A model generated the notes under the pieces. It worked only from the letters and a program-made list of their open reading frames with translations, made no database searches and was not told the origin of the DNA. Shown piece by piece: positions 1 through 64,000 of a stretch of 64,000 nt of DNA. The stretch lies in NCBI GenBank assembly GCA_017466865.1, contig JAFTTI010000021.1, positions 293,863 through 357,862 of the forward strand, given 5' to 3'. Each line of letters starts with the position of its first letter. The stretch's first letter is position 1. The position numbers and the translations under genes are program-made. This DNA is from Oscillospiraceae bacterium. Its GTDB lineage: Bacteria > Bacillota > Clostridia > Oscillospirales > Ruminococcaceae.

Positions 1-70
1 TTTTTTTTCGTTTCAATAGTTTATTTTCAATAAATTTGAAATTTTTAAAGGTCAATTCTTGCAAAAACTG

Positions 71-99
71 TTGATAAAATATAAATTTTATAGTATAAT
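71..99 (+). promoter_or_regulatory. sigma-A-type promoter for the exporter gene
   Basis: TTGATA (71-76), a 17-nt spacer and TATAAT (94-99) sit about 40 nt before the ATG at 141. The first 70 bases are AT-rich and show no gene. Confidence 0.6.
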
Positions 100-140
100 T
101 GTTTCGTATTTTATTTTTACAGAAGGCGGAAAGTTGAAAA

Positions 141-1004
141 ATGACTGAAATTATCACTCACGTTTTGCTCCATTCTGTTATAGATTCTTTAAAAACACTC
201 CCGTTTCTTTTCGGGGTGTATCTTCTTATGGAGTTCATGGAACATAAAACTGACAATAAAATGGAGAAATTCTTCAGAAAGACAGGGCCTTTCGGTGCTA
301 TCGGAGGCGCTACACTTGGTCTTTTTCCGCAGTGTGGGTTTTCTGTTGCTGCATCAAACCTTTATGTAGGAAGGGTTATCTCGGCAGGAACTCTTATGGC
401 GGTTTATATCGCAACATCTGACGAGGCTATTCCGATAATACTCGCTCATCCCGATAAGATTTCTGTTTTATGGAAACTTTTATTATGCAAATTCATAATA
501 GCCGTTGTTTTCGGAATGGTTATTGACCTCATCATAAGATTTGTATTGAAGAACAAGCAGGAAGAAAAGCCTTTTGAGGAAATCTGCGAGGGTTGCGGAT
601 GTGAACACGGAATTCTTCGTTCTGCAATAAGACACACGATAGGAATCTTTCTTGCGATACTCATAGTAAACCTTGTTTTGGGATTTGTAATCGAGCTTGT
701 AGGTGAAGACAAAATCACATCGGCACTTATGACGATAAAACCCTTACAGCCTGTTATTTCTGCTTTTATAGGGCTTATTCCCAACTGTTCGGCATCTGTT
801 GTTTTAACCGAACTTTATTTAAAAGGCGGACTTACATTCGGGTCACTCGTGGGAGGGCTTTCAACAGGTGCGGGAATGGGACTTGTTGTTCTTTTCAGAA
901 CAAACAGAAAGCATCTTAAAGAAAGCATTTTTATCCTTATAGGACTTATTCTTATAGGAATACTCAGCGGAACGCTCATTGACCTTATCGGAATAGGAGT
1001 GTAA
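141..1004 (+). CDS. putative heavy-metal/manganese exporter (ArsP_2-like membrane protein)
   Basis: A 287-residue integral membrane protein made of two similar halves of hydrophobic helices. Each half has a Pro/Gly-rich re-entrant-looking motif: FPQCGFSVAASNLY near residue 75 and IPNCSASVVLTELY near residue 215. A Cys-rich cytoplasmic loop (EGCGCEHG) lies between the halves. This duplicated PxC pattern is what I associate with the putative 10-TM metal exporter family (ArsP_2, often annotated as putative manganese transporter or arsenic efflux protein). The substrate is inferred from the family only. ATG is preceded by an AGAAGGCGGAAAG ribosome-binding site. tcdA follows after 6 nt, so the genes are probably co-transcribed from the promoter at 71-99. 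The paired cysteines and Cys loop suggest a thiophilic metal or metalloid, but that is inference. Confidence 0.62.
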   Translation: MTEIITHVLLHSVIDSLKTLPFLFGVYLLMEFMEHKTDNKMEKFFRKTGPFGAIGGATLGLFPQCGFSVAASNLYVGRVISAGTLMAVYIATSDEAIPIILAHPDKISVLWKLLLCKFIIAVVFGMVIDLIIRFVLKNKQEEKPFEEICEGCGCEHGILRSAIRHTIGIFLAILIVNLVLGFVIELVGEDKITSALMTIKPLQPVISAFIGLIPNCSASVVLTELYLKGGLTFGSLVGGLSTGAGMGLVVLFRTNRKHLKESIFILIGLILIGILSGTLIDLIGIGV

Positions 1005-1010
1005 TAAAAT

Positions 1011-1718
1011 TTGCGTAAGGAATTTTCAAGAACTGCTATGCTTATAGGCGAAGATAATGTAGAAAAGCTTATGAAATCTTCGGTTATAATCTTCGGAGTC
1101 GGCGGAGTAGGCTCTTATACTGCGGAAGCGATTGCGAGAAGCGGTGTAGGGAAAATAACACTTGTTGACAGCGACAGGGTTGATATAACAAACATAAACA
1201 GACAGATAATAGCGCTTTCATCTACTGTCGGAAAATACAAGACAGAGGTTATGGCAGAAAGAATAAAGGATATAAATCCCGATTGCGAAGTTTTATGCAT
1301 AAATGAATTCTATTCTGTTGAAAATAGTGAGTGTGTTAACCTTTCGGATTACGATTATGTTGTCGATGCGATTGACAGCGTTAAGTCGAAGGTGTTTTTA
1401 ATAAAATCGGCTTATGATAAGAATGTTCCCATAATATCATCTATGGGGGCAGGGAATAAGCTTGATCCGACAAGGTTTAAAGTCGCTGATATAAACAAGA
1501 CGGAGGTTTGTCCGCTGGCTAAGGTTATAAGAAGAGAAATGCGTAATCTTGGCATAAAGAAACTCAAATGCGTTTATTCGGATGAACTGCCCGTTATTCC
1601 AAAAGGAGAAAACGGAGAGAGAGTTCCTGCGAGCATAGCGTTTGTTCCTTCATCGGCAGGACTTATAATTGCCTCAGAGGTTATAAAGGATCTGATAAAT
1701 TTTGAAGAAAATAATTGA
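1011..1718 (+). CDS. tcdA: tRNA threonylcarbamoyladenosine dehydratase (ThiF/E1-like)
   Basis: Cytoplasmic ThiF/MoeB-fold enzyme that cyclises t6A37 of ANN-decoding tRNAs to ct6A in an ATP-dependent step. The 235-residue product has the nucleotide-binding GVGGVGS loop at residues 29-35, the VDSDRVDITNINRQ segment typical of E1-like adenylating enzymes, and DAIDSVKSK for the second adenylate contact. A single Cys in KTEVCPLAKV lies where TcdA/CsdL proteins carry a conserved cysteine. The length is close to TcdA (about 240-270) and there is no sulfur-carrier partner nearby, favouring TcdA over ThiF or MoeB. The start is TTG, about 10 nt after GGAGTG. The last 17 nt overlap hydE, implying translational coupling of two functionally unrelated genes. 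Confidence 0.85.
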   Translation: MRKEFSRTAMLIGEDNVEKLMKSSVIIFGVGGVGSYTAEAIARSGVGKITLVDSDRVDITNINRQIIALSSTVGKYKTEVMAERIKDINPDCEVLCINEFYSVENSECVNLSDYDYVVDAIDSVKSKVFLIKSAYDKNVPIISSMGAGNKLDPTRFKVADINKTEVCPLAKVIRREMRNLGIKKLKCVYSDELPVIPKGENGERVPASIAFVPSSAGLIIASEVIKDLINFEENN

Positions 1719-2736
1719 CAGAATAAAATCGGGTGATTTTGAAAGGGATGACCTTATCGCTGTTCTTTCAAATAAAAACACGGATGACGACAGTTATCTT
1801 TTTTCTCTTGCGGATAGTGTTAGAAGAGAAAAATATGGCAGGGATGTTTATATAAGAGGTCTTATAGAAATATCGAATTACTGCAAAAACAACTGTCTTT
1901 ACTGTGGAATAAGACGCGATAACAGAGGGGCGGAAAGATACCGTCTTTCAGAAGAAGAAATACTTTTCTGTGCGGATGATGGATATAAACTCGGTTTCAG
2001 GACATTTGTCCTTCAGGGCGGAGAAGATAATCATTTTACAGATGATGTTATATGTTCTTTAATAGAAAAGATAAAGGGAAAATACCCCGATGTTGCGATA
2101 ACTCTTTCACTCGGAGAAAGAGGAAGAGAAAGTTTTGAAAGGCTTAAAAAAGCAGGTGCTGACAGATACCTTCTTCGTCATGAAACAGCGGATGAAACAC
2201 ATTACGGAAAGCTTCATCCTGTTGAAATGAAATACGAAACAAGAATGAAATCACTTTATGATTTAAAGGATATAGGATTTCAGGTCGGTGCGGGATGTAT
2301 GGTGGGTTCGCCTTTTCAGACGGTAGAAAACTTAGCCGATGACCTTATGTTCTTTAAAAAGTTTCAACCTCAGATGGTAGGTATTGGCCCTTTTATTCCG
2401 AGCAGTAATACTCCCTTTGAGAATGAAAGTCAGGGGACACTAAGGGACACTTTATGTATGGTAGCTCTCACAAGGCTTATTCTTCCGTCAGCACTCATTC
2501 CGTCGACAACGGCTTTGGGTACGATTTCTCCTGATGGCAGAGAAATGGGGCTTAAAGCGGGTGCTAATGTTGTTATGCCGAATCTGTCACCCAAAAAATT
2601 CAGAAAGCTTTATTCTATCTATGACAACAAGGTAGGAACAGGCTCGGAATCTGCCGAGGGGCTTAAAATCCTCAAAGAGCAGGTTGAGAGAGCGGGTTAT
2701 GAAATCGTTGTTGCAAGAGGAGATTTTAAAGAATAA
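1702..2736 (+). CDS. hydE: [FeFe]-hydrogenase H-cluster radical SAM maturase HydE
   Basis: Radical SAM enzyme that acts with HydG and HydF to assemble the 2Fe subcluster of [FeFe]-hydrogenase. The 344 residues match the usual HydE size (about 350). The CX3CX2C iron-sulfur motif is at Cys61, Cys65 and Cys68, within EISNYCKNNCLYCGIR. FVLQGGEDNHF follows as the SAM-binding GGE segment, and LLRHETAD lies in the barrel. The start is TTG at 1702 after AAAGGA, overlapping tcdA by 17 nt; TTG is supported because the next methionines are well inside the protein. hydG and hydF lie 35 kb away, so the maturases are split between two loci. The closely related radical SAM enzyme BioB is excluded by the order and spacing of motifs and by the absence of biotin genes. 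Confidence 0.9.
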   Translation: MKKIIDRIKSGDFERDDLIAVLSNKNTDDDSYLFSLADSVRREKYGRDVYIRGLIEISNYCKNNCLYCGIRRDNRGAERYRLSEEEILFCADDGYKLGFRTFVLQGGEDNHFTDDVICSLIEKIKGKYPDVAITLSLGERGRESFERLKKAGADRYLLRHETADETHYGKLHPVEMKYETRMKSLYDLKDIGFQVGAGCMVGSPFQTVENLADDLMFFKKFQPQMVGIGPFIPSSNTPFENESQGTLRDTLCMVALTRLILPSALIPSTTALGTISPDGREMGLKAGANVVMPNLSPKKFRKLYSIYDNKVGTGSESAEGLKILKEQVERAGYEIVVARGDFKE

Positions 2737-2761
2737 AATTTTTTTAGAAAATGAAAAAAAG

Positions 2762-2803
2762 TCTGCGTTTAGGTTGTATTATAAACAGAAACGCAGATTT
2801 TCT
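2762..2803 (+). terminator. hairpin after hydE, before the sigma gene
   Basis: TCTGCGTTT (2762-2770) pairs with AAACGCAGA (2789-2797) over an 18-nt loop and is followed by TTTTCTT. It reads as an intrinsic terminator for hydE. It ends only about 20 nt before the next start codon, so it could also act in the leader of the sigma gene. Confidence 0.6.
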
Positions 2804-2823
2804 TATGAAAGGAGAGAGGCGAG

Positions 2824-3318
2824 ATGGTAGGGTATTCGCTGACCGGTAACGAATACATAAAATACATCCTTGATACATATTCAAAGATGATAGTAAGACT
2901 TGCGTTTACTTATACAAAAAGTCTCTGCGACGCGGAAGACATTGCGCAGGATGTTTTTGTAAGTCTTATTGAAAAGAACAAGACATTTGAAAACAGTGAA
3001 CACGAAAAAGCCTGGCTGATAAGGGTTACTGTGAATAAATCGAAGAACTTTGTGAAGTCTTCTTGGGTAAAAAAAACAGTTCCCATAGATGAGGCGATGA
3101 CGAAAACATCAGAAGAAAAAAGCGATGATATTTTAGAGGAAGTCCTTAAAATGCCCGAAAAATACAGAACAGTAATACACCTTTTTTACTATGAGGGGTA
3201 TTCGATAAATGAGATTGCCGAAATCTTGGGAAAATCGACGGGTACTATCGGGACATGGCTTTCGAGAGGGAGAAAAATACTGAAAGAAAGGCTGGAAGGA
3301 GGTTTTACGGATGAATAA
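2824..3318 (+). CDS. ECF-type sigma-70 family RNA polymerase sigma factor
   Basis: A 164-residue alternative sigma factor with only regions 2 and 4, the layout of ECF (sigma-E/W-like) factors. Region 2 is visible as FTYTKSLCDAEDIAQDVFVSLIE with the conserved DAEDIAQDVF core near residues 37-47, followed by HEKAWLIRVTVNKSKN. Region 4 contains the helix-turn-helix YEGYSINEIAEILGKSTGTIGTWLSRGRKIL near residues 120-152, which would contact the -35 element. ATG follows a strong GAAAGGAGAGAGG site. The stop codon overlaps the next gene by 8 nt; that gene encodes a single-pass membrane protein that is the probable anti-sigma partner. The inducing signal and target promoters cannot be read from the window. 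Confidence 0.88.
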   Translation: MVGYSLTGNEYIKYILDTYSKMIVRLAFTYTKSLCDAEDIAQDVFVSLIEKNKTFENSEHEKAWLIRVTVNKSKNFVKSSWVKKTVPIDEAMTKTSEEKSDDILEEVLKMPEKYRTVIHLFYYEGYSINEIAEILGKSTGTIGTWLSRGRKILKERLEGGFTDE

Positions 3319-4243
3319 GAACGACTATATAAAATCGGTTGAGAAAATAGAGCTTTCTGCCGATTTCTATGAAAGAACAGAAAAGAAAATGCTTGAAGCG
3401 GCAGAAAATACAAGCAAGAAAAAACCGATAAAAATAATAAATATCGCAAAAATATCCGCTATGGCGGCTGGATTTGCACTTCTTTGCGCGTGGACACTTA
3501 TCGCTGTTTCGGGAAATAATTTTAAACTTACGACAGAAACTGCTGATAATTCTATCGATGCGGTTGCTAATGAAACAGATGCTACTATGGCAGCGGCAGA
3601 GACTGTTCATGACCTTTTGACAGATGATATGCAGGGTGCGCCTTTAATGCCTGACGGAATGATTGATGATGCTGCTGTCGAGAATGACGAGCCTTCGTAT
3701 GTGGATGGAGAACTTTATGAAGAAGTTACATCACCCGCACATTTTCCTGATGACACGGTTGCTGTTCCACAGACAACGGCTGAAAAGGAGTTTCCGACAG
3801 TAAACAGAGTTGATGTAACAACAACTATGGTTACAGAGCCTGTTGATGTTGACGGTAAGGTTCAGTCGACAATGGTACCCACAGTGGATAATGTTCCTGT
3901 TGCTACAATGCCTGTGGCATATCATGAGCCGATTATTACAGAGTGTGGTCAGAACGGAAAATTTGTTGTAATAGATTATAAAAACAACAGCGGCGAAGAA
4001 ATTACTACGGGTTATGATTATTTCTTCTATAAGGTTGAAAAAGGAAAACCTGTTATGCAGAGCGTTACTTTTATAGAGATAGCGCTTATTCTTCCGCATG
4101 GCGCTGATGTTGCGATAAAGATTGATACTTCGGAACTTTCTGACGGAGAATATATTGTTAAAAAGATGTTCCCTGATGTAGACTATACATCTGAAGTTTC
4201 ATTCAGAATCGAAAACGGAGTTCTTATCTTCCCCGGAAAATAG
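3311..4243 (+). CDS. membrane-anchored probable anti-sigma factor with extracellular Ig-like domain
   Basis: A 310-residue protein translated from an ATG overlapping the sigma gene by 8 nt. The N-terminal 45 residues are charged and cytoplasmic, and one transmembrane helix lies at about residues 48-66 (ISAMAAGFALLCAWTLIAV). A Thr/Asp/Glu-rich extracellular stretch follows. The C-terminal 110 residues contain GYDYFFYKVEKGKP and DTSELSDGEYIVKKMF, resembling the bacterial Ig-like (Big_14 type) domains of Firmicutes surface proteins. No ZAS zinc motif is visible, so it is not a classical zinc anti-sigma factor. The role as anti-sigma factor is inferred from topology and gene overlap. The extracellular domain would be the sensor, released by proteolysis or by ligand binding. 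Confidence 0.6.
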   Translation: MNKNDYIKSVEKIELSADFYERTEKKMLEAAENTSKKKPIKIINIAKISAMAAGFALLCAWTLIAVSGNNFKLTTETADNSIDAVANETDATMAAAETVHDLLTDDMQGAPLMPDGMIDDAAVENDEPSYVDGELYEEVTSPAHFPDDTVAVPQTTAEKEFPTVNRVDVTTTMVTEPVDVDGKVQSTMVPTVDNVPVATMPVAYHEPIITECGQNGKFVVIDYKNNSGEEITTGYDYFFYKVEKGKPVMQSVTFIEIALILPHGADVAIKIDTSELSDGEYIVKKMFPDVDYTSEVSFRIENGVLIFPGK

Positions 4244-4249
4244 AAATAA

Positions 4250-4279
4250 AAAATCCCTTGCTTTTTTGCAAGGGATTTT
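4250..4279. terminator. bidirectional intrinsic terminator
   Basis: A 12-bp perfect stem (AAAATCCCTTGC, 4250-4261, with GCAAGGGATTTT, 4268-4279) with a 6-nt T loop. It lies between the convergent sigma/anti-sigma and SDR genes, with T or A runs on both sides, and serves both strands. Confidence 0.85.
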
Positions 4280-4284
4280 GGGTT

Positions 4285-5016
4285 TTATACTGTCATTCCG
4301 CCATCGACGGAGAAAACCTGACCTGTTATGAATGAGGATTTTTCTGACGCTAAAAAGAGGATTGTTTCAGCGACTTCTGTTGGATTTCCTATTCTCATAA
4401 GAGGAGTTTCGTCGCACAGACAAGCGAGAGTTTCGGCACTATGCATTTTATTCATATCTGTATCTATAACGCCGGGGCAGAGGCAGTTTACTCTCACTCC
4501 TGACGGTCCCACTTCTTTTGCGAGGGCTTTTGTAAAGCCTATGAGAGAGGCTTTTGCAGAGGAATATGCAACCTCGCAGGATGCACCGACATTTCCCCAT
4601 ATAGAAGAAATATTTATGATACTTCCCGATTTTTTATTTATCATCATAGGAAGAACGGATTTTGTTACAAGAAAAGTTCCCCTTGCTGTTATGCCGAAAA
4701 TGTTATCCCATTCTTCTGTGGTTGTTTCTGTAAGCATTTTCTGAAGCGAAATTCCCGCGTTGTTTATGAGAACATCAACAGAAGAAAAGTTTTCGGAGAT
4801 TTTTTTCATCATTTCTGAAACTTCCGTTTCACTTGAAACATCAGCCTTTACCGCCATCGCTGTTCCGCCTTTTTCACGGATTTCTGAAACGAGGTTTAAC
4901 GCTTCTTTTTCACTTTTGTTATAATTTATAATAACGGCGTAACCATTATCGGCAAAAAGCTCTGCCGTAGCTTTGCCTATTCCTCTTGATGCGCCTGTTA
5001 TGAGTGCTGTTTTCAT
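4285..5016 (-). CDS. SDR-family NAD(P)-dependent reductase (FabG/YmfI-like)
   Basis: A short-chain dehydrogenase/reductase of about 243 residues. Seen: the cofactor motif TGASRGIG near residue 8, INNAG near 87, the catalytic Ser in IINISSIWG, YSSAK with the catalytic Tyr and Lys, and the C-terminal ITGQVFSVDGGMTV that closes FabG-type proteins. ATG at 5016 is preferred because AAAGAGGTG lies 8 nt upstream; a TTG six bases earlier would be too close to that site. No fatty-acid genes are adjacent, so it may be a stand-alone 3-oxoacyl-ACP reductase or the EF-P 5-aminopentanone reductase (YmfI) found singly in many Firmicutes. The sequence alone does not decide between these. It is transcribed towards the sigma locus and ends at the shared terminator. 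Confidence 0.85.
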   Translation of the reverse strand: MKTALITGASRGIGKATAELFADNGYAVIINYNKSEKEALNLVSEIREKGGTAMAVKADVSSETEVSEMMKKISENFSSVDVLINNAGISLQKMLTETTTEEWDNIFGITARGTFLVTKSVLPMMINKKSGSIINISSIWGNVGASCEVAYSSAKASLIGFTKALAKEVGPSGVRVNCLCPGVIDTDMNKMHSAETLACLCDETPLMRIGNPTEVAETILFLASEKSSFITGQVFSVDGGMTV

Positions 5017-5167
5017 TATCAAAACACCTCTTTCTCTGAAATATTATAGCATATAACGGGAAAGGTTGCAATAATATTACAAATCGGGATGAATTTGTTA
5101 CAAAACGGATACAAAGGTTAAAGTTTTATTACAATTACGAAAAAATGTGGAAATTGTATTTTCACTG

Positions 5168-5176
5168 TGATATAAT
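5168..5176 (+). promoter_or_regulatory. extended -10 promoter for the ABC exporter operon
   Basis: TGATATAAT (TG-N-TATAAT form) ends at 5176. The sequence 17 nt upstream (TGGAAA) is a weak -35, so the extended -10 probably carries recognition. The intergenic region 5017-5167 is AT-rich and otherwise featureless. Confidence 0.55.
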
Positions 5177-5214
5177 CAAAATCAGAAAAACGGAAATTTT
5201 TTGGAGGAGAAAAA

Positions 5215-6003
5215 ATGTCCTTTATAGAAGTTGACAACTTGAGAAAGGTTTATAGAATAGGAAACGAAAAAGTTGTTGCGCTTGACAGTATCAGTCTTAA
5301 CATAGAAAAAGGCGAGATATGTTGTATTTTAGGAACATCGGGTTCTGGGAAATCGACATTTCTGAATATGCTTGCAGGTCTTGAAAAAGCGACAAAGGGA
5401 ACTGTTAAGATAAACGGCAGGGAAGTTACTTCGATGACAGAAAAGGAACTTGCTGAATTCAGGCAGGAAACAACGGGATTTATCTTTCAGTCATATAATC
5501 TTTTAGCTTCGATGAATGCTGTTGAGAATGTTGCTATGCCTCTTATGTTCAAGGGTGTGCATCCTGTAATAAGAAACAACAGGGCGAAAAAAATGCTTCG
5601 TGCGGTAGGCCTTGAAAAAAGGCTTTATCATAAACCAACGCAGATGTCAGGCGGTCAGCAGCAGAGAGTAGGTATTGCGAGGGCGCTTATATCAAAACCG
5701 CCTGTTGTATTTGCCGATGAGCCGACAGGAAATCTTGACACGAAAACAACGGCTGAGGTTATGGAGATAGTTGTTAAGATGTGTCGAAAACACAACCTTA
5801 CGCTTATTCTTGTAACCCACGATAATGATATAGCAAAATACGCCGACAGAATAGTACATATTGTTGACGGAAAGATAGAAAGCGATTATCCTAATGTATC
5901 GATAGTTCCGCCTGAGGAAAAGAAACTCACAGAAACTGAAAAGATACTTGAAAACTTAAATAAAATAAACGACACCGAGGAGAATAAAAATGAAAATCAG
6001 TAA
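5215..6003 (+). CDS. ABC transporter ATP-binding protein (MacB/LolD class)
   Basis: A 262-residue nucleotide-binding subunit. Walker A is GTSGSGKST (residues 40-48), the Q-loop is in FIFQSYNLL, the signature is MSGGQQQ (144-150), Walker B is VVFADEP (164-170), and the switch His is in LILVTHDND. The sequence is of the MacB/LolD/FtsE-like group, which drives mechanotransmission-type permeases rather than uptake. A charged C-terminal tail of about 40 residues follows the ATPase fold. The end overlaps the Ig-like protein gene by 14 nt, and the FtsX-type permease lies just downstream, so the three genes form one exporter or envelope-remodelling system. Substrate unknown. Confidence 0.92.
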   Translation: MSFIEVDNLRKVYRIGNEKVVALDSISLNIEKGEICCILGTSGSGKSTFLNMLAGLEKATKGTVKINGREVTSMTEKELAEFRQETTGFIFQSYNLLASMNAVENVAMPLMFKGVHPVIRNNRAKKMLRAVGLEKRLYHKPTQMSGGQQQRVGIARALISKPPVVFADEPTGNLDTKTTAEVMEIVVKMCRKHNLTLILVTHDNDIAKYADRIVHIVDGKIESDYPNVSIVPPEEKKLTETEKILENLNKINDTEENKNENQ

Positions 6004-7723
6004 GATATTTTCTGCGATGATGGCAGGAGTTGTATCAGTTGTGATGTTGGCAATACCTGTTAATGCAGATGAGGGATATGATGACGGAAATCCTGTTTTT
6101 GCACTTGACAAAGCACAGACATATACTGTTGAAGCGGGAAAGAAAAACGATATAGTATTCTTTATAAAGAATATTTCTGATAATGATTCGAAATCTACTC
6201 TTATAACAGCAATAGATGAGGGCGGAAAACTTGGTATAACGGGGGATAATATAACATCACTCGCTATACAGTCTGAAAGATACACAAGATTTAAGGTTAC
6301 CCTTGATGTTCCCGCTAATACATTATCGGGGAAATATCCTTTGAAACTGGAATTTGTAGCGGTAAATTCTAATGGAGTTATTTCAGAACAGGAACTTACT
6401 GCTGACATAATTGTTAAAAGTAATGTTGTAAGAAATGCACTTTCGGTTTCGGGATATAAAATCAGCAATAACAATGTAAGAGAAGGGAATATCTTTGATG
6501 TTGATGTTACTGTTAAAAACGGAAGTGGCGTTGATATAAAGAATGCAAGAGTTGAACTTACAAGTCTTGACGGGCGTAAATTTGCGATGAACAAGGGTGT
6601 TCCCTATGTTATATCGGATTTTAAGAAGGACGAAGAAAAGACCTTTAAATTCACTCTTATCGCTTGTTCGGGAATTGAGTCTTTAAGAGAAAGCATAGCG
6701 GTTGAATGTTCATATTATCTTGATGATGCTGATGAAGAATCCTTGCAGAAAAGCGAAGGCGTTGTAACTGTTGCCTGCTTACCTAAAAATTCATCGGGCG
6801 GAGATGACAAGATTTTTGCACCTAACATCATCATAAAGAGTTATGATTTCGGTGCGGATTATGTTACGGGCGGAAAGACATTCCCACTTAATGTTGTTAT
6901 AACGAATACATCAAATATTTCTGCAATAAAGAATCTTAAGGTTACTGTAAACGGAGCTTCGGGCTCGGGTGATAAGGGAATCGCTTTTTCACCTGCCAAT
7001 TCATCAAATTCGTTCTTTTTTGCATATCTCGCACAGGGCGCTGAAACAGAGATAAATCTCGATATGCTTACAAGGGCGGATGCGTCGCCTGACAGTTACC
7101 CCATTGAAATAACATTTGATTATGAATATACAACCTCTGACGGAACGGAAAAGGCAAGTCCTGTTACTGAAACAATAACAATTCCTGTTCAGCAGGAGGA
7201 CAGATTTGAGGTTAACTCGATAGATTTACCTCCTGAATGTATGGTCGGGGAAGAAGTTCCCGTTTCATGCACATTTGTCAACAAGGGAAAGAGCTCTGTA
7301 TATAATGTTGAAGTAGAACTTATTGGCGACACCATTATGACATCGCAGCAGAAACTCTATATCGGAAATGTTGACAGCGGTAAAGAAGAATATTATGATG
7401 CGACTTTTTCTGTTATGGAACCCGGAGATTTCCGCGGAACTGTAGTTGTAAGATATGAAGATGCAAACGGAAATTTAAAAGAAATCGAGCAGGATTTTGA
7501 AGGCTATGCCATGGAAATGATTTTTGATGAACCTGTTTATGATGATGGATACATCGAAGATATGCCGGAAGAACAGGGGGGATTTCCGTTATGGGCGAAA
7601 ATTCTTCTTATTGCGGGTGGTATCATCGGCGGTGTTGCCATTGCGGTTGTTGTAGTTATCATAATCGTAAAGAAGAAAAAGGCAAATGACGCTTTGCTTC
7701 TTGAAGACGATGAGGATTATTAA
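5990..7723 (+). CDS. secreted, membrane-anchored protein with repeated Ig-like (COG1361/NEW3-type) domains
   Basis: A 577-residue protein with an N-terminal signal peptide (residues 1 to about 26, ending near VNADEG) and a C-terminal transmembrane helix at about 533-560 (AKILLIAGGIIGGVAIAVVVVIIIV) followed by KKKK and an acidic tail. The middle consists of at least four beta-rich segments of about 110-130 residues, each with a VxVxNxS or VTVKN-type strand. Examples are DVDVTVKNGSGVDIKNARVEL, NVVITNTSNISAIKNLKVTV and CTFVNKGKSSVYNVEVEL. These resemble the CARDB/NEW3-like repeats of COG1361 S-layer-type proteins. The gene is sandwiched between the ATPase (14-nt overlap) and permease (5-nt gap) genes, so it is probably the extracellular partner of that ABC machine. 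No enzymatic motif is visible. Confidence 0.72.
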   Translation: MKISKIFSAMMAGVVSVVMLAIPVNADEGYDDGNPVFALDKAQTYTVEAGKKNDIVFFIKNISDNDSKSTLITAIDEGGKLGITGDNITSLAIQSERYTRFKVTLDVPANTLSGKYPLKLEFVAVNSNGVISEQELTADIIVKSNVVRNALSVSGYKISNNNVREGNIFDVDVTVKNGSGVDIKNARVELTSLDGRKFAMNKGVPYVISDFKKDEEKTFKFTLIACSGIESLRESIAVECSYYLDDADEESLQKSEGVVTVACLPKNSSGGDDKIFAPNIIIKSYDFGADYVTGGKTFPLNVVITNTSNISAIKNLKVTVNGASGSGDKGIAFSPANSSNSFFFAYLAQGAETEINLDMLTRADASPDSYPIEITFDYEYTTSDGTEKASPVTETITIPVQQEDRFEVNSIDLPPECMVGEEVPVSCTFVNKGKSSVYNVEVELIGDTIMTSQQKLYIGNVDSGKEEYYDATFSVMEPGDFRGTVVVRYEDANGNLKEIEQDFEGYAMEMIFDEPVYDDGYIEDMPEEQGGFPLWAKILLIAGGIIGGVAIAVVVVIIIVKKKKANDALLLEDDEDY

Positions 7724-7728
7724 CAGAG

Positions 7729-9117
7729 ATGAGAATACTTGACATAATAGGAATGAGTTTCAAGAGTTTATGGCGAAGAAAAGTCAGGACTCTGCTTACT
7801 GTTCTCGGTGTTGTCATAGGTTCATGCGCTATCGTTGTTATGATTTCTTTGGGGCTTGGAATGGATAATGCTATGAAGTATTATCTGACGCAGTTCGGTG
7901 ACCTTAATGTTATTACCGTTTACGGAAATGTATGGACAGAAGGTCAGACTGAGCCTGTGAAGATAACCGAAGAAAATGTTGAATACATAAAGACAATAGA
8001 AAATGTTGAGGGGATTTTTCCGAAACTTGCGATAAACAGTGAAATGGTTTCGGTATGTGCAGGAAGAGGCGAGAGATACCGCAGAATGTATGGCGAGATT
8101 TACGGGGTTTATCCTGAATATCTCGAAAAATTCGGGTATAAGTTCAAAGAGGGAGAAGTTCCTGAAATTTTCAGTCATAATTTTATCATATTCGGTGAAC
8201 AGAGCGCATATAATTTTTTTGACACGAAGAAAAAACGCAATAATACCACATATCCGCAGGAGCAGGAAGACGGAACGATGAGTGATCCTTTCTTCAACCC
8301 TATGGAAGAACAGATACTTGTTTATGTAAACAACACAAACAAGTTTGTTGAGGACAATATGTGGGGACATTATGAGAGTGCGGGAAAATCTTATGAACAC
8401 AAGATGACCTGCGTCGGAATACTTGATGCCGAAAACAGCAGCGGAAACTGGGAGGCTTTTGACGGACTTTTTGTTTCGATGGATTTTGCTGATGAACTCT
8501 ATGATTCTTATGTAAAGGCTAACAAGATAAAGGATGCAAAAGAACCTGAAATATCTGAACTTAAAATATATGTAAACGACATAAATAATGTTGCAACCGT
8601 TCAGGAACAGATAGAGGCGATGGGATATTACTGTGACAGTATGGAAAGCGCAAGACAGTCTATGCAGGGGCAACTCGGCTCTCTTGAAGCGATGCTCGGC
8701 GGACTTGCGGCGATATCGCTTTTTGTTGCGGCGATAGGTATTACAAACACCATGATAATGTCTATCTATGAACGAACAAGAGAAATAGGCGTTATGAAGG
8801 TTTTAGGTTGTAAAATAAAGAATATCAGAGAGATGTTTTTAATAGAAGCCGCTTGTATAGGCTTTGTCGGAGGAGTTGCGGGTGTTCTGCTTTCTTTTAT
8901 AATATCGTTTATTTTCAATAAGTTTGGTTCGTCAATGTTAGGTCTTGATTATATGTATCAGCTAAATGACGGAACTGTACTTCCGATTTCTCTGATACCT
9001 TTCTGGCTTGTTATCGTTGCACTTTTATTCTCTACATTTGTAGGGATAGCAAGTGGATTTTATCCCGCAAACAGAGCGGTAAAAATTTCTGCACTTGAGG
9101 CAATAAAAAATGAATAA
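7729..9117 (+). CDS. FtsX/MacB-type ABC transporter permease
   Basis: A 462-residue permease with the MacB layout. One N-terminal helix (residues 19-40, VRTLLTVLGVVIGSCAIVVMI) is followed by a large extracellular MacB_PCD-like domain of about 260 residues. Three C-terminal helices follow, including LGGLAAISLFVAAIGITNTMIMSIYERTREIGVMKVLG, the hallmark FtsX coupling segment, and a closing VGIASGFYPANRAVKISALEAI. ATG is 5 nt after the stop of the Ig-like protein gene. With the upstream MacB-class ATPase it makes a type VII ABC system; such systems export peptides or lipids or transmit force to envelope enzymes rather than import. The periplasmic domain contains several Tyr-, Asn- and Glu-rich loops but no recognisable catalytic site. 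Confidence 0.9.
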   Translation: MRILDIIGMSFKSLWRRKVRTLLTVLGVVIGSCAIVVMISLGLGMDNAMKYYLTQFGDLNVITVYGNVWTEGQTEPVKITEENVEYIKTIENVEGIFPKLAINSEMVSVCAGRGERYRRMYGEIYGVYPEYLEKFGYKFKEGEVPEIFSHNFIIFGEQSAYNFFDTKKKRNNTTYPQEQEDGTMSDPFFNPMEEQILVYVNNTNKFVEDNMWGHYESAGKSYEHKMTCVGILDAENSSGNWEAFDGLFVSMDFADELYDSYVKANKIKDAKEPEISELKIYVNDINNVATVQEQIEAMGYYCDSMESARQSMQGQLGSLEAMLGGLAAISLFVAAIGITNTMIMSIYERTREIGVMKVLGCKIKNIREMFLIEAACIGFVGGVAGVLLSFIISFIFNKFGSSMLGLDYMYQLNDGTVLPISLIPFWLVIVALLFSTFVGIASGFYPANRAVKISALEAIKNE

Positions 9118-9128
9118 AGAGGTTTAAA

Positions 9129-9305
9129 ATGGAACAGAATAAAATCGACAGAATAAATTATCTTGCGAGAGAATCGAGAGTGAGGGAACTTACTCCCGAA
9201 GAAAAGGAAGAACAGACTACTCTTCGCAATGAATACAGAGCACTTTTCAAAAGAAATTTACAGGCACAACTTGACAACATTGAATTTGTTGACAAGAAGG
9301 ACTGA
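9129..9305 (+). CDS. DUF896 (YnzC/UPF0291) family protein
   Basis: A 58-residue protein starting MEQNKIDRINYLARESRVR, with LTPEEKEEQTTLRNEY in the middle. This is the characteristic two-helix DUF896/YnzC signature of Firmicutes. AAAGAGGTTTAAA provides a ribosome-binding site. The B. subtilis relative is SOS-associated, but the biochemical role of the family is unknown. The gene lies 11 nt after the ABC permease gene and is probably the last gene of that transcript. Confidence 0.85.
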   Translation: MEQNKIDRINYLARESRVRELTPEEKEEQTTLRNEYRALFKRNLQAQLDNIEFVDKKD

Positions 9306-9342
9306 TTTTTAATTACGCTGATATTACTATCAATCGGTAGTT

Positions 9343-9365
9343 TTGTTGTTTGTTTGTTTGTTTTG
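9343..9365. repeat. short TTTG microsatellite
   Basis: The intergenic sequence contains about four TTTG/TGTT units in a row (TTGTTTGTTTGTTTG) after the DUF896 gene. No gene is seen between 9306 and 9465. Confidence 0.5.
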
Positions 9366-9418
9366 GCAGTTTCCGTGTCTTTTTTATCGGAAACAACGGA
9401 AAAGCGTCTTCCGTGCCG

Positions 9419-9465
9419 TACGCAACAGGAGAGGGAAATTTTCTCTTTCCTGTTGCGTATTTTTC
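9419..9465 (+). terminator. intrinsic terminator
   Basis: TACGCAACAGGA (9419-9430) pairs perfectly with TCCTGTTGCGTA (9448-9459) and is followed by TTTTTC. It ends the ABC/DUF896 transcript. Confidence 0.85.
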
Positions 9466-9494
9466 TTGTGATTTTCACAAAAGTGGTGTATAAT
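9466..9494 (+). promoter_or_regulatory. sigma-A-type promoter for the lipid kinase
   Basis: TTGTGA (9466-9471), 17 nt, TATAAT (9489-9494). The downstream start codon is at 9529. Confidence 0.7.
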
Positions 9495-9528
9495 GTAATA
9501 AAACAGAAATAAATTCAGGGTGAAAAAT

Positions 9529-10431
9529 ATGAAAAAAATGCTTTTTGTTTATAATGCCAACGCAGGAAAGGCGCAGATAAAAAATCATCTTGTTACAATA
9601 CTCGACACATTTGTAAAGGGTGGTTATGATGTTACTGTAAGACCTACTCAGCAAAGGCTTGACGCTTATCAGATAGTTAAGGACAGAGCACACGAATTTG
9701 ACATTGTTTCATGCAGTGGTGGAGATGGAACTTTAAACGAGACTGTAAAGGGAGTTCTTGCATCTGATGTGAATGTTCCGATAGGATATATCCCTGCGGG
9801 AACGACAAACGATTTTGCTACAAGTCTTGGTATCCCAAAGGATATGCCTGAGGCGGCGGAGGGGATTATTTCGGGAACGCCTTTTCCTTGTGATATAGGT
9901 AGTTTTAACGGGCTTAATTTCAACTACATTGCCGCTTTCGGACTTTTTACAGAGGTTTCTTATCAGACATCACAGCAGAGAAAAAACCTTTTCGGACACA
10001 TGGCTTATGTTATTGAGGGCGCTAAAAGTCTTGCTTCTGTTACATCCTATCACATGGCGATAGAATATGACGGAAATGTAATTGAGGATGATTTTATCTT
10101 CGGAATGGTTTCAAACTCAATGTCAGTGGGCGGATTTACAGGGATGAATCCATTAGGCACAGAACTTGATGACGGACTTTTTGAGGCGGCTTTTATAAAG
10201 ATGCCTAAAAGCACAGTTCAGCTTCAGGAAACTTTACGCGATCTTACTAAATTTGAACTTTCGTCGGATTATTTCTATCTTTTCAGGGCGAGTGAAATAA
10301 AAATAACGGCAAGTGAGCTTATCCCATGGACACTTGACGGTGAATTCGGCGGAAACATAAAAGAGGCAGATATAAAATGTCTTAACAAAGCGGTTGAATT
10401 TATTATAAACAAAAAGAACGAAGAAGAATAA
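9529..10431 (+). CDS. YegS/DagK-family lipid kinase
   Basis: A diacylglycerol-kinase-type enzyme of about 300 residues that would phosphorylate a membrane lipid such as diacylglycerol or undecaprenol. Seen: the N-terminal FVYNANAGKAQ phosphate loop, SCSGGDGTLNETVKG (the GGDGT nucleotide motif near residue 65), GYIPAGTTNDFATSLGIP, and a C-terminal LDGEFGG segment typical of the family. ATG at 9529 is chosen because AGGGTG lies 6 nt upstream; the GTG at 9520 is part of that site. The gene is monocistronic, with its own promoter and a terminator directly after the stop. Substrate choice among DagK, YegS and BmrU-like enzymes cannot be decided here. Confidence 0.88.
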   Translation: MKKMLFVYNANAGKAQIKNHLVTILDTFVKGGYDVTVRPTQQRLDAYQIVKDRAHEFDIVSCSGGDGTLNETVKGVLASDVNVPIGYIPAGTTNDFATSLGIPKDMPEAAEGIISGTPFPCDIGSFNGLNFNYIAAFGLFTEVSYQTSQQRKNLFGHMAYVIEGAKSLASVTSYHMAIEYDGNVIEDDFIFGMVSNSMSVGGFTGMNPLGTELDDGLFEAAFIKMPKSTVQLQETLRDLTKFELSSDYFYLFRASEIKITASELIPWTLDGEFGGNIKEADIKCLNKAVEFIINKKNEEE

Positions 10432-10435
10432 ACAG

Positions 10436-10475
10436 AAAGCCTTTTCTTTTGACAAAAAAGAAGAGGCTTTTATAT
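10436..10475 (+). terminator. intrinsic terminator
   Basis: AAAGCCTTTTCTT pairs with AAGAAGAGGCTTT (one G-T pair) and is followed by TATATTTTTA. It closes the lipid kinase gene. Confidence 0.75.
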
Positions 10476-10483
10476 TTTTATTG

Positions 10484-10512
10484 TGGACAAAAGAGGACGG
10501 ATGTGGTATAAT
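10484..10512 (+). promoter_or_regulatory. promoter of the pyrimidine operon
   Basis: TGGACA (10484-10489), 17 nt, and an extended TGGTATAAT ending at 10512. The leader to the pyrC ATG is only about 25 nt, leaving no room for a PyrR-type attenuator. Confidence 0.7.
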
Positions 10513-10543
10513 ATTCTGGATAGAATTTTAAAGGAGGATTTAA

Positions 10544-11815
10544 ATGTCAGGAACAATTCTTCTGAAAGATATGAGAATAATTACATCTTCTTCTGAAAGC
10601 AGGGGCGACATTCTTATAAAAGACGGAATTATCGCTGAAATAAGCGAGAGCATTTCATCTTCTGCAGATAAGGTTATTGATGGAAAAGGAAAACTCTGTG
10701 TTTCACCGGGGCTTTTTGATATGCATGTTCATTTCCGTGACCCGGGGCTTACTCACAAAGAAGATATTATAACAGGAACAGATGCTGCAGCGGCAGGTGG
10801 AATCACGGGCGTTGTAACTATGCCCAACACAAAACCTGCGACAGATTCTGCTGAAACTGTTAAATACATCATAGAAAAGGCAGAGGGTTCGGGCGTTACT
10901 ATTTATCCTTCGGCTTGTATAACAAAGGGACTTATGGGAGAAGAACTCTGTGACTATGAAAGTCTTAAAAAAGCAGGGGCTACCGTTATAACAGATGACG
11001 GCAGACCTGTTGAAAATCCCGATATGCTTTTTAAGGCACTTCAGTTATCAAAGGAAAACGGACTTTTGGTTGCTTGTCATTGTGAAGACCTTGACATAAT
11101 AGACGGCGGAATCATCAACAAGGGAAAAATCTCTGAAGAACTGGGCGTTAAGGGAATGGACAGGCTTTCTGAGGACAGCATTACCGAAAGAGATATTCTT
11201 CTCTGTGAAAAGGCGGATGCGAAAATCCATATATGCCACGTTTCAACAAAGGGAAGTGCTGAGATAATAAGAAATGCAAAGAAGAGGGGAGTAAGAGTCA
11301 CTTGTGAGACTTGTCCTCACTACTTCATCTATACAGATGAAAAACTTCTCATGAAAGATGCCGATTACAGAATGAATCCTCCGCTTCGTGAGGAAGAGGA
11401 CAGACAGGCTATTATAGAGGCAATCCTCGACGGCACTATCGACTGTATAGTTACTGACCACGCGCCACACGCTAAAGAAGAAAAAGCAGACTTTTTAAAA
11501 GCGCCCAATGGTGTTGTGGGGCTTGAAACATCACTTGCGGCAACACTCACAGCACTTTATCATACGGGAAAAATAAGTCTTTCAAAGATAGTTTCTCTTA
11601 TAAGTGAAAATCCGAGAAGAATAGCGGGTGCCACGGCTGCTGAAATAAAGGTCGGCAGTAAGGCTGATATGACAATCTTTGACCCCGATGAAGAATGGGT
11701 TGTTGTTCCTTCTGAACTTAAATCGAAATCCAAGAACACGGTTTTCAAGGGAGAAAAGTTTAAAGGAAAAGCAAAGGCAATAATAAACGGTAACATTATA
11801 AAATCAAATATATAG
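10544..11815 (+). CDS. pyrC: dihydroorotase
   Basis: Class I dihydroorotase, 423 residues, which cyclises carbamoyl-aspartate to dihydroorotate in UMP synthesis. The zinc-binding DMHVHFRDPG lies near residue 60. GVVTMPNTKPATDS, CHCEDLDII, IHICHVSTKGSAEII and IVTDHAPHAKEEK supply the remaining His and Asp ligands, and the class I motif GVVGLETSLAATLT follows. An AAAGGAGG site lies 6-8 nt before the ATG. It is the first gene of a tight operon with pyrF (13-nt gap), pyrK and pyrD, which suggests coordinated expression. The carbamoyl-phosphate synthase and aspartate transcarbamoylase genes of the pathway are not in the window. Confidence 0.95.
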   Translation: MSGTILLKDMRIITSSSESRGDILIKDGIIAEISESISSSADKVIDGKGKLCVSPGLFDMHVHFRDPGLTHKEDIITGTDAAAAGGITGVVTMPNTKPATDSAETVKYIIEKAEGSGVTIYPSACITKGLMGEELCDYESLKKAGATVITDDGRPVENPDMLFKALQLSKENGLLVACHCEDLDIIDGGIINKGKISEELGVKGMDRLSEDSITERDILLCEKADAKIHICHVSTKGSAEIIRNAKKRGVRVTCETCPHYFIYTDEKLLMKDADYRMNPPLREEEDRQAIIEAILDGTIDCIVTDHAPHAKEEKADFLKAPNGVVGLETSLAATLTALYHTGKISLSKIVSLISENPRRIAGATAAEIKVGSKADMTIFDPDEEWVVVPSELKSKSKNTVFKGEKFKGKAKAIINGNIIKSNI

Positions 11816-11828
11816 GAGGCAGGTAAAT

Positions 11829-12743
11829 ATGTCACTCGACAGACTTATCGAAAAAATCAAGGAAACAGAAAACCCAAGCGTTATAGGACTTGACCCAAAG
11901 CTTGACTATGTTCCTGAATTCATCAAGAAAAAGGCTTTTGAAAAGGACGGCGAAACACTTAAAGCCGCATCAAAGGCTATCCTTACATTCAACAAGGGAA
12001 TTATTGACGCTATATGCGATGTTGTTCCCGCTATAAAGCCTCAGGCAGCTTACTACGAAATGTATGGCTATCACGGAGTAAAGACACTCTATAAGACAAT
12101 TCAGTATGCAAAAGAAAAAGGTATGTTTGTTATGACAGACGGTAAGCGTAATGACATAGGCGCTACTATGGAAGCTTATGCTACTGCTCATCTCGGAACA
12201 ACTATTGTAGGCAGTGAAGAACTTGACGCTTTCGGTGCTGACGCGCTCACTGTAAACGGATACCTTGGTACTGACGGAATTGCTCCTCTCCTTAAAATCT
12301 GCAAAGAAAAAGACAAGGGTATTTTCGTTCTCGTAAAGACTTCTAACCAGTCATCAGGTGAACTTCAGGACCTTAAAATAGGTGACAAGACAGTTTATGA
12401 GGTTATGGGCGATATGTGTGAAAAATGGGGCGCTGAAGATATGGGTAAATACGGATACAGCGGTGTTGGTGCTGTTGTTGGTGCTACTTATCCCGAACAG
12501 CTCGCTGAAATGAGAGCAAAGCTTCCTCATACATTCTTCCTCGTTCCAGGCTATGGCGCACAGGGTGGCGGAGCTGCCGGTGTTGCAAAGGCATTTGACA
12601 AGAACGGAATGGGCGCTATCGTTAACTCATCAAGAGCAGTTATGTGTGCTTATCAGAAGGGTGGATATGACGAAAAGGATTACGCTCTCGCTGCACTCAA
12701 CGAAGTACTCAGAATGAAGAAGGACATCACAGACGCACTTTAA
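11829..12743 (+). CDS. pyrF: orotidine 5'-phosphate decarboxylase (type 2)
   Basis: OMP decarboxylase, 304 residues, the longer type 2 form found in many Clostridia and Actinobacteria. It converts OMP to UMP. The catalytic Lys/Asp tetrad is in MTDGKRNDIGATM near residue 103. SVIGLDPKLDYVPEF is at the N-terminus, and FFLVPGYGAQGGGAAGVAKAF, the phosphate-binding loop, is near residue 235. ATG follows AGGAGGCAGG. The codon usage becomes rich in C-ending codons in the second half, as in highly expressed genes of the window. Genes on both sides belong to the same pathway. Confidence 0.95.
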   Translation: MSLDRLIEKIKETENPSVIGLDPKLDYVPEFIKKKAFEKDGETLKAASKAILTFNKGIIDAICDVVPAIKPQAAYYEMYGYHGVKTLYKTIQYAKEKGMFVMTDGKRNDIGATMEAYATAHLGTTIVGSEELDAFGADALTVNGYLGTDGIAPLLKICKEKDKGIFVLVKTSNQSSGELQDLKIGDKTVYEVMGDMCEKWGAEDMGKYGYSGVGAVVGATYPEQLAEMRAKLPHTFFLVPGYGAQGGGAAGVAKAFDKNGMGAIVNSSRAVMCAYQKGGYDEKDYALAALNEVLRMKKDITDAL

Positions 12744-12756
12744 TATTTAAACGGAG

Positions 12757-13533
12757 ATGAAAAAGTTGAAATACACTCAGGGTAAATATATTTTGGTTTC
12801 TAAAAAAACTCTTGCTAAAGAAATTTACGATTTTGAAATACTCTGTCCCGATATAGCAGAGGTTGCTGTTGCGGGTCAGTTTGTAAATGTAATTGCTGAC
12901 GGATACACACTCAGAAGACCTATATCAATCTGTGGGATTGACAAGGAAAAGGGAACTATAAGAATCGTATTCGAGGTAAGAGGAAAAGGAACAAAGCAGA
13001 TAGCAAAAATCAACGAAGGCGAAATGATAGATATTTTAGGACCTTTGGGAAAGGGCTTCCCTATGGATGACTACAAGACAGCGATTACTGTCGGTGGTGG
13101 AATAGGAACTCCTCCTATGAACGAAATCGCAAAGCATTTCGGTGAAAACTGTCGTTCTATCAGTGGTTTCAGAAACGCTGCTGCTGTTATTTTACAGGAT
13201 GACCTCAAATCATTTGGTGCTGAAACAATACTCTGCACAGACGACGGAAGTATGGGCAGAAAAGGCTTTGTTACAGAGGCTTTGAAAGACGAAGTCAATA
13301 AGAAAAAGCCTGATGTTATCTATGCCTGCGGACCTAATGTTATGATAAAGGGTGTTGTTGACATCGCGAAAGAAGCGGGCGTTCCTTGCTTTATTTCTCT
13401 TGAAGAAAGAATGGGTTGTGGAATAGGTGCTTGTCTTGTATGTGCTTGTCGAACAGTTAAGAACGGCGAAGAATATTATGCACACGTTTGTAAGGACGGC
13501 CCTGTATTCAATTCCGAGGAGGTAATTTTCTGA
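12757..13533 (+). CDS. pyrK: dihydroorotate dehydrogenase electron-transfer subunit
   Basis: FAD/[2Fe-2S] subunit of the class 1B dihydroorotate dehydrogenase, which lets PyrD use NAD+ as electron acceptor. The roughly 258-residue protein has the flavin-binding LRRPISICGID near residue 50, a GGGIGTPPM nucleotide motif near 110, and a C-terminal cluster motif CGIGACLVCACR plus a later Cys in AHVCKDG. Two starts are possible. ATG at 12757 directly abuts the GGAG site; TTG at 12766, three codons later, has GGAG at a better 9-nt spacing. I list the ATG, but the TTG is at least as likely. The TGA stop shares its last base with the pyrD ATG (TGATG). Confidence 0.93.
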   Translation: MKKLKYTQGKYILVSKKTLAKEIYDFEILCPDIAEVAVAGQFVNVIADGYTLRRPISICGIDKEKGTIRIVFEVRGKGTKQIAKINEGEMIDILGPLGKGFPMDDYKTAITVGGGIGTPPMNEIAKHFGENCRSISGFRNAAAVILQDDLKSFGAETILCTDDGSMGRKGFVTEALKDEVNKKKPDVIYACGPNVMIKGVVDIAKEAGVPCFISLEERMGCGIGACLVCACRTVKNGEEYYAHVCKDGPVFNSEEVIF

Positions 13534-14444
13534 TGGCAGATTTAAGTGTTAAAGTTGCGGGAGTTGATTTTAAAAACCCTGTTATCGTCGCATCGGGAAC
13601 TTTTGGATACGGCAGGGAATATGAAGAACTTTTCCCTCTTTCTGTTTTAGGCGGAATTTCTACAAAGGGAACAACGGGTGTTAAGAGAACGGGAAATCCA
13701 TCTCCGAGAATTGCCGAAACACCAAGCGGAATACTTAATTCTGTAGGTCTTCAGAACCCCGGAATTGATTATTTCATCGCGAATGAACTTCCTTATCTTA
13801 AAACCAAAGACACAACAATTGTTGCTAACATTGCGGGTTCGACACCTGAAGAATGTGCTGAGGTTGCAAAGAAACTCGACTCGACAGATGTTGATATGAT
13901 AGAACTTAACATCTCGTGTCCCAATGTAAAGCAGGGCGGTGCTGCTTTCGGAACATCATGTGAGGGTGCGGCGGCTGTTACAAGAATTGTAAGAAATGCG
14001 ACAAAGAAACCTCTTATGGTTAAGCTTTCGCCTAATGTTACTAGCATTGTTGACATTGCAAAAGCTGTTGAGGCAGAGGGCGCTGACGCTGTTTCACTTA
14101 TAAACACACTTCTCGGAATGAGAATAGACATAAACACAAGAAGACCTATTCTTAAAAACAATGTCGGAGGACTTTCAGGCCCCTGCGTTTTCCCGGTTGC
14201 TGTGAGAATGGTATGGCAGGTTGCAAATGCGGTTGGCATTGACGTTGTCGGAATGGGCGGTATTGCTACTTATGAAGATGCTATCGAAATGATGATGGCG
14301 GGTGCTAAAGCTATTCAGATAGGAACTGTTCTTTTCAATAACCCTTATGCTGCGGTTGATATTGTCAACGGTATGAATGAGTGGTGCGATAAAAACGGTG
14401 TAAGAAATATCGGTGAGATTTCAGGAACGGTAAAAAAATGGTAA
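13533..14444 (+). CDS. pyrD: dihydroorotate dehydrogenase, class 1B catalytic subunit
   Basis: FMN enzyme, 303 residues, oxidising dihydroorotate to orotate as the PyrD2K2 complex. Seen: NPVIVASGTFGYG at the N-terminus, the substrate-binding LNSVGLQNPG near residue 70, ELNISCPNVKQGG with the class 1B catalytic Cys near residue 130, MVKLSPNV, and the FMN phosphate loop VGMGGIATYEDAIEMMMAGA near residues 240-260. Class 1B assignment is supported by the adjacent pyrK. Start and stop overlap the neighbouring genes (1 nt with pyrK, 7 nt with the phosphatase gene), so translation is coupled. Confidence 0.95.
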   Translation: MADLSVKVAGVDFKNPVIVASGTFGYGREYEELFPLSVLGGISTKGTTGVKRTGNPSPRIAETPSGILNSVGLQNPGIDYFIANELPYLKTKDTTIVANIAGSTPEECAEVAKKLDSTDVDMIELNISCPNVKQGGAAFGTSCEGAAAVTRIVRNATKKPLMVKLSPNVTSIVDIAKAVEAEGADAVSLINTLLGMRIDINTRRPILKNNVGGLSGPCVFPVAVRMVWQVANAVGIDVVGMGGIATYEDAIEMMMAGAKAIQIGTVLFNNPYAAVDIVNGMNEWCDKNGVRNIGEISGTVKKW

Positions 14445-15079
14445 CTAAGATTATTTTTATAAGACACGCTGAGGCTATGGGTAATGTTACAGGAAGATAC
14501 CAGGGTAGAAGTGATGCTGATGTTACTGAAAACGGAAGAAAACAGCTTGACGCTTTAGCTGAAAGATTCAAAGATATTCCGTTTGATGTAATTTACACAA
14601 GCCCTCTTTCAAGAACAAGAGCTACTGCTGAAGCGGTAAACAGATATAACGGAAAAGAAATCATCATAGAAGACGGTTTACTTGAATTTGACGGCGGAAA
14701 ATGGGAAGGGAAGAAGTGGGATGATATAGCTATAGAGTTCCCTGATGAACTTTATGACTGGAACAATCATCTCGAAAAACTTACTGCTCCCGACGGAGAA
14801 AGCATAGCGGGACTTCGCGTTCGTATGGCTGAAACTGTCAAGAAAATACTTAAAGAAAACAAAGGGAAAACCATTGTTGCGGTTTCACACGGGTGCGCTT
14901 TAAGAACATATTTCAACTATGCTTTAAACCTTCCGTTTGAAGAAATAAACAACGACCATTGGGTTATGAATACATCACTCACTTTGTTTGAATATGATGA
15001 TGACTTAAAGGCGACTATGATTTACAAGGAAGATGCAACGCATCTTGAAAATGCGGGTGTTCCCGTTAAAAAACACTGA
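14438..15079 (+). CDS. histidine phosphatase superfamily protein (phosphoglycerate-mutase-like)
   Basis: A 213-residue member of the RHG phosphatase superfamily. The phosphate pocket IRHAEAMGN starts near residue 7; Ala replaces the Gly of the RHG motif. YTSPLSRTRATAEAV follows with the second Arg, then the acid residue in LLEFDGGKWEGK, and VAVSHGCALR supplies the second His near residue 150. Substrate is undefined: family members include phosphoglycerate mutases, alpha-ribazole phosphatase (CobC) and general phosphatases. No cobalamin genes are near, so CobC is not supported. It overlaps pyrD by 7 nt and precedes ruvX by 14 nt, so it is transcribed with the pyrimidine genes. Confidence 0.85.
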   Translation: MVTKIIFIRHAEAMGNVTGRYQGRSDADVTENGRKQLDALAERFKDIPFDVIYTSPLSRTRATAEAVNRYNGKEIIIEDGLLEFDGGKWEGKKWDDIAIEFPDELYDWNNHLEKLTAPDGESIAGLRVRMAETVKKILKENKGKTIVAVSHGCALRTYFNYALNLPFEEINNDHWVMNTSLTLFEYDDDLKATMIYKEDATHLENAGVPVKKH

Positions 15080-15093
15080 CGGAGGATTTTTTT

Positions 15094-15519
15094 ATGAGAA
15101 TACTTGCGGTTGACTACGGCGAGGTAAGAACAGGTCTTGCTGTATGCGACAGAACGGAATTTTTAGCCTCACCCGTTGGAGTTATCGAAGAAAGAAAATT
15201 CGAGGAACTTTTAATGAAAGTTATGTTCATTGCAAAGGACCACGGGGTAGGAGAGATAATTGTCGGACACCCTAAGAATATGGATGGCAGTGAGGGTGAA
15301 AAGGCGAATAAATGCAGGAAGTTCGCTGAAGATTTAGAGGAACTTTCAGGAATTCCCGTTAAGTTATGGGATGAAAGAAGAACAACGATAACAGCACATA
15401 ATATCCTTAACGAAACAGACACAAGAGGAAAGAAACGCAAGGAAGTTGTGGACGCTGTTGCGGCTACTGTTCTTTTGGAAAGTTATTTAAGATACAGAGA
15501 ACTTCATAGAGAAGGATAA
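15094..15519 (+). CDS. ruvX: YqgF/RuvX family Holliday-junction resolvase-like protein
   Basis: A 141-residue RNase H-fold nuclease of the YqgF family, implicated in pre-16S rRNA 5'-end maturation and proposed as a Holliday-junction resolvase. Motifs: ILAVDYGEVRTGLAVCD at the N-terminus with the first catalytic Asp, IIVGHPKNMDGSEGEKA in the middle, and LWDERRTTITAHNIL plus VVDAVAATVLLESYL at the end with the last Asp. The usual YqgF motif is GLPxxMDG; here the start of it is HPKNMDG. ATG follows GGAGGA. It is the last gene before a strong terminator. Confidence 0.9.
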   Translation: MRILAVDYGEVRTGLAVCDRTEFLASPVGVIEERKFEELLMKVMFIAKDHGVGEIIVGHPKNMDGSEGEKANKCRKFAEDLEELSGIPVKLWDERRTTITAHNILNETDTRGKKRKEVVDAVAATVLLESYLRYRELHREG

Positions 15520-15522
15520 CAA

Positions 15523-15560
15523 AAAGGCTTGTATGCAAATAGCATACAAGCCTTTGATTT
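15523..15560 (+). terminator. intrinsic terminator of the pyr operon
   Basis: A 14-bp perfect stem (AAAGGCTTGTATGC with GCATACAAGCCTTT, 15523-15555) followed by a T-rich tail. Confidence 0.9.
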
Positions 15561-15568
15561 TATTTATA

Positions 15569-15670
15569 CAAAAACGCTCTGAAGGCGAGTCGCCTTTGAC
15601 AATTCGTATCTTACAGATTGATCAAAAGAAGTTTACCGCTCGGTAACGAAAATAAAACAAAAACGCTCTG
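15569..15670. repeat. 13-bp direct repeat and small hairpins beyond tRNA-Lys
   Basis: CAAAAACGCTCTG occurs at 15569-15581 and again at 15658-15670. Between them lie an AAGGCGA/TCGCCTT hairpin (about 15582-15596) and a GTTTACC/GGTAAC hairpin (about 15630-15647). No coding sequence is seen. The second copy is the 3' arm of the tRNA terminator, and the first may be a decayed duplicate of it. Confidence 0.45.
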
Positions 15671-15687
15671 CTTTAAAAGCAGAGCGT
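15655..15687 (-). terminator. intrinsic terminator of tRNA-Lys
   Basis: ACGCTCTGC (15663-15671) pairs with GCAGAGCGT (15679-15687). On the minus strand the stem is followed by TTTTTGTTTTATTTT, directly downstream of the tRNA. Confidence 0.8.
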
Positions 15688-15688
15688 C

Positions 15689-15764
15689 TGGTGAGACATT
15701 GGGGATTCGAACCCCAGACCCCTTGATTAAAAGTCAAGTGCTCTACCGACTGAGCTAATGTCTC
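15689..15764 (-). tRNA. tRNA-Lys (TTT anticodon)
   Basis: A 76-nt cloverleaf on the minus strand. The acceptor stem is GAGACAT/ATGTCTC, the D arm contains TAGCTCAGTCGGTAGAGCA, the anticodon arm is CTTGA-CTTTTAA-TCAAG, and the T arm is CTGGG-GTTCGAATC-CCCAA-like. CCA is encoded at the 3' end. The anticodon loop gives TTT, lysine. Confidence 0.95.
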
Positions 15765-15897
15765 ATTTTGCTGACTGTTATTTCAAGTCAGCATATAGAT
15801 TATATCAAAAATTAAGGCTTGTGTCAACAGAAATATTTTGGTTTTGTAGTTATGATAACTTTTTAGCGAAAGATTAACGGGATAATATGCAATTTGC

Positions 15898-16413
15898 CTA
15901 AAACATAAGGCTTATTACGATAACACTTGCTATTATGCCCGTTATATCCCCGATTAAAGCAGAGGGAAGGGCGTGTCTTGTATTTTTTATTCTTGTTGCA
16001 CCGAAATAGACAGACAGCACATAGAATGTTGTTTCGGACGACCCCATCATAACAGATGCTACTCTGCCTGTGAAACTGTCTGCACCATATTCTGAAAGTA
16101 TTGATTCGAGAATGGCGAGAGAGGCACTTCCTGATATGGATTTTGTTATCGCAAGAGGAAAACACCCCGCTGGGAAACCGACAAGGTTTGTTATGGGAGA
16201 AATAAGGTCTGTAAGAAAATCGGAAGCACCCGACGCTTTGAACATTCCGACAGCGGTTATTATTGCAACAAGTGTCGGAATTATTGAAATTCCTGTTCTG
16301 AAATTTTCTTTTGCACCATTTACAAATTCAGAGAAAACATCAACCTTTTTGAAAAGTCCCGTTATTATTATCGCGGTTATTATGAAAGGAATTATTATGT
16401 CGGAAAATTTCAA
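15898..16413 (-). CDS. spmB: spore maturation protein B
   Basis: A 171-residue membrane protein with the nucleoside-recognition (Gate) fold and about four to five hydrophobic helices. KSISGSASLAILESILSEYGADSF and MMGSSETTFYVLSVYFGATRIKNTRHALP match the SpmB signature. SpmA and SpmB are needed for full spore-core dehydration and heat resistance in Bacillus and Clostridium. The start is TTG at 16413 with GGAGGAAG upstream; it overlaps the spmA stop as ATTGA, giving translational coupling. Its presence argues that the organism makes, or recently made, endospores. Confidence 0.9.
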   Translation of the reverse strand: MKFSDIIIPFIITAIIITGLFKKVDVFSEFVNGAKENFRTGISIIPTLVAIITAVGMFKASGASDFLTDLISPITNLVGFPAGCFPLAITKSISGSASLAILESILSEYGADSFTGRVASVMMGSSETTFYVLSVYFGATRIKNTRHALPSALIGDITGIIASVIVISLMF

Positions 16414-16997
16414 TTTTTCTTCCTCCTTTTAAAATCAAAAATTCTAGCAAAGGTAACGGAAACTATCAGCGTTATCGCGGAAGTTATTATCACGGCAGGG
16501 AGGATTTCAAGCGGATTTTCACTTCCGTTCTTTAAGCGTAATGCTGCAACGGTTGTGGGAATTATTGTGAATGACGCAGTGTTTATTACGGCAAAGATAA
16601 TCATATTTATACTTGCTGTTTCTTTGCAGTTGTCCTCTTTTTCAAGTTCTTTCATAGCCTCAATTCCGAATGGGGTTGCGGCGTTTCCAAGCCCTAAAAG
16701 ATTTGCGGTTATGTTCATACATATTGCAGAAAAGGCTTTTCCTTTTGTGTCTATTCCTTTGAAAACAAATTTCAAAAACGGCGAGAAAAACTTTGACAGA
16801 ATATCGGTTATTCCTGATTTTTCAGCGACGCGCATAACTCCTCCCCAGACGCACATAGCACCTAACATATAGATCCCCAAATCTATAGCGGATACGCTTT
16901 CTGTCAGCACCGCTTCTGAAACAGAACCGATATTTCCGCTTATAATTCCTGAAATTAAAGATGAAATTATGAGTATGGCAAAGATATAGTTAAGCAA
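16410..16997 (-). CDS. spmA: spore maturation protein A
   Basis: A 195-residue Gate-domain membrane protein. Diagnostic stretches are GAMCVWGGVMRVAEKSGITDILSKFFSPFL and NITANLLGLGNAATPFGIEAMKEL, followed by NMIIFAVINTASFTIIPTTVAALR. TTG at 16997 is chosen: AAAGAGGTG lies 6 nt before it and the resulting protein has the normal SpmA length, while a longer reading would place the ribosome-binding site inside the coding region. It forms a two-gene operon with spmB. No clear mother-cell sigma-E promoter could be read with confidence in the 17000-17075 interval. Confidence 0.9.
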   Translation of the reverse strand: MLNYIFAILIISSLISGIISGNIGSVSEAVLTESVSAIDLGIYMLGAMCVWGGVMRVAEKSGITDILSKFFSPFLKFVFKGIDTKGKAFSAICMNITANLLGLGNAATPFGIEAMKELEKEDNCKETASINMIIFAVINTASFTIIPTTVAALRLKNGSENPLEILPAVIITSAITLIVSVTFARIFDFKRRKKN

Positions 16998-17073
16998 TGA
17001 AAGCACCTCTTTATGTAAATGTAAAATTTCTGTTAAAAGCCGAAAAATAGGACTTTTTGTCGAACGATAAAAT

Positions 17074-17102
17074 TTGACAGAATAAAGAAAATATTGTATA
17101 AT
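17074..17102 (+). promoter_or_regulatory. consensus sigma-A promoter for the AbrB-like gene
   Basis: TTGACA (17074-17079), 17 nt, TATAAT (17097-17102): a perfect match at both hexamers. Confidence 0.85.
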
Positions 17103-17177
17103 AAACAAGTATAATATGGAACGATGAAGTAATTTGTTGTTCTGAAGATTTTTTTGAAAAACAAGGAGGAATACCGA

Positions 17178-17420
17178 ATGAAATCGACAGGTATTGTAAG
17201 AAGAGTAGACGAACTCGGAAGAATTGTCCTTCCCATAGAACTCAGAAGAACTCTTGATATTGCGGAGAAGGATTCTGTTGAAATCTATGTTGACAAGGAT
17301 ACAATTATCCTTAAAAAATTCCGCTCTGCATGTACATTCTGCGGAGAAGGAGAAGATGTTATAGATTTCAAGGGCAAGTATATCTGCCCTAATTGTCTTG
17401 CACAGATAAAGAAAGCGTAA
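17178..17420 (+). CDS. AbrB/MazE/SpoVT-family transition-state regulator with C-terminal zinc ribbon
   Basis: An 80-residue DNA-binding protein. Residues 1-50 are the swapped-hairpin AbrB domain (MKSTGIVRRVDELGRIVLPIELRR, then DSVEIYVDKDTIILKKF). Residues 55-76 carry two Cys pairs, CTFCGEG and YICPNCL, likely a small zinc ribbon common in clostridial AbrB homologues. ATG at 17178 is preferred over an upstream in-frame TTG because AAGGAGG ends 8 nt before it. The gene has a perfect sigma-A promoter and its own terminator. AbrB-type proteins repress transition-state and sporulation genes, which fits the neighbouring spm and sigK loci, but targets cannot be read here. Confidence 0.9.
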   Translation: MKSTGIVRRVDELGRIVLPIELRRTLDIAEKDSVEIYVDKDTIILKKFRSACTFCGEGEDVIDFKGKYICPNCLAQIKKA

Positions 17421-17427
17421 CTATGTC

Positions 17428-17467
17428 TCAGGCTGTCTTTTCATAAGAAAGACAGTCTGAATTTTTT
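17428..17467 (+). terminator. intrinsic terminator
   Basis: TCAGGCTGTCTTT (17428-17440) pairs with AAAGACAGTCTGA (17448-17460), one G-T pair, followed by ATTTTTTT. Confidence 0.88.
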
Positions 17468-17477
17468 TGAAAAGCTC

Positions 17478-17506
17478 TTGACAATTAAATAACAAGGTTG
17501 TATAAT
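17478..17506 (+). promoter_or_regulatory. consensus sigma-A promoter of the DAHP synthase gene
   Basis: TTGACA (17478-17483), 17 nt, TATAAT (17501-17506). Confidence 0.85.
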
Positions 17507-17539
17507 TTACTACGCGAAAGTGCTAAAGGAGGAAAACAA

Positions 17540-18553
17540 ATGGTACTTATACTTAAAAATAACCCGGAAGTAAAAAAGGTTGACGAACTTCTTGAAAAAA
17601 TAGCCGAAATGGGTCTTAAAACTCAGGTTGTAGGCGGTGCTTCACACACTATCGTAGGACTTATCGGTGATACAAGCCATCTTATCCCTGAGGATTTCTT
17701 ACATTATGAAATTGTTGATACTGTTCAGAGAATTTCAGAAAGCTATAAGGCTGCAAACAGAAAAATGCATCCCGATGATACTATTATAAATATAGATGGA
17801 AGAAAAATCGGTGGTGGAACATTTACTGTAATCGCAGGCCCTTGTTCTGTTGAATCAGAAGAACAGATGAAGGAAGTTGCTACTGATGTAAAGGCGAGTG
17901 GTGCATCACTTTTAAGAGGCGGTGCTTTCAAACCCAGAACTTCTCCTTATGCTTTCCAGGGACTTCACGGGGAAGGAATCAGACTTCTTCTTGAGGCTAA
18001 GAAGGCAACAGGTCTTCCTATCGTAACAGAAATTATGGACATAAACACACTTGACCTTTTTGCTGATGTTGATGTTATTCAGGTCGGTGCGAGAAATATG
18101 CAGAATTTCGAACTCTTAAAGGCACTCGGACATTCAGACAAGCCTATCTTCCTTAAGAGAGGACTTGCAAACACAATTGACGAACTTCTTATGAGTGCTG
18201 AATACATTATGTCAGGCGGAAACAACAATATTGTTCTCTGTGAAAGAGGAATAAGAACATTTGAAACAAAAACAAGAAACACTCTTGACATTTCAGCCGT
18301 TCCTATCTTAAAGAAACTCACTCATCTTCCTGTATTCATCGACCCCAGCCACGCAGCAGGTATTTCATGGATGGTTGAGCCTCTTTCAAAGGCGGCTATC
18401 GCTATCGGTGCTGACGGACTTATGATTGAAGTTCACAACAATCCTAAGAAGGCACTTTGTGATGGTGCACAGTCACTTAACCCCGAACAGTTTGACATTC
18501 TTATGAAAGACATCAAGAGAAGAGTTGAATTTGAAGGAAAAACTTTATCATAG
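17540..18553 (+). CDS. aroF: 3-deoxy-7-phosphoheptulonate (DAHP) synthase
   Basis: A 337-residue enzyme condensing PEP and erythrose 4-phosphate in the first step of aromatic biosynthesis. An N-terminal ferredoxin-like domain of about 70 residues is followed by the KDSA-like barrel. Motifs are VIAGPCSVES, LLRGGAFKPRTSPYAFQG, VTEIMDINT, QVGARNMQNFELLK, FLKRGLANTIDE, FIDPSHAAG and ADGLMIEVHNNP. This is the type I-beta form with an N-terminal regulatory-type domain, as in Thermotoga. ATG at 17540 follows AAAGGAGG; upstream in-frame codons have no ribosome-binding site. No other aro genes are nearby, so the gene is a monocistronic unit with its own promoter and terminator. Confidence 0.94.
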   Translation: MVLILKNNPEVKKVDELLEKIAEMGLKTQVVGGASHTIVGLIGDTSHLIPEDFLHYEIVDTVQRISESYKAANRKMHPDDTIINIDGRKIGGGTFTVIAGPCSVESEEQMKEVATDVKASGASLLRGGAFKPRTSPYAFQGLHGEGIRLLLEAKKATGLPIVTEIMDINTLDLFADVDVIQVGARNMQNFELLKALGHSDKPIFLKRGLANTIDELLMSAEYIMSGGNNNIVLCERGIRTFETKTRNTLDISAVPILKKLTHLPVFIDPSHAAGISWMVEPLSKAAIAIGADGLMIEVHNNPKKALCDGAQSLNPEQFDILMKDIKRRVEFEGKTLS

Positions 18554-18561
18554 TAATATTT

Positions 18562-18594
18562 ACGCAGGACTTGATTTAAGTCCTGCGTTTTTTA
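18562..18594 (+). terminator. intrinsic terminator of aroF, overlapping the sigK 3' end
   Basis: ACGCAGGACTT (18562-18572) pairs with AAGTCCTGCGT (18578-18588), 5-nt loop, followed by TTTTTT. The right arm and T run also encode the last residues of the convergent sigK gene, whose stop codon is at the foot of the loop. Confidence 0.88.
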
Positions 18595-19295
18595 CTGCCC
18601 GAAATGGTTGAATGGTCAAATTCTTTTTTGAGCGATGACAGTGCTTTTTTCTCTATCCTTGAAACATAAGAACGGGAAATATCAAGTTTTTCGGCTACTT
18701 CACGCTGCGTTATCGCTTTATGTCCGAAAAGACCATAGCGGTGTGCTATTATCGTGAGTTCGCGTTCATTCAGACATTTTCCTAAAAACTCATAGAGTTG
18801 CTCGGATTTGATGTTGAGGTCAATCTGGTCTAAAATGCTGTTGTCATCTGAAATAATATCCATAAGGGTAAGCTGGTTTCCGTCCTTGTCGGTTTCTATC
18901 GGTTCATCAAGGTTTATATCTCCTGCATATTTTTTCTGCGCGCGGAAGGTCATAAGTATTTCGTTTTCGATACAACGGGATGCGTAGGTAGCAAAGCGCG
19001 TTCCTTTATTGTAATCGAAAGTTGAAACTGCTTTTATAAGCCCTATTGTTCCTATCGAGATGAAATCTTCCTGTTCTTTTATGTTTGTTCCGTATTTTTT
19101 GATGATGTGTGCAACAAGACGGAGGTTGTGTTCGATAATCTTGTTTTTTGCTGATTTATCGCCTTTTGCCATGCGTTCGAAACATTCTTTTTCTTCTTTT
19201 GCCGAAAGGGGCTTCGGAAAAAGGTTCTTGTTTTCGATGTGAAGGGCAAGGCATAACATTCCTGAAATGGTTTCAATAAAAAGTTCTGCAAACAT
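18576..19295 (-). CDS. sigK: RNA polymerase sporulation sigma factor SigK
   Basis: A 239-residue sigma-70 family protein. Region 2 contains KIIEHNLRLVAHIIKKYG, EDFISIGTIGLIKAVSTFDYNKGTRFATYASRCIENEILM. Region 4 has LTIIAHRYGLFGHKAITQREVAEKLDISRSYVSRIEKKAL. The N-terminal 20 or so residues (FIETISGMLCLALHI) are hydrophobic, as in pro-sigma-K, where SpoIVFB cleaves them. The gene is uninterrupted, with no skin-like element. ATG at 19295 follows GGGGAG at about 9 nt; longer readings would run through that site. A long hairpin covers this ribosome-binding site (see findings). Sigma-K directs late mother-cell transcription; the pro-sequence and length separate it from sigma-E. Confidence 0.92.
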   Translation of the reverse strand: MFAELFIETISGMLCLALHIENKNLFPKPLSAKEEKECFERMAKGDKSAKNKIIEHNLRLVAHIIKKYGTNIKEQEDFISIGTIGLIKAVSTFDYNKGTRFATYASRCIENEILMTFRAQKKYAGDINLDEPIETDKDGNQLTLMDIISDDNSILDQIDLNIKSEQLYEFLGKCLNERELTIIAHRYGLFGHKAITQREVAEKLDISRSYVSRIEKKALSSLKKEFDHSTISGSKKRRT

Positions 19296-19302
19296 ATAAA
19301 AA

Positions 19303-19343
19303 ATCTCCCCGATAAAAATATATAACCATTTTATTGGAGAGAT
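19303..19343 (-). promoter_or_regulatory. hairpin in the sigK leader covering the ribosome-binding site
   Basis: In the sigK mRNA, ATCTCTCC (19343-19336) pairs with GGGGAGAT (19310-19303), one G-U pair. After one mismatch the stem continues with ATAAAA/TTTTAT. The right arm is the GGGGAG ribosome-binding site and is followed by a run of six T, so the structure could hide the site or terminate transcription. Confidence 0.5.
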
Positions 19344-19416
19344 ATGTTGTCCTATACTATTATAATATATAAAGAAAGAATTTACAGAATAGGAAATATA
19401 ATTCACACAAATTTAA

Positions 19417-19445
19417 TTGACAATGCCCCTGCGTTATGGTACAAT
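19417..19445 (+). promoter_or_regulatory. sigma-A promoter for the NlpC/P60-like gene
   Basis: TTGACA (19417-19422), 17 nt, TACAAT (19440-19445). Confidence 0.75.
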
Positions 19446-19468
19446 GTGCCTAATATCAGAGGGGTGTG

Positions 19469-20017
19469 ATGATTTTGGGGAAAAACATATACCTTATTTT
19501 AACTCATACAGGGACAACCTGGTCGAAAATTATCAAGAAATTCAATGACTATAAATACAGTCATGTAATGCTCAGTTTGGATGATAATTTTGACAGGATG
19601 TATTCTTTCGGAAGAAAGAAATGGTATAACCCGTTTATCGCGGGGTTTGTTGTTGAGGACAGAGATGGAGATTTCTTTTCTTTCTACAACAAAGCGAAAT
19701 GCCGTGTATACAAATTTGCTGTTACGGACAAGCAATATGATAAACTGTGTGATGTGCTTGACTGGTTTGAAAGAAACAAGCACAGAGTTTCGTATGATAT
19801 AATCGGTGTTATTTTAAGATACATAGGAATATCATTCAGACAGAAGAACAGATATGTATGCACCCACTTTGTAGGATCTGTTCTTAAAGACAGCGGTATT
19901 GCTCCTATGATAAACAAGCCTGAAGATTTAAAACCTCAGGATTTTGAAACAATAGCAAACAGGATTTCGTCAAAAATTATCTATGAGGGATTTTTGAGAA
20001 AGATTCCCAAAAACTGA
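19469..20017 (+). CDS. permuted NlpC/P60 (YiiX/papain-like) family protein
   Basis: A protein of about 182 residues resembling circularly permuted papain-like NlpC/P60 proteins. In this fold the catalytic His comes first (YKYSHVMLSLDD near residue 35) and the Cys comes later (RYVCTHFVGSVLKDSGI near residue 135). The pattern IYLILTHTGTTWSKIIKKF, then SHV, then CTHF fits. Members cleave or bind amide or lipid-linked substrates, but the activity here is unknown. There is no signal peptide, so it is probably cytoplasmic. ATG at 19469 is listed; AGAGGGG lies 4 nt before it, and a TTG at 19475 would have better spacing, so the true start may be two codons in. It is monocistronic, with a promoter at 19417. 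Confidence 0.65.
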   Translation: MILGKNIYLILTHTGTTWSKIIKKFNDYKYSHVMLSLDDNFDRMYSFGRKKWYNPFIAGFVVEDRDGDFFSFYNKAKCRVYKFAVTDKQYDKLCDVLDWFERNKHRVSYDIIGVILRYIGISFRQKNRYVCTHFVGSVLKDSGIAPMINKPEDLKPQDFETIANRISSKIIYEGFLRKIPKN

Positions 20018-20211
20018 TACGGAATAAGTTAATACCCCTTAACCCATGTTGATGGCATTTTTGTTTATTTTGTATAAAGCAAAAAACTGTAAAAGCACTG
20101 AAAACGATTTACATCTGCTTTTTTGTGATGATTTTGTGGTCATAATGTGTAAAAGGTCACCAAATCATTGTGCAGATGTCACAAAGTTGACGATTTCGGT
20201 TTAGAAAACTA

Positions 20212-20240
20212 TTGACATTAGCACCCTTAGGTTGTATATT
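20212..20240 (+). promoter_or_regulatory. sigma-A promoter of the sugar ABC operon
   Basis: TTGACA (20212-20217), 17 nt, TATATT (20235-20240). Transcription should start near 20247, giving a leader of about 150 nt. Confidence 0.75.
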
Positions 20241-20254
20241 TAATTTTGACAAAA

Positions 20255-20279
20255 GATTTCGCCATAATTATGCGAAATC
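20255..20279. promoter_or_regulatory. operator-like palindrome
   Basis: GATTTCGC (20255-20262) and GCGAAATC (20272-20279) are perfect inverted repeats around a CATAATTAT centre. The element covers about +9 to +33 relative to the predicted start, a classic repressor position. LacI- or GntR-type binding is inferred. Confidence 0.55.
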
Positions 20280-20397
20280 ACAAATTGCATTGGTATTTAC
20301 ATTGTGGGTAAACGGCTCACAGTGATAAATATATAACTCACATCTATTATATTATCAAAGAAGAATAATATAATATATTATTAAGGAGGAAGTTATC

Positions 20398-21771
20398 ATG
20401 AATCTTAAGAAGAATCTTGCACTCGTAGCTGCACTCGCTATGTCAGCTACAGTACTCGCCGGCTGTACAAAGACAGAAGGCAACGAACCTGCAGACACAA
20501 CTGCTGCTGGCGGTAACGAACCCGCTACAACAGATGCTGCTGCTCCCGAAGACACAGGTGACCAGTTCACAGTTATGTCTTGGAACGACGAAGTTCCCGT
20601 TAAGTGGGGTGAAACAGTTTACACAGCTGCTAAGCCTCTTCCTGATGGCGTAACATACAACCCCGTAGTATTCGGTGTTGGTGGTGGTGAAGCTACACCT
20701 TACTTCCAGAACTACATGGAATCAGGCGATGACCTCGACATCTTCGCTCTCGAAGCTGACTTCGCTCTCACATTCCTCAACTCTTCATACGCTGGTTCAC
20801 TCGCTGATATCGGTGTATCAGAAGATGAATTCGCTAACGCTTACGATTACACAATGGCTATCGGTACAGTTGACGGCGTTCTCAAGGCTGTTTCAATGCA
20901 GTCTTGCCCTGGCGTTTACGCTTACAGAACAGACCTCGCTGATCAGTACCTCGGCGTTAAGTCACCTGAAGAAATGCAGGCTAAGGTTAAGGATTGGGAC
21001 ACATACCTTGCTACAGCTGCAGAAGTTAAGGAAGCTTCAGGCGGTAAGTGCACAATGTCAGTTGCTCTCGGTGGTATCTGGCAGGTATTCTCAGCAGCTC
21101 GTACACAGGACTGGGTTGTTGACAACAAGTTCGTAGTTACAGACGAAGTTAAGGAATTCCTTGAACTCTCTAAGACACTCGCTGACAACGGCTACATCGA
21201 TACAAACGCTCAGACATGGGATGCTTCATGGTATGGTCGTGGAATCGACGGCACAACAATGGGTATGTTCACATGTGCTTGGGGTCTTGAAGGTTGTATC
21301 CTCATCGACGCAGCTGGCGGCGTAGACGGTCCTTCATACGGTCTCTGGAACATCACAACAGGCCCTGCTGGTTGGTACTGGGGCGGTACATGGCTTGCAG
21401 TTTCATCAACAACTGACAACCCCAACCTCGCTGCTGACTTCATCAGATACTTCTGTGCTGATACAGAAACAATGACACACTTCGCAAGAGAAACAGGTAC
21501 ATTCGTAAACAACAAGGAAGCTGTTAAGAACATCGTTGCTGAAGGCGGCTACAAGAACCCTCTCCTCGGCGGACAGGATTCATACGCATTCTTCGCACCT
21601 GCTGCTGACGCTGTTCCTGCTATGAACATCGGTGAATACGACGGTACAGTTAAGTCAGCTCTTAACCCTGTAATGGTTGACTACGCTACAGGTAAGTACG
21701 CTTCAATCGACGATGCTGTTAAGGCATTCACAGATAACGTACAGGCTGCTCTTCCTGACCTTGCTTGGTAA
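20398..21771 (+). CDS. sugar ABC transporter substrate-binding lipoprotein
   Basis: A 457-residue family 1 solute-binding protein anchored by a lipid. The signal peptide ends in the lipobox LAGC with Cys at residue 22, followed by a Thr/Ala/Glu-rich linker. The mature part contains FTVMSWNDEVP, ITTGPAGWYWGGTWLAVSS and a closing ASIDDAVKAFTDNVQAAL, as in CUT1 binding proteins. Codon choice is strikingly biased to C-ending codons (GAC, AAC, TTC, CTC) and to GCT, well beyond its neighbours, which predicts very high expression. It is followed by a stem-loop and two permease genes; no ATPase gene is adjacent, so a shared MsmX-type ATPase is expected elsewhere. The ligand is probably an oligosaccharide or glycoside, by inference. 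Confidence 0.92.
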   Translation: MNLKKNLALVAALAMSATVLAGCTKTEGNEPADTTAAGGNEPATTDAAAPEDTGDQFTVMSWNDEVPVKWGETVYTAAKPLPDGVTYNPVVFGVGGGEATPYFQNYMESGDDLDIFALEADFALTFLNSSYAGSLADIGVSEDEFANAYDYTMAIGTVDGVLKAVSMQSCPGVYAYRTDLADQYLGVKSPEEMQAKVKDWDTYLATAAEVKEASGGKCTMSVALGGIWQVFSAARTQDWVVDNKFVVTDEVKEFLELSKTLADNGYIDTNAQTWDASWYGRGIDGTTMGMFTCAWGLEGCILIDAAGGVDGPSYGLWNITTGPAGWYWGGTWLAVSSTTDNPNLAADFIRYFCADTETMTHFARETGTFVNNKEAVKNIVAEGGYKNPLLGGQDSYAFFAPAADAVPAMNIGEYDGTVKSALNPVMVDYATGKYASIDDAVKAFTDNVQAALPDLAW

Positions 21772-21812
21772 TTGGAATAATAGTCAATAACTGAATAAGT
21801 TAAATATACGCG

Positions 21813-21840
21813 TTACGGGACGGAGTAATCTGTCCCGTAA
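21813..21840 (+). terminator. intercistronic stem-loop
   Basis: TTACGGGAC (21813-21821) pairs perfectly with GTCCCGTAA (21832-21840). The following tail is only weakly T-rich. It probably stabilises the upstream mRNA or partly terminates, so that binding protein exceeds permease. Confidence 0.65.
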
Positions 21841-21883
21841 AGTGTACTTTTTACCCTAATACTTCCATTTGAGGAGCGTGAAT

Positions 21884-22885
21884 ATGATGGCTTCAGCGGC
21901 AAACAGAAGAATCCGTAAGCTCAGCTATGCTAAGTACGGATATATGTTCATTTTGCCTTTCTTTCTGGTTTACTTCATTTTCTCACTTTACCCACTCATC
22001 TATACATTCGTAGTTAGTACATATCGTGCAACAGGTACAGCCGTTGACGCTGAAATGTATTTTGTTGGCGTTGAGAATTTCAAGGACCTTCTCTTTGTTG
22101 ACAGCCCCGTAAGAAAGCAGTTCTTCCAGGCTATCGGCAACACATTAATCCTTTGGATTTGTAACTTTATCCCCCAGATCGCATTATCACTTCTTTTAGC
22201 TGTATGGTTTACAGATAACAGACTTCATGTACCTGGCAAGGGATTCTTTAAAGTAGTAATGTATATGCCTAATATCATTACAGCTGCATCAGTAGCAACA
22301 CTTTTCCTTTCACTTTTCGGTGAAACTCAGTATAACCCTGTTAACCAGCTTCTTCTCTCGTGGGGTTGGGTTCAGGAACCAATTACATTCCTTCAGACAT
22401 ATCAGATTAAACGCGGAATTGTTTCATTCATCCTCGCATGGATGTGGTTCGGTAATACCATGGTAATGCTTATGGCTTCAATCATGGGTATTAACCCCAG
22501 CTTATTCGAAGCAGCTCAGATCGACGGTGCTAACAGTGCGCAGGTATTTGCTCACATCACAGTTCCTTCAATCAGACCTATGCTCGTTTACGTTGGTATC
22601 ACATCAATGATCGGTGGTCTTCAGATGTTCGATATTCCTTACCTCTTCAATAAGGGTACTGATATCGACGAATATACAAGAACAATTGCGATTTACATCT
22701 TTGAAAGATATTCGGGCGCAACCCGAGACTATGGTCGTTCGGCTGCAGCCTCCATTATCCTCTTTGTTATCACAGGCATCCTTGGCGCAATCGTATTCTA
22801 CATTAACTCTGACAAGGACGAAATGGCAGAAAAGAAGCGTCGTCGTAAGGAAGCTAAGAAACTGAAGGGAGGCAGCGGATTCTAA
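21884..22885 (+). CDS. sugar ABC transporter permease (CUT1, MalF-like)
   Basis: A 333-residue inner-membrane permease with about six helices. The cytoplasmic coupling loop EAAQIDGANSAQVFAHITVPSIRPML near residue 210 is the EAA motif of binding-protein-dependent importers. The N-terminus (YGYMFILPFFLVYFIFSLYPLIYTFVVS) is typical of MalF/UgpA-type subunits. ATG at 21884 has GAGGAG seven nt upstream; a second ATG follows directly. The C-terminal tail is very basic. It overlaps the next permease gene by one base (TAATG), so the pair is translationally coupled and should form the transmembrane heterodimer. Confidence 0.93.
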   Translation: MMASAANRRIRKLSYAKYGYMFILPFFLVYFIFSLYPLIYTFVVSTYRATGTAVDAEMYFVGVENFKDLLFVDSPVRKQFFQAIGNTLILWICNFIPQIALSLLLAVWFTDNRLHVPGKGFFKVVMYMPNIITAASVATLFLSLFGETQYNPVNQLLLSWGWVQEPITFLQTYQIKRGIVSFILAWMWFGNTMVMLMASIMGINPSLFEAAQIDGANSAQVFAHITVPSIRPMLVYVGITSMIGGLQMFDIPYLFNKGTDIDEYTRTIAIYIFERYSGATRDYGRSAAASIILFVITGILGAIVFYINSDKDEMAEKKRRRKEAKKLKGGSGF

Positions 22886-23784
22886 TGAACAAAAAAGAAT
22901 ATAAAAAGACTTATGAAGCAAATAAGGCTAATGCAAACTATACACACCTTATCAGATTCGAATCTGCTATAATCTTTATACTTTGCGTTCTCCTTACTCT
23001 CATCTGTCTTCTTCCTTTCGTTATCGTTGTCGTTAACGCAACAAGAGATCACGGACAGATTTCTCGTTCAGTATCACTTATCCCCAGCACACACCTTATC
23101 GAAAACATAAAGAACCTTTCAACACCTGAAATGAAGAGAACATTCGACGCTTTCGTTGGTTACAAGAACAGTGCTATCATCACTATCTCTGCAACAGTAC
23201 TCAGCGTATTCTTCTCAGCGCTTACAGCTTATGGTCTTTGTGTTTACGATTTCAAACTCAAAGATGCTGCAACAACATTTATCCTTGCAGTACTTATGGT
23301 ACCTACACAGGTATCTGGTGTTGGTTTCATTAAGTTCATGCTTGCAATCGATCTTTACAACAATTTCCTTCCCCTTATCATTCCTGCGATCGCTGCACCT
23401 GCAACTGTTTTCTACATGAGACAGTATATCAGATCATCGTTCCCGCTCGAAATAGTGGAAGCTGCTCGTATTGACGGTTGTGGAGAACTCAGAACATTCG
23501 TAACAATCGGTCTTCCTATGATCAAGCCCGCTATCGGTGTTCAGGCTATCTTCACATTCATTGCAAACTGGAACAACTTCTATACACCTAGTATGATCAT
23601 CACAAGCTATCAGAAGATGACACTTCCTATGATGATTAAGAAGCTTTCTTCTGACAGACTTGCAACTGACTATGGTAAGATTTACTGTGGTATTGCGATT
23701 TCAGTCGTGCCCCTTATCGTTGCATACTGCTGCCTGTCAAAATATATAGTAGCAGGCGTTGCCCTCGGTGGTGTAAAGGAATAA
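22885..23784 (+). CDS. sugar ABC transporter permease (CUT1, MalG-like)
   Basis: A 299-residue partner permease with six predicted helices. It has the EAA-type loop VEAARIDGCGELRTFVTIGLPMIKPAI near residue 195 and the terminal CLSKYIVAGVALGGVKE that ends MalG-like subunits. Start overlaps the preceding stop by one base. The gene order binding protein, MalF-like, MalG-like, then a GH4 gene matches the lpl operon plan of B. subtilis. A strong terminator follows, and the GH4 gene then has its own promoter. Confidence 0.93.
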   Translation: MNKKEYKKTYEANKANANYTHLIRFESAIIFILCVLLTLICLLPFVIVVVNATRDHGQISRSVSLIPSTHLIENIKNLSTPEMKRTFDAFVGYKNSAIITISATVLSVFFSALTAYGLCVYDFKLKDAATTFILAVLMVPTQVSGVGFIKFMLAIDLYNNFLPLIIPAIAAPATVFYMRQYIRSSFPLEIVEAARIDGCGELRTFVTIGLPMIKPAIGVQAIFTFIANWNNFYTPSMIITSYQKMTLPMMIKKLSSDRLATDYGKIYCGIAISVVPLIVAYCCLSKYIVAGVALGGVKE

Positions 23785-23807
23785 TTTTTAATAGGATATT
23801 ACATATT

Positions 23808-23841
23808 AAAGCGACACTTTATAGTGTCGCTTTTCTTTTTT
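23808..23841 (+). terminator. intrinsic terminator of the sugar ABC operon
   Basis: AAAGCGACACT (23808-23818) pairs with AGTGTCGCTTT (23823-23833), followed by TCTTTTTTAT. Confidence 0.88.
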
Positions 23842-23845
23842 ATAC

Positions 23846-23874
23846 TTGACAAATCAGGGAAAATATAGAATAAT
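23846..23874 (+). promoter_or_regulatory. promoter of the GH4 gene
   Basis: TTGACA (23846-23851), 17 nt, AATAAT (23869-23874); an ATG follows at 23905. Confidence 0.6.
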
Positions 23875-23904
23875 ATTATTATAACAAACGAATGGAGAAA
23901 AATT

Positions 23905-25275
23905 ATGTCTGACAACAGATCAATCAGAATTGCATATATAGGTGGAGGTTCACAGAATTTCGGATGGCAGTTTATAAGTGCGCTTTCGGGTGAAGAACTT
24001 GAGGGCACTGTTATGCTTTATGACATAGACAAGCAACTTTCGCTTACAAATGAAGTTATCGGAAACAAGATGCGTGAACAGGAAACCAATAAGAGTGATA
24101 TTGTTTATATTGCAACTGATACTATTGAAGATGCACTTACAGATGCGGATTTTGTTATACTCTCGATTTCAGAGGGAACGCTTGATGAAAAGATAAATGA
24201 CATCTATCTCCCTGAAAAGTTCGGAATTGTTCAGAGTTCGGCTGAAAATGCAGGTCCCGGCGGAATAATAAGGGGATTAAGAACAATTCCTTCATACATA
24301 AAAATAGCAGAGGCGATAAAGGAAAAATGTCCTGATGCATGGGTTATAAATCTTACTAACCCGATGAATATATGTCTTATGACATTATACGATGTTTTCC
24401 CTGAGATAAAGGCTTTTGGTTCTACAAACGAACCTTTCGCTTCAACGGAACTTATCGCTGATTTTATTTCTAAAGAGTCTAATCTTCCGAAAGTTCACAG
24501 AAGAGAAATTAAGACAAATCTTGTTGGTATAAACGGATTTTCATTCTTCACAGAGATTTATTACAACGGCGAAGATGTTATGGATATTTACACCAAGTTC
24601 AACAAGAATTTCTCTGAAATGGGATATGAAAAACATACCAACGAATTCAAGAATAATCCTTTAGCTTCGGGAAACCTTGTTAAGTTTGATATGTTTATGA
24701 GATATAATGCCATTACTGCTGCTGATGACCGTCATGTTGCGGAATGTTGTCCACCATGGTATCTTTCAACCCAGAAGAATGCGCAGAACTGGAAGATAGG
24801 TATGATGAACTCAAACTATATGAAGCGCAGAAAACTTGAACTCGCTGATGCTGCAAAGAAACTTATGAACGGCGAAAGTGAACTTAAAACAGGCTATGCG
24901 GGAACAGATGTTGTAAATCAGATAAAAGCCCTTATGGGAATGAAAAATCTTGTTACCAATGTCGACGCGGTGAATAAGGGTCAGGCTTCAAATCTTCCTT
25001 TGGGTGCTATTGTTCAGACGAATGCGCTTATCTCGAAAAACAGCGTTAAACCTGTTGTTTCGGGCGACCTTCCTGAAGAACTGATGATACTTGCTGCAAG
25101 ACAGATTTCAAATCAGAAGATACTTATGAAGGCGGCAAAGGAAAAGGATCTTGACATCGCTTTCAATGCGTTTTTAAATGACACACTTATGACTTTGCCT
25201 ATTGATTCGGCAACGGAACTTTACAAAGAAATGCTTTCGGGAATAAGATCGCATCTTATTTACTACTGCAATTAA
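23905..25275 (+). CDS. glycoside hydrolase family 4-like protein lacking the usual metal ligands
   Basis: A 456-residue protein with the GH4 fold. The NAD-binding IAYIGGGSQNFGWQFI, VMLYDID, NAGPGGIIRGLRTIP, WVINLTNPMNICLMTLYDVFPEIKAFG and ADDRHVAECCP align with LplD-type alpha-galacturonidases and alpha-glucosidases. GH4 enzymes use NAD+ and a Mn2+ held by a Cys (as in FGCCHE) and a His (as in GINHF). Here those positions read FGSTNEP and GINGFSFF, so both ligands appear replaced. Either this is a diverged subfamily with another metal site, or a non-catalytic homologue. Its position behind the sugar importer suggests action on the imported glycoside. It has its own promoter and is ended by a 17-bp hairpin. 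Confidence 0.8.
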   Translation: MSDNRSIRIAYIGGGSQNFGWQFISALSGEELEGTVMLYDIDKQLSLTNEVIGNKMREQETNKSDIVYIATDTIEDALTDADFVILSISEGTLDEKINDIYLPEKFGIVQSSAENAGPGGIIRGLRTIPSYIKIAEAIKEKCPDAWVINLTNPMNICLMTLYDVFPEIKAFGSTNEPFASTELIADFISKESNLPKVHRREIKTNLVGINGFSFFTEIYYNGEDVMDIYTKFNKNFSEMGYEKHTNEFKNNPLASGNLVKFDMFMRYNAITAADDRHVAECCPPWYLSTQKNAQNWKIGMMNSNYMKRRKLELADAAKKLMNGESELKTGYAGTDVVNQIKALMGMKNLVTNVDAVNKGQASNLPLGAIVQTNALISKNSVKPVVSGDLPEELMILAARQISNQKILMKAAKEKDLDIAFNAFLNDTLMTLPIDSATELYKEMLSGIRSHLIYYCN

Positions 25276-25276
25276 A

Positions 25277-25311
25277 AAAATCCGAAAAGGAAATTTTCCT
25301 TTTCGGATTTT
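25277..25311. terminator. bidirectional intrinsic terminator
   Basis: An almost perfect palindrome (AAAATCCGAAAAGGAAA with TTTTCCTTTTCGGATTTT) between convergent genes, with A and T runs on either side. Confidence 0.88.
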
Positions 25312-25317
25312 CTGTTT

Positions 25318-25776
25318 TTAAGAACCGATATATCCTGTTATAAAAAGCAGGAGAATACAAACCAGAACTCCTGCTATTGCGTTTGCTGAAACACCGAAGC
25401 CTTCTCTTTCATCATAATCGGAAAAAACTTTTTTGGCTGAAGAATTTTTCGGATAAAGTTCGAGTTTATCGGGTGGTGGAAAAGAAAGGGATACAACATA
25501 TTCTCTTTCGTCACCGTCGGGAGTCTGATATGTATACCGACCTCTGTAATCGTTATGTGATTTGGTGTCTCTGTCGTGGTAAGAACTTTTGAGCCTTCCT
25601 GTTAAGACATTGTTGTTGTCGACAGCTTCTTGTTTAAGCCTTAACAGTTTCTTTTTTGACTTACTTAAAAGAACATTGAGGATTATGAAGGTTGCTATCC
25701 CTGATAAAACCGCGAAGACTACACGAGGGTCTTCATTTAACCAGCCTTTTTTAAATTTATCTATTAAATCTGTCAT
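25318..25776 (-). CDS. hypothetical two-helix membrane protein
   Basis: A 152-residue protein of unknown family. It has a hydrophobic helix at about residues 19-38 (VVFAVLSGIATFIILNVLLS) and another at the very C-terminus (about 129-150, ANAIAGVLVCILLLFITGYIG). Between them lies a polar region of about 90 residues with RGRYTYQTPDGDEREYVVSLSFPPPDKLELY, which looks like a small beta domain. It could be an envelope-associated protein with DUF3592-like character, but I do not recognise it. It lies 10 nt after thiN and is the last gene of the metA transcript. Confidence 0.6.
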   Translation of the reverse strand: MTDLIDKFKKGWLNEDPRVVFAVLSGIATFIILNVLLSKSKKKLLRLKQEAVDNNNVLTGRLKSSYHDRDTKSHNDYRGRYTYQTPDGDEREYVVSLSFPPPDKLELYPKNSSAKKVFSDYDEREGFGVSANAIAGVLVCILLLFITGYIGS

Positions 25777-25786
25777 AAAATCACCA

Positions 25787-26425
25787 TTATTTTATATCAG
25801 GAAATCTGTTTTCATACCAGATTGCTGTCAGAATGCCATTTTTAACCGATATTTCAGCCGTTTCGCCCTTGAATGAGTTACTTACCCCTAAAGGAAAGTC
25901 GGGCGTTAAAACGATGTTTTCGGCCTCATACGAGAGTCCTCTGATATTGACACCTTTTGCTTTACCGCAGAGCGAGAAAAGAGAGAATGTTCCTTTGAAA
26001 GTTTCATCAAAAACAAGGGTTTTATTTTTGAAGGCACACATAATAAAATCCTTATCAATAATAAATCCCACAGCGTTATTTTCTGCTATAAACTGTAAAG
26101 TCTGGATATTTGCTATGGTGTGGTCGAAACGATTTCCGCCCGCAGCGCCATAGATACAGATTGTTTCTGCACCCATACCGAGCGCTGTTCTTACGGATGA
26201 GATTATGTCGGTATCGTCTTTTTTTACGGGAAGTTTTTTTACATTGGGATGAGATGGAATTTCGCCCAAAGAATCAAAATCTCCGATTACCATATCGGGA
26301 ATTATTTCCATTGAAGAAAGATGAGAGTAACCTGCGTCGGCGGCAATTATAAAGTCATCTTTTTTATGAGAGAAGATTTCTTTATTAAAATCTCCCGCTC
26401 CGACAATTATAAAGTTATTTTTCAT
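25787..26425 (-). CDS. thiN: thiamine diphosphokinase
   Basis: A 212-residue cytosolic enzyme transferring pyrophosphate from ATP to thiamine to give TPP. Motifs: IIAADAGYSHL, PDMVIGDFDSLGEIP with the conserved Asp cluster, VKKDDTDIISSVRTAL, and CIYGAAGGNRFDHTIANIQTL. The C-terminal half (GVSNSFKGETAEISVKNGILTAIW) is the thiamine-binding beta domain. Length is normal. In many Firmicutes thiN follows rsgA and rpe; here it is instead 1 nt after an ion antiporter gene in a metA operon. No TPP riboswitch is visible upstream. Confidence 0.92.
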   Translation of the reverse strand: MKNNFIIVGAGDFNKEIFSHKKDDFIIAADAGYSHLSSMEIIPDMVIGDFDSLGEIPSHPNVKKLPVKKDDTDIISSVRTALGMGAETICIYGAAGGNRFDHTIANIQTLQFIAENNAVGFIIDKDFIMCAFKNKTLVFDETFKGTFSLFSLCGKAKGVNIRGLSYEAENIVLTPDFPLGVSNSFKGETAEISVKNGILTAIWYENRFPDIK

Positions 26426-26426
26426 A

Positions 26427-27368
26427 TTATCTTATGATAGCGTATGCTGTATAACCTGCATAGAGGCATACCATTATGGCACCTTCTATGCGGCTGATTT
26501 TCTTTCCTGTTATACAGAATACATAGGTTATAAGTGTAAATCCTATAAGAACTGCAATGTCTATAATATTTTCTGTTATGAGTGCTACGGGGCTTATAGC
26601 CGAAGAAACACCTAAAACGAGAAGAATATTGAAGATATTTGAACCGATTACATTTCCGACTGCCATATCAACATCGCCCTTTTTAGCAGCGATGATTGAT
26701 GTTACGAGTTCGGGGAGGCTTGTTCCCATTGCAACGATTGTAAGACCGATTAAAGTATCGCTCCATCCGATTGCCTTTGCGATTGTTGATGCACCTGAAA
26801 CTACAAAGTCCCCTCCGAACTTAACTGCTACCGCACCGCCTAAGATAAAGAGGATACTCTTCCATACGGGAAGGATTTTGATTTTGTCATCGTCATCTGT
26901 AACGGGGTTTTTCTTTGCTGAATAAATCATCCAGAGAAGATATGCTATGAAAATTACTATAAAAACAATACCGTCTATTCTGCCTACTGCCATTCCGATA
27001 AATGAAAGAACGGCGAAGAGAATTGTGCAGATAATGGAGAAAGGATATTCTTTTTTGAGAGTGTTTGTCTGTACTGTAATCGGCATAAAGAGTGAACATA
27101 CGCCACATACCATCATAAGATTGAAGATGTTAGAGCCTGTAACATTACTTACTGCGAGTCCGTTACTGCCCTCTAACGATGCTGTTATACTAACGGCACA
27201 TTCAGGAAGGCTTGTTCCCATTGCGACAATGGTAAGACCGATTATCATTGATGAAACGCGAAGTCTTTTAGCAACGGATGAACTTCCGTCAACGAAAAAG
27301 TCAGCACCCTTTATAAGCAGAACAAAACCTGCTACAAGGGAAAGAATTGCGAGTAAAATTTCTGTCAT
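26427..27368 (-). CDS. calcium/sodium antiporter (CaCA family, YrbG-like)
   Basis: A 313-residue cation/Ca2+ exchanger with two repeated alpha domains. The first has [24 protein letters not shown] and [15 protein letters not shown] (about residues 44-90). The second has [44 protein letters not shown] (about 205-250). These GTSLPE and GSNIFN motifs bind the cation. About ten helices are predicted. The protein would exchange Ca2+ against Na+ or H+ across the cytoplasmic membrane. It lies 17 nt after metA and directly before thiN (1-nt gap). Confidence 0.92.
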
Positions 27369-27385
27369 TTTTTCTCCTCCTGAAA

Positions 27386-28309
27386 TTAAAAGGGTTCGAG
27401 TTCTGAAAGGTCGAACGGAGTTTCCTGATAAACGCAGTAGTTAAGCCAGTTTGAGAAAAGCTGGTTTGCATGGCAACGCCATGTGAAAACGGGTTCGTTT
27501 TCGGGGTTGTCATCAGGGAAATAATTATAGGGGATTTCAATAGGAAGTCCCTTATCCTTATCTCTGAAATACTCGTTTGAGAGGGTATCTCTGTCGTATT
27601 CAGAATGACCTGTTATAAAGAACTGTCTGCCGTTTTTACTTGCGACCATATGAACGCCCGAAAGTGAGGATTCTGTTAAGATTTCAAGTTCTTCTACCTT
27701 TTCGATATCCTCTCTCTTTATTTCGGTGTGTCTTGAATGTGGGACATAGAAAAGTTCGTCAAAGCCTTTTAAAATCTTATTTGAATAATTTACAAGATAA
27801 TGCGGGAATATTCCGAACATCTTTTTGGGAAGAGCGTATTTTGGAACATTATAATGGCGGTAAAGCCCTGCCTGTGCGCCCCAGCAGATATGAAGTGTTG
27901 AAAATACATTTGTTCTTGTCCAGTCGAGTATTTCACAAAGCTCGTTCCAGTAGTCAACCTCTTCAAACTCAATCTGTTCAACAGGTGCACCCGTTATAAT
28001 CATACCGTCATAACGATTATTCTTGATTTCATCAAAGGTTGTATAGAATTTTACAAGGTGGTCCTGTGATGTGTTTTTTGAAACATGGGATTTTGTCTGA
28101 ACAAAATCAATGTCAACCTGAATGGGTGTGTTTGAAAGAAGTCTTAAAATCTGTGTTTCGGTTTCTATCTTTTTTGGCATAAGATTTAAAATCGCGATTT
28201 TAAGGGGACGAATGTCCTGATGCTCTGCTCTGTCATCGGGCATTACGAAAATGCGTTCTTCCTGTAATGCCGAAAAAGCAGGAAGATTGCTTGGTATTTT
28301 GATAGGCAT
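27386..28309 (-). CDS. metA: homoserine O-acetyltransferase (MetA type)
   Basis: A 307-residue glutamine-amidotransferase-fold enzyme that acylates homoserine in methionine synthesis. Motifs: [66 protein letters not shown] with the catalytic Cys near residue 142, and [13 protein letters not shown] with the catalytic His. In TGAPVE the Glu near residue 111 is the one reported to select acetyl-CoA (succinyl-CoA users have Gly there), so acetyltransferase is favoured. ATG follows AGGAGGTG. No SAM or T-box riboswitch structure is visible in the divergent region 28310-28476. It heads an operon with the antiporter and thiN. Confidence 0.93.
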
Positions 28310-28476
28310 ATATTACACCTCCTGAAATTCTTTAAAATAATACATAAAATTATATCATAAATAAGGCGTCAAGTCAAGAAAACAGGCATAAGGCGGATAT
28401 TCCCTAATGTACTGAATAAAACGGTTGAAAACGGTAATAATCAAGTTGAAAAAATTTTCTTGGGAGGTCTTTTAAG

Positions 28477-29085
28477 ATGAGGACAAACAGACTTTTAATC
28501 GCTATGATAACAGGGCTTATTTTTACCCTGTCGGTTTCTTTTCTTGATATTGTGAAGTTCGGTGAGAATATCAGTGAGATAGAAAACAATGTTTTAAGGC
28601 TTCACATAATAGCAAATTCGGACAGCGAAACGGACCAGGCTTTGAAACTTATGGTGAGGGACGGTATACTTTCACAGTATTCTGATGTATTTAAAAATTC
28701 AGATAGCATTGACGAAATTGTTGCTACGGCAAAGGAACATCTTTCGGAAATAGAAGAAACCGCTGAAAAAATTATTCGTGAAAACGGATTTTTCTATGAT
28801 GTTTCCTGTGAGGTTGTGAAGATGGACTTTGACAAGAAGGAATACGAAAGCTTTACTATGCCGAAAGGATTTTACAATGCTTTGAGAATAAAAATCGGGA
28901 ATGCAGAGGGTAAAAACTGGTGGTGTGTCATGTATCCGCCTTTATGTATTCCGGCAACGACGGAGCCTGATTTATCGCAGTATCTTACGGAAGAAGAAAT
29001 AGATATTATAACTAATCCCAAGCGATATGAAGTGAGATTCAAATGTATTGAAATTGGTGAGAAAATATTTGGACAGAAGTTTTAA
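28477..29085 (+). CDS. spoIIR: stage II sporulation protein R
   Basis: A 202-residue secreted signalling protein. In sporulation it is made in the forespore and triggers SpoIIGA to process pro-sigma-E in the mother cell. It has an N-terminal hydrophobic export segment (LLIAMITGLIFTLSVSFLDIV). The family core is VLRLHIIANSDSETDQALKLMVRDGIL near residues 40-66, followed by PKGFYNALRIKIGNAEGKNWWCVMYPPLCIP. ATG follows GGGAGG. No convincing sigma-F promoter could be read upstream. Together with sigK and spmAB it supports a spore-forming host. Confidence 0.93.
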   Translation: MRTNRLLIAMITGLIFTLSVSFLDIVKFGENISEIENNVLRLHIIANSDSETDQALKLMVRDGILSQYSDVFKNSDSIDEIVATAKEHLSEIEETAEKIIRENGFFYDVSCEVVKMDFDKKEYESFTMPKGFYNALRIKIGNAEGKNWWCVMYPPLCIPATTEPDLSQYLTEEEIDIITNPKRYEVRFKCIEIGEKIFGQKF

Positions 29086-29091
29086 AATAGG

Positions 29092-29120
29092 TTGACTCAA
29101 AGAAAGTTTTGAGGTAAAAT
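29092..29120 (+). promoter_or_regulatory. promoter of addBA
   Basis: TTGACT (29092-29097), 17 nt, TAAAAT (29115-29120), 40 nt before the addB start. Confidence 0.7.
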
Positions 29121-29159
29121 TATAGATATAATTTAAAAACGAAAAAAGGAGGCAGGATT

Positions 29160-32100
29160 GTGGTTGAATTTTTGCTTGGCGGTTCCGGAACAGGTAAATC
29201 CACAGAACTTATCTCAAAGATAAAAGAAGCTTGTGAAAACGGTAGAAAATGTATTGTTATTATTCCTGACCAGTTTTCTTTTGAATATGATAAAAAACTT
29301 TACAACGCCCTTGGTGCTAAAATGTATAACAACCTTACGGTTTTGTCGTTTGGCAGACTTTCTTCGGATATATTTATGAAATTCGGCGGAAGAAAGGGTA
29401 GCTATGCGAGTGAGTGTGTGAAACTCGCTCTTACATATATTGCGGTAAACAATGTAAGAAGAAATAACGGTTTTATGTATTTTGAAAAAAGATCACGCTC
29501 AGGTTCTTTTGCAAAAGCGGTTATGAACGAAATAAAAGAACTCTGCTATGCGGGAATTACGGCGGATGATTTGCTTTCGGCATCAGAATCCTGTAACGGA
29601 AGAGGAAAATCGAAAGCTGTTGATGTTGCTAATATTTTCTTTGAATACGAAAGACTCCTTAACGAAAGAAATCTGAAAGACAGTATAAGCGATGTTGAAT
29701 ATGCATCTGAAATTGCAAAAGATAATGGGTATTTTAAGGATACAGATGTTTTTATAGATGAATTTCAGACTTTTCCTTCTGACCAGATGAAAATGATAGA
29801 AGTTATAGTTGAAAATGCAGATAATCTTACTGTTTGTCTTACTACAGATAATCCTTTATCAAAACTTCCGCTTTTCTCTGCTGTCAACAGAAGTTATTCG
29901 AGAATTTTAAAGGCTATCGAAGATAGTGGCTGTAAAGTGAAAACAACTATGATGAAAATTCCTCATCGTTTTGTTTCAAAGGATATTGCTCTGCTTTCGG
30001 AAAATATTTTCAGAAACAACCGTGGAGGTAATTTCTCATCTGACAATATAAAGCTTGTTTTTGCGGGTGATATATACAGAGAATGTGAATATGTTTCGGC
30101 TGAAATAAAAAATCTTGTCATGGGCGGAATGAAATATTCTGATATTGCCGTTTTAACAAGAAATACCGACAGCTATTGCAGCATTATAGAAAGCACATTT
30201 GAGCGCTATGACATTCCCGTTTTTATGGACATTAAAAAACCATTGATGCATAAATCGGTTATGCTTATGATTCTTTCTGCGCTTGAATATGCTTCATCAA
30301 AAAAGGTTTCGACAGAAACGGTTTTAAAATACATAAAAACAGGTCTTACAGGTGTTTCTGCCGAGGATGCGGGTGTTCTTGATAATTTTGTATATCGTTT
30401 CGGTGTAGACGGCGATTTATGGCTCAAAGAATTTATAAAGGAAAATACAGAAGAAAGAGAAACCGCAGAAAAGATGAGAGCGAAGGTTATCCCTTTACTC
30501 GAAAAGTTCAAGGACGAACTTAAAAACGCAACAGGAAAAGAAATCTGTAAGGCGATTTTCTCTCTTATGACAGAGAGTGGTGCTTATGATTATCTTTCGG
30601 CTGAAAGATCACTTGATACAGAAAGTCTTGAAATAATAAGAGAACAGAAACAGGTCTGGAATATGGTCTGTGACATATTGGACGAACTCTGCGTTGTGCT
30701 TGGCGATGAGAAAATTCCTGCAAAGGAATTCAAGGAACTTTTCTTATGCATAGCGTCGGGCGAGAAGATAGCAAATCCTCCTCAGACACTTGATGCTGTT
30801 GTATTTTCGGGAACAGAAAGAGCAAGGCTTTCATCTCACAAGACAGTATTTGTAATAGGTGCTTCAGATGGGAATTTTCCTGCTGATGTTTCGGATAATG
30901 GCCTTTTCGGAAAGAAGGATATAAAAGCGCTTTCTGATGCGGGAATAGAACTTGATATAAACTCGAAATACAGAGTAAGCGAAGAAATATTCTTTGCATA
31001 TAAGGCGCTTACATCTCCTTCGGAAAAACTTTATATCACCCATTCATATCTTGACACGGCGGGAACATCTTTATATCCTTCAAATGTTATGAAGAATACA
31101 GCGGATATGGTAACGGGTGACATATCTGTTTCTGCGGATAATCTTGGTGCGATATTCTTTTCACGCAATAAGAAATCAGCTTATTACAATTTTGTATGTG
31201 AGTTTGAAAAGGACAATACGGATTCTGCAACCCTGAGAAAATATCTCAAATCGGACAGTGAATATTCTGGCAGGGTGGATTTTCTTGAAAATACTGTTTC
31301 TGACAAAAAGAAGAGTTTGAGCAAGGATATTGCCGAACAACTTTTCGGAAAGAAACTCTATATCTCTCCCAGTAGATTTGAGGATTATCAGAATTGTCCG
31401 TTTATATATTTCTGTAAGAAAGGTCTTTCTTTATATCCTATAGAAAAAATAGAATTCAGCGCACAAAGTGTCGGAAGTGCGGTTCATTATTGTCTTTACA
31501 GTATTCTGGGGAATACAGACAGAAACGGATTCCTTTCGATGACAGAAAAGGATTTTGATGATAAGGTTGATATTCACTTTAAAGAATATCTCGATGAAAA
31601 GATGGGCGGAGATTATGGCAAGGATGCAGAGTTTATGCTTTCTGCTGACAACATAAAAAGAACCATAAAAGAAATACTCTGTCATCTGAAAGAAGAATTT
31701 TCACAGGCATCATTCTATCCGTTTGCATTTGAAGCGTCAATATCAGATGATAAGGGTGGATTTTCACCCAGAACAATAACTTCACCTGACGGGGTAGAGG
31801 TATGTTTTATCGGCGATGTAGACAGAGCGGATTCTGTTGAAATCGATGGTGAAAAATTCATACGCGTTGTTGATTATAAGACAGGCGATAAGGAGTTTGC
31901 TTTCAGGGATGTTTATTACGGAAAGAATATGCAGATGCTTATATATCTTTATTCGATAGCAGAAAGCGTTAGTGATAGTATTCCTGCGGGGGTTCTTTAT
32001 ATGCCTTCACATACGGCGGAAGCAGAACTTGACAGAAATGCAACGGCAGAACGCAGAAAAGAACTTCTCGAAAAGAACTATAAGATGAAAGGTGTTGTTC

Positions 32101-32447
32101 TCGATAATGAAGATGTTATCAGGGCAATGGAAGAAGATGTAGGCGGAAAATATATTCCTGTATCTGTTACTCAGAAAGGTTCTTATTCGAAAAATTCGAA
32201 AATTATGACAGCTGATGAGTTTTTGAATATGAAGAAACATATAGACGAAACTGTCGGAAAAATGGCGGATAATCTTATAAGCGGAAAGATAGAGGCGTCA
32301 CCATTGGGTACTAAAAATTCGTCACCTTGTAAATACTGTGATTATTACAGCGTTTGTCTTAAATCAACAGAAATACCTGAAAGATTATATGATAAGGATG
32401 CAGATGAAAAAATGAAAGAAATTCTTGCGGGAGGAGGAAGTAACTGA
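29160..32447 (+). CDS. addB: ATP-dependent helicase/deoxyribonuclease subunit B
   Basis: A 1095-residue subunit of the AddAB end-resection enzyme that processes double-strand breaks for RecA. It has an N-terminal Walker A (GGSGTGKST, residues 7-15) and a degenerate helicase core. The C-terminal RecB-type nuclease has DRADSVEIDGEKFIRVVDYKTGDKEF. The iron-sulfur staple is visible: one Cys in YQNCPFIYF near residue 745 and CKYCDYYSVC near residue 1060. The start is GTG after AAAAGGAGGCAGG. The stop overlaps the addA start (TGATG). The length is a little below B. subtilis AddB (about 1166), consistent with clostridial forms. Confidence 0.93.
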   Translation: MVEFLLGGSGTGKSTELISKIKEACENGRKCIVIIPDQFSFEYDKKLYNALGAKMYNNLTVLSFGRLSSDIFMKFGGRKGSYASECVKLALTYIAVNNVRRNNGFMYFEKRSRSGSFAKAVMNEIKELCYAGITADDLLSASESCNGRGKSKAVDVANIFFEYERLLNERNLKDSISDVEYASEIAKDNGYFKDTDVFIDEFQTFPSDQMKMIEVIVENADNLTVCLTTDNPLSKLPLFSAVNRSYSRILKAIEDSGCKVKTTMMKIPHRFVSKDIALLSENIFRNNRGGNFSSDNIKLVFAGDIYRECEYVSAEIKNLVMGGMKYSDIAVLTRNTDSYCSIIESTFERYDIPVFMDIKKPLMHKSVMLMILSALEYASSKKVSTETVLKYIKTGLTGVSAEDAGVLDNFVYRFGVDGDLWLKEFIKENTEERETAEKMRAKVIPLLEKFKDELKNATGKEICKAIFSLMTESGAYDYLSAERSLDTESLEIIREQKQVWNMVCDILDELCVVLGDEKIPAKEFKELFLCIASGEKIANPPQTLDAVVFSGTERARLSSHKTVFVIGASDGNFPADVSDNGLFGKKDIKALSDAGIELDINSKYRVSEEIFFAYKALTSPSEKLYITHSYLDTAGTSLYPSNVMKNTADMVTGDISVSADNLGAIFFSRNKKSAYYNFVCEFEKDNTDSATLRKYLKSDSEYSGRVDFLENTVSDKKKSLSKDIAEQLFGKKLYISPSRFEDYQNCPFIYFCKKGLSLYPIEKIEFSAQSVGSAVHYCLYSILGNTDRNGFLSMTEKDFDDKVDIHFKEYLDEKMGGDYGKDAEFMLSADNIKRTIKEILCHLKEEFSQASFYPFAFEASISDDKGGFSPRTITSPDGVEVCFIGDVDRADSVEIDGEKFIRVVDYKTGDKEFAFRDVYYGKNMQMLIYLYSIAESVSDSIPAGVLYMPSHTAEAELDRNATAERRKELLEKNYKMKGVVLDNEDVIRAMEEDVGGKYIPVSVTQKGSYSKNSKIMTADEFLNMKKHIDETVGKMADNLISGKIEASPLGTKNSSPCKYCDYYSVCLKSTEIPERLYDKDADEKMKEILAGGGSN

Positions 32448-35400
32448 TGGGCTTTACAGACGGACAGATAAATGCTATAAACGCAAGAGGACAGAGTATT
32501 CTTGTTTCGGCAGGTGCGGGAAGCGGTAAGACAAGTGTTCTTATCGAAAGACTGATAAAGATTCTTTCTGATGAAGAAAACAAGACACCTGCCGAAAAGG
32601 TTATTGTTGTTACCTTTACAAAAGACGCTGCTGCACAGATAAGACAGAGACTTTCGGCGGCGCTTGAAAAGAAACTTGCTGAAGAACCCGATAACTTGTG
32701 GCTTATGACACAGCAATCAAACCTTTGTTTTGCAAAGATTTCTACAATACATTCCTTCTGTTTTGATATGATAAGGGACAATGCAGAGCTCGCAGGGGTT
32801 TTATCGGATTTCAGAGTTGCTGATGAAAATGAAGAAAAAATCATTATTTCATCTGCTGTTAAAAATGTTATTGAAAACTTATCACTTTGTTCACCCGATA
32901 TAAAAAACGAACTCAGGGATTTTTTTTGTAAAAAGAAAGATCGTGAACTTCATGAAGTTCTGACGACGGTTTATAACTATGCGGTTTCTATGCCTTTTTA
33001 TGAGGATATTCTTTCTGATATTCTTAACGGTTTTTCAGGAAATGCTGATGAAATAAAGAAAGAATATATGGTGATTCTTGCTGAACAGGTAAAGGATTTT
33101 TCTGAAACTGCACTTTTCTGTAAAAGTCTTGCTGAAAGCGTTTCTGCAACAAAGGTTATGGGACTTTTTGAGGCTGAATATAACGCTTTCGTGAATATAG
33201 CAGAAAAAATAACAGACGAAACAATTTCTTATGATGACAGAATAGCAATTTTAGGTTCGGTTGATTTCGATAGAATGCCGTCATTCAAGGCTGAAAACGA
33301 CAATGAGGAATCTGTTAAGGAACAGTATGGCAAACTGAGAAATAAATACAAAGACAAATACAAGAAAATATGCAATGATCATCTGTTCAGAAACGATGAT
33401 ATAAATGATGACAGAGAAGTACATAAAAAGATACTTTCTTATCTTATTGAAATCGTTAAGGAAATCGATGACGAGGTTTATGAAATAAAAGAAGAGAAGA
33501 ATGTTCTTACTTTCTCTGACGCGGAAAGAGTTTCTGTAAACCTTCTTTGTGAAAAAGATGATAAAGGAAATATCATTAAAACAGAACTTGCTGAAAATCT
33601 TTCGGATTATTACGGCGAAATAATGATAGATGAATATCAGGATTCGAACGCTATGCAGGACCTTATATTCAGAATGTTATCAAAGGATTCGGAAAATCTT
33701 TTTGTTGTCGGCGATATAAAGCAGTCTATCTATCGTTTCAGACAATCAGATCCTACTATCTTTGCAGATGCTCTGAAATCTGCGGTTGAATATGATACTG
33801 CGGGAGAAAAGGATCCTGCTGTTATAAGACTCAATGACAATTTCAGAAGCAGTGAAGATGTTGTTGATTTTGTAAACTTTGTATTCTCGCTTATCATGAG
33901 TGAAAAGGTCGGAGAGGTTGACTATTCTGATAATCAATCGCTTAAGGCTTCGGCGGAATATCCTGAACTTGAAAGAAAAACAGAAATCATTATAGTAAAT
34001 GAAGAATATTCAGAAGATGATGACGATACTGATGCAGATGATGATACTGCCGAAGAAAAGATTGATGTTGAGGCTGTCAAATCAGAGGCTGTTGCGGTTG
34101 CGACAAAGATAAAGGAAATGCTTTCTTCTGAAGAGAAAATAGTAAGGGTTGACAAGGACACTTCGAGAAGATGTCAGCCGAGGGATTTCTGTATACTCAC
34201 CAGAACAAAAGGTGCAGGACTTATTTTTGCTGAAGCACTTGAAAATCACGGCATAAGGGTTGCAAACGAAGATACAACAGGTTATCTTAAATCGAATGAA
34301 ATGTCGGTTTTAATAAATCTTCTCAAGATAATTGACAATCCCTTGCTTGATATTCCTATGGCGTCGGTTATGATGTCGGCAATGTTTATGTTCACACCTG
34401 ACGAAATAGCAAAGATAAGACTTTGTAAGAAAAAAGTGCCGCTTTACAGAGCGGTATGTATTGCGATTCAGAACGAAAACGAGGATTATTATCCTAAACT
34501 CAAAGCGTTCAAGGACAGTCTTGATAAACTGAGGCTTCTGGCGGCAGGATACAGTCTTGAAAAATTGATAAGAACGATTTATGACAGCACTGATTATCTC
34601 ACCGTTATGCAACTTTATGGTGACGGTGAAAAAAAGAAGGCTAATCTTCGTCTTATACTCGAATATGCAAAGGGATATGAACAGAACTATAATGGCGGAC
34701 TTTCGGGATTTGTAAGATACATAAATAATGTCTTTGATAACGGCGGAGATTTTAAAAAGGTTTCTATTGCGTCGGAATCGGATAATGTTGTAAGCATTAA
34801 AACTATACATAAGTCGAAAGGTCTTGAATATCCGTTTGTTTTCCTTTGTTCTGTTTCGACGGCGTTTAATAAAACGGACCTTAAATCACAGATACAGACA
34901 GATGGCAAAAACGGAATAGGATTTAAAATCAGAAACCGTGATGAACTGAAATACTATGACAGTATATATCATTATGTTTACGGAAAAAGAAATGAATCTT
35001 ACCTTGTGAGTGAAGAAATGCGACTTTTGTATGTTGCGATGACAAGAGCAAAGGATAAGCTTTTTATTACTTTAAAGAATGGTAAGAAGCTTGAAAAATC
35101 GCTTTCAAAAGCGACTATTTCTCTGAATACAAACGGTGGAATAAGCAATAGTCTTACTGCAAAGGCGGAATGTATGGCGGATTGGATTCTGCCTGTTCTG
35201 ATGCTTCATCCGAAGGGGCAGATTTTAAGAGATCTGTCAAACGGATTTATGTGTAAAACATTTGATGAGAGTGTTGTTCCTGATGTTGAATTTACTGTAT
35301 GGGAAAACGATAGTATTGCTATGGTTAAAAAGCATACAGCGAAAGCGGATGATGACAAACTTAAAGAACTTGAAGCGGCAATAGGATATGAATATGATCT

Positions 35401-36019
35401 TTCGCTTTCAGAAACTGCGGCTAAACTTACGGTTACCGAAATTGCTGCGGAAAGCAGGGAAATGACGCTTAAAAGACCTAAATTCGTTACTTCTGAAGGT
35501 AAATTATCGGGCGCGGAAAAGGGTACTGCTACTCACCTTTTTATGCAGTACTGCGATATGAGTCTTGCGGAAAAGGATGTTTCTTCCGAAAGGGACAGAC
35601 TTTATGAAAAAGGACTGCTCGGCAACAAGGAAAGTACCGCTATTGAAATTCCTCTTATCGAAAAGTTTTTTGGGTCAGACCTTTATTCACGCATGAAGTC
35701 TGCGAAAAATCTTGAGAGAGAAAGAAAGTTTCTTCTTCGCATCGCTGATATTGATGTTCCCGATGAACTTAAAAATATCTATAAAGACACCGATGGAATG
35801 ATTCAGGGAGTTATCGACTGTCTTTTTGAAGAAGATGATGGTATTATTGTTGTTGACTATAAGACTGACTCTTCAAAGGATGAAGAAGCGTTAAGAGCGG
35901 AATATGCGCCCCAGCTTACACTCTATAAAGCTGCACTTGAGGCTGTTTATGACAAGAAGGTTAAAGAGGCGGTTATATATTCATTCAGGCTCGGCAGGGA
36001 AATAAGAATTTCTGCATAA
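32447..36019 (+). CDS. addA: ATP-dependent helicase/nuclease subunit A
   Basis: A 1190-residue UvrD-family 3'-5' helicase with a C-terminal RecB nuclease. Walker A is SAGAGSGKTSV (residues 22-32), motif II is IMIDEYQDSNAMQD near 395, motif III-IV is FVVGDIKQSIYRFRQSDP, and motif V-VI has VSIKTIHKSKGLEYPFVFL and RLLYVAMTRAKDKLF. The nuclease Asp/Lys set is in MIQGVIDCLFEEDDGIIVVDYKTDSSK near residue 1140. An acidic insertion (DDDDTDADDDTAEEK, around 528) is a local peculiarity. It works with AddB and is coupled to it by a 1-nt overlap. No terminator is obvious between addA and rpsF, but a new promoter follows. Confidence 0.95.
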   Translation: MGFTDGQINAINARGQSILVSAGAGSGKTSVLIERLIKILSDEENKTPAEKVIVVTFTKDAAAQIRQRLSAALEKKLAEEPDNLWLMTQQSNLCFAKISTIHSFCFDMIRDNAELAGVLSDFRVADENEEKIIISSAVKNVIENLSLCSPDIKNELRDFFCKKKDRELHEVLTTVYNYAVSMPFYEDILSDILNGFSGNADEIKKEYMVILAEQVKDFSETALFCKSLAESVSATKVMGLFEAEYNAFVNIAEKITDETISYDDRIAILGSVDFDRMPSFKAENDNEESVKEQYGKLRNKYKDKYKKICNDHLFRNDDINDDREVHKKILSYLIEIVKEIDDEVYEIKEEKNVLTFSDAERVSVNLLCEKDDKGNIIKTELAENLSDYYGEIMIDEYQDSNAMQDLIFRMLSKDSENLFVVGDIKQSIYRFRQSDPTIFADALKSAVEYDTAGEKDPAVIRLNDNFRSSEDVVDFVNFVFSLIMSEKVGEVDYSDNQSLKASAEYPELERKTEIIIVNEEYSEDDDDTDADDDTAEEKIDVEAVKSEAVAVATKIKEMLSSEEKIVRVDKDTSRRCQPRDFCILTRTKGAGLIFAEALENHGIRVANEDTTGYLKSNEMSVLINLLKIIDNPLLDIPMASVMMSAMFMFTPDEIAKIRLCKKKVPLYRAVCIAIQNENEDYYPKLKAFKDSLDKLRLLAAGYSLEKLIRTIYDSTDYLTVMQLYGDGEKKKANLRLILEYAKGYEQNYNGGLSGFVRYINNVFDNGGDFKKVSIASESDNVVSIKTIHKSKGLEYPFVFLCSVSTAFNKTDLKSQIQTDGKNGIGFKIRNRDELKYYDSIYHYVYGKRNESYLVSEEMRLLYVAMTRAKDKLFITLKNGKKLEKSLSKATISLNTNGGISNSLTAKAECMADWILPVLMLHPKGQILRDLSNGFMCKTFDESVVPDVEFTVWENDSIAMVKKHTAKADDDKLKELEAAIGYEYDLSLSETAAKLTVTEIAAESREMTLKRPKFVTSEGKLSGAEKGTATHLFMQYCDMSLAEKDVSSERDRLYEKGLLGNKESTAIEIPLIEKFFGSDLYSRMKSAKNLERERKFLLRIADIDVPDELKNIYKDTDGMIQGVIDCLFEEDDGIIVVDYKTDSSKDEEALRAEYAPQLTLYKAALEAVYDKKVKEAVIYSFRLGREIRISA

Positions 36020-36035
36020 ATTTTCAAAAAAGGTG

Positions 36036-36064
36036 TTGACAAACTCTACAAAGTTTGGTACAAT
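36036..36064 (+). promoter_or_regulatory. promoter of rpsF-ssb-rpsR
   Basis: TTGACA (36036-36041), 17 nt, TACAAT (36059-36064). Confidence 0.8.
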
Positions 36065-36078
36065 GTTTTAGTATCCTT

Positions 36079-36100
36079 GCTCATACCAATGAGTATGGGC
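36079..36100 (+). promoter_or_regulatory. hairpin in the rpsF leader
   Basis: GCTCATAC (36079-36086) pairs with GTATGGGC (36093-36100), one G-U pair, in the 5' leader of the S6-SSB-S18 operon. S6:S18 is known to bind such leaders in several bacteria; whether this hairpin is that element is inference. Confidence 0.4.
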
Positions 36101-36125
36101 GAAATCCAGAAGGAGGTGTAACACA

Positions 36126-36416
36126 ATGGCAAAAGTAACAGCAACTTACGAAACAATGCTCGTTTTCAACACAAAACTCGGTGAAGACGGAGTTAAGGCA
36201 CTCGTTGAAAAGTTCAAGTCTTTAATCGAAGCAAACGGAACAATCGATTCAATCGATGAATGGGGCAAGCGTAAACTTGCTTATGCTATTGAGGACGAAA
36301 CAGAGGGTTATTATGTTCTTTACACATTTACATGTAAGCCTGATTTCCCTGCTGAACTCGAAAGAATCGTAAAGATTACTGACGGAGTTCTTCGTTCACT
36401 CACAATAGTAAAGTAA
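36126..36416 (+). CDS. rpsF: 30S ribosomal protein S6
   Basis: A 96-residue ribosomal protein that binds S18 and the central domain of 16S rRNA. The sequence YETMLVFNTKLGEDGVKALVEKFKSLIE, then DEWGKRKLAYAIEDETEGYYVLYTF and RIVKITDGVLRSLTIVK is the full S6 fold. A strong AGAAGGAGGTG site precedes ATG. Codons are of the highly expressed class. It is the first gene of the conserved S6-SSB-S18 operon. Confidence 0.97.
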   Translation: MAKVTATYETMLVFNTKLGEDGVKALVEKFKSLIEANGTIDSIDEWGKRKLAYAIEDETEGYYVLYTFTCKPDFPAELERIVKITDGVLRSLTIVK

Positions 36417-36435
36417 GCAGAAAGGGGTAATTGTT

Positions 36436-36921
36436 ATGTTGAACAAGGTAATACTCATGGGCAGACTTACTGCTGACCCTGAACTCAGACAGACAGCATC
36501 AAACACTTCGACTTGTCGTTTCACAGTTGCCTGCGACAGAAATTTTGTCGGACAGGGACAGGAAAGACAGGCTGATTTCATTACTGTTGTCGCTTGGAGA
36601 CAGACTGCTGAATTTGTAAGCAGATACTTCAAAAAAGGCAGTATGATTGTTGTTGAAGGAAATCTGAGAACAGGTTCTTACACAGATAAGAAGTACCCCG
36701 ATGTAAAACACTACACAACGGAAGTTTATGCTGATCAGGTTTATTTTGGCGATTCAAAGAAAACCGATGGCACAGGCACAGGTAACTATGCTGAAAACAG
36801 AAACTTCCAGGCTCCAAAGCAGGAAGCACCCGCTCCGGCACCCGAAAACACAGATGCCCTTACAATAGGAAATCTTGGTGAATTCGAAGAAATTATCGGA
36901 GATGGCAGCCTGCCGTTCTAA
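36436..36921 (+). CDS. ssb: single-stranded DNA-binding protein
   Basis: A 161-residue SSB. The OB fold comprises MLNKVILMGRLTADPELRQT, TCRFTVACDRNF, ADFITVVAWRQTAEFVSRYFKKGSMIVVEGNLRTGSYTD and YTTEVYADQVYF (residues 1-105). A Pro/Ala/Gln-rich flexible linker follows, and the acidic tip ends in GDGSLPF, the hook for partner proteins; its Ser and Leu vary from the usual DDDIPF. It binds ssDNA in replication, repair and recombination. The gene sits between rpsF (19-nt gap) and rpsR (42-nt gap), the normal Firmicutes order. Confidence 0.97.
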   Translation: MLNKVILMGRLTADPELRQTASNTSTCRFTVACDRNFVGQGQERQADFITVVAWRQTAEFVSRYFKKGSMIVVEGNLRTGSYTDKKYPDVKHYTTEVYADQVYFGDSKKTDGTGTGNYAENRNFQAPKQEAPAPAPENTDALTIGNLGEFEEIIGDGSLPF

Positions 36922-36963
36922 CTAAAAAAGTTTCGATTAAATTTTGAAAAGGAGGGTTTTGTA

Positions 36964-37218
36964 ATGGAAAGACAGGAAAGAGAAAACAAGGGCGGACGTA
37001 TGCAGAGAAAATCTCGTAAAAAGGTTTGTCAGTTCTGCGTTGACCGTGCTGAAAAGATAGACTACAAGGATATCGCTAAGCTCAAGAAGTGCATGACAGA
37101 ACGTTCAAAGATTCTTCCCCGCCGTGTAACAGGCACATGCGCTTATCATCAGAGAGAACTCACAATCGCTATCAAGAGAGCAAGACATCTTGCACTTATT
37201 CCTTATGTTAGCGACTAA
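36964..37218 (+). CDS. rpsR: 30S ribosomal protein S18
   Basis: An 84-residue ribosomal protein, partner of S6. [45 protein letters not shown] and [13 protein letters not shown] identify it. The four metal-type ligands (two Cys in CQFC, then Cys and His in GTCAYHQR) indicate the zinc-binding C+ form of S18 rather than the zinc-free paralogue. AAGGAGG precedes ATG. A terminator follows directly. Confidence 0.97.
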
Positions 37219-37231
37219 TTTACAAAACTTT

Positions 37232-37262
37232 AAGCACCACTTTATAAAGTGGTGCTTTTTTA
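37232..37262 (+). terminator. intrinsic terminator of rpsF-ssb-rpsR
   Basis: AAGCACCACTTT (37232-37243) pairs with AAAGTGGTGCTT (37246-37257), tight loop, followed by TTTTTA. The next promoter begins immediately after it. Confidence 0.88.
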
Positions 37263-37291
37263 TTGACATTATATTATCAATGGTGTATAAT
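37263..37291 (+). promoter_or_regulatory. consensus promoter of the hydrogenase-maturation operon
   Basis: TTGACA (37263-37268), 17 nt, TATAAT (37286-37291): both hexamers perfect. Transcription should start near 37298. Confidence 0.85.
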
Positions 37292-37297
37292 ATATAT

Positions 37298-37454
37298 GAC
37301 GGATAACGCGGATGTTCCGCGGGGTTGGTCGGTTTTAAGAAACAAACCATCGGGTTGTTTGGATTTTCCGGATAATCGGCAGGCTTTTATAAGAAAACAG
37401 CGCATCTATGCGTTTTTTGCCACGCCTTTTCTTCGGGAAAAAGGCGTTTTTTAT
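37298..37454 (+). ncRNA. structured leader RNA ending in an intrinsic terminator
   Basis: About 157 nt of non-coding leader or a separate small RNA. Hairpins: CGCGGA/TCCGCG (37307-37321), an AAACAA-CC/GG-TTGTTT arm near 37340-37360, a small CGCA/TGCG stem before six T (37401-37418), and a terminator at 37422-37454. No known riboswitch class was recognised. A weak alternative pairing of AAAACAGCG (37394-37402) with CGCCTTTT (37423-37430) could break the terminator. It may be a cis attenuator for the hyd genes or a free small RNA. Confidence 0.5.
37422..37454 (+). terminator. intrinsic terminator inside the hyd leader
   Basis: ACGCCTTTT (37422-37430) pairs with AAAAGGCGT (37439-37447), 8-nt loop, followed by TTTTTTA. 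It lies 13 nt upstream of the regulator's likely start codon, so it can block the operon. Confidence 0.8.
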
Positions 37455-37466
37455 TTGGAAGGGAGC

Positions 37467-37721
37467 GTGGAGAAAACGGAAAATCGTATAGGTGTTATAG
37501 GGATAATAATTGAGTCTGACGAGGCTGTGAGCAGGGTTAATGAAACCTTACACGAATACCGCGATATAATCGCAGCAAGACTCGGGCTTCCTTATCACGA
37601 AAGAAAATGCTCGGTAATATCAATCATAGTTGATGCTGATGCGGATAAAATCAGCGCACTTGCAGGAAACTTAGGAAAAATAGATGGAGTTTCTGCAAAA
37701 TCGGCAATCCAGAAAAAGTAA
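37467..37721 (+). CDS. putative iron-only hydrogenase system regulator (TM1266-like)
   Basis: About 84 residues with a ferredoxin-like (ACT/NikR-C-like) fold. ENRIGVIGIIIESDEAVSRVN at the start, NETLHEYRDIIAARLGLPYHERKCSVISIIVDAD in the middle and KIDGVSAKSAIQKK at the end match the small TM1266-type proteins that accompany [FeFe]-hydrogenase maturation genes and are annotated as putative regulators. The frame stays open back to 37263, but that part encodes the structured leader. GTG at 37467 gives the normal family length, although GGAAGGGAG is very close to it; TTG at 37455 is the alternative. hydG follows after 13 nt. There is no DNA-binding domain, so any regulatory role is through a partner or ligand. 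Confidence 0.75.
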   Translation: MEKTENRIGVIGIIIESDEAVSRVNETLHEYRDIIAARLGLPYHERKCSVISIIVDADADKISALAGNLGKIDGVSAKSAIQKK

Positions 37722-37734
37722 AGGAGAATGAAAA

Positions 37735-39150
37735 ATGTTTAATCCAAAATCACTTAAAGCAGAAGAATTTATCTCACACGAGGAAATTTTATCGACACTT
37801 GAATATGCCGATAAAAATAAGGATAATATGGAGCTTGTTGACCAGATAATCGCAAAGGCAAAGGAAAGAAAAGGCCTTTCGCACAGAGAAGCGTCTGTTC
37901 TTCTTGCTTGTGACAACGAAGAAAAAATCAAGGAAATCTATGCTCTCGCTGAACAGATAAAGAAGGATTTTTATGGTAACAGAATAGTTATGTTTGCTCC
38001 TCTTTATCTTTCAAACTACTGCGTAAACGGATGCGTTTACTGTCCTTATCATCTTAAAAACAATCATATCGCAAGAAAGAAACTTACTCAGGAAGAAATC
38101 GAAAAGGAAGTTATCGCTTTACAGGATATGGGACACAAAAGACTTGCTATTGAAGCAGGTGAAGACCCTGTAAACAACCCTATTGAATACATCCTCGAAA
38201 GTATCAAGACTATTTATGCAATAAAGCACAAGAATGGTGCTATAAGAAGAGTAAATGTAAATATTGCTGCAACAACTGTTGAAAATTACAGAAAGCTTAA
38301 AGAAGCGGGAATAGGCACTTATATTCTCTTCCAGGAAACATATCACAAGGAAAGCTATGAACAGCTTCATCCGACAGGACCAAAGCACGACTACGCTTAT
38401 CACACAGAAGCTATGGACAGAGCTATGGAAGGTGGAATTGACGATGTAGGTCTTGGTGTTCTTTTCGGACTCGAACTCTATCGTTATGAATTCGCAGGAC
38501 TTCTTATGCACGCTGAACACCTCGAGGCTGTTCATGGGGTAGGTCCTCATACAATAAGCGTTCCTCGTCTTAAGAGAGCGGATGATATTGACCCTGATCA
38601 GTTTGACAACGGAATTTCAGATGAAATATTTGAAAAAATCTGCGCACTTATAAGAATTTCTGTTCCTTACACAGGAATGATTATTTCAACAAGAGAAAGC
38701 CAGGCTGTTCGTGAAAAAGTTATTAAACTCGGCGTTTCACAGATAAGCGGTGCTTCGAGAACATCTGTTGGTGGATACACAGAAGAAGAAAGACCTCACG
38801 ATTCAGAACAGTTTGATGTTTCAGACCAGAGAACTCTTGATGAGGTTGTTCGCTGGCTTATGGAACTCGGCTATATTCCTTCATTCTGCACAGCTTGTTA
38901 CAGAGAGGGAAGAACAGGTGACAGATTTATGAGTCTTTGCAAAGCGGGTCAGATTCAGAACTGTTGTCATCCTAACGCACTTATGACACTCAAAGAATTT
39001 TTAATGGACTATGCTTCTCCCGAAACAAGAGAAATAGGTGAAAAGCTTATTGCAGAAGAAGTTTATAATGTTCCTAAAGAAAAGGTAAGAGAAATCTGTA
39101 AGGAAAACCTCGTTAACATTGAAAACGGAAAGAGAGATTTCAGATTTTAA
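37735..39150 (+). CDS. hydG: [FeFe]-hydrogenase H-cluster radical SAM maturase HydG
   Basis: A 471-residue tyrosine lyase that makes CO, CN- and p-cresol from tyrosine to build the Fe(CO)(CN) synthon of the H-cluster. The radical SAM CX3CX2C motif is Cys96, Cys100 and Cys103 (SNYCVNGCVYCPYHLKNN). The C-terminal auxiliary cluster motif is CTACYREGRTGDRFMSLCK, with CX2C then a Cys 14-22 residues on, as in HydG but not ThiH. EAGEDPVNNP carries the SAM-binding segment. The full length matches HydG (about 470). AAAGGAG lies 8 nt before ATG. hydF follows after 16 nt. The hydrogenase itself is outside the window. Confidence 0.95.
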   Translation: MFNPKSLKAEEFISHEEILSTLEYADKNKDNMELVDQIIAKAKERKGLSHREASVLLACDNEEKIKEIYALAEQIKKDFYGNRIVMFAPLYLSNYCVNGCVYCPYHLKNNHIARKKLTQEEIEKEVIALQDMGHKRLAIEAGEDPVNNPIEYILESIKTIYAIKHKNGAIRRVNVNIAATTVENYRKLKEAGIGTYILFQETYHKESYEQLHPTGPKHDYAYHTEAMDRAMEGGIDDVGLGVLFGLELYRYEFAGLLMHAEHLEAVHGVGPHTISVPRLKRADDIDPDQFDNGISDEIFEKICALIRISVPYTGMIISTRESQAVREKVIKLGVSQISGASRTSVGGYTEEERPHDSEQFDVSDQRTLDEVVRWLMELGYIPSFCTACYREGRTGDRFMSLCKAGQIQNCCHPNALMTLKEFLMDYASPETREIGEKLIAEEVYNVPKEKVREICKENLVNIENGKRDFRF

Positions 39151-39166
39151 CCGATGAGGTGAAATT

Positions 39167-40345
39167 ATGATAAACGAACTCAATCAGACACCCAAGGCGC
39201 TTAGAAAACATATAGGCATTTTCGGTTCGGCAAACGCAGGAAAATCAACACTCGCAAATCTTATTTCGGGGCAGGAGGTTTCTCTTGTCTCGGATGTTGC
39301 GGGAACGACTACCGACCCTGTTTTCAAGCCGATGGAACTTTTACCCGTAGGGCCTGTTGTTATAATAGACACAGCAGGGCTTGACGATAACACAGAACTC
39401 GGAAATTTAAGAACAGACAAGACTTTAAAGCAACTTGACAGTTGCGATATGGCACTTTATGTTTTTACTCCCGATGAGGATGAAGAAAAGGTAAAGAAAA
39501 ATCTTTCTATCTTCAAAGAGAGAAAAATTCCTGTTATCGTCATAGAAAATTTAAAGGGAAAATCATCTCCGTCGGGGAAAAATTTCGGATTTAAAACGAT
39601 TTCAGCGGATTTATCGGTGGAAAACTCTGTTGATATTGTTAAAAACTCGATTATAACCGCACTTTCAGGCGAGGATGAGGAAAAATCAATTACTGCGGAT
39701 TTAGTAAAGTCGGGGGACACAGTTCTTCTTGTTATGCCTCAGGATTCAGCCGCACCAAAGGGCAGACTCATTATGCCTCAGGTTCAGGTTACGAGAGATT
39801 TACTCGATAACGGATGTATCATCATAAGCGTTACTACCGATAAGCTTTCTGACGCTTTATCAAAGCTTAAAAATCAGCCCGACCTTGTTATAACCGATTC
39901 ACAGGTTTTCGGACAGGTGAACAGTATTCTTCCGAAAGAAATAAGGCTGACATCTTTTTCTATGCTTATGGCTAAAAATAAGGGAGATATAGACGAGTTT
40001 GTGAAGGGTGCTTTTGCTATAAGAAACCTTAAAGACGGCGATAAGGTTCTTATAATAGAAAACTGTGCGCACCACATTATGAAGGATGATATTGCGAGAA
40101 TAAAAATTCCTATGATGCTTAAAAAGTTTACGGGTAAAGAACTCGAAATTGTAAACATTTCGGGACAGAATGCATACCCCGATCTTTCTGATGTTAGTCT
40201 TGTAATTCATTGTGGCGGATGTATGATAAACAGAAAGACTATGCTTTCAAAGCAGAAGTATTTTAAAGAAAATGATATTCCGATGACGAATTTCGGAGTG
40301 GCTCTTGCTTTAATGAACGGAATACTTGAAAGAGTAGTTTATTAG
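39167..40345 (+). CDS. hydF: [FeFe]-hydrogenase maturation GTPase HydF
   Basis: A 392-residue scaffold GTPase that receives the 2Fe precursor from HydE and HydG and delivers it to apo-hydrogenase. The G domain has GSANAGKST (residues 20-28), the switch SDVAGTTTDPV, and IIDTAGLDD. A dimerisation domain follows. The C-terminal cluster domain has ENCAHHIMKD (C-x-H pattern near residue 300) and, about 45 residues later, VIHCGGCMINRK with the CxxC pair, together forming the CxH...CxxC cluster site of HydF. The arrangement regulator-hydG-hydF is compact and probably one transcript. Confidence 0.95.
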   Translation: MINELNQTPKALRKHIGIFGSANAGKSTLANLISGQEVSLVSDVAGTTTDPVFKPMELLPVGPVVIIDTAGLDDNTELGNLRTDKTLKQLDSCDMALYVFTPDEDEEKVKKNLSIFKERKIPVIVIENLKGKSSPSGKNFGFKTISADLSVENSVDIVKNSIITALSGEDEEKSITADLVKSGDTVLLVMPQDSAAPKGRLIMPQVQVTRDLLDNGCIIISVTTDKLSDALSKLKNQPDLVITDSQVFGQVNSILPKEIRLTSFSMLMAKNKGDIDEFVKGAFAIRNLKDGDKVLIIENCAHHIMKDDIARIKIPMMLKKFTGKELEIVNISGQNAYPDLSDVSLVIHCGGCMINRKTMLSKQKYFKENDIPMTNFGVALALMNGILERVVY

Positions 40346-40404
40346 TATTGTAAAAATGCATAAGCAAAAGGATATGTGAGTATTCTTTTTGTAGGAAAAT
40401 ATCA

Positions 40405-40433
40405 TTGAAAAGAGAGCTATTTGATGATATACT
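40405..40433 (+). promoter_or_regulatory. promoter of the ApgM-type gene
   Basis: TTGAAA (40405-40410), 17 nt, TATACT (40428-40433). Confidence 0.65.
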
Positions 40434-40471
40434 TTAATTGAAATAAAACTTTTATTCAAGGAGGGGTTTTT

Positions 40472-41683
40472 ATGAAGTATCTTGTTCTTCTCTGCGACGG
40501 TATGGCTGACTATCCCGTTGAAGAACTCGGAAACAGAACACCTATGGAATGTGCTGAAAAGCCTTTTATGGATAAACTTGCGAAAAAATCAAAGGTGGGT
40601 CTTGTTAAAACTGTTGCTGACGGACTTAAACCCGGAAGTGATGTTGCTAACCTTTCTGTTTTAGGTTATGACCCTATGGTATGCTATACAGGGCGTTCTC
40701 CTTTGGAAGCGGGTTCTATTGGAATTGATATGGCTGATGATGATGTTTCATTCAGATGCAATCTTGTTACTGTTTCTGACGAAGAAAAATATGAGGATAA
40801 AACTCTCATTGACTACTGCGCTGATGATATATCAACAGCAGAAGCAAAAGAACTCATAGAGTTCCTCGCAAAAGAATTTGATAACGAAGAATTTAATTTA
40901 TATAGTGGCGTAAGTTATCGTCATTGCCTTATCTGGCATAAGGGAACACTTGACCTCGGCAGTCTCACACCTCCTCATGACATCACAGGAAGAAAGGTTA
41001 CTGAATATGTTCCTATGCACGAAAATGCACAGAAACTCTATGAAATGATGAAGAAGTCTTATGACCTCTTGAAAGACCATCCCGTTAACAAGGCGAGAGA
41101 AGAAAAAGGTCTTCGCCCTGCTAACTCAATGTGGTTCTGGGGAGAAGGAAAGAGAGCGGCTTTAGAACCTTTCAAGGAAAAATTCGGCGTTAAGGGCTCG
41201 ATGATTTCTGCGGTTGACCTTTTAAAAGGCATAGGCAAATTCTCTGAAATGAATGTTGTTTCGGTTGAAGGTGCAACAGGATATATCGATACAAACTTTG
41301 AAGGCAAGGCAAATGCCGCTATCAACGAATTCAAGAACGGCAGCGAACTTGTTTATGTTCATGTTGAAGCACCCGATGAATGCGGACACAGAAACGAAGT
41401 TCAGAATAAGGTTAAATCAATAGGCCTTATAGACAAACTTATTTTAGACCCTGTTCTTTCTTACCTTGAAAGCACAGGAGAAGATTTCAAGATTCTTATC
41501 TGTCCTGACCATCCGACACCGCTCTGCCTTAAAACTCATACAAACGATGCTGTTCCTTTTATGATTTATCATAAGAACGGTGAAGTTAATGGAGTAGACA
41601 CTTTCAACGAAAAAACAGCAGGCGAAACAGGGGTTTTTGTCGAAAAGGGACCAACTCTTATGCAGAGCTTTATAAATGGTTGA
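40472..41683 (+). CDS. ApgM-type cofactor-independent phosphoglycerate mutase / proposed homoserine kinase
   Basis: A 403-residue alkaline-phosphatase-superfamily enzyme. YLVLLCDGMADYPVEELGNRTPMECA gives the first metal Asp, and GLKPGSDVANLSVLGYDP carries the nucleophile Ser near residue 60. GATGYIDTNFEGKANAA, YVHVEAPDECGHR and LICPDHPTPLCLKTHTNDAVPF supply the later metal ligands. This is the archaeal-type (ApgM) form. A subset in anaerobes lacking ThrB is annotated as a proposed homoserine kinase, so the substrate is open: 2/3-phosphoglycerate or homoserine. No threonine genes are adjacent to tip the balance. GGAGGGG precedes ATG. The purE promoter starts within its stop codon. Confidence 0.85.
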   Translation: MKYLVLLCDGMADYPVEELGNRTPMECAEKPFMDKLAKKSKVGLVKTVADGLKPGSDVANLSVLGYDPMVCYTGRSPLEAGSIGIDMADDDVSFRCNLVTVSDEEKYEDKTLIDYCADDISTAEAKELIEFLAKEFDNEEFNLYSGVSYRHCLIWHKGTLDLGSLTPPHDITGRKVTEYVPMHENAQKLYEMMKKSYDLLKDHPVNKAREEKGLRPANSMWFWGEGKRAALEPFKEKFGVKGSMISAVDLLKGIGKFSEMNVVSVEGATGYIDTNFEGKANAAINEFKNGSELVYVHVEAPDECGHRNEVQNKVKSIGLIDKLILDPVLSYLESTGEDFKILICPDHPTPLCLKTHTNDAVPFMIYHKNGEVNGVDTFNEKTAGETGVFVEKGPTLMQSFING

Positions 41684-41708
41684 TTTTAGTTTTGAAATAT
41701 AGTAAAAT
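41680..41708 (+). promoter_or_regulatory. promoter of the purine operon
   Basis: TTGATT (41680-41685), 17 nt, TAAAAT (41703-41708). It overlaps the stop codon of the preceding gene. Confidence 0.6.
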
Positions 41709-41750
41709 AGGGGTATAGCTTTTATAGCGACTTTAAAAGGGGTGAATGAT

Positions 41751-41834
41751 ATGCATTCTGTAACAGGGAAACATTACTGCTTTTACGGTTACGGGTTAAG
41801 TGCATATTTACGCCATTATAAGCAAACCTTGTAA
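41751..41834 (+). CDS. 27-residue leader peptide upstream of purE
   Basis: A short reading frame with a good ribosome-binding site (AAAGGGGTG at 41736-41744, 6 nt before ATG). The product starts MHSVTGKHYC, contains FYGYGLSAYLRHY, and ends QTL; it is rich in Tyr (5), His (3) and Gly (3). The stop codon (41832-41834) lies 4 nt before the 5' arm of a strong intrinsic terminator, so a ribosome at the stop would cover the hairpin. ATATGCA over the start codon (41749-41755) can pair with TGCATAT (41801-41807). I read it as a regulatory leader peptide, not a functional protein; I do not recognise its family. Confidence 0.6.
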   Translation: MHSVTGKHYCFYGYGLSAYLRHYKQTL

Positions 41835-41838
41835 AATG

Positions 41839-41879
41839 AATAGCTGCGGATGGATTTTCGCAGCTATTTTTGATTTTTT
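41839..41879 (+). terminator. intrinsic terminator (attenuator) before purE
   Basis: AATAGCTGCG (41839-41848) pairs perfectly with CGCAGCTATT (41859-41868), followed by TTTGATTTTTT. It lies between the leader peptide and purE, within the operon leader. Confidence 0.85.
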
Positions 41880-41916
41880 AAAACACACCAAGAACTCTTG
41901 ACGGAGGTAGAAAAGT

Positions 41917-42414
41917 ATGAAAAAGATTGCAATAATTATGGGAAGCGACAGCGATTTTCCCGTTGTTAAGGACGCTGCTATTGAACTCAAAAAACTCGGT
42001 ATTCCCTATGAAGTGAGAGTAATGTCGGCACACAGAACTCCTGATATGGCTGCTGAATTTTCAAAGAATGCTGAAAAGAACGGATTTGGTGCTATCATCG
42101 CGGCAGCAGGAATGGCTGCACATTTAGGTGGCGTTTTAGCGGCACACACAATCCTTCCTGTAATTGCTATTCCTATAAGCGGATCAAGACTTGACGGAAT
42201 GGACGCACTCCTTGCAACAGTTCAGATGCCCAAGGGTATCCCCGTTGCGACAGTTGCTATAAACGGTGCAGGAAACGCAGCGATACTTGCAGCACAGATG
42301 CTTGCACTTTCAGATAACGAAATTGCAGACAAGCTCCGCAAGATGAAAGAAGATATGGTTGCGGGTGTTATTGAAAAGGATAAGAAACTTCAGGAAGAAG
42401 TTGCCAAGCTTTAA
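41917..42414 (+). CDS. purE: 5-(carboxyamino)imidazole ribonucleotide mutase
   Basis: A 165-residue PurE converting N5-CAIR (or AIR plus CO2) to CAIR. IIMGSDSDFPVV is the phosphate loop, VMSAHRTPDM holds the catalytic His near residue 43, AAAGMAAHLGGVLAAHT is the second loop, and VQMPKGIPVATVAINGAGNAAILA closes the active site. The SAHRTP and VQMPxGxPVATVAI forms favour class I (N5-CAIR mutase, which needs PurK), but PurK is not in the window. GGAGGT lies 9 nt before ATG. It is the first structural gene of the purine operon, behind the attenuator. Confidence 0.95.
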   Translation: MKKIAIIMGSDSDFPVVKDAAIELKKLGIPYEVRVMSAHRTPDMAAEFSKNAEKNGFGAIIAAAGMAAHLGGVLAAHTILPVIAIPISGSRLDGMDALLATVQMPKGIPVATVAINGAGNAAILAAQMLALSDNEIADKLRKMKEDMVAGVIEKDKKLQEEVAKL

Positions 42415-42432
42415 TAAAACAGGAGACAGAAA

Positions 42433-43308
42433 ATGATAAATGTCGGAATGGGCGCAGTTTTTGCACTTGGTCTTTTAGGGATAATGGCTGCTATGATAAT
42501 CGGGGCTTCGGTTGTGTTCTTTATCATCTCGATGATTTTTCTCGGTTTCTGGATTCACAGAAAAGTAAATAAACTTGATTATCAGAAAGTTTTTAAAGTT
42601 TCATTTATCATATATCTCCTGCTGTCGATAACGGTTGTAGGTGTTCCTGTCGGATGCGTAGGAATTACGATGGCTGATTTTGCGGTAGAAAGAAATACTC
42701 CTCCCGAAGATTATATCGACCCCGGCGTTGAACTTTCTGTAACGGATTCTGAAATAGATGATGCGAGAGGATTCTATCTCGACGGTGTTTTCTATAAGAG
42801 GATGAGCTATGATTTCTATGAATACCGTGAGGATGAAGTTCCGATAGCGAAAGTTAAGGATGAATTCAGGAATATCTATGAAGTTAAAAACGCATCGGGT
42901 AAAAGGCTTTTAAGATACAGAGGATATATATACTGTAAAGAAAGTGATATGGAGTTTTTGGAAAAATTCTATACAACGCTCGATGATTACGATTATTATT
43001 TCTATGCCTATAAAGGCGAAAAGATGAAGATAGACGATTTTTTGGATAAAGAATTTAATCTGACTGCAAACGCTTATGGCGCTTCGTCTGGCGTTCCCGA
43101 CGGGACAAAATATTACTACATAGAAAAACGCTCTCCCGATGGGGTTTATTCACTGAAGATAGATATATGCGTTACCCCTTCTTATGAGGTTTATAAATCG
43201 TCAGGAAGTTATAGTTATGATCTGAGAAATGAAGAACTTGAGAGAAAACTCAAGAATTATGCAATAAAATATAAGCATAATTACGATGAAGATTTAACGG
43301 AAGAGTAA
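42433..43308 (+). CDS. hypothetical membrane protein (paralogue 1) inside the pur operon
   Basis: A 291-residue protein with two N-terminal transmembrane helices (about residues 8-45 and 57-80), separated by the short charged loop GFWIHRKVNKLDYQKVFKVS. A C-terminal domain of about 200 residues follows, rich in Tyr, Asp, Glu and Lys, probably extracellular. The segment FFIISMIFLGFWIHRKVNKL and the following stretch are almost identical to the next gene, so the two are tandem duplicates. It starts 18 nt after purE and is clearly on the same transcript. No enzyme motif is visible and I know of no purine function. It may be a host-specific insertion carried along in the operon. Confidence 0.65.
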   Translation: MINVGMGAVFALGLLGIMAAMIIGASVVFFIISMIFLGFWIHRKVNKLDYQKVFKVSFIIYLLLSITVVGVPVGCVGITMADFAVERNTPPEDYIDPGVELSVTDSEIDDARGFYLDGVFYKRMSYDFYEYREDEVPIAKVKDEFRNIYEVKNASGKRLLRYRGYIYCKESDMEFLEKFYTTLDDYDYYFYAYKGEKMKIDDFLDKEFNLTANAYGASSGVPDGTKYYYIEKRSPDGVYSLKIDICVTPSYEVYKSSGSYSYDLRNEELERKLKNYAIKYKHNYDEDLTEE

Positions 43309-43323
43309 TTCGGGAGATTTATT

Positions 43324-44187
43324 ATGATTATAGCAAATGTCGGATTCTGGGCGTTTATCGGCGGAATTATTTTGGCGGCTCTGGGTTTTGTAGTTGCGGT
43401 TATTTCTGCTGTTTCGACTACATTTTTCATTATCTCTATGATTTTTCTCGGATTCTGGATTCACAGAAAAGTAAACAAACTCGATTATCAGAAAGTCTTT
43501 AAGGTTTCGTTTATAATCTATCTTTCGCTTTCGATACTTACCGTTGTTGTTCCTGCTACATATGCGGCTGTGAGTGTTTCTCAGATGTTAGGTCCGGATG
43601 AAAAATATGTTGATACGGGTGTTGAAACGGAAGTAGATAATGATAGTTTTATTCTTGACGGAGTGAGATATAACGAGATAAATTGGTCATATTATCCGGG
43701 ATTTACAAACGCGAATTACGAAAAGACACCTGTTGCAAATGCAAAAGGTAAAAAAATGAATATATATGAAATCAAAAACGATTCTGGTAAAAGACTTCTG
43801 GAATATAACGGGTTTGTGCACTGTTCATCAGAAGATTATGATTATATTACCAGTTATTACGAAAATCGTACAGACTGCAATTTTTATCTTGTATCAGATG
43901 ATAAACAGGTTAAGATAGAAGGCTTTTCAAACGGATATTTTGAAAGAATAGAGACTATTGAAGAAACAGATACGGAATTTGTTGAATCAGAAACCGAAGA
44001 AATATCAGATGGAACAAGATACAAAATAGTCAGAGAATCTCCTGATAAGGCTTACAAAGAAGAAAAAGATATTGTTTTTCTACATGGCAGGGTTTATCAT
44101 AGCAGGAGCTGGCCTTATTATCATCTCGGCAATAAAGAATTTGAAGATAAACTTATAAAGTATATTGAAGAACTGAACAAACAATAA
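43324..44187 (+). CDS. hypothetical membrane protein (paralogue 2) inside the pur operon
   Basis: A 287-residue paralogue of the preceding protein: same two N-terminal helices with FFIISMIFLGFWIHRKVNKL, then a diverged soluble domain. Shared landmarks in that domain are the YVDTGVETEV/YIDPGVELSV start, FILDGVRYNEI/FYLDGVFYKRM, NIYEIKNDSGKRLLEYNGFVHC/NIYEVKNASGKRLLRYRGYIYC, and SPDKAYKEEKDIV/SPDGVYSLKIDIC. The soluble halves have diverged far more than the membrane part, suggesting selection for different outside partners or gene conversion of the anchor. The gap to purF is 35 nt. Function unknown. Confidence 0.65.
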   Translation: MIIANVGFWAFIGGIILAALGFVVAVISAVSTTFFIISMIFLGFWIHRKVNKLDYQKVFKVSFIIYLSLSILTVVVPATYAAVSVSQMLGPDEKYVDTGVETEVDNDSFILDGVRYNEINWSYYPGFTNANYEKTPVANAKGKKMNIYEIKNDSGKRLLEYNGFVHCSSEDYDYITSYYENRTDCNFYLVSDDKQVKIEGFSNGYFERIETIEETDTEFVESETEEISDGTRYKIVRESPDKAYKEEKDIVFLHGRVYHSRSWPYYHLGNKEFEDKLIKYIEELNKQ

Positions 44188-44222
44188 AGCAAAAGGATTT
44201 ATATTTGAGGAGTTGAAATTAA

Positions 44223-45644
44223 ATGGGCGGATTTTTTGGTGCTGTTTCAAAAAATGACTGCGTAACCGATGTATTTTTCGGAACAGACTATCATTCGCAT
44301 CTCGGAACTAAAAGAGGCGGTATGACCTCTTATTCCGAAAGCAAGGGTTTTCAGAGAAGTATTCACAGCATTGAAAACTCACCTTTTCGAACAAAGTTTG
44401 AGAAGGATGTAGAAGGAATGGAGGGTAATATCTGTATAGGCGCTATATGCGACGCAGACCCACAGCCTATCCTTGTAAGGTCGAGATTCGGAAGCTATGC
44501 TATCTGTACTATTGGTATCATAAACAATGCCGAAGAACTTTCAAAGGAACTACTTGAAAACGGATGTCTTAACTTTGAAACAATGAGTAGCGGAAACATA
44601 AATTCCGCGTCACTCATAGGTGCACTTATAGCACAGAAACCCACTTTTAAAGATGGTATCAAATACGCGCAGGAAAGAATAGACGGAACACTCTCACTTC
44701 TTATCATAACAAAAAGTTATATGATAGCATCAAGAGATAAACACGGAAGACTTCCTATAATAATCGGAAAAAGAGATGACGGTTACTGCGTTTCACTTGA
44801 ATCGTTCGCATTCCAGAAACTCGGCTATGAAACCGAAAGGGAAATGAAGCCTGGTGAAATTGTAAAAATCAAGGCTGACGGCGTTGAAACAATTTCAGAG
44901 GGAACAGACGAAATGCAGATATGTTCTTTCTTATGGACATATTACGGATACCCCAATGCAGTTTACGAAGGCGTTACCGTTGAAACAATGAGAACAAGAA
45001 ACGGCGAGATAATGGCCGAAAACGACATCAAGAACGGAACATTACCCGATGTTGACTTTGTATGTGGTGTTCCTGATTCAGGCGTTCCTCACGCGATAGG
45101 ATATGCAAACAAGAGTGGTATTCCTTTTGCAAGACCGTTTATCAAATACACACCTACATGGCCTCGTAGCTTTATGCCACAGAGTCAGAAGATGAGAAGC
45201 CATGTTGCCAAAATGAAACTCATTCCTGTTCATGAACTTATCGAAGGAAAGAAACTTCTTTTCGTTGACGATAGTATCGTAAGAGGAACACAACTCAGAG
45301 AAACGGTTGAATTTCTTTATGCACACGGCGCTAAAGAGGTTCATATGCGTTCGGCTTGTCCTCCTATTATGTATGGATGTAAGTTTCTTAACTTCTCGAG
45401 AAGCAACTCTGAAATGGAACTTATCGCAAGACAGATAATCCATGAGTTTGAAGGAGAAGAGGGTGCAAAATATATCGCAGAGTATAGTGATACAAGCACA
45501 GAAAGAGGAAAGAAGTTAAGAAAAGCAATATGCGAAAAACTTAAACTTACCTCACTTGAATATCAGTCGCTCGAGGGAACTGTAAAGGCGATAGGTCTTC
45601 CTGAATGCAAACTCTGCACATACTGCTGGAACGGCAAGGAATAA
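44223..45644 (+). CDS. purF: amidophosphoribosyltransferase homologue lacking the N-terminal Cys
   Basis: A 473-residue PurF that should make phosphoribosylamine from PRPP. The phosphoribosyltransferase half is intact: the PRPP loop is KLLFVDDSIVRGTQL near residue 350, with CGVPDSGVPHAIGYA and the closing CKLCTYCWNG. The glutaminase half begins MGGFFGAVSKNDC and carries GTDYHSHLGTKRGGMTSY. In standard PurF the N-terminus is (M)CGIFG, with Cys as the glutamine nucleophile; here Gly stands at that place. It may therefore use free ammonia or ammonia from a partner. I recall similar MGGFFG proteins annotated as PurF in other anaerobes, so this is probably a genuine subfamily and not an error. Position in the pur operon supports the assigned pathway. 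Confidence 0.85.
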   Translation: MGGFFGAVSKNDCVTDVFFGTDYHSHLGTKRGGMTSYSESKGFQRSIHSIENSPFRTKFEKDVEGMEGNICIGAICDADPQPILVRSRFGSYAICTIGIINNAEELSKELLENGCLNFETMSSGNINSASLIGALIAQKPTFKDGIKYAQERIDGTLSLLIITKSYMIASRDKHGRLPIIIGKRDDGYCVSLESFAFQKLGYETEREMKPGEIVKIKADGVETISEGTDEMQICSFLWTYYGYPNAVYEGVTVETMRTRNGEIMAENDIKNGTLPDVDFVCGVPDSGVPHAIGYANKSGIPFARPFIKYTPTWPRSFMPQSQKMRSHVAKMKLIPVHELIEGKKLLFVDDSIVRGTQLRETVEFLYAHGAKEVHMRSACPPIMYGCKFLNFSRSNSEMELIARQIIHEFEGEEGAKYIAEYSDTSTERGKKLRKAICEKLKLTSLEYQSLEGTVKAIGLPECKLCTYCWNGKE

Positions 45645-45683
45645 GTTTAAAACATTATGATAATAAATGAAAGGAAAGATAAT

Positions 45684-46718
45684 ATGAAAAGTTTTTCAGA
45701 CAGTTATAAGGACGCAGGCGTTGATGTTACTGCGGGTTACAAATCAGTTGAACTTATGAAAGCACATGTTGCAAGAACAAAGACAGAAGGCGTTATGTCA
45801 GGTATCGGCGGATTCGGCGGATTATTCGCACTCGGATGCAAGGATATGGAAGACCCTGTTCTTGTTTCGGGAACAGACGGAGTAGGAACAAAGATAAAGA
45901 TCGCTTTTCTTATGGACAAGCACGATACAGTTGGTATCGACTGTGTTGCTATGTGTGTAAACGATGTTATCTGCTGTGGTGCAAGTCCTCTTTTCTTCCT
46001 CGATTATATCGCCTGCGGAAAGAACTATCCCGAAAAGATTGCTGAAATCGTTTCAGGTGTTGCTGAAGGATGTGTTCAGGCTGAATGTGCTTTAATCGGC
46101 GGTGAAACAGCAGAACACCCGGGTCTTATGCCCGATGATGAATACGACCTTGCAGGTTTCTCGGTTGGCGTTGTTGACAGACCTAAGATTTTAAATCCCG
46201 AAAGCCAGAAGGCAGGGGATGTTATGATCGCTATCAAGTCAAGCGGTGTTCATTCAAACGGATTTTCACTTGTAAGAAAGGTTTTTGATGTGAACGAAGA
46301 AAACCTTTCAAAATACTATGACGAACTTGGCGCTACACTCGGTGAAACACTCCTCACTCCTACAAGAATCTATGTAAAGGCTGTTAAGAGTCTTCTTGAT
46401 TCAGTTAAGGTTAAGTCAATCTCACACATCACAGGTGGCGGATTCTACGAAAATATCCCAAGAGCGCTTCCTGAAGGACTTTCAGTAAAGATAAACAGAG
46501 CAGACGTTAAGGTTCTTCCTATTTTCGAACTTATCGCTAAGGTCGGAAACATTCCTGAAAGAGATATGTTCAACACATTCAACATGGGCGTTGGTATGAC
46601 AGTTGTTGTTGACAAGGCAGACGTTGATGCGGCTATCAAGGCTATTGAAGCGGCAGGAGACGAAGCTTATGTTTTAGGCGAACTCTTTGACGGCGATGAC
46701 GGCGTTGTTATCAACTGA
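45684..46718 (+). CDS. purM: phosphoribosylformylglycinamidine cyclo-ligase (AIR synthetase)
   Basis: A 344-residue PurM closing the imidazole ring of AIR with [23 protein letters not shown] at the start, [84 protein letters not shown] and [13 protein letters not shown] are the family blocks. ATG at 45684 is chosen because AAGGAAAG lies about 6 nt before it; an ATG at 45657 in the same frame has no such site. It lies between purF and purN with short gaps. Codons are biased as in the whole pur cluster. Confidence 0.96.
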
Positions 46719-46729
46719 GGTGAACTGAT

Positions 46730-47356
46730 ATGAAAAATATTGCAGTTCTCGTTTCAGGCGGAGGGACAAACCTTCAGGCGCTTATCGACGCTGAAAAAAG
46801 AGGGGAAACAGGAAACGGAAAAATTACCTGTGTAATCTCCTCGAAAGAAGACGCCTATGCTCTTGAAAGAGCAAAGAACAACGGCATAAAAACTATTGTT
46901 CTTAAAAGAAAGGATTACCCCGATGTAGCGTCTTACAGCAAGGCTATGGCAGAAACTTTGAAGGCAGAAAATGCTGACCTTGTTGTTTATGCGGGATTTA
47001 TGACAATCCTTGATGAACAGGTATGTAATGCATTCCCTTATAAAATGATAAATGTTCACCCCGCGCTTATCCCTTCATTCTGCGGAAAAGGTTTTTACGG
47101 GCTTCATGTTCACGAAGCCGCACTCGCAAAGGGAGTAAAACTCAGCGGCGCTACTGTTCATTTTGTAACCGAAGAATGTGACGGAGGACCTATCATCCTC
47201 CAGAAAGCCGTTGAAGTTAAAAACGGCGATACACCCGAAACTTTACAGAAAAGAATTATGGAAGAGGCTGAGTGGAAGATACTCCCTTATGCTGTAAAAC
47301 TTTTCTGTGATGACAAAATAGAAATAAGAGACGGCAAAGCTGTCGTTTCGGAATAA
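46730..47356 (+). CDS. purN: phosphoribosylglycinamide formyltransferase
   Basis: A 208-residue folate-dependent GAR transformylase. VLVSGGGTNLQALID is the phosphate loop; VYAGFMTIL, the catalytic Asn-His pair in MINVHPALIPSFCGKGFYGLHVHEAA, and Asp in EECDGGPIIL complete the active site. The length is normal. It lies 11 nt after purM and 15 nt before the IMP cyclohydrolase gene. No alternative formate-dependent PurT is present in the window. Confidence 0.95.
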   Translation: MKNIAVLVSGGGTNLQALIDAEKRGETGNGKITCVISSKEDAYALERAKNNGIKTIVLKRKDYPDVASYSKAMAETLKAENADLVVYAGFMTILDEQVCNAFPYKMINVHPALIPSFCGKGFYGLHVHEAALAKGVKLSGATVHFVTEECDGGPIILQKAVEVKNGDTPETLQKRIMEEAEWKILPYAVKLFCDDKIEIRDGKAVVSE

Positions 47357-47371
47357 GAAAGGAAAGTTGCT

Positions 47372-48082
47372 ATGAGAAACATTGCAGAAGAACTCCAGAG
47401 CCTTGAATACCACGGAAGAGGCATCATCCTCGGCAAATCAACAGATGGTAAGAAAGCAGTTATCGCTTATTTCATTATGGGAAGAAGCGAAAACAGCCGT
47501 AACAGAGTTTTTGTTACAGACGGTGACGGAATCAGAACACAGGCTTTCGATGAATCAAAGATGGTTGACCCACACCTTATCATCTACGCACCAGTAAGAG
47601 TTCTTGGAAACAAGACTATCGTTACAAACGGTGACCAGACAGACACTATCTATGAAGGTATGGACAAGCAGCTTACCTTTGAACAGTCACTCAGAACAAG
47701 AGAATTTGAAGATGACAAGCCCAACTTCACACCAAGAATTTCAGGTATCATTCATCTTGAAAACGGCGGAATGAATATGGCTATGTCAATCCTCAAGAGT
47801 GATGACGGCGACGACGCTTGTTGTATCAGAAACACATTTGCTTACAGCAATCCAAAAGCAGGCGAAGCAAGATTTATCCATACATACAAGGCAGCGGGAA
47901 ATCCTCTTCCAAGTTTTGAAGGCGAACCCAAGAAGCTTTCTGTTCCTGATATGGACATTGACGCTTTCACAAACTATGTATGGGAAAACCTCAACGAAGA
48001 AAACAAGGTTTCACTCTTCACAAGATACATCGACCTTGAAACAGGCAAGTTTGAATCAAGAATAGTAAACAAAAACGTTTAA
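47372..48082 (+). CDS. purO: IMP cyclohydrolase (stand-alone, PurO-like family)
   Basis: A 236-residue protein of the stand-alone IMP cyclohydrolase family (COG3363/PF07826 type), which closes the second purine ring to give IMP. The start EELQSLEYHGRGIILGKSTDGKKAVIAYFIMGRSENSRNRVF is typical, followed by HLIIYAPVRV, NGDQTDTIYEG and TPRISGIIHLENG. Most bacteria use the N-terminal domain of PurH for this step; here it is a separate gene of the archaeal-type family next to a PurH-like formyltransferase that lacks that domain. The two genes, 19 nt apart, together replace PurH. Confidence 0.85.
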   Translation: MRNIAEELQSLEYHGRGIILGKSTDGKKAVIAYFIMGRSENSRNRVFVTDGDGIRTQAFDESKMVDPHLIIYAPVRVLGNKTIVTNGDQTDTIYEGMDKQLTFEQSLRTREFEDDKPNFTPRISGIIHLENGGMNMAMSILKSDDGDDACCIRNTFAYSNPKAGEARFIHTYKAAGNPLPSFEGEPKKLSVPDMDIDAFTNYVWENLNEENKVSLFTRYIDLETGKFESRIVNKNV

Positions 48083-48101
48083 CAGAAAAGGAGAAAGAAT
48101 T

Positions 48102-49277
48102 ATGAGCAAGGAACTCGAACTCAAATATGGTTGTAACCCCAACCAGAAACCCGCTAAAATCTTTACAGCAAACTGTGATCTTCCTATTGAAGTTCTCAAC
48201 GGAAAGCCAGGCTACATCAACTTTATGGACGCTTTCAACGGCTGGCAGCTTGTTAAGGAACTTAAAGAAGCAACAGGTCTTCCTGCTGCAACATCTTTCA
48301 AGCACGTTTCACCCGCAGGTGCTGCTGTAGGCGTTCCCCTTTCAGACACACTCAAGAAAATCTACTTTGTTGATGACCTCGAACTTTCACCCCTCGCTTG
48401 TGCTTATGCAAGAGCAAGAGGAGCTGACAGAATGTCATCTTACGGTGATTTTGTAGCACTTTCAGATGTATGCGATAAGGAAACTGCTCTTATGCTCAAG
48501 AGAGAAGTTTCAGACGGCGTTATCGCTCCCGGATACACAGACGAAGCACTTGAAATCCTCAAGTCAAAGAGAAAGGGTACATACAACATCATCAAGATTG
48601 ATGAAAACTACAAGCCCGATCCTATCGAACACAAGCAGGTTTTCGGTATCACATTTGAACAGGGAAGAAACGAAATCAAGTTCGGCGATGACACATTCGC
48701 AAACATGGTAACAGAAAACAAGAACCTTCCCGAAGAAGCAAAGAGAGACCTTATCATCGCTCTCATCACACTCAAATACACACAGTCAAACAGCGTTTGC
48801 TATGCAAGAGATGGTCAGGCAATCGGTATCGGTGCAGGTCAGCAGTCAAGAATTCACTGCACAAGACTTGCAGGTAACAAGGCTAATAACTGGTGGCTTC
48901 GTCAGAACCCCAAGGTTTTAGGTCTTCAGTTTGTTGACAATATCGGCCGTCCTGACAGAGATAACGCTATCGATGTTTATATTTCTGACGAATACGAAGA
49001 TGTTCTTGCTGACGGAACATGGCAGACAATCTTCAAGGTTAAGCCTGAAGTTTTCACAAAGGAAGAACAGAAGGAATGGCTCACAAAGCTTGACAAGGTT
49101 TCACTCGGTTCAGACGCTTTCTTCCCATTCGGTGACAACATCGAAAGAGCACATAAGACAGGCGTTGAATACATTGTTGAACCAGGTGGATCTATCCGTG
49201 ATGACCATGTAATCGAAACATGCAACAAGTATGGTATCGCTATGGCATTCAACGGAATGAGACTTTTCCATCACTAA
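48102..49277 (+). CDS. purH: AICAR formyltransferase (PurH transformylase domain only)
   Basis: A 391-residue protein corresponding to the AICAR transformylase domain of PurH, without the roughly 200-residue cyclohydrolase domain. ELKYGCNPNQKPAKIF, ATSFKHVSPAGAAVG with the Lys-His catalytic pair, AYARARGADRMSSYGDFVAL, YTQSNSVCYARDGQAIGIGAGQQSRIHC and the terminal YIVEPGGSIRDDHVIETCNKYGIAMAFNGMRLFHH are the family blocks. It makes FAICAR from AICAR and 10-formyl-THF, which the upstream PurO-like enzyme then cyclises. Strong codon bias (C-ending codons) suggests high expression. A stem-loop follows the stop. Confidence 0.92.
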   Translation: MSKELELKYGCNPNQKPAKIFTANCDLPIEVLNGKPGYINFMDAFNGWQLVKELKEATGLPAATSFKHVSPAGAAVGVPLSDTLKKIYFVDDLELSPLACAYARARGADRMSSYGDFVALSDVCDKETALMLKREVSDGVIAPGYTDEALEILKSKRKGTYNIIKIDENYKPDPIEHKQVFGITFEQGRNEIKFGDDTFANMVTENKNLPEEAKRDLIIALITLKYTQSNSVCYARDGQAIGIGAGQQSRIHCTRLAGNKANNWWLRQNPKVLGLQFVDNIGRPDRDNAIDVYISDEYEDVLADGTWQTIFKVKPEVFTKEEQKEWLTKLDKVSLGSDAFFPFGDNIERAHKTGVEYIVEPGGSIRDDHVIETCNKYGIAMAFNGMRLFHH

Positions 49278-49286
49278 TTTTAAAAA

Positions 49287-49314
49287 TAAGGGCGGCATTT
49301 CCTTGTCGCCCTTA
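49287..49314 (+). terminator. intercistronic stem-loop
   Basis: TAAGGGCG (49287-49294) pairs with CGCCCTTA (49307-49314). The tail is not T-rich, so it is more likely an mRNA-stabilising or partial-termination element between purH and the lipoprotein genes. Confidence 0.5.
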
Positions 49315-49340
49315 AAGTCGTATTTTAAGGAGAAAGAAAA

Positions 49341-50093
49341 ATGAAAAAAATATTACTTATTTCATTAGTGGCGACGATGATGATGTCATTTACTGCTTGT
49401 ATGAAAAAAGAAGAAGTTAAAGATGAAATAACTTTTAAAACTTATATCGAAGATATAGTTCCTGAAAGAATAACAACAGAAGAAACAACAGAAGAAACAA
49501 CAACAGAAGAAACAGAAGTTGTTACAGAAGAGACCACTGAAGAAATATCACAGGGTGATACTAAAATCGAAGAATTTGCTACAAACGGATGCAAGATAAA
49601 GATTGACGAACTTAAATGGCTTGATGTAAAGGGCTATCTCGAACTTTCAAAAATGACGTCAGAAAATCCAGAGGCGGCAATTGCTCTCGAACAAAAAATG
49701 AAGGCAACTTGTGATGCCGCTTATTATTATAAGTCACTTTCGGGTGCTAATCTTACAATAGCATCAATGGAAGTCGGCGAAGCTGCAAGTCAGATGGACC
49801 TTTCTGACAATATTATTGCCGGTATGCTTGCAAGTAACCTTGAAAAAGAACTTACTCAATCGGGCGTTACATTTGTTGGTGCAGAAATGGAAAAATTCAA
49901 CGGCAACCCCAGCCTTGTTATTACTATTGAGTCACCTGCTATCATGACAGGAACTGTTGATATGAAAGCACAGATGTGTATCTTTTATGAAGGAACACAT
50001 CAGTATATGATTACATTTACATCAGAAAAGGAAAACTTCGATGAATACAAGCCTGATTTTGATGAGGTTATGGATTCAATTACATTTAACTGA
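49341..50093 (+). CDS. hypothetical lipoprotein (paralogue 1) in the pur operon
   Basis: A 250-residue predicted lipoprotein. The signal peptide LLISLVATMMMSFTAC ends in a lipobox with Cys at residue 20. A Thr/Glu repeat linker (TTEETTEETTTEETE) spans about residues 47-70. The remaining 170 residues form a domain starting with NGCKIKIDELKWLDVKGYLEL and ending with QYMITFTSEKENFDEYKPDFDEVMDSITF. The C-terminal pattern is like outer-surface proteins that measure short-time changes (PsbP/DUF1795-like), but this is only a resemblance. It is a paralogue of the next gene. It lies between purH and purD on the same strand, so it is probably co-transcribed. Function unknown. Confidence 0.68.
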   Translation: MKKILLISLVATMMMSFTACMKKEEVKDEITFKTYIEDIVPERITTEETTEETTTEETEVVTEETTEEISQGDTKIEEFATNGCKIKIDELKWLDVKGYLELSKMTSENPEAAIALEQKMKATCDAAYYYKSLSGANLTIASMEVGEAASQMDLSDNIIAGMLASNLEKELTQSGVTFVGAEMEKFNGNPSLVITIESPAIMTGTVDMKAQMCIFYEGTHQYMITFTSEKENFDEYKPDFDEVMDSITFN

Positions 50094-50114
50094 TAAGAAA
50101 AGAGGAAAATGAAA

Positions 50115-50969
50115 ATGAAGAAGATATTTATAATTTCTTTAGCAGTAATGATGCTTATTTCATTTACAGCTTGTTCAAAGAAGGAAGAACCACAGACACC
50201 TGATACAACAACCAATGCTTTAACTGAATACACACAGGATACAGAAGAAACAGAAGAAATTCCTGACGAAACAATCCCTGAAGAAACAGAAGCACCAAAG
50301 GAAACAACAACAGCTGCACCCGAAGAAACAACTGTTCCCGAAGAAACAACTGTTCCTGCGGATACAACAGCTGAAATAACAACAGCTGCTACAACAGTCG
50401 CTGAAACAACAGCTGCTACAACACAGGCAGTTTCTGCAGTTTCAACAGTCAAGGGTAATGGTTATTCATTCAAGATTGATAGTGCTAAATGGATGGATGT
50501 CAGTGCTTATATTGATGCTATCAGTAAAGAAGCTGAAAAACTTGGACAGAACAAAATAAATATAACAGCAGAACAGATCAAAGCGGCAAATGATTTTGTT
50601 TATTTCCATGGTCAGAACAGAAATGTTATTATAAATGTTGCTTCGACAAAGGTCGGAGATACATCGAACGTTGATTTTTCAAACGCTGCAATTAAGATGC
50701 TTTTCTCAGAAACTATGAGAGAACAGTATGAAAAAGTAGGTTTCACATATGTTGGAGATAAGGTTTCAAAAGTTGCAGGAAAGAATTGTTTTGTTATGAC
50801 TATTGAAGCACCTAAAAGTGTTGTAGGTGCGGCTTACGATGCAAAATCACTTGCTTATGTGTTCTTTGTAGGAGAATATCAGTATGTTATCACATACACA
50901 GCACCTAAACAAGATTTTGATACATATAAAGGCGATTTTGACGCAGTTCTTTCAACACTCGCATTTTAA
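50115..50969 (+). CDS. hypothetical lipoprotein (paralogue 2) in the pur operon
   Basis: A 284-residue lipoprotein with signal peptide and lipobox FTAC (Cys near residue 20). A long low-complexity Thr/Glu/Ala/Pro linker of about 80 residues follows, then a domain starting NGYSFKIDSAKWMDVSAYIDA and ending QYVITYTAPKQDFDTYKGDFDAVLSTLAF. The domain parallels the preceding lipoprotein. ATG at 50115 is chosen because AGAGGA is 8 nt upstream; the ATG at 50109 is too close to it. The tandem pair mirrors the tandem membrane-protein pair earlier in the operon. The linker would lift the domain through the thick cell wall. Function unknown. Confidence 0.68.
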   Translation: MKKIFIISLAVMMLISFTACSKKEEPQTPDTTTNALTEYTQDTEETEEIPDETIPEETEAPKETTTAAPEETTVPEETTVPADTTAEITTAATTVAETTAATTQAVSAVSTVKGNGYSFKIDSAKWMDVSAYIDAISKEAEKLGQNKINITAEQIKAANDFVYFHGQNRNVIINVASTKVGDTSNVDFSNAAIKMLFSETMREQYEKVGFTYVGDKVSKVAGKNCFVMTIEAPKSVVGAAYDAKSLAYVFFVGEYQYVITYTAPKQDFDTYKGDFDAVLSTLAF

Positions 50970-50993
50970 GAATAATTTTTAAGGAATGATTTT

Positions 50994-52274
50994 ATGAATA
51001 TTTTAGTAGTAGGCGGCGGCGGAAGAGAACACGCTATTATAAAGAAACTTTCTGAAAGCAGTAGGGTAGAAAAAATCTGGTGTACTCCCGGGAATGGCGG
51101 AATTTCCTGCTATGCAGAATGTTTTGATGTTGCCGCAACAGATATTGATGGTGTTCTTTCACTCGCTAAGAAACTGACACCCGATATGGTTGTTGTAGCG
51201 CCAGATGACCCTCTGGTTCTCGGTATGGTCGATGTTATGAACGAAAACGGTTTTAAAACATTTGGCCCTGACAAGGCGGCGGCTATAATCGAAGGAAGTA
51301 AGGTTTTTTCAAAGGACCTTATGAAGAAATACAACATTCCCACAGCAATGTATGAAACATTCAATGATTCTGAAAAAGCAATCACTTATATAAAGGAACA
51401 GGGAAAATACCCCGTTGTTGTTAAGGCGGATGGTCTCGCACTCGGAAAGGGTGTTGTTATCGCGATGAACGAGGCTGAGGCTGTTGACGCGGTAAATTCT
51501 ATCATGCAGGATAAGATTTTCGGAGAAAGCGGTTCTAATATCGTTATCGAAGAATTTTTGACAGGTCCTGAAGTTTCTGTTCTTTCATTCACAGATGGAA
51601 AGACAGTTGTTCCTATGATTTCTTCTATGGACCATAAGCGTGCACTTGACAATGATGAAGGACTTAACACAGGCGGAATGGGAACTGTTGCACCTAATCC
51701 GTATTACACAGCTGATATAGCAAAGGAATGTATGGATAAGATTTTTATTCCTACAATAAACGCTATGAAATCAGAGGGCAGAACATTTAAAGGTTGCCTT
51801 TATTTCGGACTTATGCTTACACCCGATGGCCCTAAGGTCATTGAATACAACTGTCGTTTCGGCGACCCTGAAACTCAGGTTGTTCTTCCTCTCCTTGATA
51901 CAGACCTTTACGACATTTTTGAAGCTATCTATGATGAAAGACTTTCAGAAGTTGATATCAAGTGGAAGGATGAAAGCTGTGCCTGTGTAATTCTTGCAAG
52001 TGGCGGATACCCCAAGAGTTATGAAAAGGGCAAGGAAATCTCAGGTCTTGACGATAAGGGTCAGGCAGACGGAGTTTTCGTTTACCACGCAGGAACAAAA
52101 CTTTCTGACGGTGTTTTCGCAACAAACGGTGGACGAGTTTTAGGTGTTACTGCAACGGGTAAAGACCTTGAAACTGCACTTTCAAACGCTTATAAGGGTG
52201 CTAAGAAAATCACTTTTGATAAGGTTCATTACAGAAACGATATCGGTAAGCGTGCACTCGCAGCACTTAAGTAA
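50994..52274 (+). CDS. purD: phosphoribosylamine-glycine ligase (GAR synthetase)
   Basis: A 426-residue ATP-grasp enzyme joining phosphoribosylamine and glycine. MNILVVGGGGREHAIIKKL is the N-terminal domain, GPDKAAAIIEGSKVFSKDLMKKYNIPTA follows, PVVVKADGLALGKGVVIA is the ATP-grasp core, DHKRALDNDEGLNTGGMGTVAPNPYY holds substrate and metal residues, and EYNCRFGDPETQVVLPLL is the catalytic loop. Length is normal. It is the last gene of the operon; a strong terminator follows. It completes the part of the pathway present here (purE, F, M, N, O, H, D); purL, purC, purB and purK must lie elsewhere. Confidence 0.96.
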   Translation: MNILVVGGGGREHAIIKKLSESSRVEKIWCTPGNGGISCYAECFDVAATDIDGVLSLAKKLTPDMVVVAPDDPLVLGMVDVMNENGFKTFGPDKAAAIIEGSKVFSKDLMKKYNIPTAMYETFNDSEKAITYIKEQGKYPVVVKADGLALGKGVVIAMNEAEAVDAVNSIMQDKIFGESGSNIVIEEFLTGPEVSVLSFTDGKTVVPMISSMDHKRALDNDEGLNTGGMGTVAPNPYYTADIAKECMDKIFIPTINAMKSEGRTFKGCLYFGLMLTPDGPKVIEYNCRFGDPETQVVLPLLDTDLYDIFEAIYDERLSEVDIKWKDESCACVILASGGYPKSYEKGKEISGLDDKGQADGVFVYHAGTKLSDGVFATNGGRVLGVTATGKDLETALSNAYKGAKKITFDKVHYRNDIGKRALAALK

Positions 52275-52284
52275 AAAAAGCAAT

Positions 52285-52320
52285 AAAAGAGACGGTTCGA
52301 TATGAACCGTCTCTTTTTAT
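52285..52320. terminator. intrinsic terminator at the end of the pur operon
   Basis: AAAAGAGACGGTTC (52285-52298) pairs perfectly with GAACCGTCTCTTTT (52304-52317), followed by TAT. It lies between convergent genes and may serve both strands. Confidence 0.88.
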
Positions 52321-52353
52321 TATATTCACATATTTACAAGAGTTATCACGCGG

Positions 52354-53313
52354 TTACTTTGCAGCGATTTCCTTGATTGAACTTGCAAGACCTGCGATAC
52401 CCTGGATTTCTGAAGGGATAATGATCTTTGTAGCCTGACCATCAGCAGCCTTAGCAAATGCTTCAAGACTCTTGAGAGCGATAACCTGCTGGTTAGGATT
52501 AGCATCATTAAGTTTTACGATACTGTCAGCGAGAGCCTGCTGTACCATTGCGATAGATTCAGCTTCACCCTGTGCTTCGAGGATTTTCTGCTGACGGATA
52601 GCGTCTGCACGAAGAACCATAGCTTCCTTTTCAGCTTCAGCCTTGAGGATTTCAGCCTGCTTGTGAGCTTCAGCTGTAAGAACCATAGCTTCCTTTTCAC
52701 CTTCTGCAACAAGAACCTGTGATTTCTTATCACCTTCAGCCTGAAGGATCTTTTCACGACGTTCACGTTCTGCCTTCATCTGCTTTTCCATCGCATCCTG
52801 AATTTCACGAGGAGGAATGATGTTTTTAAGTTCAACACGGTTAACCTTTATGCCCCAACGATCTGTTGCTTCATCGAGGATAGCTGTGATTTTTGTGTTG
52901 ATGATGTCACGGGATGTAAGTGTTGCGTCGAGTTCGAGTTCACCGATGATGTTACGGAGTGTTGTAGCTGTAAGGTTTTCGATAGCAGCGAGAGGTCTTT
53001 CAACGCCGTATGTGTACTGCTTTGCATCCATAACCTGGAAGAATACTACTGTGTCGATCTGCATTGTAACGTTATCCTTTGTGATAACGGGCTGAGGTTT
53101 GAAGTCTACAACCTGTTCCTTGATAGAAACTTTCTTTGCGATTCTGTCGAGGAAAGGAACGAGAACATGGAAACCTGTGCCCCATGCTGCGTGGAATGCA
53201 CCGAGTCTTTCAATTACGAAAACCTGTGCTTGAGGTACGATTCTGAATCTTGAGATAAGGAATATGATTGCGCCGACGATAAGTAATAAGATAACAATTA
53301 CAGTTCCATCCAT
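52354..53313 (-). CDS. SPFH/Band 7 (stomatin-like) protein
   Basis: A 319-residue membrane-bound scaffold. It has one N-terminal helix (VIVILLLIVGAIIFLIS), the SPFH domain (IVPQAQVFVIERLGAFHAAWGTGFHVLVPFLDRIAKKVSIKEQVVDFKPQPVITKDNVTMQIDTVVFFQVMDAKQYTYGV in segments), and a long Ala/Glu-rich coiled coil of about residues 170-260 with repeats such as EKEAMVLTAEAHKQAEILKAE. The C-terminus is hydrophobic. This is the QmcA/stomatin class rather than flotillin. With the neighbouring NfeD-like gene it makes the common stomatin-NfeD pair, thought to organise membrane microdomains. The pair runs from a promoter near 53850. Confidence 0.92.
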   Translation of the reverse strand: MDGTVIVILLLIVGAIIFLISRFRIVPQAQVFVIERLGAFHAAWGTGFHVLVPFLDRIAKKVSIKEQVVDFKPQPVITKDNVTMQIDTVVFFQVMDAKQYTYGVERPLAAIENLTATTLRNIIGELELDATLTSRDIINTKITAILDEATDRWGIKVNRVELKNIIPPREIQDAMEKQMKAERERREKILQAEGDKKSQVLVAEGEKEAMVLTAEAHKQAEILKAEAEKEAMVLRADAIRQQKILEAQGEAESIAMVQQALADSIVKLNDANPNQQVIALKSLEAFAKAADGQATKIIIPSEIQGIAGLASSIKEIAAK

Positions 53314-53348
53314 GATAAATTTCTCCTTAATAAAATAATGTCTGTCGG

Positions 53349-53765
53349 TTAGCCGACGATGAGTTTGTTACCGTCAGTTTTCTTAACAGTAACTACTGTT
53401 CCTTCAGGAATGATTTCGCCCGATTCTGATCTTGCTGCCCAGAAAACACCATCGAGTTTCGCTCTGCCGAGGCCTTTGGCGTTGTCGATTTCTTCTGTAA
53501 CTACACAAGTTTTGCCGATGTCAAGTTCAGCATTTGTCGGAACGATTTTCTTCTGGAACTTCTTCACAAAAGGCCTTGTACATATCACCAAAACCGCTGA
53601 GACAGCCAAGAACACTATGAGTTGCACCCATAAAGGAGCACCGAATGCCACACATATAAGTGAAGCCACAGCACCTATTGCAAACCATATTGAAATAAAC
53701 TGAACTGTTGCGAGCTCGGCAACGATAAATACTACAAGAGCGATAATCCAGAAAATCCAATCCAT
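53349..53765 (-). CDS. NfeD-like membrane protein
   Basis: A 138-residue protein of the short NfeD class. Two to three hydrophobic helices (residues 4-25, 32-50 and 52-70) are followed by a C-terminal OB fold: IGKTCVVTEEIDNAKGLGRAKLDGVFWAARSESGEIIPEGTVVTVKKTDGNKLIV. ATG at 53765 follows AAAGGGGG; an upstream in-frame ATG at 53801 lies ahead of that site and is rejected. The gene precedes the SPFH gene by 35 nt on the same strand, and NfeD and stomatin proteins are known partners. Confidence 0.9.
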   Translation of the reverse strand: MDWIFWIIALVVFIVAELATVQFISIWFAIGAVASLICVAFGAPLWVQLIVFLAVSAVLVICTRPFVKKFQKKIVPTNAELDIGKTCVVTEEIDNAKGLGRAKLDGVFWAARSESGEIIPEGTVVTVKKTDGNKLIVG

Positions 53766-53826
53766 ATAAGTTCCCCCTTTCTGCGAATTCTGCATATGCA
53801 AGAGCTTTTGTTAACTCTATGTTAGT

Positions 53827-53855
53827 ATAATACCACAGTGAATTTAAAATTTCAA
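53827..53855 (-). promoter_or_regulatory. promoter of the NfeD-SPFH pair
   Basis: On the minus strand: TTGAAA (53855-53850), 17 nt, TATTAT (53832-53827). Confidence 0.6.
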
Positions 53856-54154
53856 GGTCGATTTAAGACGATTTAAGACGGTTTTCGGTCAAATTCGGTA
53901 GTTTTGTGAAATGTACTACTTTGCTTGAATTTGTTTAAAACCTATGTTATCGGCGTTTGACGGATTGAAAAAATATATATGTTTTTAAATAACTCGTTTT
54001 TACTTTGCATTTCGCTATATACCTGTTTTCGATATATTATATAATGTAAATGTATGCGTTTTATAAAATATCCTTGAAATTGTTTTGGGTTTGTAGTATA
54101 ATATACTGTGTATAATTATTTTTATCAAATATCAATTTCAGGAGAATTTATCTT
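53856..54154. other. divergent intergenic region
   Basis: A gene-free interval before recJ. It contains a perfect tandem decamer CGATTTAAGA x2 (53859-53878) just outside the -35 of the minus-strand promoter, A/T-rich tracts, and the recJ promoter TTGAAA-17-TATAAT (54074-54102). Confidence 0.55.
54074..54102 (+). promoter_or_regulatory. promoter of the recJ-relA operon
   Basis: TTGAAA (54074-54079), 17 nt, TATAAT (54097-54102). Confidence 0.75.
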
Positions 54155-56188
54155 ATGAATCAGTGGTCTGTCAGGGAAACCGATGCGGTTAAAATATCAG
54201 ATATAGTCAGAAAAACCGACCTCGGTAAAACTGCGGTATCTGTATTTGTTGCAAGAGGATATAATTCTGTTGATGAAATAGCAGAATTTTTAGAAGAAAA
54301 AGAACTTTCATCGCCTTATCTTATAAAAGATATGCAGGTTGCTGCGGAACATATACTTGAAACTGTCGATGAGGGTGAAAAAATCTGCGTTTACGGAGAT
54401 TATGACTGCGACGGAATAATGTCAACGGTTATGCTTTATTCATACCTTCTGAATATGGGTGCGGATGTTACATATTATATTCCTGAAAGAGAAGAAGGAT
54501 ATGGTCTTAACGAAGAAAGTATAAGAAAAATCGCAAAGGACGGCACAAAGCTTATCATAACAGTCGATAACGGAATAGCATCTGTTAAAGAGGCGGAACT
54601 TATAAAAGAACTCGGGATGGAACTTGTTATAACAGACCATCATCAGCCTTCGGATGAACTTCCCGATGCTGTTGCTGTTGTTGACCCTCACAGAAAAGAC
54701 TGTCATTCGCCTTATAAGAACCTTTGTGGTGCGGGGGTTACTCTTAAGCTCATCGCTGCTATGGAGGGCGGAGATTATGAGGTCGCTTTAGAACAGTTCG
54801 GTGAATACGCAGCACTTGCTACGATAGCCGATGTTATGAAGCTTGACGGAGAAAACAGATACATCGTAAGAAGAGGGATTGAATATCTCAAAAACACGGA
54901 AAACTGCGGTCTGATAGCGCTTATGAAAGAAGCAAAGTTATCACCCGAAAAGATAAATTCAACTTCGGTTGCATTCAATATAAACCCTAAAATAAATGTT
55001 GCCGGAAGAATGTCATCATCAACAAGGGCAATGGAACTTTTCCTTTCGGAAGATGAAGATGAGGCAGCAGAAATCGCAAAGGAACTTATTGAGTGTGTTG
55101 CAGAAAGAAAACGCTATGAAGCAGAGGCACTTTCTGAAATAAATGAAAAGATAAATAAACATCCTGAAATACTCAATGACAGAGTTCTTGTTTTTTACGG
55201 AAACGAATGGCATCATGGAGTTTCGGGGCTTGTTGCTTCAAAGATTACAGACAGATACGGAAAGCCTTCTTGTATTCTTTCTGTTTCAGAAGGTTCGGCA
55301 AGAGGTTCGGCAAGAAGCGTTGAGGGGTTTTCTCTTTTTGATGCACTTTCAAGTTGTGACGAACTTTATGATAAGTTTGGCGGACATACAGGTGCTTGTG
55401 GATTTTCACTTTCAGAAGAAAAGATAGATGAATTCAGAAAAAGAGTTAATCTTTATGCGAAAGAAAATCATAATATCATGCCGAAGCCTGTTATTGTTGC
55501 GGATAAATATCTTGAAAAAGAGGATATGACACTTTCAGCAGTAAAAAGCCTTTCGGTTTTAGAACCTTTCGGCGAAGGAAATCCTAAACCGCTTTTTCTG
55601 GCTACCGGCGTTGTTATTGAAGAAAAAGTATTATTTGCTGAAAAGCATCTTAAGCTGAAACTTTCGTATAACAACACATCTTTTTATACAAAACTCTGGA
55701 ATACTCTTCCTGATGAATTTCCTTTTGCTATCGGGGATAAAATAGACATTGTATTTACGCTTGATGTAAATGTATGGAATGACAAGGAAACTGTCGAATA
55801 CTCTATAAAGGATTATAAGAAAAGCGGGTTATCACAGCAGAAATATATAAATGCAAAGTATTATTATGAAGCATATAAATCAGGGGAAACACTTTCTCCT
55901 CAGTTAAGACCGATAATTGTTCCTGAAAGAGATGATTTTGTTGCAGTTTATACAGCACTTTCAACCTATATGGGACTTTTCGGAAAAGGAAAATCTATGG
56001 ATTCTCTTTTTGCGGAAGTTTGTTCGGACAAGCTCAATTATTTCAAATTCAGGATAATTCTCGATTGCTTTGAGGAACTTTCTCTCGTTGAGGTTGACTA
56101 TGCAAAAGAAATTGTAAGTCTTTTGAAAACAGAGAAAAAAGTTGACCTTGAAAGCGCAGAGGCACTTAAAAAAATCAAATTAGTCTGA
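54155..56188 (+). CDS. recJ: single-stranded-DNA-specific exonuclease RecJ
   Basis: A 677-residue DHH-family 5'-3' exonuclease for repair and recombination. The metal site is visible: CVYGDYDCDGIMST with Asp82, Asp84 and Asp86, LIITVDNGIA, and VITDHHQPSDELPDAVAVVDPH with the DHH triad near residue 160. DHHA1 contains KFGGHTGACGFSLSEE near residue 410. An OB domain and a C-terminal extension of about 110 residues follow, as in Firmicutes RecJ. ATG follows AGGAG. In Clostridia recJ often precedes apt and relA; here relA follows 18 nt later and apt is absent. Confidence 0.94.
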   Translation: MNQWSVRETDAVKISDIVRKTDLGKTAVSVFVARGYNSVDEIAEFLEEKELSSPYLIKDMQVAAEHILETVDEGEKICVYGDYDCDGIMSTVMLYSYLLNMGADVTYYIPEREEGYGLNEESIRKIAKDGTKLIITVDNGIASVKEAELIKELGMELVITDHHQPSDELPDAVAVVDPHRKDCHSPYKNLCGAGVTLKLIAAMEGGDYEVALEQFGEYAALATIADVMKLDGENRYIVRRGIEYLKNTENCGLIALMKEAKLSPEKINSTSVAFNINPKINVAGRMSSSTRAMELFLSEDEDEAAEIAKELIECVAERKRYEAEALSEINEKINKHPEILNDRVLVFYGNEWHHGVSGLVASKITDRYGKPSCILSVSEGSARGSARSVEGFSLFDALSSCDELYDKFGGHTGACGFSLSEEKIDEFRKRVNLYAKENHNIMPKPVIVADKYLEKEDMTLSAVKSLSVLEPFGEGNPKPLFLATGVVIEEKVLFAEKHLKLKLSYNNTSFYTKLWNTLPDEFPFAIGDKIDIVFTLDVNVWNDKETVEYSIKDYKKSGLSQQKYINAKYYYEAYKSGETLSPQLRPIIVPERDDFVAVYTALSTYMGLFGKGKSMDSLFAEVCSDKLNYFKFRIILDCFEELSLVEVDYAKEIVSLLKTEKKVDLESAEALKKIKLV

Positions 56189-56206
56189 CGAAACAGGTGA
56201 ACCATT

Positions 56207-58402
56207 TTGCCAAATACAGAAATCGATTATACAATAGACTTTCTGCTTACAAAGATTTTAAACGGGGATAAGCAGTATGACATTACAAAAATTGTTGAGG
56301 CTTATAAATATGCAGAAAGTCATCATATAGGTCAGAAGAGAGATTCGGGTGAACCTTATATAACCCATCCTTTAGCGGTAGCGTATATTCTTCTGGAACT
56401 CGGAATGGATACCGATACAGTATGCGTTGCACTGCTTCACGATGTTGTTGAGGATACCGATGCTACTCTTGACGAAGTAAGAAAACTTTTCGGGGACGAT
56501 TGCGCAATGCTTGTTGACGGTGTTACGAAAATCGGTAAAATTCCTCTTTTCACAAAAGAAGAACAGCAGGCTGAAAATGTCAGAAAAATTCTTCTTGCTA
56601 TGTCGCAGGATATAAGAGTTATCATTGTTAAACTTGCGGACAGACTTCACAATATGAGAACTCTTTATCATCGCCCTGCTGAAAAGCAGAGGGCGACAGC
56701 GCTTGAAACTATGAATATCTATGCCCCGATAGCACACAGACTTGGTATCAGGGCGATAAAGGAAGAACTCGAAGATATTTCTTTCAGATACTTAGACCCC
56801 TTTGCATACACCGAAATCGAGCAGGTTATGGAAAAGCGCATAAATGACAGACAGTCATTCATAGGTCAGATTCAGGCAAGAATAAAGACAAGACTCGAAA
56901 GTATGGATTTTGTCAAGAAACCACAGATTGACGGACGAGTAAAGAGTATTTATGGAATATACAAGAAAGTATATATGACTCAACGCGGTTTCGATGAAAT
57001 CTATGATAAATATGCGGTAAGAATCATCGTTTCAACGGTTTATGAATGTTATAGCATCTTAGGCGTTATCCACGATATGTTCAAGCCTATACCAAATCGT
57101 TTCAAGGATTATATCTCAACTCCCAAGGCGAATATGTATCAGTCGCTTCATACAACGGTTATCGGCAGAGAGGGTATTCCTTTTGAAGTTCAGATAAGAA
57201 CATGGGAAATGCACCACACCGCCGAATACGGAATCGCAGCGCACTGGAAATACAAAGAGGGTATTCACGGTAAGGACAGATTCGAGGGTAAACTTGCCTG
57301 GATAAGACAGATTATTGAGGCACAACAGGAAACAAACGATGTTGAAGAAATTGTAAGAACAATTAAATCAGACCTTGCACCCGAAGATGTATTTGCATTT
57401 ACACCAAAGGGCGATATGATCACACTTCCTGTCAACTCAACGGTTGTAGACTTTGCCTATGCGATACATACGCAGGTAGGTCATAAGATGATGTCTGCTA
57501 AGGTTGACGGAAAAATCGTTTCTCTCGATTATAAAATTAAAACGGGCGAAATTGTTGAAATTATACTCACAAAAGATGAAACCAAAGGCCCTAACCGTTC
57601 GTGGCTTGATATTGCAAAAACGAACGAAGCAAAGGCAAAGATAAGATCGTGGTTCAAAAAGGAATGTCGTGAGGAAAACATAAGAAACGGTAAGGATGAA
57701 CTCGAAAGAGAATTCAGAAGAAATCTCATAAGAGTTCCCGATGAAGACCTTGACGAATTCTTGAGCGACGATTTACGCAGACACAACTGTGATACAGTTG
57801 AAGATTTTTATGCCGCGATAGGTTATGGGGGAATTCTTCTTTCAAAACTTATTCAGCGTTATAAAGACAAATATACAAAGCAGTATCTTGAAACAGAAAA
57901 GACAGAAGAACAACCGACTCTCCCCACAACACCGAACATAAAGAAAACCGACGGTATTACTGTTGAGGGAATGGAAAACTGTCTTATCAAGTTTGCAAAA
58001 TGCTGTAATCCGCTCCCCGGTGATGATGTTGTAGGCTTCATCACAAGAGGACATGGTGTTTCGATACATAAAGCCGACTGCGTCAACTATGTTTCCGCTA
58101 TGGAAGAAGAAAGAGAAGTTGAACGCTGGGTAAAGGCTTCATGGGAAGAAACTCATACAAAGAGTTACAGAACAACAATCGATATTATCTCTTATGACCG
58201 CCCCGGGCTTCTTGCTGATGTTGCAAACCTTCTTTCAGAAATGCGTATCTTTATTCACGAAAGTGTTTCGAGAGGGCTTAAAGACGGCTATGCAAGTATT
58301 ACCGTAACAATAAGCGTAGGCGGTATAGAACAACTTAATAATGTTGTTATGAGACTAAAACGCATACCCGGCGTTTCATCGGTAGAAAGAACGGGTAAAT
58401 AA
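56207..58402 (+). CDS. relA: bifunctional (p)ppGpp synthetase/hydrolase (Rel)
   Basis: A 731-residue stringent-response enzyme. The HD hydrolase has YITHPLAVAYILLELGMDTDTVCVALLHDVVEDTD and VKLADRLHNMRTL (residues 50-155). The synthetase has GRVKSIYGIYKKVY, FDEIYDKYAVRIIV, YISTPKANMYQSLHTTV and EVQIRTWEMHHTAEYGIAAHWKYKEG (about 240-350). TGS is at DVFAFTPKGDMITLPVNSTVVDFAYAIHTQVGHK, and the C-terminus has a zinc-finger-like CCNPLPGDDV and an ACT domain. HD and synthetase motifs look intact, so both activities are likely. The start is TTG, 7 nt after CAGGTG. It is in an operon with recJ and the MBL/hemZ genes. Confidence 0.95.
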   Translation: MPNTEIDYTIDFLLTKILNGDKQYDITKIVEAYKYAESHHIGQKRDSGEPYITHPLAVAYILLELGMDTDTVCVALLHDVVEDTDATLDEVRKLFGDDCAMLVDGVTKIGKIPLFTKEEQQAENVRKILLAMSQDIRVIIVKLADRLHNMRTLYHRPAEKQRATALETMNIYAPIAHRLGIRAIKEELEDISFRYLDPFAYTEIEQVMEKRINDRQSFIGQIQARIKTRLESMDFVKKPQIDGRVKSIYGIYKKVYMTQRGFDEIYDKYAVRIIVSTVYECYSILGVIHDMFKPIPNRFKDYISTPKANMYQSLHTTVIGREGIPFEVQIRTWEMHHTAEYGIAAHWKYKEGIHGKDRFEGKLAWIRQIIEAQQETNDVEEIVRTIKSDLAPEDVFAFTPKGDMITLPVNSTVVDFAYAIHTQVGHKMMSAKVDGKIVSLDYKIKTGEIVEIILTKDETKGPNRSWLDIAKTNEAKAKIRSWFKKECREENIRNGKDELEREFRRNLIRVPDEDLDEFLSDDLRRHNCDTVEDFYAAIGYGGILLSKLIQRYKDKYTKQYLETEKTEEQPTLPTTPNIKKTDGITVEGMENCLIKFAKCCNPLPGDDVVGFITRGHGVSIHKADCVNYVSAMEEEREVERWVKASWEETHTKSYRTTIDIISYDRPGLLADVANLLSEMRIFIHESVSRGLKDGYASITVTISVGGIEQLNNVVMRLKRIPGVSSVERTGK

Positions 58403-58424
58403 ATCACACACATACGGAGGAAGT

Positions 58425-59075
58425 ATGGAAATCAGGCAGATTAGCGGACTTGGAGTTTGTGCTACAAACTGTTATGTTGTTATTTCCGAAAAAGGTAATG
58501 CTGTCCTTATAGACGCACCTGAAGGTAAAGAAGAAATCCTTTCGGCTATCGGGAACGCAACTCTTAAAAAAATAATTCTTACACACGGCCATTTCGACCA
58601 TATATTCTCTGCTGGAGAAATAGCGAGAGAAACAGCTGCTGAAGTTTATATCCACGATAAAGACCTTTCAAAACTTAAAGACAGCACACTTAATCTTTCA
58701 CAGGCTTTCGGGATTTCGGATACCTTTGAAAAGGTTGAAAAGGCGATAAGTTTTATGGAGGGTGACATTATCACTCTCGATGAACTTTCGTTTGAAATTC
58801 TTCATACTCCGGGACATACGTCGGGAAGTGTATGTATTATTCTTGATGATAATATGTTCACAGGAGATACACTTTTCAAGGACAGCAGAGGAAGAACAGA
58901 CCTTGTTGACGCAAGTCATACAGATATGGCGATGTCGCTCCGCAAACTGAGAGTGTTCAAGGGAAGATACAATGACTATAATATCTATGCAGGGCACGGA
59001 GCGAACACCACTCTGAATACCGAACGCGAAAACAACGTTTATCTCAGGGGATTTGACTATGACGATATGTTTTAA
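58425..59075 (+). CDS. MBL-fold metallo-hydrolase (glyoxalase II-like)
   Basis: A 216-residue metallo-beta-lactamase-fold hydrolase. The metal motif THGHFDHIFSAGEIA is near residue 50, HTPGHTSGSVCI near 128 gives the next His, GDTLFKDSRGRTDL the bridging Asp, and AGHGANTTLNTERENN the last His. Members of this subgroup are annotated as hydroxyacylglutathione hydrolase-like, but glutathione is unlikely in this host, so a thioester or general hydrolase role is a safer call. It follows relA by 22 nt, the usual place in Clostridia, and overlaps hemZ by 17 nt. Confidence 0.9.
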   Translation: MEIRQISGLGVCATNCYVVISEKGNAVLIDAPEGKEEILSAIGNATLKKIILTHGHFDHIFSAGEIARETAAEVYIHDKDLSKLKDSTLNLSQAFGISDTFEKVEKAISFMEGDIITLDELSFEILHTPGHTSGSVCIILDDNMFTGDTLFKDSRGRTDLVDASHTDMAMSLRKLRVFKGRYNDYNIYAGHGANTTLNTERENNVYLRGFDYDDMF

Positions 59076-60522
59076 CGGCAACGATTTCAAATATGAAACC
59101 GAAGCGGTTATGAAACTTTTTCTTCCTGTTACAAATTTTGAATTTCTTTATGAAGAAACTGTTTCAGATGGCGACTATACAATAATATCCGTTAAGGAAA
59201 AAGATGATTTTTTCTCGCTTAAAGTTATTGTTTGTCTTGACGGCAAAAAGGCGGTTATGAATGGAAAGTCACCAAAGTCAGAAGGGCTCAAAAAGTGTGA
59301 ATTTCCTTTATGCAGAATGCTTTATAAATGTCTTTTGAAGATAACGGGAAAAGTTCAGCCCTGGGGCGCTATAACGGGAATAAGACCTGTCAAAGAAGTT
59401 AACAGACTTATGTCTGAAGGTTTATCAGAGGATGAAATACGCTCGTCTTTAAAGAAAAAATATTTCATATCTGATGAGAAATTTGACCTTGCTTATAAAA
59501 CGGCTGTTACGCAGGAATCTCTGATAAAAATTCCTGAAAACTCATTCAGCCTTTATATTTCGATACCTTTCTGTCCGACAAGATGTCGTTATTGCAGTTT
59601 TGTTTCACATTCAATGGACAGTGCTGTAAAACTCATCCCCGATTATATCGCAAAACTCTGCGAGGAAATAAAAATAATCGCAGACTATGCCGATAAGCAT
59701 AATCTTTTACTTGATACGGTTTATTTTGGTGGAGGAACACCGACATCACTTTCAGCAGAAGAACTTTATATTATAATGAAAACAGTTTCGGAGTGTTTCA
59801 CAATTTCGGCGGTAAGAGAATATACTGTTGAAGCGGGACGCGCGGATACTATCACTGAAGAAAAACTTATTGTCATAAAAGAAAACGGCGGTAAGAGAAT
59901 TTCTGTAAACCCACAGACAATGAACAATAAGGTTTTAGAAACTATAGGAAGAAGTCATACGGCAGAGCAGGTGAGAGAGGCTTTTTCACTTGCGAGAAAA
60001 GTTGGTTTTGATAATATAAATACCGACCTTATAGCAGGGCTTCCTTCGGACAATTTCGAGAGTTTTAAAGACACTCTCACAGAGGTTATAAACCTTGACC
60101 CTGAAAGTATAACAGTTCATACGCTGACACTTAAAAGGGCATCATCACTTTTTAAGGAAGCAGACCTTGTAAGCGATGAGGATATTGCTAAAATGGTTTC
60201 TTATTCGGTTGAAAAACTGATGGAAAAAGGATATAATCCATATTATCTTTACAGACAGAAGAATACACTGAGTAACCTTGAAAATGTAGGATATGCAAAA
60301 AAAGGCAAAGAAAGTTTATACAACATATTCATAATGGAAGAATCTCAGACGATTTTAGCTGCGGGTGCTGCTGCATCGACAAAACTCTGCGACATTAAGA
60401 GTGGAAAGATAGAGAGAATATATAACTATAAATTCCCTTATGAATACATAAACAGATTTGAAACCCTTATGGAAAAGAAAAAGGATATAGATGCGTTTTA
60501 TGAAAAATATCCTATAAATTAA
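59059..60522 (+). CDS. hemZ: oxygen-independent coproporphyrinogen dehydrogenase HemZ
   Basis: A 487-residue radical SAM protein of the HemZ branch of HemN-like enzymes. The cluster motif CPTRCRYCSF, with CX3CX2C spacing, lies near residue 173. FGGGTPTSLSAEEL, TVEAGRADTITEEKL, ISVNPQTMNNKVLETIGRSHTAEQVREAF and NTDLIAGLPSDNFESF are the HemN-family blocks. The N-terminal 150 residues and late PYYLYRQKNTLSNLENVGYA are HemZ-like. ATG at 59059 is chosen because AGGGG lies 8 nt upstream; an earlier TTG at 59053 is too near it. The start is inside the MBL gene. The rest of the haem pathway is absent from the window, so another HemW-like role is possible. Confidence 0.9.
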   Translation: MTICFNGNDFKYETEAVMKLFLPVTNFEFLYEETVSDGDYTIISVKEKDDFFSLKVIVCLDGKKAVMNGKSPKSEGLKKCEFPLCRMLYKCLLKITGKVQPWGAITGIRPVKEVNRLMSEGLSEDEIRSSLKKKYFISDEKFDLAYKTAVTQESLIKIPENSFSLYISIPFCPTRCRYCSFVSHSMDSAVKLIPDYIAKLCEEIKIIADYADKHNLLLDTVYFGGGTPTSLSAEELYIIMKTVSECFTISAVREYTVEAGRADTITEEKLIVIKENGGKRISVNPQTMNNKVLETIGRSHTAEQVREAFSLARKVGFDNINTDLIAGLPSDNFESFKDTLTEVINLDPESITVHTLTLKRASSLFKEADLVSDEDIAKMVSYSVEKLMEKGYNPYYLYRQKNTLSNLENVGYAKKGKESLYNIFIMEESQTILAAGAAASTKLCDIKSGKIERIYNYKFPYEYINRFETLMEKKKDIDAFYEKYPIN

Positions 60523-60566
60523 GTTAATTCAGATTTTTATAAATCATCTTATAAATAAAGATGCCG

Positions 60567-60607
60567 TGTCGCTTTTCAGGTATCTTTATAAAATCCAATA
60601 AGCGACA
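60567..60607 (+). other. inverted repeat before the zinc-ribbon gene
   Basis: TGTCGCTT (60567-60574) pairs with AAGCGACA (60600-60607), just ahead of the AAAAGGAG ribosome-binding site. An overlapping AAAGAT/ATCTTT pairing (about 60557-60585) is an alternative. It has no U tract, so terminator function is doubtful. Confidence 0.35.
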
Positions 60608-60622
60608 GAAAAGGAGCAGATT

Positions 60623-61012
60623 ATGCCACAGTCACAGAAATTTGAAGTTGTTATCGACAGCGCAAAAAGATATGCCGATATTGCGGCTGAAAAGACAAAT
60701 GAAATTATTGAACTTTCAAAACTTAAACTCGATAAGGCAAAGTTGCAGTCGAAAGAACGCGAACAATACCGCAAACTCGGAAAATATTATTTCGACTTTG
60801 TTTCAAATTCAGAAGAAAACGATGAAAATTCCGCAAAGGAAAATATGGCGCTTATCGAAGATTGCATAGAAACAATAAAGAATCTTCGTCAGGATATTGA
60901 ATGGATAAGCGAACAGATAGGAACTTTAAAGCCCCACAGAATCTGTGCTATATGTGGCGCTAAAAATCCCACATCCTGCAATTTCTGTTCTTCATGCGGT
61001 AAAAAACTTTAA
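60623..61012 (+). CDS. small coiled-coil protein with C-terminal zinc ribbon
   Basis: A 129-residue protein of unknown function. Residues 1 to about 95 are helical and charged (DSAKRYADIAAEKTNEIIELSKLKLDKAKLQSKEREQYRKL, and IETIKNLRQDIEWISEQ), suggesting a coiled coil. The C-terminus has a zinc ribbon of the CxxC-x7-CxxC-like type: CAICGAKNP followed by CNFCSSCGKKL. Similar short zinc-ribbon proteins are frequent in Clostridia and are usually uncharacterised. AAAAGGAG precedes ATG. It has no signal peptide. It is followed by a terminator. Confidence 0.7.
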   Translation: MPQSQKFEVVIDSAKRYADIAAEKTNEIIELSKLKLDKAKLQSKEREQYRKLGKYYFDFVSNSEENDENSAKENMALIEDCIETIKNLRQDIEWISEQIGTLKPHRICAICGAKNPTSCNFCSSCGKKL

Positions 61013-61033
61013 AATATGGTAAAACAGTATATT

Positions 61034-61070
61034 AAAAGGGCAGAAAGTATATCTGCCCTTTTGTGTTTTA
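61034..61070 (+). terminator. intrinsic terminator
   Basis: AAAAGGGCAGA (61034-61044) pairs with TCTGCCCTTTT (61052-61062), followed by GTGTTTTAT. Confidence 0.82.
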
Positions 61071-61090
61071 TCCAAAAGTTGTATTATCTA

Positions 61091-61119
61091 TTTACAATTT
61101 ATCCTTAAGATGATATAAT
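61091..61119 (+). promoter_or_regulatory. promoter of the phosphofructokinase gene
   Basis: TTTACA (61091-61096), 17 nt, and an extended TGATATAAT ending at 61119. Confidence 0.72.
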
Positions 61120-61127
61120 CTAAAAGG

Positions 61128-61181
61128 ACACAGCCTGCCGCAGTTTTTTGCGACAAGCCGTTTGCGGAGTAGGCTCTGTAA
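61128..61181 (+). other. structured 5' leader of the phosphofructokinase gene
   Basis: An interrupted stem forms the first half of the leader: ACAG pairs with CTGT at the base, CCT with AGG across a 2-nt bulge, then CCGCA with TGCGG, enclosing GTTTTTTGCGACAAGCCGTT. It starts near the predicted transcription start. The motif does not match a riboswitch class I know. Confidence 0.4.
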
Positions 61182-61209
61182 GAATAATTCTGATATGGTG
61201 GTTGAAATT

Positions 61210-62427
61210 ATGAATATTGCAGTTGCACAGTCAGGCGGACCTACCGCCGCTATTAACGCCTCTCTTGCGGGAGTTTTTGTTGAGGCAATTAAAAATGACG
61301 AAATCAAAAAAGTCTATGGATTTAAGAATGGTATCGAAGGGGTGCTTCGAAACGATGCTGTTGATTTATCAGAATATCTTTCTGATAACCGTAATATTGA
61401 GATATTGAAACTTACTCCCTCGACAGCACTCGGATCTTGCAGACTCAAACTTAAAAATATTGAAGAAAACGAAGAACAGTATAAAAAAATCCTTGAGGTT
61501 TTTGAAGGTCTTGATATAGGTGCGTTTTTCTACATAGGCGGAAACGACTCTATGGATACTGTTTTGAAACTTTCGGATTATTTCAGAAGTGTCGGAAAAG
61601 ATATAAAGGTAATGGGTATTCCCAAAACCATAGATAACGACCTTGTTTTAACAGACCATACACCAGGTTTTGGCTCTGCGGCAAAATACATAGCAACAAC
61701 CGTTGCTGAAATTATAAGAGACAGTCAGGTTTATGCACTCACATCCGTTACTGTTATCGAAATTATGGGTAGAGACGCAGGTTGGCTTACTGCTGCTACT
61801 TCTGTTTTGAGAAGAATGGGCGAGGATGCACCTCATCTTATCTATCTTCCTGAAGTTCCTGTTACAAAAGAACAGATACTTGAACAGATAAAGGATGCGC
61901 ATAATCATCACAAGGCTTGTATTGTTGCTGTTTCTGAAGGAATAAAAACTCCTGACGGAAAATATCTTGCTGAAGATAACCTTTCTGGTTGCGTTGACGT
62001 TTTCGGACACAAGTATCTTTCAGGTGTGGGAAAATATCTCGAAAACCTTATTTCGACAGAACTTTCCTGCAAGGTAAGATCGGTTGAACTTAACGTTATG
62101 CAGAGATGCAGCAGTCATTTGGCATCGCTTACAGACATAGACGAATCACAGGAGATAGGCTCTGCTGCTGTAAGATATGCCCTCTCAGGACATACAGGCG
62201 AAATGATGATTTTTGAAAGAAAGGGAAACAATCCTTATGCGGTTGAGATTTCTTCTGCTGATATAAGAGATATTGCAAATAAGGAAAAACTTTTCCCTCG
62301 TGAATGGATAAACGAAAAGGGAAATAATATAAAAGATGAAGCACTTGATTACTTTATGCCTCTCATTCAGGGCGAAGTAAATCTTTTCAAGGAAAACGGA
62401 CTTCCCGTTCATCTCAAAATAAAATAA
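61210..62427 (+). CDS. pfp: 6-phosphofructokinase, probably PPi-dependent
   Basis: A 405-residue enzyme of the ATP/PPi phosphofructokinase superfamily, phosphorylating fructose 6-phosphate. MNIAVAQSGGPTAAINASLAG is the N-terminal phosphate loop. FYIGGNDSMDTVLKLSDY replaces the GGDGS of ATP-PFK; Asp and Asn there are typical of PPi-using types. MGIPKTIDNDLVLTDHTPGFGSAAKYIA carries the catalytic Asp in TIDND, and IEIMGRDAGWLTAATSV is the substrate loop. ATG at 61210 is preferred, with GGTGG 8 nt upstream; in-frame ATG (61195) and GTG (61198) are alternatives. The unusual structured leader lies upstream. Use of PPi would save ATP in an anaerobe, by inference. Confidence 0.88.
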   Translation: MNIAVAQSGGPTAAINASLAGVFVEAIKNDEIKKVYGFKNGIEGVLRNDAVDLSEYLSDNRNIEILKLTPSTALGSCRLKLKNIEENEEQYKKILEVFEGLDIGAFFYIGGNDSMDTVLKLSDYFRSVGKDIKVMGIPKTIDNDLVLTDHTPGFGSAAKYIATTVAEIIRDSQVYALTSVTVIEIMGRDAGWLTAATSVLRRMGEDAPHLIYLPEVPVTKEQILEQIKDAHNHHKACIVAVSEGIKTPDGKYLAEDNLSGCVDVFGHKYLSGVGKYLENLISTELSCKVRSVELNVMQRCSSHLASLTDIDESQEIGSAAVRYALSGHTGEMMIFERKGNNPYAVEISSADIRDIANKEKLFPREWINEKGNNIKDEALDYFMPLIQGEVNLFKENGLPVHLKIK

Positions 62428-62436
62428 ATTTTTTTC

Positions 62437-62465
62437 TTGACTTATCTTTCTTTTTTTTATATAAT
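62437..62465 (+). promoter_or_regulatory. promoter of the small-protein pair
   Basis: TTGACT (62437-62442), 17 nt (very T-rich), TATAAT (62460-62465). Confidence 0.7.
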
Positions 62466-62506
62466 AGAAAACGATGTATTTATAAAAGCGTTCAGGAGGT
62501 TTTATT

Positions 62507-62812
62507 ATGGGAAATTATGAAGATTTCTACACACAGACTTTTGGCGATGTCAATATCGGCGATGAAATAAAGGTTTATAAAGAGGGACAGACATATTGTG
62601 GAACTCTTATATTCAAGAATGAACATTACATCACTGTTCAGCTTCCTTTTTACAGAGAAGGATTTTCTGTACTCGATTTCTACACAGGTCACGCAAAAAT
62701 AGCAGGACTTCGTGGTGAAGATTTCGATATTAAAATGGATGAAGTCATCATAGAAGAAGATGAATATGGTAGCGAAGAAGATTTCGATGCTGACGCTTTT
62801 GAAGAGGACTAA
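62507..62812 (+). CDS. hypothetical small acidic protein
   Basis: A 101-residue protein, probably cytoplasmic. The first 75 residues look beta-rich (IGDEIKVYKEGQTYCGTLIFKNEHYITVQLPFYREGFSVLDFYTGHAKIAG), as in small barrel folds. The last 30 are strongly acidic (VIIEEDEYGSEEDFDADAFEED). AGGAGG precedes ATG at a good distance. No family was recognised. It precedes the YdbC-like gene by 20 nt and both share a promoter. The barrel and acidic tail could be a nucleic-acid mimic or binding protein, but this is speculation. Confidence 0.7.
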   Translation: MGNYEDFYTQTFGDVNIGDEIKVYKEGQTYCGTLIFKNEHYITVQLPFYREGFSVLDFYTGHAKIAGLRGEDFDIKMDEVIIEEDEYGSEEDFDADAFEED

Positions 62813-62832
62813 TAATCAAAGGAGTATTTATT

Positions 62833-63048
62833 ATGGCAGAACTTAAATACGAAATTGTCAGAAATATCGGTGTTCTCAGCGAAAATGCAAAGGGTTGGAC
62901 AAAAGAACTCAACCTCGTTTCGTGGAATGACCGTGAACCTAAATACGATATCCGCGAATGGTCACCCGAACACGATAAAATGGGCAAGGGTGTTACACTC
63001 AGCGAAGATGAGTTCCTCGAACTCAAAACATTAATTGAAGAAATGTAA
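62833..63048 (+). CDS. YdbC-like (PC4-fold) ssDNA-binding protein
   Basis: A 71-residue protein resembling Lactococcus YdbC and its Firmicutes relatives, which have a PC4/p15-coactivator-like fold and bind single-stranded nucleic acid. KYEIVRNIGVLSENAKGWTKELNLVSWNDREPKYDIREWSPEHDKMGKGVTLSEDEFLELK (in segments) is the whole domain: GWTKELN and PKYDIREWSP are the diagnostic strands. AAAGGAG precedes ATG. The role in this cell is unknown. Confidence 0.88.
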   Translation: MAELKYEIVRNIGVLSENAKGWTKELNLVSWNDREPKYDIREWSPEHDKMGKGVTLSEDEFLELKTLIEEM

Positions 63049-63070
63049 ATAAAGGCGGAACCGCCTTTTT

Positions 63071-63161
63071 GGAGACGTATCGAAGTGGTCATAACGAGAA
63101 CGACTCGAAATCGTTTGGGCGGTAACACGTCCCGTGGGTTCGAATCCCACCGTCTCCGCCA
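63071..63161 (+). tRNA. tRNA-Ser (CGA anticodon)
   Basis: A 91-nt class II tRNA with acceptor GGAGACG/CGTCTCC, a D arm containing GAAGTGGTCATAACGA, and an anticodon arm ACGAC-TCGAA-ATCGT, giving CGA. A long variable arm (GGGCGGTAACACGTCCC) and T arm GTGGG-TTCGAATC-CCAC follow. CCA is encoded (63159-63161). Confidence 0.95.
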
Positions 63162-63172
63162 ATGAGGATATT

Positions 63173-63209
63173 GCGTAAAATAGAGAAAAGTATCTATTTT
63201 ACGCGTTTT
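63173..63209 (+). terminator. intrinsic terminator of tRNA-Ser
   Basis: GCGTAAAATAGA (63173-63184) pairs perfectly with TCTATTTTACGC (63193-63204), followed by GTTTTAT. Confidence 0.82.
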
Positions 63210-63257
63210 ATCCGTTGTAAAAGTGGTAACACTCGGTAATGGGTGTAACCTGAAAAA

Positions 63258-63301
63258 TTAGTCAAAAGTTAGTCAGAATGTTAGTCAGGATTCTTGACTA
63301 A
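63258..63301. repeat. TTAGTCA direct repeats beside tRNA-Ser
   Basis: TTAGTCA occurs at 63258-63264, 63269-63275 and 63281-63287, and inverted as TGACTAA at 63295-63301. The 11-12 nt phasing resembles arm-type integrase sites or a regulator's operator array. No gene lies between 63162 and 63365. Confidence 0.6.
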
Positions 63302-63331
63302 AAAATAAGTAAAGAATACATCGAAAAAACA

Positions 63332-63361
63332 AAAAGCAGGAGGAATAATCCTCCTGCTTTT
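63332..63361 (-). terminator. terminator of the prophage lysis genes
   Basis: AAAAGCAGGAGGA (63332-63344) pairs perfectly with TCCTCCTGCTTTT (63349-63361). It lies just past the stop of the last minus-strand gene. Confidence 0.85.
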
Positions 63362-63365
63362 CTTT

Positions 63366-63566
63366 TTACACCGTCATCATCATTTTAACAATAATACCCA
63401 CAAGGGCAGCACCGACAGTTCCCAAAACCCCCATAATGAGATTGAGTTTTGTATTGATAACTGCGAACTGCGTTTCGCCCTTTGCGAGTTTGTCTTTCTG
63501 TTCTTCGACTTTCTTTTCAAGTTCTCTGACCATATCGCAGGGACACTTCTTATTCTCCTCGTTCAT
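63366..63566 (-). CDS. phage haemolysin XhlA-like protein
   Basis: A 66-residue protein with the XhlA layout: a charged coiled coil (MVRELEKKVEEQKDKLAKGE) followed by one C-terminal transmembrane helix (LIMGVLGTVGAALVGIIVKMMM). XhlA-like proteins sit next to holins in phage lysis cassettes. ATG at 63566 follows GGAGGG at about 11 nt and overlaps the holin gene by 17 nt; an upstream in-frame ATG at 63626 would double the overlap and lacks a clear site. It marks a phage-derived segment that begins left of here and continues past the window. Confidence 0.78.
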   Translation of the reverse strand: MNEENKKCPCDMVRELEKKVEEQKDKLAKGETQFAVINTKLNLIMGVLGTVGAALVGIIVKMMMTV

Positions 63567-63774
63567 CGTTCTTTTCGCCCTCCGCTCTTTTTCCGTCAAC
63601 ATGACTTTCGACGCACATGTATACAATGAGAGCAGCTCCTGACATTATGATACTTGTAATCTGTTCGATGCTGCCCGGGTCTACATTGAATGCAATAAGA
63701 ATTGATGTTGTAAAAGCAATAAGCGCAGCCCAGAACTTTCTTGATGTGAGTTTCTGCTTCCAGTTTATCTTCAT
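63550..63774 (-). CDS. phage holin (phi LC3-like family)
   Basis: A 74-residue protein. INWKQKLTSRKFWAALIAFTTSILIAFNVDPGSIEQITSIIMSGAALIVYMCVESHVDGKR matches the phi LC3-type holins: a basic N-terminus with KxFW, then two transmembrane helices (about residues 14-30 and 39-56) joined by a short loop, and a charged tail. In phages the holin lets the endolysin reach the wall. Its start overlaps the PnuC-like gene stop as ATGA. In this lysis order an endolysin would normally be near, but it is not visible in the window. Confidence 0.85.
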   Translation of the reverse strand: MKINWKQKLTSRKFWAALIAFTTSILIAFNVDPGSIEQITSIIMSGAALIVYMCVESHVDGKRAEGEKNDERGE

Positions 63775-63986
63775 TCCGAAACCTCCTTGTGTTTCCAGTT
63801 TTTAAGACCTATGATGCAAATAACAGCATTCACTGCAAAGATAATCATCTGAGGGATGTCCTCTGCGATAGCATTATGAAGCATCCAGTAGATATTAGTT
63901 ACAAGCCATACCTTAAACCCCCAGCGATAGCCGAGAGCGTTTGCAAAGGTACCGATGAGTGTGAATGCCGTAATGATATAGTCCAT
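63771..63986 (-). CDS. small PnuC-like membrane protein of the phage segment
   Basis: A 71-residue membrane protein with about three helices. WGFKVWLVTNIYWMLHNAIAEDIPQMIIFAVNAVICIIGLKNWK resembles the core of PnuC nicotinamide riboside transporters, but it is about a third of their length. Similar mini-PnuC proteins are found in phage and prophage lysis regions of Firmicutes. It may be a complete small phage protein; the frame starts with ATG at 63986, 14 nt before the window edge, so an upstream start outside the window is possible. The overlap with the holin gene suggests one transcript. Confidence 0.65.
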   Translation of the reverse strand: MDYIITAFTLIGTFANALGYRWGFKVWLVTNIYWMLHNAIAEDIPQMIIFAVNAVICIIGLKNWKHKEVSE

Positions 63987-64000
63987 ATCAGATAAGCACC

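Follow-up and report, generated by a model that had tools for sequence, protein, structure and literature searches.

How expression of purE is controlled at this locus is the question raised by the short ORF and terminator that precede the gene. Control of purine operons is usually explained by repressors or riboswitches. In the window, by which we mean the whole 64,000-nucleotide stretch of DNA that was analyzed, purE (41917..42414, + strand, ATG at 41917) is the first gene of the proposed regulated operon and matches TIGR01162 over its cut-off. The comparison of purE leaders described below suggests that the leader very probably is a translation-dependent attenuator, and makes RNA polymerase itself a candidate sensor of purines.

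A leader ORF meets an intrinsic terminator upstream of purE

A sequence-only reading of the locus had listed a promoter, a Shine-Dalgarno sequence, a 27-codon ORF whose stop codon lies 4 nt before a 10-bp terminator, and then purE; direct reading bore out each of these elements, all on the + strand. The sigma-70-type promoter-like site TTGATT-17-TAAAAT (41680..41708) has 9 of 12 matches. Because six such sites occur in 2 kb compared to 4.4 expected, the match is weak by itself; this one is placed directly 5´ of a strong Shine-Dalgarno sequence, and transcription probably starts at ~41715. The leader Shine-Dalgarno sequence (AAAAGGGGTGA, 41735..41745, spacing 7) precedes an ATG at 41751, and translation of the 27-codon frame (41751..41834), which is conserved in relatives as a frame and not as a peptide, gives MHSVTGKHYCFYGYGLSAYLRHYKQTL followed by the stop. 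Four nt 3´ of the stop codon begins the stem of an intrinsic terminator (41839..41879), with arms AATAGCTGCG (41839-41848) and CGCAGCTATT (41859-41868) forming a perfect 10 bp, a U-rich tail (41869-41879) and a predicted energy of -18.7 kcal/mol for 41836-41871. The purE Shine-Dalgarno sequence GGAGG follows at 41903..41907.

All of the elements listed earlier thus are real, but the list missed a predicted consensus RNA polymerase pause element, GG-GTTAAG-TG-C|A (GGGTTAAGTGCA, 41793..41804, + strand), for which the RNA 3´ end is predicted at C41803 with A41804 as the next nucleotide. It is the one GG-N6-TG-Y-R element in the window leader. This putative pause site is the most informative conserved element of the leader and provides a plausible sensor.

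The ORF-terminator layout is widespread among purE leaders

We collected 239 purE upstream regions (110 + 52 + 77 of 80 fetched; L189, L192 and L201 were dropped because no purE start could be assigned, and upstream sequence was too short for L071, L087 and L106). An intrinsic-terminator filter was passed by 144 of the 239, and 124 non-redundant leaders remained once those at least 62% identical had been taken out. Under a strict criterion (Shine-Dalgarno of at least 5, ATG or GTG start, at least 12 codons, stop at -12 to +10 of the stem), an ORF was found in 61/124 leaders, compared to 2.6 on average and at most 8 in 100 dinucleotide shuffles; at displaced pseudo-stems in the purE leaders, one to four ORFs stopped. 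With ORF length set at 12-60 codons, 59/124 purE leaders qualified versus 3/236 other terminators, which were taken from the flanks of the named loci (Fisher p = 8e-29). A looser criterion gave an ORF in 87/124 leaders, with a median length of 33 codons and a median stop-to-stem offset of -3 nt; in the remaining 37/124, purE is preceded by a terminator but no leader ORF qualified.

Six genomes represent the window's genus, five of them with a purE match (its own genome included), and leader ORF and terminator are present in 5/5 of these, with the leader stop inside the stem-loop in L005. Contig titles with the layout include Ruminococcus, Oscillospiraceae, Agathobaculum and Angelakisella, and the order holding these leaders is one we take to be Oscillospirales. 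The ORF-terminator layout at purE is not local to the window. Among 28 purE regions taken from the class but from outside the order, 11 had a terminator and none was a clear case; a loose ORF was found in 5 of the 11, with a long Shine-Dalgarno sequence only in L329. In the purA control, 3/30 upstream regions had a terminator (L246, L255 and L269; L247 had 1 nt upstream), each with a loose-criterion ORF that probably is part of an upstream gene. The guaA control covered 21 of 30 loci, with many regions ending at 225-273 nt and L361 lacking a start; 5 of the 21 regions analyzed had a terminator, and a leader ORF was found in none. Translation-dependent attenuation, as proposed from the window alone, gains support from the relatives: ORF, Shine-Dalgarno sequence and stop-at-stem are conserved far beyond chance and the peptide is not.

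purE leaders are enriched for a consensus pause layout

Motif discovery, run on the first 110 loci, returned the consensus GGCATCAGTGCACCC, with an invariant GG, six free positions, TG, a pyrimidine and a purine. Judged by its letters, this GG-N6-TG-Y-R motif has the layout of the extended consensus pause, given as G-11G-10T-3G-2Y-1G+1 in a passage of PMC6062546, and the enrichment of this layout in purE leaders is what is new here. Within 100 nt before the stem, GG-N6-TGY had 115 matches, compared to 29.7 (sd 5.9) after shuffling and 29 in antisense. The excess peaks at spacer 6 alone: with shared TGYs removed, there were 116 matches at spacer 6 versus 23, 22, 26 and 31 at spacers 4, 5, 7 and 8. 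In 65 held-out leaders, outside the motif discovery, we counted 54 matches versus 15.4 in shuffles (maximum 26), and 44 versus 8.1 (maximum 14) when a purine at +1 was required. GG-N6-TGY was densest in leaders, at 9.09/kb; downstream genes had 3.13/kb, and the sequences preceding other terminators 2.32/kb.

A purine at +1 followed 98/115 leader matches, compared to 299/683 in downstream genes (Fisher 2e-17) and 16/31 before other terminators (2e-4). This preference is partly expected, since the consensus pause has G at that position; the excess of A (56/115 versus 139/683 in downstream genes) is the more specific sign. The 91 matches in ORF leaders are followed by A (53), G (30), T (5) or C (3), and by A in the window. 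GG-N6-TGY-R lies between ribosome-binding site and stem in 56/87 ORF leaders and is absent in 31/87, and matches were fewer in the 37 ORF-less leaders (20) than in the 87 ORF leaders (95). The element reads GGGTTAAGTGCA in three genomes of the window's genus and GGGTTAGGTGCA and GGGTCAAGTGTA in one each, such that the pattern is kept in 5/5 genus genomes with a purE match despite changes. The four core positions (G, G, T and G) differed within close pairs in 3/48 cases, compared to 170/921 at other ORF positions (p = 0.03).

The predicted pauses also are distinctly placed. Only 17/93 predicted pause ends fall within 36 nt of the ORF start, where 36.6 would be expected (2000 simulations never gave fewer than 21), in line with the ribosome-binding site not yet being free of polymerase there. 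Most fall 10-60 nt 5´ of the stem, the place required for a pause that lets a ribosome load and catch up.

Other signals were considered. Hairpin-stabilized pausing was rejected, as hairpins ending 11-13 nt upstream of the 3´ end of the paused RNA were no stronger than in shuffles (-2.32 versus -2.02 kcal/mol over 99 sites, p = 0.96), and so were NusG-type TTNTTT sites, which were not enriched (41 versus 43.3 in shuffles). The value for an A-rich stretch before the stem was 0.33 in purE leaders versus 0.28 at other terminators.

Polymerase pausing might report purine shortage

In E. coli, a terminator is repressed when a stop codon lies close by (a passage of PMC4824070), and pyrBI operates through UTP-sensitive pausing and ribosome coupling (PMC10135430). 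Joined with the leader anatomy, these passages make purine-shortage pausing the simplest model, a pyrBI-type attenuator adapted to purines and sensing ATP/GTP, and on the sequence comparisons we regard this full model as evenly poised. RNA polymerase would start near 41715, transcribe the ribosome-binding site and leader ORF, and stall at 41793-41804 with a 3´ pyrimidine, awaiting a purine NTP (here ATP). With purine NTPs plentiful, the polymerase would escape before the ribosome arrives, the hairpin would form and transcription would end before purE. With purine NTPs scarce, a longer pause would allow a ribosome to initiate and close up behind the polymerase; at the stop codon, this ribosome would occlude the 5´ hairpin arm, termination would fail and the purine operon would be transcribed. 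Sequence comparison supplies the ORF, the stop at the stem, the neutral peptide, the enrichment of the pause consensus with a purine at +1, and a pause located after the ribosome-binding site clears the polymerase. The steps that would join them are pausing of the host polymerase at the element, a pause length that follows ATP/GTP, and prevention of termination by a nearby ribosome. Against the model, low purines also slow translation through its use of GTP, which might counteract the effect, and transcription and translation reportedly are loosely coupled in B. subtilis.

To date, a search of the open-licence PMC literature found no purine attenuator of this kind, which is a weak test given that subscription papers were outside its scope, and excerpts from two surveys of structured RNAs do not mention purE. 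If the model is correct, a large group of gut Firmicutes would control purine synthesis without a dedicated sensor molecule, with polymerase kinetics and a trailing ribosome sufficing for purine control. Substrate-sensing attenuation then would extend from pyrimidines to purines, transcription-translation coupling would serve control in these bacteria, and the consensus pause would gain a natural regulatory role, in what would amount to a purine twin of pyrBI that occurs widely across the window's order.

The ORF-terminator design is shared with some pyrB leaders

Among 47 pyrB upstream regions (30 + 16 + 1), a leader ORF meets a terminator in six, from three genera. These pyrL-like leaders (L273, L274, L331, L332, L333 and L381) apparently are pyrBI-type attenuators in Firmicutes. 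In L331, read by eye, the ORF runs through the terminator, as E. coli pyrL does. The last 32 nt of the pyrB leaders hold 12, 16, 19, 9 and 9 Ts, and 16 in L381 (counted by hand), compared to a mean of 8.7 (sd 3.3, maximum 21) for purE leaders; 4/6 are U-rich as in E. coli pyrL and the other two have U-runs only. Five of the six were scanned for GG-N6-TGY (all but L381), and the one match, in L333, has C at +1. Two genomes carry both kinds of leader: in G023 and G029, the pyrB leader ends in a U-rich stretch or a U-run and the purE leader (L012, L018) has GG-N6-TGY-A pauses. Because of the low T mean in the last 32 nt and the lack of a T peak in the purE leader profile, the purE leader is not itself a member of the UTP-sensing family.

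Like E. coli pyrBI (pyrL), the purE leader has an ORF that ends at an intrinsic terminator, predicted pausing between ribosome-binding site and terminator, a peptide sequence that apparently is unimportant and, as proposed sensor, the polymerase's own substrate (PMC10135430). The two differ in the operon, purine here and pyrimidine there, in the pauses, +1-purine consensus pauses (some tandem) versus a U-rich template, and in the peptide, which usually stops at the stem in purE leaders and runs through it in pyrBI. The broader reading, in which polymerase is the purine sensor through Y|R pauses, some of them tandem, across the order, with the pause chemistry swapped on a shared ORF-terminator design, falls just short of an even prospect in our judgment.

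A less likely competitor is a translation-coupled attenuator without purine-specific sensing, in which the pauses only synchronize polymerase and ribosome, ribosome supply or growth rate acts as the signal, and more translation gives more purE. The ORF-stop geometry (61/124; 59/124 versus 3/236) fits this reading equally, consensus pauses are generic elements, and pausing in a B. subtilis leader has been proposed to give leader translation time to start (a passage of PMC6851288). That system, yxjB/tlrB, resembles the model for the purE leaders in using polymerase pausing in a Firmicute so that leader translation can start, and, as described there, differs in that its signal is an antibiotic-stalled ribosome and its pauses are T-rich NusG pauses. 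What favors purine sensing over synchronization is the +1 nucleotide, where a purine, and above all A, exceeds the same-motif background (98/115 versus 299/683; A, 56/115 versus 139/683), together with the five pyrB leaders of relatives that were scanned, which share the ORF-terminator design and lack GG-N6-TGY-R pauses.

RNA structure in the leaders

Purine, PRPP and ZTP riboswitches control purine genes by premature termination, a likeness to the purE leader. Unlike them, the purE leaders scanned have no Rfam match. At gathering scores, the whole window gave two tRNAs only, and the six matches in 41600-41960 at E of at most 10 are all far below their family gathering scores. Neither the window nor the purE leaders scanned at 20 loci gave a match to a purine, PRPP, ZTP or other riboswitch, and the reported absence of purine and PRPP motifs from the window holds. 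A riboswitch or an RNA-binding-protein site, with the leader ORF incidental, nevertheless would account for the folding of the window leader, which, terminator included, is better than 200/200 shuffles (z = -4.70), and for upstream folds with z below -2 in 17/87 leaders; from these predictions, local RNA folding may contribute. We consider this explanation very unlikely given the Rfam result, the MFE folds of the ORF leaders, which include the terminator stem in 85/87, and an ORF conserved in 61/124 leaders against 2.6 expected. The same MFE folds reveal no general competing antiterminator, a statement that leaves kinetic alternatives.

The predicted fold of the window leader contains the pairing of ATATGCA with TGCATAT that had been suggested earlier as a way to seal the start codon. 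Within the genus of the window, the AUAUGCA start-codon region (41749-41755) can pair with UGCAUAU (41801-41807, approximate), overlapping the pause element; the predicted sealing is seen by reading in this genus only.

Translation of the leader ORF, not its peptide, appears to matter

The leader peptides are wholly different between genera, and dN/dS was 1.01 over 7 independent close pairs (bootstrap 0.71-5.79, with ~80 substitutions, half of them from two pairs). The comparison of relatives that the sequence-only reading had recommended hence gave a ratio of ~1.0, with frame and stop position kept and amino acids not. Because the ORF and stop layout is conserved with a dN/dS of about 1.0, translation of the leader ORF appears to matter and the peptide sequence does not. 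Relative to composition, the 87 leader peptides have Tyr at 1.07, His at 1.03 and Gly at 1.36, and part of the Gly excess can be explained by the GG in the pause motif. Together with the dN/dS of 1.01, these values speak against the suggested sensing through Tyr, His or Gly codons, and neither composition nor dN/dS revealed conserved regulatory codons across the leader peptides. Like amino-acid leader attenuators, among them the ones put forward for hisS/hisZ in Firmicutes (PMC2965389), the purE leaders have a short ORF with a Shine-Dalgarno sequence before an intrinsic terminator; unlike them, they have a neutral peptide, no regulatory codon run and no antiterminator that we found.

We give still less credence to an amino-acid attenuator or arrest peptide, in which the ribosome stalls at particular codons or through the nascent peptide. 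In-frame motif matches often read G-[IVL]-x-[AV] (an early look-alike was G-I-x-A), and the matches in ORF leaders fall into the three reading frames as 44, 24 and 23, a slight frame-0 excess (44/91, p = 0.004); this mild bias is not predicted by a purely nucleotide-level pause element. The neutral dN/dS and the lack of Tyr and His enrichment stand against stalling, as do second motif copies in other frames (for example, in L014, L016 and L074), a T ending the variable codon that is invariant by motif construction, and a motif excess that is spacer-specific at the nucleotide level. Such peptide-neutral ORFs are a warning against taking uORFs of this kind for functional small proteins.

Least probable of all is recruitment of a specialized NusG paralogue (RfaH or LoaP type) as an antiterminator at an ops-like consensus pause: the abstract of PMC5995543 names ops as an exemplar of the consensus pause, but each of the six genus genomes has one NusG match (G000 is 75% complete) and paralogues were found only in 4/26 genomes examined (G007, G013, G041 and G044).

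Genes of the purine cluster

The rest of the purine cluster lies on the + strand at 44223..52274, as assigned by NCBIfam matches. It comprises a purF-like gene (44223-45644, below the TIGR01134 cut-off), purM (45657-46718) and purN (46730-47356), both over their NCBIfam cut-offs, a purO-like IMP cyclohydrolase gene (47372-48082, below cut-off), and genes for AICAR formyltransferase (48102-49277) and purD (50994-52274), again over their NCBIfam cut-offs. At 47372-49277, the last two purine steps are represented by two separate genes, for the purO-like IMP cyclohydrolase (below cut-off) and for AICAR formyltransferase, not by a fused PurH. Two similar tandem membrane proteins without an NCBIfam match are encoded between purE and the purF-like gene (42433-44187), and two similar tandem lipoprotein-like, Thr/Glu-rich proteins are encoded between the AICAR formyltransferase gene and purD (49341-50969).
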